Shown here in pieces: positions 1 through 40,205 of a stretch of DNA of 40,205 bases (its first letter is position 1; every line of letters begins with the position of its first letter). The stretch comes from Phycisphaerae bacterium (GTDB lineage Bacteria > Planctomycetota > Phycisphaerae > Phycisphaerales > SM1A02), in assembly GCA_018701395.1 (NCBI GenBank), contig JABIWU010000034.1, positions 1 through 40,205 of the forward strand, in the 5' to 3' direction. The notes below the pieces were generated by a model. It was not told the DNA's origin. It saw nothing but the letters and a program-made list of their open reading frames with translations, and searched no databases. Position numbers and translations under genes: made by a program.

Positions 1-737
1 AAGGTCAGTGGCTAATTGGTGGCGACATTCATGTTGCAACAGTTACACCAGAAGTTGAACCAGGCGAACAATTCACTGAATACCGTCTTGCTCCTGCTGC
101 AACTCGTGAAGATTTTGCAACACGCGGTTGGAAAACAGTTGCTGCTTTTCAAACACGCAACCCAATTCACCGTGCACACGAATATCTTTGCAAATGCTCA
201 CAAGAAATTTGCGATGGCCTTTTGATTCACCCACTTGTTGGCGAAACAAAAGAAGGTGATATTCCAGCAGACGTTCGCATGGATTGTTACAACACTATTA
301 TTGACAATTATTTTGTCCGCGATTGCACAGCATTATCAGTAATGCCAGGTGCAATGCGATACGCTGGCCCACGTGAAGCAGTATTACACGCTTTAATTCG
401 TAAGAATTATGGCGTAACACACTTTATTGTTGGTCGCGACCACGCTGGTGTTGGCGATTACTACGGCACATACGATGCGCAAAATATCTTCGACAACTTT
501 ACTGCAGAAGAAATTGGTATCGTTCCACTTAAATTTGAACATGCTGCTTACTCAAAGAAAGCACAAGGTATGGTTAGTTCAAAAACTTTCCCTAAACTTG
601 AAGGCGATCAAATCTTCTTGTCAGGAACAAAAGTTCGCGAACTTCTTGAAAAAGGCGAACGTCCACCAGCCGAGTTCTCACGTCCTGAAGTAGCAGATGT
701 CCTTATTCAATGGGCAACTTCAACTGTAACCGCATAA
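1..737 (+). CDS. sat: Sulfate adenylyltransferase (ATP sulfurylase), C-terminal part
   Basis: The gene is cut by the left edge of the window; the reading frame is open from base 3 to the TAA at 735-737, giving about 244 residues of the C-terminal part. It catalyses ATP + sulfate to adenosine 5'-phosphosulfate (APS) + pyrophosphate in the cytoplasm. Visible family motifs are [11 protein letters not shown] (bases about 150-185) for nucleotide binding, [12 protein letters not shown] near the middle, and SGTKVRELL near the C-terminus. Single-domain bacterial Sat is about 390-400 residues, so roughly 150 are missing. cysC follows after 54 bases, so the pair makes PAPS. The DNA uses a restricted codon set, which suggests strong expression (inference). 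Nothing indicates a kinase domain fused to this protein, because the kinase is a separate gene. Confidence 0.96.
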
Positions 738-791
738 CCCTCGAAAATAACCCCCGAAATTATCTAAATTTCAAAACAAGGATTTTTACAA

Positions 792-1406
792 ATGGCTGAA
801 CAAGTAGCAACAAACATTACATTTCACGAAGGCACAGTATCTCCTGAAGAACGCGTGAAAAACATGGGACAAAAGGGTGCAACTCTTTGGTTCACAGGTC
901 TTTCAGCTTCAGGCAAAAGCACAATTGCAGTTGCAGTTGAACAAGTGCTTCTAAGTCGTGGCCAACACGCATATCGTCTTGACGGCGACAACATTCGTAT
1001 GGGTTTGAATAAGAACCTAGGTTTCTCAGCAGAAGATCGAACTGAAAACATTCGCCGAATTGGTGAAGTTTCAAAACTATTCGCTGACTCAGGTATTCTA
1101 TCAATCGCAAGTTTCATCAGTCCTTACACGGTTGACCGTGATGCAGTTCGTGCACTCCACGCTGAATCAGGTGTCGCTTACTTCGAGTGTTATATTGATT
1201 GTTCCCTTGAAGCGGCTGAAGAACGCGATCCAAAGGGTCTTTACAAGAAGGCACGTGCTGGCGAAATCAAAGGTTTCACAGGTATCGATGATCCTTATGA
1301 AGAGCCAACAAATGCTGAACTTCACATTAAGACACATGAAGATGACCTTGAAACATGCGTTGCAAAAGTGGTTGCATTTATTGATGATCAAAACCTATTT
1401 GCTTAA
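792..1406 (+). CDS. cysC: Adenylylsulfate kinase (APS kinase)
   Basis: Phosphorylates APS at the 3' position with ATP to give PAPS, the sulfate donor for assimilation and for sulfotransferases. The protein is 204 residues, normal for the family. It shows the P-loop GLSASGKST (36-44), the DGDN motif (64-67), the conserved serine in SFISPY (about 109), and the C-terminal DPKGLYKKARAGEIKGFTG lid region (about 146-164). An AAGGA ribosome-binding site lies 9 bases before the ATG. It follows sat by 54 bases and is closed by a strong terminator, so sat-cysC is probably one transcript. A TPR-sulfotransferase that would use PAPS is encoded at 31450-32919. Confidence 0.96.
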   Translation: MAEQVATNITFHEGTVSPEERVKNMGQKGATLWFTGLSASGKSTIAVAVEQVLLSRGQHAYRLDGDNIRMGLNKNLGFSAEDRTENIRRIGEVSKLFADSGILSIASFISPYTVDRDAVRALHAESGVAYFECYIDCSLEAAEERDPKGLYKKARAGEIKGFTGIDDPYEEPTNAELHIKTHEDDLETCVAKVVAFIDDQNLFA

Positions 1407-1435
1407 TTAACTAAAAGTTAATGCACTTATATTAA

Positions 1436-1475
1436 AAAAGAGCTCCGCCTTAAAAGGTGGGGCTCTTTTCTTTTA
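1436..1475. terminator. Strong rho-independent terminator after cysC, probably bidirectional
   Basis: A 14-bp stem (1436-1449 with 1456-1469) with two G-T pairs and a 6-base loop is followed by a T-rich run on the plus strand. The A-run at the left base of the stem supplies the U-tract for the opposite strand. It sits between two convergent genes, cysC and the pseudopilin, and overlaps the last codons of the pseudopilin. Confidence 0.88.
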
Positions 1476-2501
1476 AGCACCACCATGCACAACGACGTCG
1501 TCAAATGTTTCCATCATCTTCGGAGTTACGACACCACTTTCAGGTGCAAGTAGACTTGAAGTTGGGTTTTGAGGGTCAACAGTTTGGTCCGTGTGTACTT
1601 GTTCGTTGCCAATTTCCAAAAAGATGTTGTCAGGACCAGCTGAAAGCAACATGTAACTGCCTCGTGTAGTTCCCCACGCAGTTCCCATAGAAAATTCAAT
1701 TCCTGCATTTGATATATCAATTTCCCAAAATGTAGGGTGCGCTAAAAGAAGTGTAATCCACGCAAGTTTTTCTTGATTAGTTGGGGAAATAGTTGGTCCG
1801 ATGATACTGCCGTTTGTATTTAATGCATCTTGGAAGTGGTCGTCCATTCCCGCAAGGTCAAACTGAGGCAGTGTGCCGTTTGTTGCTACATCAATAATTA
1901 CACCATTTTTTCGACCAGATCGAAAGTACATAATTGGAATATCCCAAGCATCCACAAGAGAGGGGAATTCAAATGTTCCTGGATTGTCTGTATCAAGTGG
2001 TATATACTTTAAGTCGCTAGATTTTGGGCTGAAGTAAGGTTCGTATACACGGCCGTTGATCCATGGTCCTTCGCCAAAGCGACTTTCGTTAAACGCAAGA
2101 TCCCAAGTTAGTCCACTTGCAGGATCGTTAACAGTGTTTAAAACATCCGCGGTGTTAGCAAAGTCATTGTATTCATTCACAACAGATTGAGGTGACTGGT
2201 TGTTCATCGCACGAACGCCACCCATTAATTCAAGCAGTGCATTTTGAGCAGACGTGATGTTTGTTCCGTCAACGGCTGAATCCGGTAGAAGCCCAGGGTA
2301 TCGACCGTGGTCAAGAGCAAACTCATCGCAAGCTCGTGCGAATGCTTGCATAAGACTTGATGTCTTAGTTTTTTTCGCAGTTTCTTGCACTTTCTGAAGC
2401 GCGGGTAGCAAAATACTTGCCAGTACTGCAATGATTGCAATAACAACAAGAATTTCGATTAGGGTGAAGCCGAATCTACGTTTACTGTTTTGAGTAGTCA
2501 T
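1473..2501 (-). CDS. Type II secretion/type IV pilus-like pseudopilin (prepilin N-terminal methylation signal)
   Basis: A 342-residue protein with a textbook type III signal: a short basic leader, then G11 followed by FTLIE, so the prepilin peptidase would cut after Gly11 and leave Phe+1 with Glu at +5. A hydrophobic helix follows to about residue 35. The rest is a large soluble domain with no recognised fold motif. It is much longer than a typical GspG major pseudopilin (about 140 residues), as is common for planctomycete pseudopilins (family knowledge). It could be a GspG/H-type secretion pseudopilin or a surface-exposed pilin; the sequence does not decide. No other secretion or pilus gene lies nearby. 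A GGAA precedes the ATG by 7 bases. The gene lies 99 bp downstream of a hypothetical gene in the prfA cluster. Confidence 0.85.
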   Translation of the reverse strand: MTTQNSKRRFGFTLIEILVVIAIIAVLASILLPALQKVQETAKKTKTSSLMQAFARACDEFALDHGRYPGLLPDSAVDGTNITSAQNALLELMGGVRAMNNQSPQSVVNEYNDFANTADVLNTVNDPASGLTWDLAFNESRFGEGPWINGRVYEPYFSPKSSDLKYIPLDTDNPGTFEFPSLVDAWDIPIMYFRSGRKNGVIIDVATNGTLPQFDLAGMDDHFQDALNTNGSIIGPTISPTNQEKLAWITLLLAHPTFWEIDISNAGIEFSMGTAWGTTRGSYMLLSAGPDNIFLEIGNEQVHTDQTVDPQNPTSSLLAPESGVVTPKMMETFDDVVVHGGA

Positions 2502-2571
2502 GAGCGTGTTCCAAATGTTTTCCTAATCCAAAGCTAACGGGGCAATCCAAAATCCGGCGTCGCCACGCTCA
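2501..2571 (-). other. Inverted repeat spanning the pseudopilin 5' leader
   Basis: TGAGCGTG (2501-2508) and CACGCTCA (2564-2571) form a perfect 8-bp inverted repeat around 55 bases of leader. The start codon borders the stem. In the mRNA it could form a long-looped hairpin near the ribosome-binding site. Function is unknown. Confidence 0.3.
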
Positions 2572-2600
2572 TCCGCAATGACAGGGTACGCTACTTGGTG

Positions 2601-3056
2601 TTATTTTTCAACAGAAACACCGAAAATTGCCCCGAGGAAGTTTGGAAGGGCGTTTTTAATGAACTGGTCTACGCATTGGTTCGTGTGTGTGTCATCTATA
2701 CCCCAAAGACAATATTTTAAATCAATAAATTCGGGATCCCCTTGGATGCGATATGCGTTGTCCTCAAGGAGCACAGTTTCAAGTTTTGTGGAAAGCGCAG
2801 CGGTTGCAGCGTTAACCTCTGGTTGTCCAATACAAATAGTTGGTCTCGTTCTCAGTTCTGGATCGTTGAGGTACCACAAATCACTACAGACAATTGGCCA
2901 CGGCGGTCCGGGAATTTTTTGTTGCTCCATCCACGCAACGATTGCTTCGCCGAGGTAATAACCACGCCTGCGATCACCCAGTTCAGCCCGCAGATGTGCG
3001 CCGACTACGATTGGAATTATAGTATCAAGATTTACGGTTTCGTCTGGGTGTAGCAA
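2601..3056 (-). CDS. Conserved-looking hypothetical protein downstream of prfA
   Basis: I do not recognise this 151-residue protein. It has no signal peptide or membrane segment, so it is probably cytoplasmic. It contains several tryptophans and isolated cysteines but no CxxC metal site. Translation appears to start at TTG (3054-3056), one base after the prfA stop, with GGAG about 8 bases upstream inside the end of prfA. An in-frame stop shortly upstream leaves no better start. The arrangement implies cotranscription and possibly translational coupling with prfA. The spacing and uninterrupted frame support a real gene; a role in translation can only be guessed from position. Confidence 0.7.
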   Translation of the reverse strand: MLHPDETVNLDTIIPIVVGAHLRAELGDRRRGYYLGEAIVAWMEQQKIPGPPWPIVCSDLWYLNDPELRTRPTICIGQPEVNAATAALSTKLETVLLEDNAYRIQGDPEFIDLKYCLWGIDDTHTNQCVDQFIKNALPNFLGAIFGVSVEK

Positions 3057-3057
3057 G

Positions 3058-4119
3058 TTATAACTCCGCTAAGCGCTGTGCAGTTTCAGTTTCAATTAGT
3101 TGGTCTATCATCGGCTGCATATTTCCTGACATAGTGTCGGATAAATTGTAATTTCCACTTACGCGATGATCGACGATGAGATTATCTTTAAACCTGTACG
3201 TTCTAATTTTTTCTGCTCGGCTACCAGAGCCAATCATAGAGTTTCTTTTTTGTGCACGCTCAGCGTCAATTTTTGCTTTTTGCATTTCAAACAAACGAGC
3301 CCGAAGTAACTTCCATGCTTTTTCTCGATTTTGTGCCTGACTCTTTGTATCTTGCATTCGAACTTCGATGCCACTTGGTTCGTGAATAAGATGCACTGCA
3401 GTTGCAACTTTGTTTACATTTTGTCCACCTGGTCCTGTTGAAGTGGTGATTGATTCTTTAACATCATTTGGATCGAGGTCAATTTCAATTTCTTCTGGCT
3501 CAGGTAACACCGCAACTGTTGCAGTGGATGTGTGAATCCGTCCTTGCGTTTCAGTTGCTGGAACGCGTTTGACTTGGTGTGTACCACATTCAAATCCGAG
3601 GTTTGTCCAAACGCCTTCACCCGCGATGCAAAGAGTGATTGCCTTGGTGCCGCCAATCTCTTCAATTTTCCACCCTCGAATTTGAGCAAACCGGCGGTAC
3701 ATATCTTCAAGGTCATTCGCCCAAATCGTTGCTTCATCGCCACCAACCCCAGCGCGGACTTCAAGGATAATCGAACCGACCGATTGTTCATCTGCGGTGA
3801 CAAGTTGTTTTTGAATTGCCCTAGCAAGATCAGCAAGTTGTGATTCGAGTTGTAGCAATTCTTCTTTTGCCATTGCTGAGACTTCAGCATCGTCTCCACC
3901 GAGTAACTCGGTACATTCTTGCACTTGAGAAATGGCAGATTCATATGCTTCAAACTGGGCGACGATCGGTGCAATCGCAGATTTTTTTATTGAAAGCGAC
4001 GTCACTTTTCGGTGGTCGGTGAGCACTTCTTGGTCTAGTAGTTGCGTAGCGAGATCGTTGTATTGCACAACAATCCCACGTAATATCTCTGCTACATTTT
4101 CAGGAATTCGCTCAGACAT
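3058..4119 (-). CDS. prfA: Peptide chain release factor 1
   Basis: Terminates translation at UAA and UAG by binding the ribosomal A site and triggering peptidyl-tRNA hydrolysis. The 353-residue length is typical. Decisive motifs are the RF1-type tripeptide anticodon PAT at 187-189 (RF2 would have SPF) and the catalytic GGQ at 231-233 in a STGPGGQNVNK context. I chose the ATG at 4119, giving MSERIPEN; the frame stays open further upstream into rpmE but that extension looks non-coding. It lies 61 bp downstream of rpmE. The rpmE-prfA neighbourhood occurs in other bacteria (family knowledge). The hypothetical gene at 2601-3056 begins one base after its stop. Confidence 0.96.
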   Translation of the reverse strand: MSERIPENVAEILRGIVVQYNDLATQLLDQEVLTDHRKVTSLSIKKSAIAPIVAQFEAYESAISQVQECTELLGGDDAEVSAMAKEELLQLESQLADLARAIQKQLVTADEQSVGSIILEVRAGVGGDEATIWANDLEDMYRRFAQIRGWKIEEIGGTKAITLCIAGEGVWTNLGFECGTHQVKRVPATETQGRIHTSTATVAVLPEPEEIEIDLDPNDVKESITTSTGPGGQNVNKVATAVHLIHEPSGIEVRMQDTKSQAQNREKAWKLLRARLFEMQKAKIDAERAQKRNSMIGSGSRAEKIRTYRFKDNLIVDHRVSGNYNLSDTMSGNMQPMIDQLIETETAQRLAEL

Positions 4120-4180
4120 ACGCGCATAGTACCCAACAACTCGGGTGCAGGGAATCCGAACATTTGGGTCAGAGCCGTTG

Positions 4181-4402
4181 TTACTTCTTCTTCTTGAAGT
4201 AATTACCTTTGAATTTGTTTTGGAACTTCTCAACACGGCCAGCTGCGTCAACAAATGATGCCTTGCCGGTGTAGAACGGATGTGATCCAGACCAAATGTC
4301 AACGTGCATTTCTTGGACAGTTGCGCCGACAGTCATGACGTGTTCACCACGGAAAAAGACCTTGCAGTCGTTGTGGTATTCAGGATGAGTTTCGTTCTTC
4401 AT
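4181..4402 (-). CDS. rpmE: Ribosomal protein bL31, zinc-free (C-minus) form
   Basis: A 73-residue protein with the bL31 signatures HPEY near the N-terminus, HPFYTGK (41-47) and GRVEKF, followed by a lysine-rich tail. The four zinc-binding cysteines of C-plus bL31 (E. coli positions 16, 18, 37, 40) are absent; the region around 35-40 reads DIWSGSHP. It is therefore the C-minus type, which works without zinc. The ATG at 4400-4402 has GGAG upstream at a good distance. A larger frame running upstream through the tRNA region is an artefact. A strong promoter lies about 45 bp upstream, and the leader could mask the ribosome-binding site. Confidence 0.94.
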   Translation of the reverse strand: MKNETHPEYHNDCKVFFRGEHVMTVGATVQEMHVDIWSGSHPFYTGKASFVDAAGRVEKFQNKFKGNYFKKKK

Positions 4403-4439
4403 AATAGTGCTCCAATGCCCCGTGCTTTTGCAGGGGAGC
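4403..4439 (-). promoter_or_regulatory. Possible self-regulating leader of rpmE
   Basis: The predicted mRNA leader is about 36 bases. Its 5' end carries GCUCC (from 4439-4435), complementary to the GGAGC (4413-4409) that contains the ribosome-binding site. Between them a hairpin with an AAAA loop pairs 4436-4430 with 4425-4418 with one bulge. The two structures compete for two bases. Autogenous control of bL31 is known in E. coli; this specific structure is my inference. Confidence 0.35.
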
Positions 4440-4444
4440 CCCAC

Positions 4445-4473
4445 ATTGTAGGATTCATCCTCAATTAGTTCAA
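4445..4473 (-). promoter_or_regulatory. Sigma-70-type promoter for rpmE-prfA
   Basis: On the minus strand, -35 TTGAAC (4473-4468), a 17-bp spacer and -10 TACAAT (4450-4445) make a near-consensus promoter. Transcription would start around 4438, 36 bases before the rpmE ATG. Confidence 0.7.
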
Positions 4474-4479
4474 CCCCTC

Positions 4480-4509
4480 TTGTCTCAAATGCGGTTGTTT
4501 TGCTATAAT
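4480..4509 (+). promoter_or_regulatory. Sigma-70-type promoter for tRNA-Asn
   Basis: TTGTCT (4480-4485), an 18-bp spacer and a perfect TATAAT (4504-4509) lie 13 bases before the tRNA. It diverges from the rpmE promoter, whose -35 begins only a few bases away. Confidence 0.72.
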
Positions 4510-4522
4510 TCCACGCTCCTGA

Positions 4523-4595
<73 letters not shown>

Positions 4596-4657
4596 TTATA
4601 CGACAGAAGCCTACGTTTGCGGGATGGACATGCCTCAGGGAAACAAAACAATCAAGT

Positions 4658-5953
4658 CTAGTGCAGTTTTTGGAAGCCAGTCTTGATCGCACTCACCAAT
4701 GCATCAATTTCAGTTTCAGTCATAGGGGTTGAGAGTGCTGCTGAACAAGTGTTAATCATCAAGAACCCCGCATCGAATAGGTGATCGAGCAGCATTGTAA
4801 GTTTTCGGTTTTCTTCAGGTGCGAGAAATGCTTCGCGGAAGTCTTTTGGCGCTTCTTCTTTCATGTGCACCCTAAACATGGACCCTCCACCAGTGACGCA
4901 TGCTGTAACACCCGTTTCGTGAATTGCATGTTCGATTCCACACATCGCACGCTGCGTCAACGCATTCAAACGAGCAACAGCAGGCGCATCGAATTTCTCC
5001 ATGGCCACAAGCCCAGCAGTAGTTGTAATTGGATTCGCCGAAAATGTTCCAGAGTGAGGAAAAAGAAGTTGTTCAGCTAGTGGGTTCATCACATCCATCA
5101 CGTCTGCACGACCAGTAATTGCGCCGACGGGGAATCCTCCGCCAATTGCTTTGCCTAGCGCAGTCAGGTCAGGCGTAATGTTATATTGTTGTTGCAATCC
5201 GCCGAATTCGCAGCGAAATGTAATTACTTCATCAAGTACAAGCAATACACCGTGTTGCTCGGTCCATTCACGAATCGCTGTAACAAACTGCGCATCGGCA
5301 GGTCGAAGCCCAACACGATGCGGCATGAGGTCAAGAAGTACACAAGCCAACTCATCGACGTGTTTACTTAGAATGGCAATGGCTCGCTCGGGGTCATTAA
5401 ATGGAACAATGACGACATCTTCAAGCGCGGACTCTGGCGTTCCGTGTGCCATCGGTACGCTATTTGGTTGATCAATGCTTCCCCAAGTTTCAGGGTTGGG
5501 TGATTGGCTTACTTCTGCGTAATCGTATTGGCCGTGGTACGCACCTTCAACCTTGGCGATTTTGGAGCGACCAGTAAACGCCCTTGATGCCTTGAGCGCT
5601 GCCATCAACGCTTCGGTTCCTGAATTTACAAATCGTAACTTTTCAAAGGAAGGGTTGCGACTGCACAAGTGTTCTGCGTAACGCACTTCAATTTCAGTCG
5701 CCATCGTGAATGCAGTTCCCTTTGCGAGTTGCTCGGTGACTGCTTGAGTAATTTCAGGGCATGCATGACCGTGAATGAGTGATGCCATGTTATTTGAAAA
5801 ATCGAGACGAGTAACTCCTTCGATGTCAGTGATCTGACATCCCTCACCAAAATCAGCGTAGGGTGGATGTGGGGTTCGCAAGACGGTGTTGCGACTGACC
5901 CCGCCGGGGAGTAACTCGAGAGCTCGTTTGTACAGTTTTTCGCTTCGCGTCAT
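4658..5953 (-). CDS. Class III PLP aminotransferase / glutamate-1-semialdehyde aminomutase-like enzyme
   Basis: A 431-residue fold-type I PLP enzyme. It shows SGTEA (111-115), AYHG (138-141), DEV (241-243) and the Schiff-base lysine K268 in ALGKAIGGGFPVGA. The sequence is closest in style to the HemL/GSA aminomutase branch. Its position as last gene of a kamA/CoA-transferase operon argues for catabolism, not tetrapyrrole synthesis. The Bacillus yod-kamA operon also carries a class III aminotransferase (YodT). A plausible substrate is beta-lysine (3,6-diaminohexanoate) or a related beta-amino acid, which would yield a 3-oxo acid for the CoA-transferase. Its ATG overlaps the stop of the upstream gene by 4 bases, implying coupled translation. 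Enzyme class is firm; substrate is inferred. Confidence 0.88.
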   Translation of the reverse strand: MTRSEKLYKRALELLPGGVSRNTVLRTPHPPYADFGEGCQITDIEGVTRLDFSNNMASLIHGHACPEITQAVTEQLAKGTAFTMATEIEVRYAEHLCSRNPSFEKLRFVNSGTEALMAALKASRAFTGRSKIAKVEGAYHGQYDYAEVSQSPNPETWGSIDQPNSVPMAHGTPESALEDVVIVPFNDPERAIAILSKHVDELACVLLDLMPHRVGLRPADAQFVTAIREWTEQHGVLLVLDEVITFRCEFGGLQQQYNITPDLTALGKAIGGGFPVGAITGRADVMDVMNPLAEQLLFPHSGTFSANPITTTAGLVAMEKFDAPAVARLNALTQRAMCGIEHAIHETGVTACVTGGGSMFRVHMKEEAPKDFREAFLAPEENRKLTMLLDHLFDAGFLMINTCSAALSTPMTETEIDALVSAIKTGFQKLH

Positions 5954-6621
5954 TTCGTGTTGTCCTTCAGTGGAAGAAGCGGGGCGCCTGTTCGTTCTGC
6001 AACATACTCGAAATCGATTCCAGGACTTAACTCGATGAGTTGGAATCCTTCTGCAGTGACTTCGATGACAGCAAGGTTGGTGTAGATTCTATTGACAATG
6101 CCACATCCAGTTAATGGAAATGTACATGCTTGAACGAGTTTTGGCTCGCCGTTTTTGGTGCAGTGTTGCGTGATTACATAAATTGATTTGACACCAGCGA
6201 CTAGATCCATTGCGCCGCCAACTGCGGGGATGGCATCGGGCGCGCCGGTTGACCAGTTGGCAAGGTCACCACCACTAGAAACTTGCAGGGCGCCAAGAAC
6301 GCACAGGTCCAGATGACCACCGCGAATCATGGCGAAACTGTCTGCGTGATGAAAATATGCTGCGCCTGGAATTGCAGTGACTTGCCGTTTTCCCGCATTG
6401 ATTAACTCTGGATCGCCAAGCCCCGATTCAGGAGATGGACCCATTCCAAGCAGTCCATTTTCGGTGTGATAAATAAACTCGCGTCCTTCGGGAACATATT
6501 TTGCAATGAGTTCTGGAATGCCGATGCCAAGGTTCACATAGGAACCGTCAGGAATGTCTTGCGCTAGGCGTATCGCCATTTCATCTCTAGTGCGTCCAAC
6601 TTGTTGCGGGGAGTTGGTCAT
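5950..6621 (-). CDS. 3-oxoacid CoA-transferase, subunit B (PcaJ/YodR/AtoA type)
   Basis: The 223-residue beta subunit of a family I CoA-transferase. It has the NLGIGIPELIA motif (30-40) and TENGLLG (53-59), in which Glu54 is the catalytic residue that forms the glutamyl-CoA thioester. The later GGAMDL and PLTG elements also match. In wording it resembles 3-oxoadipate CoA-transferase subunit B (from memory). With subunit A it would move CoA from succinyl-CoA or acetyl-CoA to a 3-oxo acid. A 6-amino-3-oxohexanoate made from lysine has the same chain length as 3-oxoadipate and would fit (inference). It overlaps both neighbours by 4 bases (ATGA), so stoichiometric expression is likely. Confidence 0.93.
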   Translation of the reverse strand: MTNSPQQVGRTRDEMAIRLAQDIPDGSYVNLGIGIPELIAKYVPEGREFIYHTENGLLGMGPSPESGLGDPELINAGKRQVTAIPGAAYFHHADSFAMIRGGHLDLCVLGALQVSSGGDLANWSTGAPDAIPAVGGAMDLVAGVKSIYVITQHCTKNGEPKLVQACTFPLTGCGIVNRIYTNLAVIEVTAEGFQLIELSPGIDFEYVAERTGAPLLPLKDNTK

Positions 6622-7328
6622 GGGTAAGACACTCCTGCTGCAATCAATTCAGATTCAACCGCAGGCTTTTGGATTTCAACGACACGATTGACAAAGATGC
6701 CCGGAGTGATAATCACTTCGGGGTCGATTTCGCCAGGAGTGACAATATGTTCGGCTTGGATAACGCTTACGTTGCCCGCCATTGCCATGAGTGGTCCGAA
6801 GTTGCGAGCAGTTTTATTGTAAAGCACGTTCCCGTGCGTGTCGGCTAGACGACCTTTTATGAGTGAGAAGTCTGCGGTTAGTCCGTATTCAAGCACAAAC
6901 TCGCGACCGTTGATTGTGCGATGTTCTTTGCCTTCACCAAGAGGTGTGCCGACTGAAGTTGGCGTATAAAAAGCGGGAATGCCAGAACCACCAGCCCTGA
7001 TGCGTTCAGCGAGTGTTCCTTGAGGCACGAGTTCGAGTTCGGTTTCACCGCTACGATACAGTTTTGGAAACACTGTGGAATTCGCTGTCCGTGGGTACGA
7101 ACAAATCATTTTAGAAACGCGTTTTGCTTTTATGAGTGCCGCAAGTCCAACTTCTCCACTTCCAGTATTGTTATTTATAACTGTTAAGTTTGTAGCGCCG
7201 TGATCGATCAAAGCGTGAATGAGTTCGATTGGACTGCCAGCTTCACCAAACCCGCTGATCATGATGGTCGCACCATCGAACACATCTGCTACCGCCTCTT
7301 CGGCGTTGGCAAGTTGCTTGTTAATCAT
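6618..7328 (-). CDS. 3-oxoacid CoA-transferase, subunit A (PcaI/YodS/AtoD type)
   Basis: The 236-residue alpha subunit. It carries the CoA-binding SGFGEAGSPIELI motif (about 25-37), VPQGTLAERIRAGG (about 102-115) and ITPGIFVNRVV near the C-terminus, all typical of PcaI-like proteins. Its start lies 2 bases after the kamA stop, and its stop overlaps the start of subunit B by 4 bases. Pairing with subunit B and position after kamA mirror the yodS/yodR pair of Bacillus. No aromatic-degradation genes are nearby, so a role in protocatechuate catabolism is less likely than one in lysine or beta-amino-acid breakdown. Confidence 0.93.
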   Translation of the reverse strand: MINKQLANAEEAVADVFDGATIMISGFGEAGSPIELIHALIDHGATNLTVINNNTGSGEVGLAALIKAKRVSKMICSYPRTANSTVFPKLYRSGETELELVPQGTLAERIRAGGSGIPAFYTPTSVGTPLGEGKEHRTINGREFVLEYGLTADFSLIKGRLADTHGNVLYNKTARNFGPLMAMAGNVSVIQAEHIVTPGEIDPEVIITPGIFVNRVVEIQKPAVESELIAAGVSYP

Positions 7329-7330
7329 TG

Positions 7331-8746
7331 TTAACTTTGCTTCTTCACACGAGTGTAATCGAACAGTCCGGCTTCGTCGAACAGAACACGGTCTTCATAA
7401 TCGTTAAACCAGATTGCATCTGGGTTACGCCCGACGATACAAATTTTTCCACGTAGCGGGGCACCGGCAGCATTTCGCAGAAGTTTTAAAATCACCACGC
7501 CTTTTTCACTTCCTGCAAGGCCGGGTATCGGTTCATTTGTTACTGCGCTTACCTCTGTCTTGCCTAGATAATGTGTAATGGAAAGTTTTGCATGCGCCTC
7601 AACACCGGAAAGTCCTTTTTGCGATTCGTTTAAAACGCCCCATGCGGTTTCAATCGGAACGTTAAATGCACGGTGCGCAACAATGTCACGACCACAGAAG
7701 AAGTAGTGGTTCTCTGCGCCGACGCGTTTCAATGCTCGTTGCATAATTCGCAATGCATCTGCGTCGTCATTGATATCTTTGATAATTGGAGATTGGTTCT
7801 CAACACTAATCCAACCGCGTGAAACAAGGCCCTTCATCGCTTTGTCAGAGTCAGGATTCCATTTTAAAATTCCAGAGGAATCTTCAATGTAATTGCCATC
7901 CTCGTCTTTGGCGAGAAATTCATCAGGGTGATTGAAGTGCACCATGAACCGCAATCCAACTTCTGGATAGGTCTCGTGGAATTGATCGAGCATGGATAGA
8001 AATGTTTCGTCGAATCGTTGCGGAAAGAATGCCATTTCTTTTGTACCAATGCGAATGGATTCGATGCCAACTTCTGCTAACGCGCCAAGCCATGCGGCAA
8101 TTTTCGAATTGGCGAGCACCATCGGGTCACCGCCAGAAAGTAGAATTTCGCGTAACTTTTCACGACCTGTTTCAGGGTGAACGCCGCCATTACTTGCAAC
8201 GATTTCATTGTGCGAGCGAATGTACGCAGTGATTTCAGGAATCTTCGCCATTCCCTTTTTTGCGACCGTTCCATCTTGGCGTTTGATTTCCTTGCGACCA
8301 ATTAATTCCTCGCGATAACAAAAACGGCAATGCGCAGAGCATGTGGACACCACATACATAAGACCCATTTCATATTTATGCAGAAGGCCTTCGACAGGGC
8401 TGTAATCCATCTGGTTGCCTGGGTCTTCAGCGCCATCCAAGTCGTTTGTTTCGTCAGGCGTTGCTTTGACGATGTGCTGGATTGGCTTGCTGTTTTTTGC
8501 AATTTCAAAGTAGTGTTTTGTTAATTTGACAGGCATTCGCTTTTCTACATCCCTGTCGGTGTCTTTCAAAATACGCAGCGCATCAATTTCGCTTGTCGTG
8601 TAAAAGCCTTGCATTTCTTCAGGCGCTTTATTTTCAAAGAAGGGAAACAAACCATTGACATTTTCGCGTTTATAACTGGGGCTTTCGACAGTATCGAGAA
8701 ATGCCTGTTCTCTATCGGTGGTGACATGTTTTTGTTTTGTGGTCAT
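7331..8746 (-). CDS. kamA: Lysine 2,3-aminomutase family radical SAM enzyme
   Basis: A 471-residue radical SAM, PLP-dependent aminomutase. The cluster-binding cysteines are C136, C140 and C143 (CSAHCRFCYR); GGDP at 205-208 is the SAM-binding GGE-like element. NQSPIIK (317-323) and GRD (352-354) match the family, and K415 in a glycine-rich turn is the likely PLP lysine. The known family reaction is L-lysine to L-beta-lysine. Asp354 appears to match one of the two lysine-recognising aspartates of the Clostridium enzyme; the second position is not clearly conserved, because the segment before K415 reads TNEPIPGLAGSEK. Glutamate or another amino acid is therefore possible. It is first in a four-gene operon, and an RpiR regulator diverges upstream. 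Confidence 0.9.
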   Translation of the reverse strand: MTTKQKHVTTDREQAFLDTVESPSYKRENVNGLFPFFENKAPEEMQGFYTTSEIDALRILKDTDRDVEKRMPVKLTKHYFEIAKNSKPIQHIVKATPDETNDLDGAEDPGNQMDYSPVEGLLHKYEMGLMYVVSTCSAHCRFCYREELIGRKEIKRQDGTVAKKGMAKIPEITAYIRSHNEIVASNGGVHPETGREKLREILLSGGDPMVLANSKIAAWLGALAEVGIESIRIGTKEMAFFPQRFDETFLSMLDQFHETYPEVGLRFMVHFNHPDEFLAKDEDGNYIEDSSGILKWNPDSDKAMKGLVSRGWISVENQSPIIKDINDDADALRIMQRALKRVGAENHYFFCGRDIVAHRAFNVPIETAWGVLNESQKGLSGVEAHAKLSITHYLGKTEVSAVTNEPIPGLAGSEKGVVILKLLRNAAGAPLRGKICIVGRNPDAIWFNDYEDRVLFDEAGLFDYTRVKKQS

Positions 8747-8778
8747 AGTTTTCTCATCGTATTGGGTCTTTATCGCTC

Positions 8779-8807
8779 TTTATCGGCAAGGGGTGGACTT
8801 GTAACAA
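8779..8807 (-). promoter_or_regulatory. Candidate kamA promoter
   Basis: On the minus strand, -35 TTGTTA (8807-8802), a 17-bp spacer and -10 GATAAA (8784-8779), each 4/6 to consensus. The -35 overlaps a TGTAACA repeat that may be an operator. Two direct copies of TCTTTATCG (8767-8775 and 8777-8785) lie across the -10. Confidence 0.45.
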
Positions 8808-8822
8808 ACTGTACAATATAAT
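8794..8822 (+). promoter_or_regulatory. Candidate promoter for the RpiR-type regulator
   Basis: TGGACT (8794-8799), a 17-bp spacer and perfect TATAAT (8817-8822). The start point would be near 8829, leaving a leader of about 30 bases with GGAG before the TTG start. It overlaps the divergent kamA promoter. Confidence 0.55.
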
Positions 8823-8836
8823 AAAATAGTGTAACA
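8800..8836. promoter_or_regulatory. TGTAACA direct repeats: candidate operator
   Basis: TGTAACA occurs at 8800-8806, inside the regulator's promoter spacer and over the kamA -35, and again at 8830-8836, at the predicted start of the regulator transcript. The repeats are 30 bp apart, close to three helical turns, so they face the same side of DNA. Their position would let one protein control both directions. Binding by the neighbouring RpiR protein is inference. Confidence 0.35.
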
Positions 8837-8859
8837 CATAGACCATTGGAGTACCAGCA

Positions 8860-9711
8860 TTGTCCATTCAAAATCTGATTGCATCTGTAAATGAGCGTTT
8901 AACGCCAACGGAACTCCGCATTGCTGAGGCAGTACTGGACGATCCGATGTTGCTCACCTTTGGAACCGTCTCTGCCCTTGCTGAGCGAGCTGGGACGAGT
9001 CGCGCTTCTATTGTCCGATTTGCAACAAAACTTGGCTTCGAGGGGTACAGTGAATTGCAAAAAAGTGTTCGAGATGGTGTATCACAACAACTGACTAGTC
9101 CAAGCCACAGGGTTCGACACCAAGATGGTCCAACTGCGCCGATTCAGTTCGAAATCGAAAATGCGATGCACCAAGCATTTGAAGTTCTTGACGATACATG
9201 TCTGCGGGCGATGGCAGACCCAATTGTCGTTGCGCCAAATATTTGGATCCTATCGGGTGAAACTTCAATGGCTGGAGCTCACGCACTTTACAGCGGTCTT
9301 TCGATGACCCGTCCAAACGTTCGGCTAATACAAGAACACGCAACCGGACGTGAATTATGTGGAGCACTTCCCGGTGATGTTGCGGTTGTTTTTGATTTTG
9401 CTCGGTATCGTAAAAACGCAGTCATCGCAGCTCGCACGCTCTCTGATCTTGGAGTGACGATTGTTGCGATTACAGATGGACCACTTTCGCCGCTTTCGTC
9501 ACTGACAGAAATTCGCTGTGAATTAAAAATCCCAGCAGTAGGCCCTTTTGACAGTTCAGTTCCAGCAGTTATTGCAGCGGAACTTCTAGTTGCGGAGGTT
9601 GTCAGCGAACTCCGCGATGAAGCACGCAACCGAATTGACCGATTGGAAGTTTTTTGGCAAGCAACAGGAACGTTTTTAAATTACGGACCACGACCTAACA
9701 GAGATGCTTAA
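8860..9711 (+). CDS. RpiR-family transcriptional regulator (HTH + SIS domain)
   Basis: A 283-residue protein. Residues 1-75 form the RpiR helix-turn-helix domain, with LTPTELRIAEAVL at the start and the recognition region around RAGTSRASIVRFATKLG (43-59). Residues about 110-255 look like a SIS domain, the fold that binds phosphosugars in most family members. Translation starts at TTG (8860-8862) with GGAG 8 bases upstream. It is divergent from kamA, and the 113-bp gap holds overlapping promoters and repeats. It probably controls the kamA operon and itself. If so, the SIS domain may sense something other than a sugar phosphate, which would be unusual. Confidence 0.9.
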   Translation: MSIQNLIASVNERLTPTELRIAEAVLDDPMLLTFGTVSALAERAGTSRASIVRFATKLGFEGYSELQKSVRDGVSQQLTSPSHRVRHQDGPTAPIQFEIENAMHQAFEVLDDTCLRAMADPIVVAPNIWILSGETSMAGAHALYSGLSMTRPNVRLIQEHATGRELCGALPGDVAVVFDFARYRKNAVIAARTLSDLGVTIVAITDGPLSPLSSLTEIRCELKIPAVGPFDSSVPAVIAAELLVAEVVSELRDEARNRIDRLEVFWQATGTFLNYGPRPNRDA

Positions 9712-9712
9712 A

Positions 9713-9737
9713 AAGGTGCCCCATGAAGGCAGGCCTT
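9713..9737. terminator. Weak hairpin between two convergent genes
   Basis: AAGG/CCTT and GCC/GGC pair across 9713-9737 with an internal bulge. It lies in the 28-bp gap between the RpiR gene and the end of the RND operon. There is only a weak T-run, so a terminator role is tentative. Confidence 0.3.
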
Positions 9738-9739
9738 AA

Positions 9740-10210
9740 TTATTCAATCTTTCCGCGCTCTTTTTCGCCAGATGGAGTTTGTACTTCAACCCAAATAGCG
9801 CTACCAGATGGCAATTTTGCAGGTGCTTGCACATGAGCATGTGATGTAGCACCGTGGGAATGTGTTTTTGTTATTAGTGAGCCGACTCCAGATTCATCGC
9901 CTACCCAAAGTCGAATTGCAGATGCATGCCCACCTGCAGTTTGCAGAATATTAACATCAAGCATTGCATTTGGAGCAATAGTGCCTTGGATTGTTACATC
10001 AAGAGTAATGCCAGCGAGCGTTATTGTTTGTTTGTATGGCTGAGCATTATCTATTTTGAGAGTGTCCTCTTCAGGAGTTTCCACCGTAGTAGTATTTGGC
10101 GCTGGCTTTGGTGGGGTTACTGCAGTTGCATCTGTTTCATTTTTGCACCCAAAACATGCGAGGAAAATGAGAGTAGAGGTGATAGATAAAATTGTTGTGT
10201 AATTACGCAT
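9740..10210 (-). CDS. Small His-containing lipoprotein at the end of the RND efflux operon
   Basis: A 156-residue secreted protein. A hydrophobic leader ends in ACFGC, so Cys22 is the probable lipidated residue, although the lipobox is not classical. A Pro/Thr/Glu linker follows, then a beta-rich domain with a THSHGATSHAH histidine cluster (about 114-124). The start overlaps the RND gene stop by 8 bases, so it belongs to the operon. A His-rich periplasmic lipoprotein beside a metal pump suggests metal binding or delivery, comparable in position and not in sequence to CusF-type chaperones (inference). I do not recognise the family by name. Confidence 0.75.
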   Translation of the reverse strand: MRNYTTILSITSTLIFLACFGCKNETDATAVTPPKPAPNTTTVETPEEDTLKIDNAQPYKQTITLAGITLDVTIQGTIAPNAMLDVNILQTAGGHASAIRLWVGDESGVGSLITKTHSHGATSHAHVQAPAKLPSGSAIWVEVQTPSGEKERGKIE

Positions 10211-13200
10211 GGGATGCTCCTAAGTTTTTCGTCGCTGCTTTTTCAAACACAAGTGAGAATCCAGCAGGAATAACGATGAGGTTAAGTATTGTAGATGTAA
10301 GTAGTCCCCCTAGGGTGACAATTGCAAGTGGTGCGAGTAATTCGCTGCCGGGTTTCCCTGCAGCAAGCGCTAGTGGCGCAAGCCCGAGTGCTGCTGCGAG
10401 GGCGGTCATTAAAATTGGAACTAGACGCTCCATAGATCCTTGGATGATTGCTTTACGAATGGGAACATGTTCGTTTTTCATTAAATGGTTGTAGTGATTG
10501 ACAAGCAAGATACCGTTGCGAATCGAAATACCAAAAAGGGTGATAAAACCAACCATACTTGCGATTGAAATGACAGGCGCGATGTATGTTCCTCCAAAAC
10601 CAAAGAGGGCAATAGTATTTGAAACGAACCCGCCGCTTTCAGTTATGTAAATTGCAGCAATGCCACCGATAAGTGCAAGTGGCATGTTAACCATGACAAG
10701 AAGTGCAGCGCGCATTGAGCCAGTTGAAATTTGCAACAGCATAAGAATTAAAATTGCAATTGCAAACCCAGAAGCGTAAATTGTTTTTGTCGCAGACTGT
10801 TGTGCTTCAAATTGTCCACCGTAATGCACTGTGTATCCCGCTTGTTGCACAATTGGATCGACTAATAGTTTAACTTCTGCTATGAGGTCGCCAAGGTTTG
10901 AGTTTTCTGCAACATTGAGTGATACAACGGCCTTACGCTGGGCATTTTCGCGAGTAATTAAATTACTCGATCGTTCAGGTCCAATGTCGGCGACATCACG
11001 AAGTCTAATCGTCGCGCCGTTTCTGCCTCGCAATAAAAGGTCGCGAACTTGCTCGATAGTTTCGCGTTGTGACGGGTCTAGGCGTACGACTAAATTGTAT
11101 TGGCGAGTTCCTTGATTAACAGTATCAACAATTTCTCCGTACATTGCTTCTCGAACTTGTTCTGCTGCTTCAGCAGGGGTTAATCCGAAAGAGGCAAGTT
11201 CAGCGTGACGATATTGAATGGGTAATGAAGTAATCATTACTTCTCGATTTGCATTTACGTCTCTTGCGCCTTGAACCGTTGATAGCACCGTTTCTATTTG
11301 CTTCGCAATGGCTCGTAATTTATTTAAATCTTCGCCGTATACACTAATTGCAATAGCAGCAGGCGTTCCAGAAAGCAAATGGCTTAAACGATGCTCGATT
11401 GGTTGACCTACCATCGTAGTTATTCCAGGAATTGCGGCTAAAACTTTGTCAATTTTTACTCGCAGTTCTTTTTGACTAAAACCTTCCGCGATTGAGACCT
11501 CAATTTCTGAACTGCTTACTGGTTCGGCGTGTTCGTCTCTTTCTGCTCGACCTGTTCTGCGAGAAACTGAATGTACCCCTTCAATTGCACCAAGTTGAGT
11601 CTCTACATTTGTCGCCAAGCGGTTGCTCTCGACTAATGAAGTTCCCGGAGGAGCGAATAAGAAAACAGTAAATGTGCCTTCGTTAAAAGATGGCAGAAAA
11701 GACGTACCAAATGTGCTCGCTAACACCAAGGCAGCAATAGTTGCTGTTGTTGCACTTGCAATAACAATTCCTCGGAATTTAAGTGCTCCCGCAAGAGCTC
11801 GGTCGTAATAACGTTTTAACAGAACAACAAGCCATGACTCTTTGGTATGTTCTTTATCAATATTCTTACCGAGAAGGATTTTGCACAGTGCAGGAGTGAG
11901 TGTTAGTGCAACAAAAAGTGATGCAATAATTGAAATCATGTACGTTAATGCTAGTGGTTGAAAAAATTTACCTTCAAGGCCTTGCAAAAAGAGAAGTGGC
12001 ACAAAGACTAAAACAATAATGACAGTCGCAAAAACCATCGCGGGCCTAATTTCATTACTCGCTTCAAAAATTATTCCGACAAATTCTTTTCGTTGGTCAA
12101 GTGGCAATTTGTGGTTTTGTTTAAGTCGTCTAAATACATTTTCGACGTCAATAATTGCGTCATCGACAAGAACGCCAATGGCGACAGTTAGGCCACCAAG
12201 CGACATTACATTAAGACCAAGATTAAACCAACTCATCATTAGCAGTCCAATCGCAAGCGAAACTGGCAATGCGGTAAGCGTAATAATGGTTGTGCGAACA
12301 TTCATTAAAAAGAGCATTAGAATGATGGCAACGATGACAACTGCTTCAAGCAGAACGGTCGTAACATTGCTTACTGCGCGGTTAATGAAATGGGACTGCC
12401 TAAAAACTTCTCGATTTAAATGCATCCCTGAAGGCAGTGATTTTTCAATTTGGTCAAACAAAACATCAATTTGTTCGGTTAATGCAAGTGTGTTTGTTCC
12501 AGGGGATTTTTGAATTGAAATAACAACTGCAGGGGAACCGTTGTCGGATCCTTCGCCACGTTTTGAGGCTGGACCAAGAGCTACGTTTGCAACTTGTCCA
12601 ATAGTAACTGCAACTCCATCATGAAAAGAAACAATGGTATTTGCAATATCACTTGGTTTAGTGACTCGGCTTTGTTGTCGAATTGGAATTTCAAAGCTAC
12701 CTACGTTTGGCAGATAGCCAGCACTTGCGGTGGAGTGCGCATTGCCAGCTGCTTTTACAATATCAGAGATGGTCAAGTCATAAATACGCAATCGCTCTTG
12801 GTCAACATTGACTTGGTATTCAGGAAGTTCTCCGCCAATTGCAACAACTTGTGCAACGCCAGGTATAGATAAAACTTTGTTTCGTAAATCAAATTCTGCA
12901 TACGAACGAAGTTCAAGCGGGGTTGCACCTCCATCGGGAGAGGAGATTGAAACCAACATGATTTCACCTGCAATCGAAGTGATAGGCGTTATAAATGGCT
13001 CTACTTCAGCCGGCAAACTTTCGCGAACGGTAGATAGACGCTCTGCAACTAATTGGCGAGCGTTGTAAAGGTCTGCCCCCCAATCTAAATCTACCCAAAT
13101 AATAGAAAGACCGATTGCACTGGCACTTCGAACACGTCGAACACCTGTCATACCATTTACAGCAGACTCAATTGGAAATGTTACATATTGTTCAACTTCA

Positions 13201-13376
13201 TCTGCAGCAAGGCCGCCGGCTTCTGCCATGATGACAACAGTCGGTGCATTTAGTTCAGGAAAGACATCAATACTCATTCGAGGAATTTGATATGCAGCGT
13301 ATCCCGTTACCAACAACGACATCAAAATGACAAGCGAAGAGTAATGAAGAGAAAAGCGGATTAATGCTTTTAACAT
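10203..13376 (-). CDS. Heavy-metal efflux RND transporter (CzcA/CusA family)
   Basis: A 1057-residue inner-membrane proton/metal antiporter of the HME-RND family. The N-terminal helix (about 10-30) leads to IPRMSIDVFPE, followed by a first porter domain, six helices (about 340-540), a second porter domain and a second helix block (about 865-1045). The TM4 segment reads MSLGGLTVAIGVLVDDAIIDVEN (391-413, with V408 position not certain); D405/D406 and E412 are the expected proton-relay residues. The metal cannot be assigned: the motif is neither clearly CzcA nor CusA. With the adaptor and outer-membrane factor it would form a three-part pump exporting metal from periplasm or cytoplasm. It starts 3 bases after the adaptor stop. 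Confidence 0.95.
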   Translation of the reverse strand: MLKALIRFSLHYSSLVILMSLLVTGYAAYQIPRMSIDVFPELNAPTVVIMAEAGGLAADEVEQYVTFPIESAVNGMTGVRRVRSASAIGLSIIWVDLDWGADLYNARQLVAERLSTVRESLPAEVEPFITPITSIAGEIMLVSISSPDGGATPLELRSYAEFDLRNKVLSIPGVAQVVAIGGELPEYQVNVDQERLRIYDLTISDIVKAAGNAHSTASAGYLPNVGSFEIPIRQQSRVTKPSDIANTIVSFHDGVAVTIGQVANVALGPASKRGEGSDNGSPAVVISIQKSPGTNTLALTEQIDVLFDQIEKSLPSGMHLNREVFRQSHFINRAVSNVTTVLLEAVVIVAIILMLFLMNVRTTIITLTALPVSLAIGLLMMSWFNLGLNVMSLGGLTVAIGVLVDDAIIDVENVFRRLKQNHKLPLDQRKEFVGIIFEASNEIRPAMVFATVIIVLVFVPLLFLQGLEGKFFQPLALTYMISIIASLFVALTLTPALCKILLGKNIDKEHTKESWLVVLLKRYYDRALAGALKFRGIVIASATTATIAALVLASTFGTSFLPSFNEGTFTVFLFAPPGTSLVESNRLATNVETQLGAIEGVHSVSRRTGRAERDEHAEPVSSSEIEVSIAEGFSQKELRVKIDKVLAAIPGITTMVGQPIEHRLSHLLSGTPAAIAISVYGEDLNKLRAIAKQIETVLSTVQGARDVNANREVMITSLPIQYRHAELASFGLTPAEAAEQVREAMYGEIVDTVNQGTRQYNLVVRLDPSQRETIEQVRDLLLRGRNGATIRLRDVADIGPERSSNLITRENAQRKAVVSLNVAENSNLGDLIAEVKLLVDPIVQQAGYTVHYGGQFEAQQSATKTIYASGFAIAILILMLLQISTGSMRAALLVMVNMPLALIGGIAAIYITESGGFVSNTIALFGFGGTYIAPVISIASMVGFITLFGISIRNGILLVNHYNHLMKNEHVPIRKAIIQGSMERLVPILMTALAAALGLAPLALAAGKPGSELLAPLAIVTLGGLLTSTILNLIVIPAGFSLVFEKAATKNLGASHA

Positions 13377-13379
13377 GGC

Positions 13380-14771
13380 TTAATGCTCCCCTTCGTGAAA
13401 TGTACCATCGGAGTGGAAGTGTCCACCTTGTTGGATGGAACCACTTGTTGCTAACATTAATTGAAAACCACCATCAAGCACAACTTCATCTCCATCGGCT
13501 AAGCCAGAGAGAATTGCAACCCAGCGACCATCATCTAACCCAAGATCAGCTTCTATTCGAATGGCTTCATTTGGGTTGTCGGGTGCTCTTCTAAAAAGAA
13601 TAGGAGTGAGCCCATCATGCTGAATTGCAGCAAGCGGAATAGAAAGTTCTGGTGTGCTTGTTGATTCAGTAATTATTTCAAGTTGTGCAGTTACGCCAGG
13701 CCGAGCCCAAGATGCAAGTGAATCTGGCGTGACATATAAATCAATAGTTCTGTCATTCGAATCCCCAGTTAAACCAAGTTGGAGCAGACCATGCATGGTG
13801 TTTTGTAAGTTGACAGCGTTCCCTGCCGATGTTGGCGTTGGTGGAACAATGTTAACTTGTAAACCATCTCGAAGTACACCAAGGTCACTCTGTAAACCGG
13901 AAGCGTGAAAACGAAGTTTATTCGGCTGGATAACAGTCAGTACATTTGCTTGCGCATTTATCCACGATCCGTTTGTAATGGCAAGTGCTTCAACAACACC
14001 AGAGTGTGTTGCAGTAACGTTAATTCTTTTAATCTCTTTCCACCACTCTGGTGAGTTAGCAGGAAGCGGGAAATTTAACATTGAAGAAGCTGATTCAAGT
14101 GAAAGTTCAACGGTTGCTTTTGCTGCGCGTAATGCTGCAACTGTTTCAGCATAGGATGCTTCAAGTCTAGCATCTTCTTCTCGCAAGTTTGCAAGTTCAG
14201 CGTTTGCAGCACTGAATGCTGCTCGCGCAGCCGTGAACTCACGCAAGCTTCCGCCACCTGCTTCTTGAATTGCTTCAAGTTTCTTTACTCGCTCTTCCCA
14301 CATTTTAATATTTACTTTGACGATGTATTCATGCTGTTCATGCGCAAGGAAGAGAGGGTGAAACATTTCCATTTTCGCTTCAAGTTGTTGAACTGTTGCA
14401 AAATGACTTGCGATTGTTTGTTGAATTTCACGCCATTGGGGCGAATCTAATGTGTAGAGAAGGGTTCCTTCTAGAACTTTTTCAAACTCTTCGACGTGGA
14501 GTTCGACTTTGCCAGAAAGCGCTGTTCTATATTCTCTCTTTGCAGAGGGTAAATATTCGAATTTACCTGGTGCACGCAGAATGTCTTGGAGGTTTCTTCG
14601 TTCAGTTGTAGCAAATGTAATTCCAAGATTCGCACGAACTGCTTCTGGAATTGCAACACGATTCGATGCAATTGCAATTTCAGGTTCGTCTTGAATTATT
14701 GGAGTTTTAGATTCATTGTCGATACACCCTTGTAGGGCGAGAATTGAGAGTAGGGTTAATTGTAATTTCAT
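13380..14771 (-). CDS. RND efflux periplasmic adaptor (CzcB/CusB type, lipoprotein)
   Basis: A 463-residue membrane-fusion protein. The N-terminus is a lipoprotein signal (LALQGC, lipidated Cys16). A lipoyl-like/beta-barrel half (about 55-115) is followed by a coiled-coil hairpin (about 115-225, rich in Glu, Ala, Leu), a second lipoyl half (about 250-290) and barrel and membrane-proximal domains to about 440. The C-terminal tail is rich in His and Gly/Glu (HFHSDGTFHEGEH, about 450-462), which may hold metal. Its ATG overlaps the stop of the outer-membrane factor by 4 bases. It bridges the RND pump to the outer-membrane channel. Confidence 0.92.
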   Translation of the reverse strand: MKLQLTLLSILALQGCIDNESKTPIIQDEPEIAIASNRVAIPEAVRANLGITFATTERRNLQDILRAPGKFEYLPSAKREYRTALSGKVELHVEEFEKVLEGTLLYTLDSPQWREIQQTIASHFATVQQLEAKMEMFHPLFLAHEQHEYIVKVNIKMWEERVKKLEAIQEAGGGSLREFTAARAAFSAANAELANLREEDARLEASYAETVAALRAAKATVELSLESASSMLNFPLPANSPEWWKEIKRINVTATHSGVVEALAITNGSWINAQANVLTVIQPNKLRFHASGLQSDLGVLRDGLQVNIVPPTPTSAGNAVNLQNTMHGLLQLGLTGDSNDRTIDLYVTPDSLASWARPGVTAQLEIITESTSTPELSIPLAAIQHDGLTPILFRRAPDNPNEAIRIEADLGLDDGRWVAILSGLADGDEVVLDGGFQLMLATSGSIQQGGHFHSDGTFHEGEH

Positions 14772-16180
14772 TGCACACCTCCAAGTGTGTCTTCTGTAGT
14801 GATTTCTCTGTTTATCGGCGATGGATGAAGTTGATACTCGGGACCTAAAATTTGGTGAACACGTATTGCAGCAATCATTTCATCTGCCTGTAATCGTAAG
14901 AGTCGATTTTTGGCATCATGCTGGCGAGTTACAGTTTCTAAAAGGATGAAAGTGTCAACTTCGCCAAGTTCAACAATTTGCACGATGTCTTTCGTTTGTT
15001 CTTCGAGCATTGGCACGATGTCGTTTGTATAAAACGCACGTTGTGTTTTCTTGATGAGGAATGATGTATTTGCAAGCGTAAGTTCGCGGAATAACTGAGC
15101 AAAGGTAGTTTCCACTTCTGCTCTTGCAACTTCTCGTTGGGTTTTTGCGCTTGCGATTCCAGCTTGGTTGCGATTCCAAATGGAGAGGGGAATAGTAAGA
15201 CCAAACAAGACGCGGTGGTCGTTAAATTCACTTCCATATCCTGACCCGATTTTAATATCTGGGTATTGCTTTTTGATTTCAAGTCGCAATGTTTCCTCTG
15301 CAGTTTGATACTTTGCAAACAAGATTGCGAGCTCTGTATTGGCGTCAATTAAGCGTGCGGTTTCATCTGCGATAACCATTGTTTGTGTTGCAGGAAACTC
15401 TGCGATCAAATATTCTCCACTTACTGGCGGTAATCCCATTAATCCAATAAGAAAAAGTTCTTCTTCAAACAAATGTAGAGTTGCATCAGTTGCTTTGACT
15501 TTGTAACTTGCAAGCTCTACAGTTAACAGTCGATACTCTACTCGGTTGATTTCTCCGGCTTTGACCAAAGTATCTGCAATTGAAATGATGCGTTCAAGTT
15601 GATCGATTGCTTCATTGAAGAGTTGCACTTGTAAAGTTGCTGTTGCCCAGTTTACCCAACGACGGCGAAGTTCTGAGCGAACATTCCATTCATCGTTGAT
15701 GAGTTTCATCAATTGCGCTTCGTAAATAGTCCCAGCTCGTTTCTTTTCAACCTTTAATCTTCCTGAGATTGGAATAGAAACATTCGCCATTAACCCAAAT
15801 TGGAACGGTGCAGAAGGAGATGAGATTTCAGCACCATCGAAACCGAACACGGGGTCTTTCCAGAGCCCAGCAGTTTCATATTTCGCAAGTGCGACGCTGG
15901 CTTCAAGTCGAGCAATTCGTAATTCGGGGTTATAAAATAATGCAATAACCTCGCCCTCAGATGGAGAAATGCCATCATGCATGTCGAAGTGCACAGGTAC
16001 GCCATCGGAGGCTGCGACTCGGTTTGCAAACTCTGTTATTGGTTCAATATTGAGTAGCCGGTTTTCTAAGTCATTGCGATAGGAGCCGATGTCAAGCGGT
16101 GCAGGTTCATACGATTGGCAACCAGCAATAAAGAAGGCAATGTAGAGGAAGCTAATACTTCCATAAAATTTGTAACTCAC
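14768..16180 (-). CDS. Outer-membrane efflux factor (TolC/CzcC family, lipoprotein)
   Basis: A 470-residue TolC-family protein with a lipoprotein signal ending FFIAGC (Cys21). The remainder shows the two-fold repeat of long helices and beta segments typical of the family, including LFYNPELRIARLEA (about 80-95) and the second-half counterpart near 290-320. The start is GTG (16178-16180) with GGAG 8 bases upstream. It provides the channel across the outer membrane for the adaptor and RND pump. The CzcI-like gene lies 81 bp upstream, separated by an inverted repeat. Confidence 0.92.
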   Translation of the reverse strand: MSYKFYGSISFLYIAFFIAGCQSYEPAPLDIGSYRNDLENRLLNIEPITEFANRVAASDGVPVHFDMHDGISPSEGEVIALFYNPELRIARLEASVALAKYETAGLWKDPVFGFDGAEISSPSAPFQFGLMANVSIPISGRLKVEKKRAGTIYEAQLMKLINDEWNVRSELRRRWVNWATATLQVQLFNEAIDQLERIISIADTLVKAGEINRVEYRLLTVELASYKVKATDATLHLFEEELFLIGLMGLPPVSGEYLIAEFPATQTMVIADETARLIDANTELAILFAKYQTAEETLRLEIKKQYPDIKIGSGYGSEFNDHRVLFGLTIPLSIWNRNQAGIASAKTQREVARAEVETTFAQLFRELTLANTSFLIKKTQRAFYTNDIVPMLEEQTKDIVQIVELGEVDTFILLETVTRQHDAKNRLLRLQADEMIAAIRVHQILGPEYQLHPSPINREITTEDTLGGVQ

Positions 16181-16216
16181 GTTTAGTACTCCATATCAAA
16201 ATTCAAAACATCACAA

Positions 16217-16235
16217 CAATTACTAGTAGTAATTG
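16217..16235. promoter_or_regulatory. Perfect inverted repeat between the CzcI-like gene and the outer-membrane factor
   Basis: CAATTAC (16217-16223) and GTAATTG (16229-16235) are exact complements around TAGTA. There is no T-run, so it is more likely an operator or an mRNA processing site than a terminator. It could tune the ratio of the first gene to the pump genes. Confidence 0.4.
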
Positions 16236-16261
16236 AGTGAACTAAAGAAAAAGATATGGAT

Positions 16262-16681
16262 CTAAACTTGAAGCCGAGTTGAACGCAGAATTAGTAAGTG
16301 TTCCTGCCTAACTGGCGGAAATTCAAAAGAAGCATCCCACGATGCTTCGTCGAGATTCAAGAAAGGGTGTGAGGGAATTGTTGGAAATAATGCAAATTCA
16401 AGAAGATTTACAACATCGTTATCTTTTGGATTTGTGAGGAGCGTGATGAGCGAAATCTCAACATCTGTACAACTGCAATCTCCTACATCTTCACCTTCAA
16501 CAATTGGCGTAGGCCATTCGCTGTGGTGGCTGCATTCAAATTCGCAATGTACAACAACTTCAGTTGCTTCATGCTCGTGCCCACCGCCAAGACAGATTGC
16601 TACGCTGTCATTTAACCCACCAAAAATGGCTTGCACCGCGATGGCTGTTAGTAGTAAAATTGTTGTTAGTTTCTGAAACAT
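16262..16681 (-). CDS. Secreted Cys/His-rich protein heading the RND efflux operon (CzcI-like position)
   Basis: A 139-residue protein from ATG 16681. An in-frame TTG 12 bases upstream is possible, but the promoter -10 touches it. A hydrophobic signal segment (about 5-21) precedes a short metal-binding-like region: Cys30, HEHE (35-38), HCEFECSHH (45-53) and CSC (69-71). The rest is uncharged or hydrophobic, and the protein ends in RLQV. By position it matches CzcI, the small periplasmic protein heading czcCBA operons; homology is not shown. It may sense or buffer the exported metal. Its apparent mRNA leader is nearly absent. Compare the Cys-rich gene at 33331-33771, which heads the second efflux operon and also ends in LQV. 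Confidence 0.75.
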   Translation of the reverse strand: MFQKLTTILLLTAIAVQAIFGGLNDSVAICLGGGHEHEATEVVVHCEFECSHHSEWPTPIVEGEDVGDCSCTDVEISLITLLTNPKDNDVVNLLEFALFPTIPSHPFLNLDEASWDASFEFPPVRQEHLLILRSTRLQV

Positions 16682-16693
16682 TGGTTTGTTCAA

Positions 16694-16722
16694 TATATAG
16701 GCAATTAAGCATTGCTTGTCTA
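16694..16722 (-). promoter_or_regulatory. Promoter of the RND efflux operon with a dyad in the spacer
   Basis: On the minus strand, -35 TAGACA (16722-16717), a 17-bp spacer and -10 TATATA (16699-16694). The spacer holds AAGCATTGCTT (16707-16717), a dyad symmetric around one base. The -10 ends only 12 bases before the ATG at 16681, so the transcript would have a leader of roughly 5 bases. A dyad between -35 and -10 is where MerR-type metal sensors bind, but their spacers are usually 19-20 bp. Confidence 0.55.
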
Positions 16723-16920
16723 TCTAATCGTCATTTTTGAAGACTCTCTATTGCATTTAGTTTATTTAGAACGTAGATGCTTGGTTTATCTTGCTAGAAG
16801 ACTCCTTACACCTCAAACAGCACCTTTTTAGAGATTTATCTTTCATTTCAGCCAGTTCTTATTCTTGAGAGGTTTTGATAAATGTGCTTAGATGGCGTTT
16901 TGAATTGCTAGAATATCGCT

Positions 16921-18306
16921 ATGAGGGAACAGAAGACAATTGTTGATGGCGTTGAATTTGGAACTATATTTCAATTTCAAAGAATCTTCGGAGCAATTTC
17001 AAGTTCGATGCATCCAGCACGATTGTTTGTTGCGTTTGGAATGGTTCTTGTTCTATTAGCAACGGGAAGTATTTGGGATTCTATTTCAAATGTGGATGCT
17101 ACAACATTAGACGGTTCAATTATTCAAGAAGACCTTGAACAAGCAAGGGCTTTTTCCATTGCACAAGCCGCAACTTCATTAGGTCATGTCGCCCCAGAGG
17201 GTTCAGACGCTTGGTCGGTAGAAGACGCGCAAATATATTTGTTAGAGGCGTGGAAAGATTTCACTTTTGAAGGCGAAGTTACAGAAAAAGAGCGAATCGA
17301 ATTTGAACGCGTTTACCTAGAGTTAGAAAATGTTCGAGTACGCGGCCCGTTTGAAGCATCAGCAACATATGTTGCAACACATTGGAATGCCATTGTCGAT
17401 GCAGGGCTTCGTGCCGACGCAGTGAATATGTGGCAGGGCGTTGTTGCAATTGTTTGGGAACTTCCAATACTTCTTTGGAAGGGTGGATACCATTCGTTCA
17501 TAAGTTTGTATGGTTTTTTGTTGATATATGTGCTGTGCATAGGTGGAGGCGCAATTGCACGAATGCAAGTGTGCTGGCACTCACGAAATGAGCGCTTGAG
17601 TATGGGTGAAGCGCTTGATTTTGCATTATCTCGATGGAGGCAATTATTAACAGCAGTTTGTGCTCCTGTAATGTTTGTGGCGGCTATTACCATTTTCTTA
17701 CTCTTGATGGGCTTAGTTCTGCTTAGCATCCCATGGTTGAATTTTATCGGTGGATTACTTTATGGCGTTGCCTTGTTGCTTGGTTTTTTAGTTGCAATAA
17801 TTGCAGTTGCTTATGCAGCATGTTTTCCAATGTTAATTCCCTCAGTAGTAACAGAAGGGTGTGGCGGTGAAGAATCAATCCAACGCTCTTTTGCGTATTT
17901 ATTTTCAAACGTAATCCGCTATCTTGGCTATCTAATCATCCTTGTAGTTTCATTAGTGCTTGGCTATCTTGTTATTCGATTGCTTACGCATTTAACCTTG
18001 GATATTACTGCGAATTTAGTTGGCGCAGGAACATTAAATAATTCTTTAAGTGGGGCTGGAGCAGTCCAGAATAACGCAATCCCAATCATGGGTCTTGCGT
18101 GGTATGAATCAGGCACAGGCTTTTTAGTTCAGTTGTGGGAGACAATTGTCCGCGACTTAATGATCGGCTGGGTATTTAGTGGTTTCTTCAGTACGAGTGC
18201 GATGCTTTACTTACTCATGCGGAAAGCATGCGATGGACAAAACACGCGAACTATTTGGTCACGCGGAATTATTCAAGGAACAAACGTTCCAGAGGCTAAC
18301 GATTAA
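16921..18306 (+). CDS. Multi-pass inner-membrane protein, function unknown
   Basis: A 461-residue integral membrane protein I do not recognise. A first helix (about 34-52) is followed by a soluble, helical, Glu-rich region (about 60-165). Further helices lie at about 170-186, 194-214, 243-270, 273-308, 331-355 and 418-440. The architecture resembles planctomycete-type proteins of about 450 residues annotated only as membrane proteins. It contains no transporter signature, protease motif or ATP-binding site. TAGAAT (16909-16914) lies exactly 6 bases before the ATG and no ribosome-binding site is visible, so the transcript may be leaderless. It diverges from the RND efflux operon with a 227-239 bp gap; a functional link is not shown. 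Confidence 0.85.
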   Translation: MREQKTIVDGVEFGTIFQFQRIFGAISSSMHPARLFVAFGMVLVLLATGSIWDSISNVDATTLDGSIIQEDLEQARAFSIAQAATSLGHVAPEGSDAWSVEDAQIYLLEAWKDFTFEGEVTEKERIEFERVYLELENVRVRGPFEASATYVATHWNAIVDAGLRADAVNMWQGVVAIVWELPILLWKGGYHSFISLYGFLLIYVLCIGGGAIARMQVCWHSRNERLSMGEALDFALSRWRQLLTAVCAPVMFVAAITIFLLLMGLVLLSIPWLNFIGGLLYGVALLLGFLVAIIAVAYAACFPMLIPSVVTEGCGGEESIQRSFAYLFSNVIRYLGYLIILVVSLVLGYLVIRLLTHLTLDITANLVGAGTLNNSLSGAGAVQNNAIPIMGLAWYESGTGFLVQLWETIVRDLMIGWVFSGFFSTSAMLYLLMRKACDGQNTRTIWSRGIIQGTNVPEAND

Positions 18307-18311
18307 TTTAC

Positions 18312-18869
18312 TTATTGGTTTGGTTCAGGTTTGATTTCAAAAATGGATTGTGTGCGAAGCACAATGCCATGTTTGGAACAAAGGTGGTATGACTGTACAT
18401 GTAATTCTTCACTAAATCGTTGCATGTCAATAATACTTACACCTCTTACACCATCTTCATTCGCGTACTCGATGATTTTTGCTTTTGATTCTTTAGCAAA
18501 TTCAGTAAGTTCGTTATAACTATCGCCAAATAAATGTTCGGGTAGTAATTCAATTTGCATTGAATTGATAAGTGTAATTCTGTCACCGAAATCTTGTTCA
18601 TGATCACGTTCGCCTGCGCAAACAAGTGATGTCACATGTCCTCGTTCTGGCAGGTCATCAATATTTGCTGCGATTACTTCAGTTACACAAGTGCCTTCAT
18701 ATTCAAAACGAAGTACATGGGAACCCTTTAGAAGCCATGCTTCAAAGTTGTAACCGTTATGCTTAACACTGACTCGGTCTTCAATATCGAAAAATTCAGG
18801 ATGGATAGCAGCTCTAAAAAGAGCCATGCTATATGTCGGTTGTTCTACTAGTTTTTCTGGGATTTGCAT
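18312..18869 (-). CDS. DUF2617-like protein
   Basis: A 185-residue soluble protein. The order of short motifs (AAIHPEFFDI near 20-30, then LLKGSHVLRFEYEG, TEVIA, LPERGHV) resembles the DUF2617 family as I remember it from planctomycetes. No catalytic residues can be assigned. There is no signal peptide. It is convergent with the membrane-protein gene, with only 5 bp between the two stops. The start ATG at 18869 has AGGA rather far upstream. A profile search against DUF2617 would settle the name. Confidence 0.72.
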   Translation of the reverse strand: MQIPEKLVEQPTYSMALFRAAIHPEFFDIEDRVSVKHNGYNFEAWLLKGSHVLRFEYEGTCVTEVIAANIDDLPERGHVTSLVCAGERDHEQDFGDRITLINSMQIELLPEHLFGDSYNELTEFAKESKAKIIEYANEDGVRGVSIIDMQRFSEELHVQSYHLCSKHGIVLRTQSIFEIKPEPNQ

Positions 18870-18927
18870 TTGACTTTATTGTCCTAAGAACCTTGTCCTG
18901 AGAGAAGGGATAAAATGGTATTGAAAA

Positions 18928-19060
18928 CAGCGCTTCCTGTGCGCTGCCCCGCCTTGTTACGGTTGTATTGTTGCTGATTTTTTTTAGAAATCAAGGAAAA
19001 ACCCTTTATTTTTTCATGAAAAATGCACTAGTGCTACAAATACCTGCAATATAAAGGGTT
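18928..19060. repeat. Cluster of palindromes downstream of the UDG gene
   Basis: In a 203-bp gap there are four symmetric elements: CAGCGC/GCGCTG hairpin (18928-18946); AACCCTTTAT (19000-19009) paired with ATAAAGGGTT (19051-19060); and, inside that outer stem, two perfect palindromes, TTTTTCATGAAAAA (19010-19023) and GCACTAGTGC (19025-19034). The set lies between the end of the UDG gene and the start of the DUF2617-like gene, both on the minus strand. It could be a terminator region, a structured RNA or a protein-binding site. Confidence 0.45.
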
Positions 19061-19072
19061 GCAAGAGGCAAT

Positions 19073-19747
19073 TTATTGCCCTAATTTAGAAATGACTTTT
19101 TGCATGTCATTCCAGACTTGCTGGCGATTTTCTGTGGTGTAATATCGCAGAAGAAAAGCAGGGTGGAAGGTTGGCAAAACTGGAATAGTTCGGAATTCTC
19201 CCCACTGCCCACGGAGCCGTGAAATGTCATCATTTGTGTTTAAAATGTATTTTGTGGCAACTGAGCCAAGGGTAACTATGACGGCTGGCTCAATAATTTC
19301 GATTTGTTTTTGTAGAAAAGTACCGCATTGTTCAATTTCAGTGGGAAGCGGAGCCCGATCATCTTGGAGCCTACTTTTGATGACATTTGAAATGTAAACA
19401 TCATCCCGGTTAAAACCAATTGCCTGAATAATCTGGTCTAATTTTTCCCCAGTTTCGCCAACGAACGGAATTCCTCGTTGAACTTCTTCAACGTTGGGCG
19501 AGTCACCAATGAAAAGTAACGAGGCACCTGGATTTCCGGAACCAAAAACTGCTTTAGTGTGGTTTGGTGCAGTGCAGAGTGGACAAGACGATTCGTGGGT
19601 TGCACACAGTTGTTCGAGTAGTGCTTGTTTATCGATGTTTGAATTGCTGTCGTTTTCAGTCGGTGTTGCTTCGAATCCTACAGGAAGAAAGTTGACTCCC
19701 ATGAGTTTGCTTGTTTCGAGGTGAAGTTTTGCTGTTTCAACGTTCAT
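19073..19747 (-). CDS. Family 4-type uracil-DNA glycosylase, possibly altered Fe-S site
   Basis: A 224-residue DNA-repair enzyme that removes uracil from DNA. Family features visible are GDSPN (81-85, where GEAPG is usual), GIPFVGETG (92-100), NVIKSR (121-126), TLGSVA (159-164) and HPAFLLR (195-201). Family 4 enzymes bind a 4Fe-4S cluster through four cysteines. Here C55, C58 and C141 are present, but the third ligand, normally Cys in a KCRP-like motif, is Ser125. C48 could substitute. An N-terminal extension of about 45 residues resembles fusions seen with polymerase-related UDGs. The start lies 10 bases after the dtd stop, so the two genes are probably cotranscribed. Confidence 0.88.
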   Translation of the reverse strand: MNVETAKLHLETSKLMGVNFLPVGFEATPTENDSNSNIDKQALLEQLCATHESSCPLCTAPNHTKAVFGSGNPGASLLFIGDSPNVEEVQRGIPFVGETGEKLDQIIQAIGFNRDDVYISNVIKSRLQDDRAPLPTEIEQCGTFLQKQIEIIEPAVIVTLGSVATKYILNTNDDISRLRGQWGEFRTIPVLPTFHPAFLLRYYTTENRQQVWNDMQKVISKLGQ

Positions 19748-19757
19748 TTAGCGTATC

Positions 19758-20204
19758 TTAATCTCGTTGCACGATAAGTGTGACTGGACCATCATTTGTA
19801 AGTTCAATTTTCATCATTGCGCCGAAAACTCCAGTTTTTACAGCGATTTTATGTTCTGTCTGCAGAAAATCCCGAACTAAATGCACAAGTGGTTCAGCAA
19901 TTTCAGGTTGCGCTGCTCTGATAAAACTCGGTCGGTTTCCTTTTGAACAATCTCCAGCAAGCGTGAACTGGCTTATAAGTAATAGTTCGCCACCAATATC
20001 TTGAAGCGATAAATTCATTTTTTCATTTTCATCTTTGAAAAGGCGTAAGTTGGAAAGTTTCTTCGCCATCCATTTTGCTTGCGAAGAATCATCGCCTGTT
20101 TCAATACCAAGAAAAATGCAAAGACCATCTTGTATGCTTTCGCAATGTGACGGTGATTCTACGGTAACACTTGCGTTGAGAACGCGCTGGACAACTGCAA
20201 TCAT
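19758..20204 (-). CDS. dtd: D-aminoacyl-tRNA deacylase
   Basis: A 148-residue enzyme that hydrolyses D-amino acids from mischarged tRNAs, a chiral proofreading step in the cytoplasm. Both active-site signatures are present: SQFTLAGDCSKGNRPSF (about 78-94) and NDGPVT (about 137-142, the Gly-cisPro motif). The N-terminal MIAVVQRV is typical. No clear ribosome-binding site is seen before the ATG; the leader is AT-rich. A terminator for the Memo-like gene lies 52 bp upstream, so dtd and the UDG gene should have their own promoter. Confidence 0.95.
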   Translation of the reverse strand: MIAVVQRVLNASVTVESPSHCESIQDGLCIFLGIETGDDSSQAKWMAKKLSNLRLFKDENEKMNLSLQDIGGELLLISQFTLAGDCSKGNRPSFIRAAQPEIAEPLVHLVRDFLQTEHKIAVKTGVFGAMMKIELTNDGPVTLIVQRD

Positions 20205-20255
20205 TTATATATTGTTGCGAGTTTTCTGCTTATGTGTAACTAAGTAGCCAATTGC

Positions 20256-20291
20256 AAAAAAAGAACCCGCTGTTGTAAAACATACGGGCTC
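20256..20291 (-). terminator. Rho-independent terminator of the Memo-like gene
   Basis: Read on the minus strand, GAGCCCG (20291-20285) pairs with CGGGTTC (20269-20263) around an inner TGTT/AACA stem, followed by seven T (20262-20256). Confidence 0.82.
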
Positions 20292-20394
20292 CATGTGGGG
20301 GGCAATAGTGTGCTAACTTCTTCGCATGTACCATGCTCGTGGTTCCATCGAAGGTTCAAATAGCTCGTAAGACTTGAAAATAGCAGTTTAATGG

Positions 20395-21594
20395 TTAAAG
20401 AAGCGCCATTGAACAACTGGAAACAAGTGCAATTCCTTTTTGATCACATGCCTGGCGATAATCTATTAACTCGATTTCAGTGGGATCTACCAACTCTAAA
20501 ATGGCAGCCATGTTTCCAATACTGCACCACTGTGTCGCATTATTGTTCCATTTCATCGCTTCGATAAATTCACTCGAATCATTCTCGATGAACTTTGCCA
20601 TCATCTCACGGTCATGTCGTTCGACATCAAATTTTCGTTGGTCGTCAACTGGCCTCGGTTCGCCGAATTGTTGACCAACGTGGCTCAAGTCTGCAGAAGA
20701 GATAAACAACGTAGTACCTTCAAGGTCATGTAGTATTGTTTTTAACTCTTTAACAAATTCTTCCGTACCAGTTCGTTCACCATCATCTTCTATCATTTCG
20801 ATTAACGGGTTTGGGATTAATGCTGCAACAACAGGGACATCACCAAAACAATATTGAATCCATGGAAGATGTAATTCAATTGAATGTTCGGCAGCGTGAT
20901 CAATAAAATCAGCAGTAATAGATGTACCAAACTTGTCAGTTAATGCGGCGACTACATTTTCATCTGCAGGGCAAAAACCAAGAGGAGTTGTGAACCCAAT
21001 CGTTGAAAGTACTACGCCGTCGCCATTTCCAAAATGATTTGTTCCAAGAATGACAACTCGATCAGGTGTATCTGTTTTTGACCAAGTGTAATATGCTGAA
21101 GCGTAATTTGGCCAGCCCCGTGCGTAATCTAAGTGTGGTGCAATGACTGCCTTCACAGGATTTTCAAACTCTGGATCTTCAATTTCTGAAAACCATGCTT
21201 CGATTTGCTTTTGGCATGCTTCAGCGTTTTCGCCAAGCGAACCACTGGATCGAATAGGAAATGTTCCTTCCTCTTTTAGTTTTGCCACTGCTTCTTCTTC
21301 AAGCCGTTTTGAAGTTGGTCCCCAGAGCAATCCCACGCCGTCAAGTTTGTTAATGAGTTCAATAAATTGCTCAGGATTGGCTTTTGTTTTTTCTATAATT
21401 TCTTCAAGGGTTGACTCGCCATCTATAAATTGAAAAGCAGCAAACACGCCGGTCGGGACAACAAGCGTCTCTTTTGTCAGCATGAAGGGCTCTCGTAATG
21501 CAACAAGTTGCTTTCCTTCTTTTTGTATTGGCCATGCTTGAAATTGGCGGAGAGCAGGCATATAGAGATGTTCGGGAAGGTCCGAGAATGGCAT
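20395..21594 (-). CDS. Memo-family protein (AmmeMemoRadiSam system protein B-like) with N-terminal extension
   Basis: A 399-residue protein. Residues about 145-395 are the Memo domain: APHLDY (His154), GTNHFG (His187), HAAEHSIELHLPW (234-246), SSADLSHVG, and WCSIG containing the conserved Cys. These are the metal or dioxygenase-like site residues of the family; human MEMO1 binds copper and iron. The first 140 residues are extra and include a small helical domain resembling PqqD-type winged helices. The usual partners (AMMECR1 domain, radical SAM AmrS) are not in the window. I chose ATG 21594 because GGAG ends 6 bases upstream; a TTG 12 bases earlier is less likely. Function in bacteria is unresolved. 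Confidence 0.88.
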   Translation of the reverse strand: MPFSDLPEHLYMPALRQFQAWPIQKEGKQLVALREPFMLTKETLVVPTGVFAAFQFIDGESTLEEIIEKTKANPEQFIELINKLDGVGLLWGPTSKRLEEEAVAKLKEEGTFPIRSSGSLGENAEACQKQIEAWFSEIEDPEFENPVKAVIAPHLDYARGWPNYASAYYTWSKTDTPDRVVILGTNHFGNGDGVVLSTIGFTTPLGFCPADENVVAALTDKFGTSITADFIDHAAEHSIELHLPWIQYCFGDVPVVAALIPNPLIEMIEDDGERTGTEEFVKELKTILHDLEGTTLFISSADLSHVGQQFGEPRPVDDQRKFDVERHDREMMAKFIENDSSEFIEAMKWNNNATQWCSIGNMAAILELVDPTEIELIDYRQACDQKGIALVSSCSMALL

Positions 21595-21698
21595 TGTGGA
21601 CTCCAAGTAGTGTTTCAGGGGCGAATAAACCGTCTAAGGTAGTAGATATGACTGCAGTACGGGCAATAATATGCCAACAAACACGTTGTACCATAATC

Positions 21699-21718
21699 AC
21701 CGCTTTTTCTTAAGCGGT
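21699..21718. promoter_or_regulatory. Hairpin in the divergent Memo/DUF1573-ankyrin gap
   Basis: ACCGCTT (21699-21705) pairs with AAGCGGT (21712-21718). It lies in the 192-bp gap between two divergent genes, so it is not terminating either of them. It may be an operator; no other element is clear in this gap. Confidence 0.3.
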
Positions 21719-21786
21719 ATTTGTTTACAATACAGATTCACCCATTTTTTTGAGTCCATCGATAGGAATTGCACGGAAGATTAGAC

Positions 21787-23583
21787 ATGAACAAACAAGT
21801 TTCAAAATATATCATTTTTATTGCTCTCGCAGCATTTTTGAGCATCAATATTGGTTGTGAGCAATCAAGCGGTGACGCAGAGGCAGCGACTACTTCAACT
21901 ACTGAAGAGGTTAAAACTAAAGCCCCATCACTTGCAACGAATAACAGTAAACCTGAGAGTAAAGTTCCAAAGAGTAAAGCCCCAGTTTTAGGCAAGGACG
22001 GAGTGGAGCAAAAGATTATTCCACTAACTGCCGACGAACTCAAAGAACTCAATAAATCACTCAAAAACAACATGACTAAAAATCCATCGGCTAACAACCA
22101 ACCGGTTGTTGGCGATTCAGCCGCGCTGTTGGAACAAGTAGTTGTAGCAACCCCAGCAGAATTATACTTGGGTGAGTTCTCAACAAGTGAAAAAGGAAGC
22201 GGTACGGTTTCACTAAAAAATACAAGTGATAAACCAGTTACTATTCTTCAAGCAAAAGCAAGTTGTGGTTGTACAACTTCCGACTTCAAAAGTGGCACTG
22301 TGCTACAGCCTGGCGAATCGACTGAAATTACAGTGACAATGAGCGGTAAAGGTCGGGCTAGAAAAATGTCAAAAACAGTGACATTTTCAATTGATGGTTA
22401 TCCATCCATCCGCTTGCCTGTGACAGCAACAACTATTTCTTACATCACATTAGATTCAGAACCAATTGTAATTAACGAAGATACTGGAACTACTATTTTA
22501 ACGTTGAAATCAGTTGACGATCAGCCGTTTAAGGTCACTTCGATTTTGCCAGCAATCGCGGAATTGCCAACCGAAGGATCATCGTCAATTGAACTCGTAT
22601 TAGATTGGGATATGTTCTGGGATATCGTGCAAACAACAAAGGTGACGATTCGAACAGATCATCCTCTTTGCACCGAAATCACGACAAATATTCGATTGAC
22701 CGCTGAACAACGCCAAAAGTTAAATAGTCTCATTTCAGAACGACGCGCTAACGGTGGTCTTCCAACTAAAGATCCAACACAGCCACTTACCGGCGATCAA
22801 CTCGCTCGATATATTAAGGGTGGTCGTGGAAATAAAGTCATTGAATATATCAATGATGACAAAGGTAAATTTAACGCCGTTAACAAAGAGGGTGTTGCTC
22901 TATTAAGCGTTGCCGCGGAAAGTGGTGATGAAGAAACAACAGCAGCATTGCTTGCTTTAGGCGCACAAATAGAACGCGTTGACGGTATTAATCGGACACC
23001 GTTGATGCACGCCGCTCGCTCTAAAAACCCAGCAACAATTTTATTGTTGCTTGATTCTGGTGCAGATATCCAAGCGCGCGATCGGCTCGGTGGCACACCT
23101 CTTTCATGGGCATCAGGGTTTGGTTCACCAGATGGCGTACAAGCGCTGATTGATGCTGGTGCTGATGCAAACACTGTTGATCTAGTTCTTGGATATACAC
23201 CCCTGCTTTGGGCAGCAGGTTTTGGCGACTCTAAATCAGTTGCGATTCTTCTTGAAGCAGATGCTGATGTAAATGTTGTTGATATTGCTGAAAAGCGTTC
23301 GCCATTAATGCATGCTGTTCGAACGGGTAAAGCAGATAGTGTGAAATTTCTGCTTGAAGCCGGTGCAAATATAAAAGAAATTGATAAAAATCATTCAACT
23401 TCATTACACATTGCAACAGAAAGCAATAATGTTTCGCTTGTAAAAATCGTACTGCTTGTAGAAGCAGGTGCTGATGTCAGCGCTAAAGATGCTAGTGGGG
23501 CAACACCACTTGATTTAGCGAAAAGTCGCACAGACGACGGGGCAGCGGAAGTGGTCGCTTATCTCCGTGAGCAGTTGAAGTAA
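21787..23583 (+). CDS. Lipoprotein with DUF1573 (Hydin-like) and ankyrin repeat domains
   Basis: A 598-residue exported protein. The lipobox INIGC gives lipidated Cys24. Residues 25-110 are a Ser/Thr/Lys-rich linker. Residues about 122-215 form a DUF1573/ASH-type immunoglobulin-like domain with the typical SCGC turn (159-162) and LQPGES. A second beta domain follows (about 218-305). Residues about 336-598 are seven ankyrin repeats (GxTPLLWAA-type units every 33-34 residues). I chose ATG 21787, preceded by GGAAG at 7 bases; an upstream in-frame start lacks this. The protein probably sits on the periplasmic face of a membrane as a binding scaffold. I do not recall DUF1573 and ankyrin joined in one lipoprotein as a named family. 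Confidence 0.88.
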   Translation: MNKQVSKYIIFIALAAFLSINIGCEQSSGDAEAATTSTTEEVKTKAPSLATNNSKPESKVPKSKAPVLGKDGVEQKIIPLTADELKELNKSLKNNMTKNPSANNQPVVGDSAALLEQVVVATPAELYLGEFSTSEKGSGTVSLKNTSDKPVTILQAKASCGCTTSDFKSGTVLQPGESTEITVTMSGKGRARKMSKTVTFSIDGYPSIRLPVTATTISYITLDSEPIVINEDTGTTILTLKSVDDQPFKVTSILPAIAELPTEGSSSIELVLDWDMFWDIVQTTKVTIRTDHPLCTEITTNIRLTAEQRQKLNSLISERRANGGLPTKDPTQPLTGDQLARYIKGGRGNKVIEYINDDKGKFNAVNKEGVALLSVAAESGDEETTAALLALGAQIERVDGINRTPLMHAARSKNPATILLLLDSGADIQARDRLGGTPLSWASGFGSPDGVQALIDAGADANTVDLVLGYTPLLWAAGFGDSKSVAILLEADADVNVVDIAEKRSPLMHAVRTGKADSVKFLLEAGANIKEIDKNHSTSLHIATESNNVSLVKIVLLVEAGADVSAKDASGATPLDLAKSRTDDGAAEVVAYLREQLK

Positions 23584-23610
23584 AACACGATAACATTTAA
23601 TTGATTTCAT

Positions 23611-23638
23611 CAGCGAACCGCCATTTGGCGGTTCGCTG
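23611..23638. terminator. Long perfect hairpin after the ankyrin gene
   Basis: A 12-bp perfect stem (23611-23622 with 23627-23638) with an ATTT loop. The T-run after it is weak, so termination may be partial or assisted. Confidence 0.7.
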
Positions 23639-23674
23639 TCGTTATGATGTACATTCAAATTAAGGAATATATTT

Positions 23675-25207
23675 ATGACAACTATCGCAACCTCAACTGA
23701 ATACGATCAACTCATTAAGAAAACCAAAGATGCAAACGCACTTGGCGCAACAATTTCACTCTTGGGTTGGGACCAAGAAGTCATGATGCCAAAGCGTGGC
23801 ATTGAGTTTCGAGCGGACCAAATTACACTCACTTCAAAAATGCACCATGAATTAGTTACTGATCAGAAGATTTCTGATCTTTTGGAAGCATGCGAAGCGG
23901 ATAGCGATTTGATAAGCAATTCAACGAGTGTTACTGCGACAAACATTCGCGAAATTCGACATGGTTACGACCGTGCAACGAAATTGCCAACGGAACTCGT
24001 AGAAGAAGAAGCGATGCTTTCAAGTAAAGGTCAGAATGCTTGGGCCCAAGCTCGCAAAAACAATGACTTTAAGGCATTTCAGCCATGGCTCGAAAAAATT
24101 GTTTCACTATTGCAACGAAAAGCAGAATGTTATGGTTGGGCAGAAGGCGGAGAGCCATGGGATGCACTTGCAGAAGATTATGAACCTGGATGTACTGCTG
24201 CGGCAGTGAGTAAAGTGTTCACGCCGCTTCGCAAGCGTCTACAAACATTGCTCAATGAAATAATGGGCAGTTCAACAAAACCAAGTAATGCATTTAATGA
24301 AATTGCATTACCAATCGATCAGCAACAAGCATTTGTTCGTTCAATTGCAACACAAATTGGTTTCGATTTTGAAGCCGGCCGTCTCGATGAATCAACACAT
24401 CCATTTTGCAGTGGAACGCACTGCTTTGATGTTCGATTGACAACTCGATTTCACGAAAATAATGTTAATGATGCAATCGGCTCGACCATGCACGAAGCAG
24501 GACACGGAATTTATGAACAAGGTTTATTGTTCGATCACATAGGTACTCCTATGGGGCACGCAGTTTCGCTTGGTATACATGAATCGCAAAGCAGAATGTG
24601 GGAAAATCAAGTTGGACGCAGTGAAGCATTTTGGAAATGGTGTTACCCGAAAATGGGTGAATTTTTTGGAGAAGCAACGTCGTCTCTTTCATTTGACGAT
24701 GTGTATGGTGGCGCAAACCTTGTACGTCCAGATTTCATTCGAGTCGAAGCAGATGAAGCAACATACAACATGCACATTATGATTCGATTCGAACTTGAAC
24801 GAATGTTGATGAAGGGGGAACTTGCAGTTGCAGATCTTCCTGAAGCGTGGAATTCCAAATACCAAGAATATCTTGGCATAGATGTGCCAAGCGATACAAA
24901 AGGATGTCTACAAGACATTCACTGGTCGATGACTGCAATGGGTTACTTTCCAACATATACACTTGGCAATTTGTATTGTGCCCAATTCTTTGAAACAGCA
25001 TTGGTGGCGATTCCAGACATGTATGAACAGTTTGCTCGCGGCGAATTTGGCAGTTTGAAAACTTGGCTTAATGAAAATATTCACTGCAACGGTAGGCGAT
25101 ATCGAGCTGCAGATTTATGCGAAAAAGTAACAGGCAAACCACTATCATCCGACCCACTCATGCGACATTTAGAAAATAAGTTAAAACCACTTTACGGTCT
25201 TGCTTGA
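23675..25207 (+). CDS. M32 family metallocarboxypeptidase (carboxypeptidase Taq)
   Basis: A 510-residue cytoplasmic zinc carboxypeptidase that removes C-terminal residues with broad specificity. The zinc site HEAGH (273-277) and the third ligand in GIHESQSRMWE (Glu303) are intact. Family features DQEVMMP (33-39) and DVRLTTRF are also seen. Length is normal. AAGGA precedes the ATG by 8 bases. Its last 16 bases overlap the end of anmK on the other strand, so the two genes are convergent with overlapping 3' ends. Confidence 0.95.
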   Translation: MTTIATSTEYDQLIKKTKDANALGATISLLGWDQEVMMPKRGIEFRADQITLTSKMHHELVTDQKISDLLEACEADSDLISNSTSVTATNIREIRHGYDRATKLPTELVEEEAMLSSKGQNAWAQARKNNDFKAFQPWLEKIVSLLQRKAECYGWAEGGEPWDALAEDYEPGCTAAAVSKVFTPLRKRLQTLLNEIMGSSTKPSNAFNEIALPIDQQQAFVRSIATQIGFDFEAGRLDESTHPFCSGTHCFDVRLTTRFHENNVNDAIGSTMHEAGHGIYEQGLLFDHIGTPMGHAVSLGIHESQSRMWENQVGRSEAFWKWCYPKMGEFFGEATSSLSFDDVYGGANLVRPDFIRVEADEATYNMHIMIRFELERMLMKGELAVADLPEAWNSKYQEYLGIDVPSDTKGCLQDIHWSMTAMGYFPTYTLGNLYCAQFFETALVAIPDMYEQFARGEFGSLKTWLNENIHCNGRRYRAADLCEKVTGKPLSSDPLMRHLENKLKPLYGLA

Positions 25208-26244
25208 ACCCAACCGACTAAAGAACCAGTTTTTTCTCGACCCGTGATTTGAGGCAAGGTAATAGAAACGCCATCTTGAGAAAGTGCGCCAAGGATTGCC
25301 ATTGCCATTCCTTCACGCGCTTGAATTGGCACGCCGAGTTCTTCGGTTGTTCCGGCATGGGTAATGGCAGAGGCAAGAGCCCTGTTGTGTACTCCGCCTC
25401 CCGCTAGATAAACTCGTTCAGCATTTTGCGTTGAAGCAGATATACAAGCACCAATTGCAGCGACTGCACTTGCGAGTAAATCATTTGTTGCGATTGATTC
25501 TCCGATAGAAAGTGCAAATGCGCCTAAGTCATCTCCAGTACCAAGCGAACGCGATGCATTTTTTTGTTCAGCAAGTTTATTGGTCAACTCGGCTACTAAT
25601 TTAGGCAAAGCGGTCCCCATGATTGCGCATTCGCCATTTGGGTCGAAATCGCAACCAAGTCGATCTCTTGCAATTTTATTTAAAAGTAAATTGCAACAAC
25701 AAACATCGAAACCTTGAACTTGGTTTGTCGAACAATTTGCGGGAAGATACGTTATGTTGCAAAAGCCACCAAGATTTATGATTGCAGTTGATTTTTTATT
25801 TGAATTGAAAAGTATCCAATCTGCAAGAGGCGTAATTGGAGCTCCTTGTCCACCGAGTTGCAAATCCGCTTGCCGAGGGTCTGTTAAAACGGTGCAACTA
25901 AAAGTTTCAAGAATTGGAAGTGGGTCAATAAGTTGAATACTTATTGGAGGAGCGTGGTAAATAGTTTGTCCATGAAGTGCAATCAAATCTATCTGTTTTA
26001 AATTTAATTGTTGAATTGCATTCGTTGTAATTTCGCCAAGTCGTAGCGCAGCATTTTGCATTTCAACTTCGGTTCCACCATTGTTTGAAAGTTTTCTGAG
26101 GACCTGTGTGAGGTTTCCCAATTCGCAAGATGTCATCCCGATATACGAGGCACGCATCCCTTCCTTTGAGCCCTCAATAGAAACTGCGACAGCGTCTACT
26201 CCGTCCATGCTAGTGCCTGTCATTGTTCCAACGATTATGCGCAT
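25192..26244 (-). CDS. anmK: Anhydro-N-acetylmuramic acid kinase
   Basis: A 350-residue cytoplasmic kinase of peptidoglycan recycling. It opens and phosphorylates 1,6-anhydro-MurNAc to MurNAc-6-phosphate. The phosphate-binding GTMTGTSMDGVD (7-18), INLGGFCNITY in the middle and AGGGVHNRAL near residue 285 are diagnostic. Its presence implies cell-wall turnover and so a peptidoglycan-containing organism. The gene ends 16 bases inside the M32 gene and starts 39 bp from the divergent UDP-glucuronate decarboxylase gene, so promoters overlap. Confidence 0.95.
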   Translation of the reverse strand: MRIIVGTMTGTSMDGVDAVAVSIEGSKEGMRASYIGMTSCELGNLTQVLRKLSNNGGTEVEMQNAALRLGEITTNAIQQLNLKQIDLIALHGQTIYHAPPISIQLIDPLPILETFSCTVLTDPRQADLQLGGQGAPITPLADWILFNSNKKSTAIINLGGFCNITYLPANCSTNQVQGFDVCCCNLLLNKIARDRLGCDFDPNGECAIMGTALPKLVAELTNKLAEQKNASRSLGTGDDLGAFALSIGESIATNDLLASAVAAIGACISASTQNAERVYLAGGGVHNRALASAITHAGTTEELGVPIQAREGMAMAILGALSQDGVSITLPQITGREKTGSLVGWVQARP

Positions 26245-26283
26245 TACTACACTTTACACGGTTCCTGACGTATCCTGCACCGT

Positions 26284-27273
26284 ATGACACAAAGAACATT
26301 AGTGACTGGAGGGGCAGGATTCCTCGGTTCGCATCTTTGCCAACGGTTAGTTGATAGGGGCGAGTATGTGCTTTGCCTCGATAATCTTTTTACAAGCAGA
26401 AAAGAAACAATTGAACACCTTTTAGAACTTCCAAATTTCGAGTTTATTTTGCATGACATTACAAATCCAATCGAAATGGAAGTCGATGCAATTTATAACT
26501 TGGCTTGCCCAGCCGCGCCTGGCCATTACCAGCATAATCCCATTAAAACTATGAAAACGAATTTTCTAGGTGCAATGCATACATTAGGAATGGCGAAGGC
26601 AAACAAAATAAAAATCTTCCATGCTTCGACAAGTGAAGTGTACGGAGACCCCTCGGTGCACCCACAACCTGAATCGTACCGCGGAAATGTAAATCCGATT
26701 GGTCTAAGGGCATGCTATGACGAAGGTAAACGTGCTGCGGAAACGTTGATGTTCGACTATCACCGATCGCACGGAGTTGATATTCGGGTTGCTAGAATTT
26801 TTAATACCTATGGTCCATCCATGCATCCATATGATGGAAGAGTGATCAGTAATTTTATTCGGCAAGCATTAGCGGGGGATGACATTACTATTTTTGGTGA
26901 TGGACAACAGTCTCGCTCATTCTGTTATGTCGATGACTTAATCGATGCATTTCTATTAATGATGGATGCTGATGAAGCAACTGGTCCAATCAATTTAGGT
27001 AACCCTGGTGAGTTTACGATGTTGGAGTTAGCGAATCTTGTGCTTGAACTTACAGGCAGTAATTCTGAACTACGAATGAAGCCGTTGCCAGCGGATGATC
27101 CAACGCAACGTCAGCCAGATATTTCGCGGGCGAAAAAGATGTTGCATTGGGAGCCATCAGTGCCACTACGAGAAGGCTTGCAAAAAACTATTGCGTGGTT
27201 TGAAGGCATCGATTTATCCCAATGGAGTCCCCCAACTCCAAACTGGGAGGGCGGGCTTATTGAGAGTTCGTAG
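26284..27273 (+). CDS. UDP-glucuronate decarboxylase (UDP-xylose synthase), SDR family
   Basis: A 329-residue NAD-dependent extended short-chain dehydrogenase that converts UDP-glucuronate to UDP-xylose for surface polysaccharide. The NAD site [10 protein letters not shown] (8-17), [10 protein letters not shown] (74-83), and catalytic Tyr145 and Lys149 within [11 protein letters not shown] are characteristic of [11 protein letters not shown] (about 218-225) also fits. No glycosyltransferase cluster is adjacent. TATCCT (26271-26276) lies 7 bases before the ATG and no ribosome-binding site is visible, so the mRNA may have little or no leader. Confidence 0.93.
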
Positions 27274-27334
27274 CGCAAAACTGACGACATATTGTCAGTA
27301 GCACCATCGTTTTTAGTCGAATAGTAAAGAAAAG

Positions 27335-27364
27335 TACCGAATAACTACCGAACAACGCTTGACA
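27335..27364 (+). promoter_or_regulatory. Tandem 11-bp repeats next to a TTGACA box upstream of recA
   Basis: TACCGAATAAC (27335-27345) is followed at once by TACCGAACAAC (27346-27356), then a perfect -35 TTGACA at 27359-27364. The -10 at correct spacing is poor (ATCCTA around 27382), which would suit an activated promoter. The repeats could be the damage-response site for recA; they do not match the E. coli LexA box. Confidence 0.45.
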
Positions 27365-27430
27365 TCGCCGATGTTTATGTCATCCTACCGTAAACCTAAC
27401 AAACACGGTACTAAAGGAGCATTGGCTGAA

Positions 27431-28717
27431 ATGGCATTATTAAGCAGAAACGGGAAAAAATCGAAATCACTACGAAAAACAGCAACTTCATCAGAAACTC
27501 CCGCAAAGGGCGGTATCGTACAAAGCGGTAGAACAACAGATTCAACTAATATAAATAGCGCAGGAAGCACTGCGACTGAACCACGGAAGGCGAAGAATTC
27601 AATGGCTTTTAAAACAGCAACAAAAAAGAAAACTAAGGCACCAATTAAGGCAAAAGTAACAATCGAAGATAAGGGAAAAGTACAAGCACTTGAAAATGCG
27701 TTATCTCAAATAGATAAAACATTTGGCTCTGGTGCAATTATGCGGCTTAATGGCGATAACATCTCAGTTATTCCTGCGATCTCGACTGGGGCAATTAGTT
27801 TGGACTTGGCGCTGGGCGGGCGAGGCATGCCTCGTGGTCGAATCATCGAAGTCTTCGGACCAGAATCATCAGGCAAGACAACGCTTGCACTGAATGTAGT
27901 AGCGCAAGCCCAAAAGGGTGGCATCGCTGCATTCATTGATGCAGAGCACGCGCTTGATCCTACATGGGCAAAGAAACTCGGTGTTGATATTGATGCGCTT
28001 CTTGTTTCACAACCAGACACAGGTGAGCAGGCATTGGAAATTTGCGAAATGCTCGTTCGCTCCAACGCTGTGGATGTAGTCGTAATTGACTCCGTCGCGG
28101 CATTAATACCGCGTGCTGAAATTGAAGGCGAAATGGGCGACACGCATGTTGGCTTGCAAGCTCGATTAATGAGTCAAGCAATGCGGAAACTAACTGGTGC
28201 GATTTCAAAGAGCGATTGTATGGTTATTTTCATAAATCAAATTCGTGAGAAAATTGGTGTGATGTTTGGCAGTCCAGAAACAACACCTGGCGGTCGCGCT
28301 CTCAAGTTTTATTCTTCGATCCGAGTGGATATCCGTCGTATTGGCTCAATTAAAGATGGCGACACCGTAATTGGTAACCGAGTCCGAACTCGCGTCGTGA
28401 AAAACAAGACTGCACCACCGTTCCGCACTGCTGAATTTGACATTATGTTCAACGAAGGAATTAGTATCACAGGCGATTTGTTAGATCTCGCGGTTGAAGA
28501 TGGCATTATAGACAAGAGCGGTTCATGGTTTAGTTATGGTGAAACTCGTCTCGGTCAAGGTCGCGAAAATTCAAAGCTATTCATTGCTGAGAATTCTGAA
28601 ATGTATGAAGAAATCAAACAGAAGGTCCTCGTTGCCCGCGGTGTCGCCGATACCACTGCTAAGAGTGTTGAAACCAAGACAGCAGTAAAAGCTGAACCTA
28701 AGGACGATTCTAAGTAA
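27431..28717 (+). CDS. recA: Recombinase RecA with a basic N-terminal extension
   Basis: RecA forms filaments on single-stranded DNA, drives strand exchange and triggers the SOS response. The core is intact: Walker A GPESSGKT (143-150 of 428), [17 protein letters not shown], and [14 protein letters not shown]; loop L2 ([13 protein letters not shown]) follows. From ATG 27431 the protein has about 77 extra residues before the normal core, rich in Lys, Ser and Thr. The start is chosen for AAAGGAG 11 bases upstream. A second candidate is ATG 27602, which would leave an extension of about 20 residues. The C-terminal tail is Lys/Glu/Asp rich. A terminator follows at 28745-28774. Confidence 0.95.
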
Positions 28718-28744
28718 TACGGTTTTACTAAAACTACTCCAAAT

Positions 28745-28774
28745 AGCGTGCGTCCCAGAAATGGGGCTCACGCT
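28745..28774 (+). terminator. Rho-independent terminator of recA
   Basis: AGCGTG/CACGCT and GTCCC/GGGGC pair (one mismatch between) around an AGAAAT loop, followed by GTTTTACT. Confidence 0.78.
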
Positions 28775-28885
28775 GTTTTACTATGCGGATTGCTGTTATC
28801 GTGTACGTACGTGCAAGATAACACTTTATTTCTGGTCGTTTCGTTTCTGAAATCAATTCCTAAGTTAGCAAATAGAGGCAGGGGA

Positions 28886-30118
28886 TTGAGCGCACTTTTA
28901 ATAGCCCAATTTATGGGAGCTGCGAATGACAATATATTAAAAACATTGTTGGGTTTTGCAGTCGTACGAGGAATGTGGGCTGGCAAACTTGGAGAGGGCG
29001 GGCAAGGCTTAATAGCACTTTGCTTGTTTATTCCATTTATACTTTTTTCTGGGTGGGCGGGACCGATTGCTGATCGCTATTCAAAGCGAACGATTTCGGT
29101 CTTAATGAAATGGGTTGAGATACCACTGGCAATTGCAGCAGGTGTTGGTTTTGTTACTGGGAATTTTTGGCTTGCGGCAATTTCAATGCTCTTCCTCGCA
29201 ACGCAATCGACTTTTTTCAGCCCTGCAAAATATGGAATGATTCCAGAAATAGTTCAAACAGAAAACGTTAGCCGAGCAAATGGCGTTTTGAACATGACAA
29301 CGAATGTCTCAATTATTACAGGCATGCTGATTGCTGGAATTGTCAGCGACAAATTACAGCAAGAATCAATGTCATTAGTAGACATGTGGTTGCCAGGAAT
29401 AGTGTTGACAGGAGTTGCAGTCGTTGGGCTTCTCGCAATCGTATGGTTGCCGAAACTTGAAGCGATGGAACCACACTCGCACGTGCCTTCTAATCCGTTC
29501 GCAACATATATCGTAACAGGTAGGAAAATGTGTACGTCGCCCCTTATGCAAATCGCAACAGCATGGGCTCTCTTTTATTTACTTGCAACGATTGTCCTTT
29601 TGTTAGTTACAGAGTTAGGCGCACTCCTAAATGTGACTGATACAAAAGTTTCATATCTTCTTGCTTCAATTGGAATATCGGTGGGCTTTGGTTCACTGCT
29701 TGCTGGGTTTTTGTCTGGCAGGAAAATACAAATTGGTCTTTCGAAATTTGCAGCCATTGGGATGGCATGTTCGATGTTAGTCGCTGGATTAGCGCCAGTT
29801 TCGTATGTACTCATTTTGATTTGCCTTGTTTCCTTAGGATTGTTTGCGGGTTTATACGCAGTTCCTCTTCAATCGATGATGCAGTTATTGCCAAAGCCAG
29901 ATCATCGGGGCAGGGTATTAGCGACATCGAATGCATTATCTTTTTTGTTTATGGCTGTTGGCTCTTTGTTGTATTGGATTACTAGACCGCTATTCGGAGA
30001 TTCTCCACAATACATTTTCCTCGTTTGTGCTCTTGTTGGCGTGTGTGCATGGCTTATCGTGATACGAATTCCTTCTGCCCCATTGCTTTTAAATGATTAC
30101 AATATGACACATGAATGA
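28886..30118 (+). CDS. MFS transporter, lysophospholipid transporter (LplT)-like
   Basis: An inner-membrane protein of about 410 residues with roughly 12 helices. The opening LLIAQFMGAANDNILK and ADRYSKR in the loop between helices 2 and 3 resemble the LplT/Aas transporter branch of the major facilitator superfamily. FFSPAKYGMIPEIV is another element of that branch. LplT flips lysophospholipids inward for re-acylation; here no acyltransferase is adjacent, so the substrate is uncertain. The start is unclear: TTG 28886 has AGAGG 7 bases upstream, and GTG 28811 is an alternative. An earlier GTG at 28748 lies within the recA terminator and is unlikely. The stop overlaps the cysteine desulfurase start by 8 bases. 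Confidence 0.85.
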   Translation: MSALLIAQFMGAANDNILKTLLGFAVVRGMWAGKLGEGGQGLIALCLFIPFILFSGWAGPIADRYSKRTISVLMKWVEIPLAIAAGVGFVTGNFWLAAISMLFLATQSTFFSPAKYGMIPEIVQTENVSRANGVLNMTTNVSIITGMLIAGIVSDKLQQESMSLVDMWLPGIVLTGVAVVGLLAIVWLPKLEAMEPHSHVPSNPFATYIVTGRKMCTSPLMQIATAWALFYLLATIVLLLVTELGALLNVTDTKVSYLLASIGISVGFGSLLAGFLSGRKIQIGLSKFAAIGMACSMLVAGLAPVSYVLILICLVSLGLFAGLYAVPLQSMMQLLPKPDHRGRVLATSNALSFLFMAVGSLLYWITRPLFGDSPQYIFLVCALVGVCAWLIVIRIPSAPLLLNDYNMTHE

Positions 30119-31292
30119 CCTTGCTATTTATTTAGACAACAATGCAACTACGCAACCGCTTGCGGAAGTTACGGAGGCAGTTCATTGTGCGATGAATAGA
30201 TTTTGGGGGAATCCATCAAGCATTCACCGAATTGGGCAAGAAGCAAGGCAACAAGTCGACCTTGCGCGAGAGGCAATCGCAAAACTTGTTGGAGCAAAAC
30301 CAGCAAGCATTCTTTTTACATCAGGTGGTACGGAGGCAGCAAATTTAGCAATCCAATCTGCGTGTTCAGTGCGCTCAGATAGAAAATGTTTAGTTACAAG
30401 CCAAATTGAACACGCGGCAGTTGGTGAATTGATGGATCGTTTGCAAGAAGATGGAATGGAAGTAATTCGAATTCGAAATGACCGAGATGGTGTTTTCTGC
30501 ATGGACCACTTACAAGAAATTCTCGAATCGCGAGCAGCGGAGATTGCTGTTGTTTCTTTAATGTGGTGCAATAATGAGACCGGAGTCATCGAACCAATCG
30601 AAGAGGCATCTGAATTGTGCATTAAGCACGATGTTCTTTTGCATAGCGATGGCACGCAGTGGGTTGCAAAAATGCCGGTTGATGTTGGCGCAGTTCCAGT
30701 TGATTTATTGTCTTTCGCCGCGCATAAGTTTCATGGTCCAAAAGGCGTTGGCGCTTTGTATGTTCGGCCAGGGCTTTCCATTACTCCACTAGTAACAGGC
30801 GGTCCGCAAGAACGTGGCAGAAGAGGCGGAACAGAAAATGTTCCGTCGATTTTGGGCTTTGGAGTTGCAGCAAAAAAAGCTTCGCTTTGGTTGAACGCTG
30901 AAAATATTTCAAAGATGGAATCACTTCGAGATGAATTCGAAACGAAAATAATTTCAAAATTTCCTAAGGCGCATATAAATTCAAGTGGTGCTAAGCGCGC
31001 TTGGACAACAAGTTCAATTTCTTTTCCTGGCGTCAAAGGCGAACTCTTATTGTTGATGTTGTCAGAGCGTGGAATTTGCGCGTCCTCTGGTTCAGCATGT
31101 TCAAGTGGTGCGTTTAAAAATTCCAAAGTGATTGAAGCAATTGGAATGCCAGACGATGGTTTATGGGGAGCGATTAGATTTAGTTTTGCCCGCACGACTA
31201 CTGCTTTAGAATTAGATAGAACGATTGATGTACTAATGGAAGTTTTTGAGACAATTAAACTTCTTGAATCAAGCAGCGTTGCTTCTTCGTGA
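30111..31292 (+). CDS. Cysteine desulfurase (NifS/IscS family)
   Basis: A 393-residue PLP enzyme that takes sulfur from cysteine to an active-site Cys persulfide for Fe-S cluster or tRNA thiolation. YLDNNATT (7-14), SGGTEAANLA (71-80), His101, Lys206 in SFAAHKFHGPKG (PLP Schiff base) and the SGSACSSG loop with Cys330 are all present, so it is the IscS/NifS class I type. It overlaps the transporter gene by 8 bases. No iscU, iscR or nifU gene is adjacent, so it may serve tRNA modification (inference). Confidence 0.94.
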   Translation: MNDLAIYLDNNATTQPLAEVTEAVHCAMNRFWGNPSSIHRIGQEARQQVDLAREAIAKLVGAKPASILFTSGGTEAANLAIQSACSVRSDRKCLVTSQIEHAAVGELMDRLQEDGMEVIRIRNDRDGVFCMDHLQEILESRAAEIAVVSLMWCNNETGVIEPIEEASELCIKHDVLLHSDGTQWVAKMPVDVGAVPVDLLSFAAHKFHGPKGVGALYVRPGLSITPLVTGGPQERGRRGGTENVPSILGFGVAAKKASLWLNAENISKMESLRDEFETKIISKFPKAHINSSGAKRAWTTSSISFPGVKGELLLLMLSERGICASSGSACSSGAFKNSKVIEAIGMPDDGLWGAIRFSFARTTTALELDRTIDVLMEVFETIKLLESSSVASS

Positions 31293-31302
31293 TTATTAAA
31301 AG

Positions 31303-31424
31303 TACACTTACGTCGTACCTCTGCTAATTCAGTTAGCAGAGCAGCTGACTCTTAATCAGCTCATAGGTGTAATAATCTTCACAATGCAGAGTGTGTACAA
31401 TAAATATTGATCTAAGACACACTA
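31303..31424 (+). pseudogene. Structured element resembling a degenerate tRNA-Lys(CTT)
   Basis: A perfect anticodon-type arm, AGCTGA-CTCTTAA-TCAGCT (31344-31362 region), carries a Lys CTT anticodon loop. Before it, a D-arm-like segment forms a perfect 9-bp hairpin CTCTGCTAA/TTAGCAGAG (31320-31328 with 31334-31342). The expected T arm is degraded to CATAGGTG/CACAATG without a TTC loop. CTCTGC (31320-31325) can instead pair with GCAGAG (31387-31392) like an acceptor stem. GTACAC (31303-31308) can pair with GTGTAC (31394-31399), and AGTGTGT/ACACACT (31391-31397 with 31418-31424) is a further stem. It could be a decayed tRNA-Lys or a structured RNA with exclusive foldings. Confidence 0.4.
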
Positions 31425-31449
31425 TTCTGCTTGTATGGCACTGTAAAGA

Positions 31450-32919
31450 TTAGAGCAAAGCGTCAAAAGCTTGAAGCACAGGCTTGAGTTGTCTTTTGTA
31501 ATTTGTCCAACGATCTACCGCCTCCGTGTGCATGGGACGGCGAACCTGTTCGGCTGATGGAGTCATTACCGTCCTCGTAGACTCGTGGAACGACAAGGTA
31601 TTTGGATTTGGTTCCAATCCTAGAAAGGCAAGTACTCTATTGGTCTCGGCAGTCTGATTCTTAGTTAGAGATTCGTACGACACATCAAGGTGTCTACTTG
31701 GGACCTTCTCAAGCCAATGAGAACAAAAACTGTCATGTGCTTGTCGAACAACAATTAGATCCTCGAGTCGCCAGGCCCAGGGCTTATACACTGGGTGTAA
31801 AAAGATAGAAAGTAGATTGTCTGCAGGGTTGCGCCGTATCCAAATAAAACGAGAATTGGGAAGTAAAACTGTAAGAAAACCAACCATTAAATCAAGACCG
31901 AGCGCCTTATTCACAATCCTATCTCCTGCAACTCCAGTTGCTTTAATCATGTCAAGATACCTATCTGCCAATGGATCTAGTATGTCAGACCTTGCATCTG
32001 TTAGGGCCATGGGGAAGGGTTGATTTAATTGGTAACTTAGATCTTCAGCTAAAATGAAAGGGTCCTGTCGTTCCCCAAGACCACCGCCTTGTGGATGACT
32101 TGCGATAATTTGCTCGAGCATCGAGGTTCCGCTTCTGGGCATACCGATGATGAAGATGGGTCGGCTACTTTTACTATTGGAATAAGCCAGGTTTTTAAGA
32201 GTATTGCAATCAAAAAACGACATGAGTTCATCGGCTTTTTTTATATAAAGATCAGAGTCAAATGCACGCGGTGTTGAGTTACTCACGACCTCCGCAGTAG
32301 CAAATGCCTTTTCATATTCACCTATATGATCTTGCATTCGAGCGAGGCCTAGCCCTATTTTTTCACGATCTTTTTGGTTAAGATTGTTTATGGCGAGTAC
32401 TTTCTCGGACTCATCTATTGCTTTTTCATAATGACCTTGTCGGCGTAGAAGTTCTAACTCAAAAGCGATGATGCGTGGAGTGCGCCCCTCAACTGCGATA
32501 AGATCTGCCACTATTGGACTAATTTCATCTATTTTGCCGTGCCGCTGAAGACACATTACTTTAAGTCCATTAAGGTTGTGCAGCAAAATAGATCCCGAGG
32601 GTGCGTTTACTTTGTCTATTTCAGCCAATGCCTCGTCGAGTCGTCCAAGAGAGTACAGGGCATGAATACGCCCGAAGAGTAGTTGTTCCGTTGGCTGTTT
32701 CGTTAGTGCTGTCTCTACCGCAACTAGCACACCGACTGGATCATTGCGAGCTCCATAAACTTTAGCAATAAGTTGATGAACTATTGGATTATCTGGTTGC
32801 TGTTTTCGCACTTGCTCGATAGTTGCTGCTGCTGCTGCAAGTTGACCAGATTGGAGCAAACCCAAAACGGTCTCAATTGTTGGATTCAAGTGTGAAGTTT
32901 GATTCTTTTTTTCTGGCAC
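31450..32919 (-). CDS. TPR-repeat sulfotransferase
   Basis: A 489-residue protein. Residues 10-220 are helical TPR-like repeats (for example HALYSLGRLDEALAEID, about 86-102). Residues 253-480 form a PAPS-dependent sulfotransferase domain: the 5'-phosphosulfate loop PIFIIGMPRSGTS (254-266) and the 3'-phosphate site FIWIRRNPADNLLS (358-371). It would transfer sulfate from PAPS to a hydroxyl or amine on a protein, lipid or polysaccharide; the TPR part may select the target. The start is GTG (32917-32919) with AGGAG 9 bases upstream. sat and cysC supply PAPS. Codon choice looks less restricted than in neighbours and the gene is flanked by a tRNA-like element and a gene-poor stretch, which hints at acquisition. 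Confidence 0.88.
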   Translation of the reverse strand: MPEKKNQTSHLNPTIETVLGLLQSGQLAAAAATIEQVRKQQPDNPIVHQLIAKVYGARNDPVGVLVAVETALTKQPTEQLLFGRIHALYSLGRLDEALAEIDKVNAPSGSILLHNLNGLKVMCLQRHGKIDEISPIVADLIAVEGRTPRIIAFELELLRRQGHYEKAIDESEKVLAINNLNQKDREKIGLGLARMQDHIGEYEKAFATAEVVSNSTPRAFDSDLYIKKADELMSFFDCNTLKNLAYSNSKSSRPIFIIGMPRSGTSMLEQIIASHPQGGGLGERQDPFILAEDLSYQLNQPFPMALTDARSDILDPLADRYLDMIKATGVAGDRIVNKALGLDLMVGFLTVLLPNSRFIWIRRNPADNLLSIFLHPVYKPWAWRLEDLIVVRQAHDSFCSHWLEKVPSRHLDVSYESLTKNQTAETNRVLAFLGLEPNPNTLSFHESTRTVMTPSAEQVRRPMHTEAVDRWTNYKRQLKPVLQAFDALL

Positions 32920-33330
32920 GCAATTGAACTCCTAAAATCAATAATTGAATTCTGTAACCAAATTATCTGACAAGATGAATAGTACCATCAACTCACAATT
33001 TGATGATCGAGATTTTTCAAAGAGTCCCTCTGAAATTGGAAGTACCGAACACTTTGCCAGTTCTTCAGGCGGGTCTTTTAAGTTCACGTATTGGATTATT
33101 ATCTCGATGATCATTCTCAACGCATCAGATTCCAAATTGTTTGAGTGTTGAGCTGGAATGTGTGGTATTTGAGAAAAGCGCCATTGCTATTAAAAGTCTT
33201 TCAATTAATTTAATCGTCAGAGCTAATGCAAAGGGCGATTTTACTCTTATTATTGGACGGACATGTTTTTACTACAAAAAACCGTAATATCTTTGCTCAT
33301 AGTGTCGTTAGAGGTATACTGAAGAACTCA
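32920..33330. other. Gene-poor stretch between the sulfotransferase and the ABC efflux operon
   Basis: About 410 bp without a gene I can support. Short open frames exist on both strands (32945-33151 plus, 32938-33135 minus) but they overlap each other, have no ribosome-binding site and match nothing I recognise. The right end holds the promoter of the Cys-rich gene. I see no repeat or RNA fold here. Confidence 0.6.
33293..33320 (+). promoter_or_regulatory. Promoter of the ABC efflux operon, very close to the start codon
   Basis: TTGCTC (33293-33298), a 16-bp spacer and TATACT (33315-33320). The -10 ends 10 bases before ATG 33331, so the transcript would have a leader of only about 3-4 bases. 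The RND operon promoter at 16694-16722 has the same arrangement. Confidence 0.5.
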
Positions 33331-33771
33331 ATGTATAAACGATACGGCATCTTAACGAACATGATTGCCATAGTGCTTACAATCACTATGTCAATTTGTT
33401 GCTGCATTGTCAAAACTGCAACCGGTTCAACTACTTCATGTTGTGCTGTTGAAATTGCTGAAACAAAGTCATGCAATCAGCAGACACCGTCTTGTTGTCA
33501 AAAGCAACCAGCCCCTGAAGAGGATTCAGAAAACGAACCATGTTGCGAAGAATGTAACTGTATTACTGTAGGCACAATCCTTACGCAAAATTGGGCCCCC
33601 CCAACTGATTTGATTGGTGTTGATACTCCAGCTTTATTCTTCACAATTAATATTTTTGGAGTAGATCAGTATGTTGCCAATGCAATACACGGCCCTCCTA
33701 AATATGACCCACATATTCTTGGGTACAGCAGCGCGCCTTCCATGCGCGGTGTAGTCATTCTCCAAGTCTAA
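33331..33771 (+). CDS. Secreted Cys-rich small protein heading the ABC efflux operon
   Basis: A 146-residue protein from ATG 33331. An upstream in-frame start (33226) would add 35 residues but crosses the promoter. A hydrophobic segment (about 8-27) contains CCC (23-25). The mature part has CC pairs at 37-38, 55-56 and 71-72 plus Cys48, Cys75 and Cys77, 12 cysteines in all, with Glu-rich spacers. The C-terminal half is cysteine-free and ends in ILQV. It plausibly binds soft metals such as Cu(I), Zn or Cd outside the cytoplasm. Position matches the CzcI-like gene of the RND operon and both end in LQV, but the Cys spacing differs. I do not recognise a family. An outer-membrane factor follows after 71 bp. 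Confidence 0.72.
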   Translation: MYKRYGILTNMIAIVLTITMSICCCIVKTATGSTTSCCAVEIAETKSCNQQTPSCCQKQPAPEEDSENEPCCEECNCITVGTILTQNWAPPTDLIGVDTPALFFTINIFGVDQYVANAIHGPPKYDPHILGYSSAPSMRGVVILQV

Positions 33772-33842
33772 ACCACATACGTCACTTTCGCTCACAGCTA
33801 TTTGGTTGTGATTGTTGATGTCTATGTGTAAAGGACTTTTAA

Positions 33843-35177
33843 ATGGTACTACATTCCAGCAGAACTAGTCTGCAAATTACAATTCAATGCATTATTGCGA
33901 CATTCTTAACTGGCTGCGCATCATCTATTGATGCCACCAAAGATGTGAATTCAGCCACCATGCTCGCAACTACCCGTTTGCCAGTGCTGATTGATGAGTC
34001 ACTCGCCTGGAATCCAAGCGAACCACTGTCCGTCGATGCTGCTATTTCATATGCAATCATGCACGATGCACTTCTGCAGCGTGACATGGCAATCATCGTT
34101 CAGCGACGCGCTGAAATTGCGCAGGCTGAGTTACCAGCTAACCCTACATTCTCTGGCGCTTTTGGCGTTGCGATTGATGGTTTAGCAGGTGCACCAATCA
34201 TTATGCAAGGCATGCAGGGCTTGAGTTGGTTATGGACAAGACCAGATCGAATTGCCGCTTCCGAACAGACTTTGCAACAAGCCATACTAACGGCAGCAAA
34301 CCGCACAGTGATTATTGTTGCCGAAGTTCGCACTGCTCACGCAGAAGTTTCGGCGAATATGCTCCATGCTCAAGCTGTCGAATCGAGCGTGTCACTTTCA
34401 AACAAAGCAATTGACATCACTTTAGAACTTGTTGCCGCTGGCGAAGCATCTTTAGATGAAATTGACGAACTCACACTTGCATTAGAAAAAAGCAAACACC
34501 TCTTGCTTTCGAAAAGGAAGGCACTGCAACTTTCAAAACTGAAATTACTTGAAGCAATGGGTTGTCCTGATTACATTGAGTTGGTTTCGATTATTCCAAA
34601 CGACTTTAGTGCCCAGCCTGCCATATTCAATGAACGAACCCTGCTTGAACTAGCTATTAAAAATCGTCTAGATTTAGCAACGAAGCGCGCTGTTGTTCAG
34701 CAGAGATCCGCTGAACTTGGTCTCGCTAATCCACTGCTTCTCTCTGGAACTATTGGTTTCAATGAAAACTTTGCCGACCGACAGGCAATTATGGCTGGTG
34801 GTTCGGTCACGATTGCGCTAGATGGTGATGCAAAGGAGGCAATTGCAGATTCAAAACTCAAACAAGCAGAATTGAATTACATTGATGCTCTTCGAACAGT
34901 GCAGTATGAAGTTCGGTCAACACTTGAACAATACCTAGCAGTTCAAGAGCAATCTGAAGTGATAGATGCTGCGCTCATTACAACAACAAATATGCGGCTT
35001 AGTCGTGCAAATGACACGCTTCATCATGGGGAACTGCACCCACTCTCACTTATCCCTCTTCAACAAGAAGTTCTAGATGCAAACATCCTTGCTGTTGAAG
35101 ACAAACTTACACTTGCCATAACACGATTTAAACTTGAACTCGCTGTAGGTGGTACTTTTCGAGATATAACACAATGA
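33843..35177 (+). CDS. Outer-membrane efflux factor (TolC family, lipoprotein)
   Basis: A 444-residue TolC-family protein. The signal ends in FLTGC (lipidated Cys25). Two repeated helical halves are visible, with VDAAISYAIMHDALLQRD (about 64-81) and the matching LLELAIKNRLDLATKRA (about 261-277). AAAGGA precedes the ATG by 7 bases. The stop overlaps the adaptor start (ATGA). It should form the outer-membrane channel for the downstream adaptor and ABC unit. It is a distant relative of the outer-membrane factor at 14768-16180. Confidence 0.9.
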   Translation: MVLHSSRTSLQITIQCIIATFLTGCASSIDATKDVNSATMLATTRLPVLIDESLAWNPSEPLSVDAAISYAIMHDALLQRDMAIIVQRRAEIAQAELPANPTFSGAFGVAIDGLAGAPIIMQGMQGLSWLWTRPDRIAASEQTLQQAILTAANRTVIIVAEVRTAHAEVSANMLHAQAVESSVSLSNKAIDITLELVAAGEASLDEIDELTLALEKSKHLLLSKRKALQLSKLKLLEAMGCPDYIELVSIIPNDFSAQPAIFNERTLLELAIKNRLDLATKRAVVQQRSAELGLANPLLLSGTIGFNENFADRQAIMAGGSVTIALDGDAKEAIADSKLKQAELNYIDALRTVQYEVRSTLEQYLAVQEQSEVIDAALITTTNMRLSRANDTLHHGELHPLSLIPLQQEVLDANILAVEDKLTLAITRFKLELAVGGTFRDITQ

Positions 35178-36415
35178 ACACACAAACAATTCCACAACCA
35201 AAAAAACAATTTGTCACTCGGCTTGGCGTTCCTCTTGCAATCATTTTGACAACCGTATGTATCCTTGTCTATGCGAGTTGGGAATCAATTCGACCTGCAA
35301 TAATGGTTGAAGCAGTCACTGTCGTAATGAGGAATGTCGAAACTAGCACCCCGCAATCAGCAACAGCAGAGCAGGGATCAATTGTGCAAGCACCAGGCTG
35401 GGTAGAAGCAGAGCCTTATTCTGTCTTTGCTGGAGCTCTTACTGCGGGCATCATTGAATCTATACTTGTTCTTGAGGGTGATGTAGTTAAAAAAGGACAA
35501 CCAGTTGCGAAACTTATTTCTGATGATAATAAACTGGCATTAAAGGCAGCTGGAGCAACCGAGTCGCTTTGGTTGGGCAAACTCAAGGTAGCAAATGCAA
35601 AGATGCTAGAACTCGCTGATGAATACAAACGAAAAAAACCGCTTGCAGAATCTGGCGCACTTGCCCAAGGACCAGTTGAACGACTTCGACTTCGACAGAG
35701 GACAGGAGCAGCAAATATAACTATCGCTCAAGCGTCATTACAAGAAGCAAGTATTGCAAAGGAAGCAGCCCAGCTTGCTCTTGATCGATGTGTTGTTCGA
35801 TCACCAATCGATGGAGTTGTCATGGAACTCCTTGCATCACCTGGATCCGTAATTCGTTTTGGTAGTGGCGAGCACTCCACACACATTTTGCATTTGTATG
35901 ACCCAGAGCAATTGCAAGTTCGCGCAGATGTACCGTTGTCGGATGCCGCCCGTGTTGGTGTTGGGCATCCTGCTCAAATTATTGTTGATGTCTTACCCAA
36001 CATACTATTTGAAGGTGAAGTATTACGATTTGTTCATCGTGCAGATCAACAGAAAAATACTGTTGAGGCAAAAGTAAAAATAATAAATCCGTCTCCACTG
36101 CTCAAGCCGGACATGCTTGCTCGAGTTAAAATTTTGCAACCAATACGAGAAGCTGACGATGCTGGAACATGGACAGAGCAACATGTTTTTATTCCAAAAT
36201 CTGCGATTGCAACTATTTCAAATCCTGTTGTGTGGATTGTTGCTGACATAAATAAAGGAATTGGGAACGCACAACTTGCGACACTTGTCCTTGGCGAACA
36301 AGAATTCGATGGCTGGATTGAAGTTTTATCCGGCCTTTCAACGGGCGATCGAATCATTACAAGCGATATCAACTTTAAACAAGGCGATCTCGTTCAAATT
36401 TTAGGAGGTCAATAG
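35174..36415 (+). CDS. Efflux adaptor, HlyD/MacA-like membrane-fusion protein
   Basis: A 413-residue protein anchored by one N-terminal helix (about 17-36). A biotinyl-lipoyl half (VFAGALTAGIIESILVLEGDVVKKGQPVAKL, about 82-113) is followed by a coiled-coil hairpin (about 115-200), the second lipoyl half (VVRSPIDGVVMEL, about 207-219), a beta-barrel domain and a membrane-proximal domain ending in LSTGDRIIT. It would link the FtsX-type permeases to the outer-membrane factor, as MacA links MacB to TolC. It overlaps the gene before it by 4 bases and precedes the ATPase by one base. Confidence 0.9.
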   Translation: MNTQTIPQPKKQFVTRLGVPLAIILTTVCILVYASWESIRPAIMVEAVTVVMRNVETSTPQSATAEQGSIVQAPGWVEAEPYSVFAGALTAGIIESILVLEGDVVKKGQPVAKLISDDNKLALKAAGATESLWLGKLKVANAKMLELADEYKRKKPLAESGALAQGPVERLRLRQRTGAANITIAQASLQEASIAKEAAQLALDRCVVRSPIDGVVMELLASPGSVIRFGSGEHSTHILHLYDPEQLQVRADVPLSDAARVGVGHPAQIIVDVLPNILFEGEVLRFVHRADQQKNTVEAKVKIINPSPLLKPDMLARVKILQPIREADDAGTWTEQHVFIPKSAIATISNPVVWIVADINKGIGNAQLATLVLGEQEFDGWIEVLSGLSTGDRIITSDINFKQGDLVQILGGQ

Positions 36416-36416
36416 A

Positions 36417-37100
36417 ATGACACTCATTGAATGTAAAAATGTAACAAAACATTATTACCGTGGTACAGAACAAATCACTCCATTAAAAAATCTGAACCTC
36501 ACCATCGACCGAAGCTCATTTGTCGCACTTATGGGTCCGTCGGGTTCCGGAAAAACAACGTTGTTGAATTTAATTGCCGGTATCGACCGTCCTAGCGAGG
36601 GTGAACTTAACATAGAAGGCACTCCTATTCACACGCTTGGGCGAAATAAATTAGCACAGTGGCGGTCAGAACATATTGGCTATATCTTCCAACTCTATAA
36701 CCTCATACCTGTCCTTACTGCCTACGAAAATGTTGAACTTCCACTTCTACTGCATTCTATTTCGCGGAAGGAGCGGCACCAACGAGTTTCACATGCTCTT
36801 GATGTGGTTGGAATTAGTGATAGGTACGAACATTACCCTCGCCAACTTTCAGGTGGGCAAGAGCAGCGAGTTGCGATTGCTCGAGCTATTGTGACTAACC
36901 CAACCATCTTGCTTGCTGACGAACCAACAGGCGACCTCGACCTTGAGACAGGTACTTCGATTATGGATTTGCTCAAAGAGTTACAAACAAATCAGGGGCA
37001 GACAATAGTCATGGTGACACATGACCCTCGAACGACTGATTGGGCAAATACCGTATTGCACCTTGAAAAAGGTCAACTTATTGAGCAGGTGACAACATGA
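36417..37100 (+). CDS. ABC transporter ATP-binding protein (LolD/MacB type)
   Basis: A 227-residue ATPase. Walker [10 protein letters not shown] (40-48), Q-loop around [11 protein letters not shown] (91-101), signature LSGGQEQR (144-151), Walker [13 protein letters not shown] (164-175) and the H-loop in VMVTHDP (about 203-209) are all present. The pattern is that of the MacB/LolD/FtsE group, which drives FtsX-type permeases. Glu in the signature (usually LSGGQQQR) is a mild variation. Its TGA overlaps the ATG of the first permease by 4 bases (ATGA). Confidence 0.95.
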
Positions 37101-38254
37101 AAATGCTTCGAGTTATCCCAACTGTCTTAAAACAAATCAAACGATCGCCAATTCGGACAAGTTTGACACTTGGTGGTATTGCTGTTGCAATGTTTCTCTT
37201 TATCATGGTTGAATCTATGCGGACTGGCGTGAAAGCGGCAACCGAAATTACTGCCAACGATACAACATTGGTTGTCTATCGAGAAAATCGATATTGTCCT
37301 TTCTCAAGTCGACTACCTCAATATTATGAAGATCGTATTGAAAAAATAGATGGCGTTGCAAGTGTTGTTCCAATAAAGGTTCATATTTCTAATTGCGGCG
37401 CATCACTTGATATTGTGACGTTTCGTGGTGTCCCACGCGATTCCATTCAGCATGCCATGGCTAAGGACGGCCTCATTGTTGATGGTTCCATCGAAGCGTG
37501 GGAAAGGCGCGGTGATGGAGCAATCGTCGGCTCTGCGCTTGCAAAACGACGTGGCATAAAGGTTGGCGATAGATTTTCAGCAGCTGGTATTGAAGTATTT
37601 GTTGCAGGCATCCAAGAAACGGAACAAGCACAAGATAAAAATATTGCACTTGTGCAACTACCGTTCCTTCAGGAAGCTGCTCGTAAAGGGGGAACAGGAA
37701 CAATTGTGACGCAATTCAATGTACAAGTTGATAATCCAAATGAACTAGATAGTATTGCATCATCTATTGATGAAACATTTGCGCATGATGAGCATCCGAC
37801 CTCAACATTTCCAGAAAAAGCATTCGTTGGTCGAGCTGCTCGCGATATCGTGCAACTTTCTGAAGTCGCTGGGCTCCTTGCATGGGGCGCACTCGCCGCT
37901 GTGTTCGCATTAGTTGCAAACGCCGTTGCGCTTGCCATGCGCGATAGAGTTCGCGACCACGCCGTATTACAGACTCTAGGATACACCGGTTGGTTAATTG
38001 GCTGGATGGTGCTTCTTGAAGGTGTGTTCATTGCACTAGCAGGTGGCATTTTTGGTGGTATTGCGGCGTTCGTGGCTGTGCAACTAGGTCAATTTACCAT
38101 GACGATGGAAGGCGTAAACATTGAAATCGCAAGTGATCCAACAGCTGCCATCGTAGGGGTTGCACTTGCACTAGCACTTGGTATGTTTGCAGCAATGATT
38201 CCTGCACTCCGACTTGCTCGAACAGACATCGCATCCTGTTTTAGGGCTGTGTAA
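37097..38254 (+). CDS. ABC transporter permease 1 (FtsX/MacB type)
   Basis: A 385-residue membrane protein. An N-terminal helix (about 21-40) leads to a periplasmic MacB-like core domain (about 45-255), then three helices (about 265-290, 310-345, 350-378) form the FtsX domain. NRYCPFSSRLP (64-74) with Cys67 and SNCGA with Cys100 could form a disulfide or metal site in the periplasmic part. A cysteine in this position is not part of general FtsX signatures and recalls planctomycete permeases as I remember them. With permease 2 it would form the heterodimeric transmembrane unit. Confidence 0.9.
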   Translation: MKMLRVIPTVLKQIKRSPIRTSLTLGGIAVAMFLFIMVESMRTGVKAATEITANDTTLVVYRENRYCPFSSRLPQYYEDRIEKIDGVASVVPIKVHISNCGASLDIVTFRGVPRDSIQHAMAKDGLIVDGSIEAWERRGDGAIVGSALAKRRGIKVGDRFSAAGIEVFVAGIQETEQAQDKNIALVQLPFLQEAARKGGTGTIVTQFNVQVDNPNELDSIASSIDETFAHDEHPTSTFPEKAFVGRAARDIVQLSEVAGLLAWGALAAVFALVANAVALAMRDRVRDHAVLQTLGYTGWLIGWMVLLEGVFIALAGGIFGGIAAFVAVQLGQFTMTMEGVNIEIASDPTAAIVGVALALALGMFAAMIPALRLARTDIASCFRAV

Positions 38255-38266
38255 GAAAGGTAATCA

Positions 38267-39427
38267 ATGAAATTATTACCCTTTGAATATGCAACTCGAA
38301 ACCTCGGCCGCTCCCCGGTTCGTCTACTACTTACGGTCTTTGGAAGTGGACTCGTTGTTCTTCTTGTCATGATTGCGGGTAGTTTCATGGTAGGTATGCA
38401 GGCGACTTTAGATGTCAGCGGGTCGAATAATAATATTATGCTTTTAGGCGCAGGTAGTGAGGAAAGCGTTGAACGAAGTGAGGTCGGTATGGATACCGCA
38501 GGCATTGTTGCAGGAAGTATCGATGGGCTTCGTTTTCGTGCAGGAGTTGAGGGTATTTCGCCCGAAATCCATATCCAAATGCCAATTCTTGTTGATGGCG
38601 AAGATAGGCTTATACTTATTCGTGGCATACGACCTGAGGCATTTCTCGTGCATGATCAAGTAAGCATTATTACAGGCCACGCACCACGCAATGGTCGAAA
38701 CGAACTATTAGTTGGCAAACTTGCAGCGCAAACACTTGGCTACAACGAAGCAGCAGATGCAATTGGTAAGAAAGTAATGCTTGATGATGATGCGTACACC
38801 ATTTCAGGTGTACTCGAAGCGGGCGGTGGCATTGCTGAGGGAGAAATGTGGACATCACTTACCGATCTTCAAATAACAGCTCAACGCAATACACTCTCAT
38901 GCATCATTGTGTCTCTTGACCAAGCGAAAGCCAGTGACCTTGACATGTTTGCAGCGAGCCGGATTGATTTAGAGCTGGCTGCAATTTCTGAAGACGATTA
39001 TTTTGCAGCCCTTTCACAGTTTTATAAGCCAATCGAAATGATGGTGGTGATGACATGCATCATGATTGCTATTGGCGGCATGCTTGGTGGATTTAATTCA
39101 ACATACGCTGCGTTTGCAAGCCGTGTTAGAGAAGTCGGGACGCTGCAAACACTTGGCTATAAACGGAGCGCCATAGCCCTCTCGCTAGTTCAAGAATCAA
39201 TTCTTTCTGCATCTATTGGCGCTATCATTGCATGCGTGATTTCGATGCTTGTCCTCGATGGTTTTACAGTGCGATTTTCAATGGGAATATTTACATTGTT
39301 TATGACTCCCAAAGTTGTTACACTTGGTGTCGGATCTGGTCTGATGCTCGGTATTATTGGCGCAATCGCCCCAGCCATCCGTTGTTTACGTTTACCAATC
39401 CCAGAAGCGCTTCGCGCATCAGAATAA
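38267..39427 (+). CDS. ABC transporter permease 2 (FtsX/MacB type)
   Basis: A 386-residue membrane protein of the same architecture: N-terminal helix (about 18-40), periplasmic domain (about 45-255), then three helices (about 262-290, 308-335, 340-375). The FtsX feature TLQTLGYKR (about 291-299) is typical of the cytoplasmic coupling loop. It lacks the cysteines of permease 1. It begins 12 bases after permease 1, with GAAAGG upstream of the ATG. Two different permeases imply an asymmetric transporter. Confidence 0.9.
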   Translation: MKLLPFEYATRNLGRSPVRLLLTVFGSGLVVLLVMIAGSFMVGMQATLDVSGSNNNIMLLGAGSEESVERSEVGMDTAGIVAGSIDGLRFRAGVEGISPEIHIQMPILVDGEDRLILIRGIRPEAFLVHDQVSIITGHAPRNGRNELLVGKLAAQTLGYNEAADAIGKKVMLDDDAYTISGVLEAGGGIAEGEMWTSLTDLQITAQRNTLSCIIVSLDQAKASDLDMFAASRIDLELAAISEDDYFAALSQFYKPIEMMVVMTCIMIAIGGMLGGFNSTYAAFASRVREVGTLQTLGYKRSAIALSLVQESILSASIGAIIACVISMLVLDGFTVRFSMGIFTLFMTPKVVTLGVGSGLMLGIIGAIAPAIRCLRLPIPEALRASE

Positions 39428-39439
39428 TAAGGAACTCAT

Positions 39440-40003
39440 ATGAAACAAATATTCACAATTTTAGTAGTAGCCGCACTCACTGCATGTGGCGGAAAAGAAG
39501 AAAGCAATGTACAGCCGACAGTTGCTTCCCTAGAATTACCTAGTTCATTCTTTACAGCAAGTCGTTCAAGCGATGTTAAAGATCTTGTTGAAGTAAAGAA
39601 GACAGCAAAGAAAGGGGATGCTGTTACATTCCTAGCTCGAATCGGCGGTCGAGGGAATGCTTCATTTGTAAAAACACTCTCGATGATGATAGTGGCAGAT
39701 CCGACACTTCTTTCGTGTGAACTTGTAAGTGATGAGAGCCGTTGCAGTACACCAGAAGACTATTGTTGCGAAGATCAAGAATCACTTGCTTTAGGGCTTG
39801 GCACAATTCGCTTTATGGATGAAAAAGGTGAGTTGTATCCCTTTTCAATTGAAGACAGCCATGGGCTTGAAGCTTTAAAGTATGTAATCATCACAGGGAA
39901 TGTCGTTGACATAAACGATAGTGGAGTATTCGTTGTCGATGCAAGTAAGGTCTGGGTTGGTGGAAAACCATCGTATGACAATAATAGACAGGGAAGCATG
40001 TAA
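39440..40003 (+). CDS. Cys-rich lipoprotein at the end of the ABC efflux operon
   Basis: A 187-residue lipoprotein (signal ending ALTAC, Cys16). The mature domain has an OB-like beta pattern with ARIGGRGNASF (66-76) and four cysteines: Cys93, Cys102, Cys109 and Cys110 within CSTPEDYCC. Similar CPTPWDYCC-type proteins occur in planctomycetes as I recall, without a known role. It lies 12 bases after permease 2 and is probably its last operon partner. A metal-binding or thiol-redox role is inference. RBS AAGGAA precedes the ATG. Confidence 0.82.
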   Translation: MKQIFTILVVAALTACGGKEESNVQPTVASLELPSSFFTASRSSDVKDLVEVKKTAKKGDAVTFLARIGGRGNASFVKTLSMMIVADPTLLSCELVSDESRCSTPEDYCCEDQESLALGLGTIRFMDEKGELYPFSIEDSHGLEALKYVIITGNVVDINDSGVFVVDASKVWVGGKPSYDNNRQGSM

Positions 40004-40072
40004 GGCAGTCTCCAAGAATGCGAAAGCGGTATTGTGAGTTTTCTCATCTTCTGCACATTATGCAGTATTTGA

Positions 40073-40113
40073 AACACCACACATTCCCCATATAAAGGGT
40101 TATCTGTGGTGTT
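40073..40113. other. Inverted repeat downstream of the ABC efflux operon
   Basis: AACACCACA (40073-40081) pairs perfectly with TGTGGTGTT (40105-40113) around a 23-base loop, with a T-rich stretch about 20 bases further on. It is the only structure seen in the final 200 bp and may end the operon or belong to the gene beyond the window. Confidence 0.35.
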
Positions 40114-40205
40114 CGGAGGGATGTTTGAGTTGTTTTTTATTCAACAAACCCATAATTGGACCAGAAATGCCTGTTTTTATGTTTGCATTCAATCCAAAAA
40201 ACCAT

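Follow-up and report, generated by a model that had tools for sequence, protein, structure and literature searches.

Selenocysteine (Sec) usually marks redox sites. The domain DUF1573 (PF07610) is entered as a selenoprotein family, with the motif UGC, in tables of two reviews (PMC9312934, PMC13188914). DUF1573 and OS_HP2 (NF041425) share with the protein described here its first Ig-like domain, in which a two-cysteine motif corresponds to the UGC of those tables; OS_HP2 selenoprotein members carry Sec, whereas the family described here carries Cys. As regards ankyrin repeats, AnkB of Pseudomonas aeruginosa and Cj1386 of Campylobacter jejuni, neither of which is known to have an Ig/CGC part, are ankyrin proteins that serve the physiology of the bacterium itself. 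AnkB is called periplasmic in a title cited by PMC7567364 and is exported, as is the protein described here; the first-pass annotation, which regarded ankyrin repeats as usually intracellular or found in effectors, was incomplete in this respect. That annotation also held that no function is known for the combination of DUF1573 and ankyrin repeats. The literature searched (DUF1573; ankyrins of Planctomycetes and Phycisphaerae; most subscription journals lay outside the search) yielded no description of the fusion, whose parts are nevertheless of known kinds, and the lead given by the selenoprotein UGC motif of DUF1573 had been missed.

The window, by which we mean the whole analysed stretch of 40,205 nucleotides from a Phycisphaerae bacterium, carries the gene for this protein on its forward strand:

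21787..23583, plus strand: ankyrin-protein gene, ATG start, 598 amino acids; two Ig-like domains and an ankyrin array, exported
21787..21858, plus strand: signal peptide ending in the atypical lipobox SINIGC, Cys24 codon at 21856-21858 (sequence)
21859..22137, plus strand: low-complexity N-terminal linker, poorly conserved (column entropy, pairwise identity)
22138..22431, plus strand: first Ig-like domain, DUF1573, residues ~118-215 (Pfam, models, Foldseek)
22264..22275, plus strand: motif C160-G161-C162-T163, invariant in 59 of 59 family proteins
22432..22701, plus strand: second Ig-like domain, residues ~216-305, without a Pfam name (models, alignment)
22702..22791, plus strand: variable linker, helical at its start (alignment, model)
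22792..23568, plus strand: ankyrin array, seven canonical repeats behind a capping pair of helices (Pfam, model, VIA)
23107..23124, plus strand: groove of repeat 4, W441 (59 of 59) followed by G444-F445-G446 (alignment of 59)
23209..23226, plus strand: groove of repeat 5, W475 (58 of 59) followed by G478-F479-G480 (alignment of 59)
23527..23529, plus strand: R581 in the last repeat, 58 of 58 among the proteins that have a residue at this position

Pfam places DUF1573 at residues 126-203 of the 598-residue frame (E 2.1e-14; 53.8 bits, above the cut-off of 26.1), overlapped by a HYDIN-like Ig model at residues 125-212 (40 bits, cut-off 25.5), and Ank_2 matches with 117.5 bits against a cut-off of 27.3. 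An AlphaFold2 model of residues 100-598, built from an alignment of three sequences (mean pLDDT 83.3), resolves into a pair of beta domains followed by a helical linker and then by eight helix pairs, in an arrangement that is uncertain at a pTM of 0.55. We read the helix pairs as an N-terminal capping pair (336-356) and seven canonical TPLH-type repeats (~366-593) in the model, so that the seven repeats originally counted hold as canonical repeats preceded by a cap. The fusion of a DUF1573/Hydin-type domain to ankyrins behind an export signal is likewise borne out, by Pfam, by the structure model and by 59 relatives, with the amendment, from the models and PDB matches, that the single domain first described is really two Ig-like domains in tandem. 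Compared with a 92% identical relative, dN/dS is 0.23 overall, 0.18 in the Ig pair and 0.24 in the ankyrins; against the relatives L005 and L006, synonymous changes come close to saturation or exceed it. With this dN/dS and with the same architecture recurring in 59 distinct proteins, the arrangement is more than chance.

A profile of the two Ig-like domains matches, at <=1e-25, 145 of 151 genomes of the window's family, including 96 of 98 good family genomes and 44 of 45 genera; the window genome itself is of 1.94 Mb and 97.7% complete. By our own row count, 140 family genomes match at <=2e-57, and second matches within a genome, mostly to shorter frames, start at 2.7e-54, a tandem copy in genome G102 excepted; one paralogue that was checked (L125) has no ankyrins. 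A count of matches of any kind, ankyrin-only ones among them, gives 148 of 151 family genomes and is no measure of architecture. That measure comes from 59 distinct full-length proteins, the window's included, which remained once a paralogue (L002), an incomplete frame (L018) and duplicates with the same last 200 residues had been left out: both parts and an export signal are present in all 59. These include both tandem copies from G102, whose locus L062 carries ankyrin genes at 7599-9281 and 9523-11262 (minus strand), each with the full architecture. Much diverged is the family member G009, which has fewer repeats. One genome has further DUF1573-like proteins: a second, ankyrin-free one, whose 393-residue frame opens with a lipobox-like stretch and contains the motif AGCGCTT (L002 1201-2379; also in L140, frame from 3194), and a third, short one with PSCGCTT (L003 1330-2076).

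Beyond the family, the Ig profile matches 83 of 198 genomes of a class sample at 1e-10 (11 of the 83 from the window's family) and 29 of 294 genomes of a phylum sample at 1e-15 (two from the family). Unlike the window family, DUF1573 relatives outside it are without ankyrins in all 35 loci fetched from the two samples, and among the matches listed for the whole-protein query in the class sample no outside-family row spans both parts; these samples leave room for a rare DUF1573-ankyrin fusion outside the family. The domain-architecture search proposed at the outset has thus placed the fusion in every one of the 59 family proteins and the ankyrins in none of the 35 outside relatives inspected.

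All 59 proteins begin with an export signal, as judged from a hydrophobicity script whose output was also read by eye, and the signals comprise 23 usual lipoboxes, four atypical ones (the window, L004, L069 and L057) and 32 that resemble signal-peptidase-I sites; the total of 27 lipoboxes derives from 24 flagged by the script, less L048, moved by eye to the signal-peptidase-I group, plus the four atypical cases. The lipobox consensus is [LVI][ASTVI][GAS]C after the signal peptide. Set against it, SINIGC fits with Gly at -1 and Ile at -2 and departs from it with Asn at -3. Among the genus relatives read, this Asn recurs in the 92% identical one; in eight the lipobox is of the usual type, and L013 carries a signal-peptidase-I-type signal in its place. 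Export of the window protein is well supported, and with it the earlier expectation that the ankyrins face the periplasm or the outside; lipidation of this copy, which the first-pass annotation took as given, is likely but not certain. As both kinds of signal occur, even within the window's genus, it is export from the cytoplasm, and not the lipid, that seems to be constrained. The linker that follows is poorly conserved, with only 29-30% identity to L005 and L006 over residues 25-110 and a mean column entropy of 3.23 bits over residues 105-117.

What, then, can be said of the function of the first Ig-like domain? DUF1573 is matched at E <= 0.01 in 16 of 16 aligned family members, and the OS_HP2 (seleno)protein model matches 21 of 21 aligned domains at E <= 0.01, the window protein scoring 29.5 bits as a whole and 32.6 bits for the domain, below that model's cut-off of 100. 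The first position of the two-cysteine motif is encoded in the window by a TGT codon (22264-22266) and is Cys, not Sec, in 59 of 59 proteins; in the structure model C160 sits in a loop and C162 at the start of a strand. Outside the family, a CxC lies inside the domain match in 34 of the 35 relatives inspected (L105 alone is without one), mostly as CGCT and also as CKCT, CGCS, CSCT, CACT, CPCV and others, the middle residue varying among G, K, S, A and P, while G009, within the family, has CNCT. From about residue 105 onward the 59 proteins hold two to nine cysteines, and in ten of them exactly the CGC pair; ahead of that point these ten have, by reading, Cys solely in the lipobox, in the signal or before the signal. 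Because these ten proteins thus have only the CGC pair in the mature chain, the lipobox Cys aside, no third or distant Cys partner is needed.

Because DUF1573 is tabulated as a selenoprotein family with UGC, we regard the Cys-Gly-Cys motif as probably redox-active. A CGC peptide has served as a mimic of disulfide isomerase, with an E0' of -167 mV, as cited in PMC4316792, and a DsbD-type membrane protein (DsbD_TM) was found in all 16 genomes searched, among them that of the window. Several observations tell against a redox role. First, a CxC motif can also bind metal. Second, the chromosomal neighbours (M32, Memo, DTD, UDG and AnmK) point to no redox pathway. Third, L105 is without CxC, G009 has CNCT, and no Sec form was seen: the matches listed in the family, class and phylum profile searches contain no internal stop. 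Stops were met in other searches, as a TGA in the ankyrin part of one row (G037) and in a few ankyrin-only rows of the whole-protein search of the class sample.

The second Ig-like domain is conserved at D244, F248 and P255 (each 59 of 59), W274 (56 of 59) and H292 (56 of 59). Modelled alone, the Ig pair has a mean pLDDT of 85.8, and its best PDB matches by Foldseek are Hydin-type central-pair chains, CEP192, PapD-type chaperones and 2qsv, an uncharacterised Porphyromonas gingivalis protein with a fold like that of the N-terminal domains here (Foldseek, profile search). Human HYDIN (2e6j) superposes on one Ig domain with an rmsd of 2.0 over 106 columns; the two-domain matches to Hydin, SPD-2 (ASH) and PapD types are loose, TM by query being <=0.5 in nearly all rows, and the roles of those proteins are eukaryotic-cytoskeletal or pilus-chaperone ones, unlike that of a bacterial exported ankyrin fusion. 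Judged by title, none of the 50 listed PDB matches of the Ig pair is a CGC-ankyrin fusion. That these matches are mostly scaffold or chaperone proteins, that the solved ankyrin arrays among the matches listed are mostly binding modules and that anchoring differs among relatives (lipid or soluble) would all suit a non-catalytic periplasmic scaffold or surface adaptor, with an Ig stalk, a CGC pair forming a local structural disulfide and ankyrins that bind an envelope protein. It would be unusual for a structural disulfide to be formed by a CxC pair, which counts against such a scaffold. The UGC forms given for DUF1573 in the tables of the two reviews also argue for chemistry (PMC9312934, PMC13188914), and we consider the scaffold possible but rather unlikely.

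The first Foldseek search and VIA-align with the whole model listed only ankyrin folds, and the Ig part was barely tested there. For the array itself, VIA-align finds ankyrin-1, designed proteins and EHMT1 as nearest folds, near-tied at Z 28.3-29.6. In designed ankyrin proteins, positions 13 and 14, counted from TPLH, belong to the set varied for binding, and position 10 adjoins them. In repeats 4 to 6 of the family these three positions are mostly W,G,F, W,G,F and H,R,T, with a mean entropy of 1.06 bits, against 2.41 bits in repeats 2, 3, 7 and 8; label permutation gives p 0.0005 for the difference, a value that is descriptive only, the positions and repeats having been chosen after the alignment was seen. 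Conservation of the groove, which had been suggested for inspection together with the predicted structure, is thus evident at W441 (59 of 59) and W475 (58 of 59) and at the positions beside them. These tryptophans are reminiscent of the methyl-lysine readers EHMT1 and G9a, which also have Trp residues in their middle repeats (EHMT1, 6by9: VIA Z 28.3 over 260 residues, rmsd 2.8) at what we assume to be equivalent positions. In G9a, according to PMC9329655, three Trp and one Glu form a pocket at repeats 4-5. No counterpart of that Glu was seen in the array here, and EHMT1/G9a is a nuclear eukaryotic reader whereas the protein here is exported and bacterial. By analogy, an aromatic pocket in the ankyrin groove is a lead; the likeness to G9a is no evidence of methyl-lysine binding.

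On these features, the protein is best explained as an exported one, periplasmic or on the outer surface, whose gene keeps a single position in the chromosome throughout one family of Phycisphaerales. Its CGC pair may be a thiol-disulfide site that alternates between the dithiol form and a strained disulfide within CxC, the ankyrin groove may bind one particular, conserved partner or client beside that site, and DsbD, encoded in these genomes, could be the source of electrons. Overall, the protein would be a docking thiol-disulfide factor (a reductase, an isomerase or a redox-switched chaperone) with an Ig and not a thioredoxin fold. We put this forward tentatively: as read from sequence, a periplasmic docking thiol-disulfide factor with its partner on the ankyrins has somewhat less than an even chance of being correct. 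Thioredoxin-fold oxidoreductases pair that fold with CxxC, and here Ig-like beta domains are found with CxC. A bolder proposal is that the whole family represents a new class of periplasmic thiol-disulfide enzyme, with CGC catalysis on a Hydin-type Ig domain and ankyrins that choose the substrate; on the same sequence features we regard this as doubtful.

The capacity of CxC to bind metal, together with the conserved H292 and with C295 (Cys in 31 of 59 proteins), raises the prospect of a metal or heme chaperone, with CxC and H292 binding metal or heme and the ankyrins docking the receiving enzyme. The models for such a role are AnkB and Cj1386, which are needed for catalase activity, probably via heme binding, according to PMC7567364. 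AnkB and Cj1386 serve catalase, whereas neither catalase (PF00199) nor catalase-peroxidase (PF00141) is matched in ten of ten genomes of the window's genus, the window's included, so the catalase version of this explanation fails there and a catalase-partner role is disfavoured for the genus. Each of the two models matches two of 16 genomes searched, all from other families of the order. As no metal or heme gene was found by Pfam among the nine neighbours scanned either, we think a metal or heme chaperone unlikely.

Ankyrin repeats are frequent in bacterial effectors, and there are weak matches to Dot/Icm Ank models, which could suggest a secreted effector acting on eukaryotic hosts or prey. 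These matches are confined to the ankyrin repeats and far below the NCBIfam cut-off (best 85.5 against 600 bits). The gene is moreover the sole ankyrin gene found in the window genome (a search for Ank_2 at 0.01 gave three matches, all within 21787-23583), its export signal is ordinary and its chromosomal neighbours are kept across the family. A host effector is disfavoured by the synteny, the lone ankyrin gene and the low scores, and we consider it highly improbable. Among the anti-phage defence models of PADLOC, two (PDC-M72A and Ankyrin) match the protein, in its ankyrin part only; the neighbours named by Pfam are housekeeping genes.

The synteny involves three further features of the window:

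23675..25207, plus strand: M32 carboxypeptidase, downstream neighbour (Pfam, 587.7 bits)
20395..21606, minus strand: Memo-like protein, divergent neighbour (Pfam, 125.6 bits)
23611..23638, plus strand: hairpin between the ankyrin and M32 genes, with a perfect 12-bp stem and a loop of 4 bases (RNA fold)

Across 41 loci (the window and 40 others, contig ends being counted as misses), an M32 gene lies directly downstream on the same strand in 36 and somewhere in 38, a Memo-like gene is present in 35 and is adjacent and divergent in 27, and DTD and UDG are found in 29 and 32 respectively. M32 or Memo occurs in 40 of the 41 and both in 33; the one locus with neither, L054, still has UDG along with two further conserved neighbours. 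M32, Memo and UDG all occur in five of six further loci, four of which also have DTD, and in the sixth, G009, Memo, DTD and UDG lie beside the ankyrin gene with M32 about 0.93 Mb away. With neighbours kept in 40 of 41 loci and in the six further ones, recent horizontal acquisition is not supported, and we read the gene as a fixed chromosomal gene passed down within the family. Two of the six genomes without an Ig-profile match, G124 and G086, are also without M32; as the ankyrin and M32 genes mostly lie side by side, one gap in the assembly might account for both absences.

Is the ankyrin protein, then, a working partner of the adjoining M32 carboxypeptidase or Memo-like protein? The position of M32 directly downstream would favour this, as would the agreement between the distance matrices of the two proteins (Spearman 0.49, 0 of 499 permutations as high). 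Corresponding values are 0.25 for DTD (0 of 499), 0.23 for UDG (1 of 499) and 0.15 for Memo (14 of 499), and in an untrimmed run 0.44 for M32 (0 of 999) and 0.09 for Memo (120 of 999); we attribute the low values to rapid evolution of the ankyrin protein and saturated distances, but they are a weak point in the case against recent horizontal acquisition. Shared descent would by itself lead to such agreement, and M32 shows a closer one with Memo (0.60) and with DTD (0.60). Neither the M32 nor the Memo-like protein of the window has an export signal by reading, so both should be cytoplasmic, and in G009 the ankyrin gene has stayed beside Memo, DTD and UDG with M32 far away. The hairpin also separates the ankyrin and M32 genes in the window: the RNA fold of 23584-23674 has a z of -5.78, with 0 of 200 shuffles as stable, and the hairpin, which is without a T-run and was not listed by the promoter/terminator scan, is possibly a terminator. 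We see very little likelihood of such a partnership.

Throughout its family the protein is conserved, with its gene at the same position in the chromosome, and it is not an isolated oddity. If the docking thiol-disulfide reading is true, DUF1573, found in many of the genomes searched, gains a testable chemistry in CxC redox, and a partner of the DUF1573 system could be fished out via the ankyrin groove. A caution also follows: ankyrin genes should not be counted as signs of host association, since the only ankyrin gene found in this genome has a fixed position and encodes an exported protein that is conserved in a family sampled across 45 genera.

Other frames in this neighbourhood deserve mention. 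Two without a Pfam match at 0.001, 18315-18869 (minus strand) and 16921-18303 (plus strand), have counterparts close to the ankyrin gene in 26 and 11, respectively, of the 41 loci. The Memo-like protein (20395-21606) has about 120 residues ahead of its Pfam Memo domain. Similarly, the RecA frame at 27359-28714 has about 100 residues ahead of the RecA domain, which Pfam places from residue 109, and its true start may lie further in.
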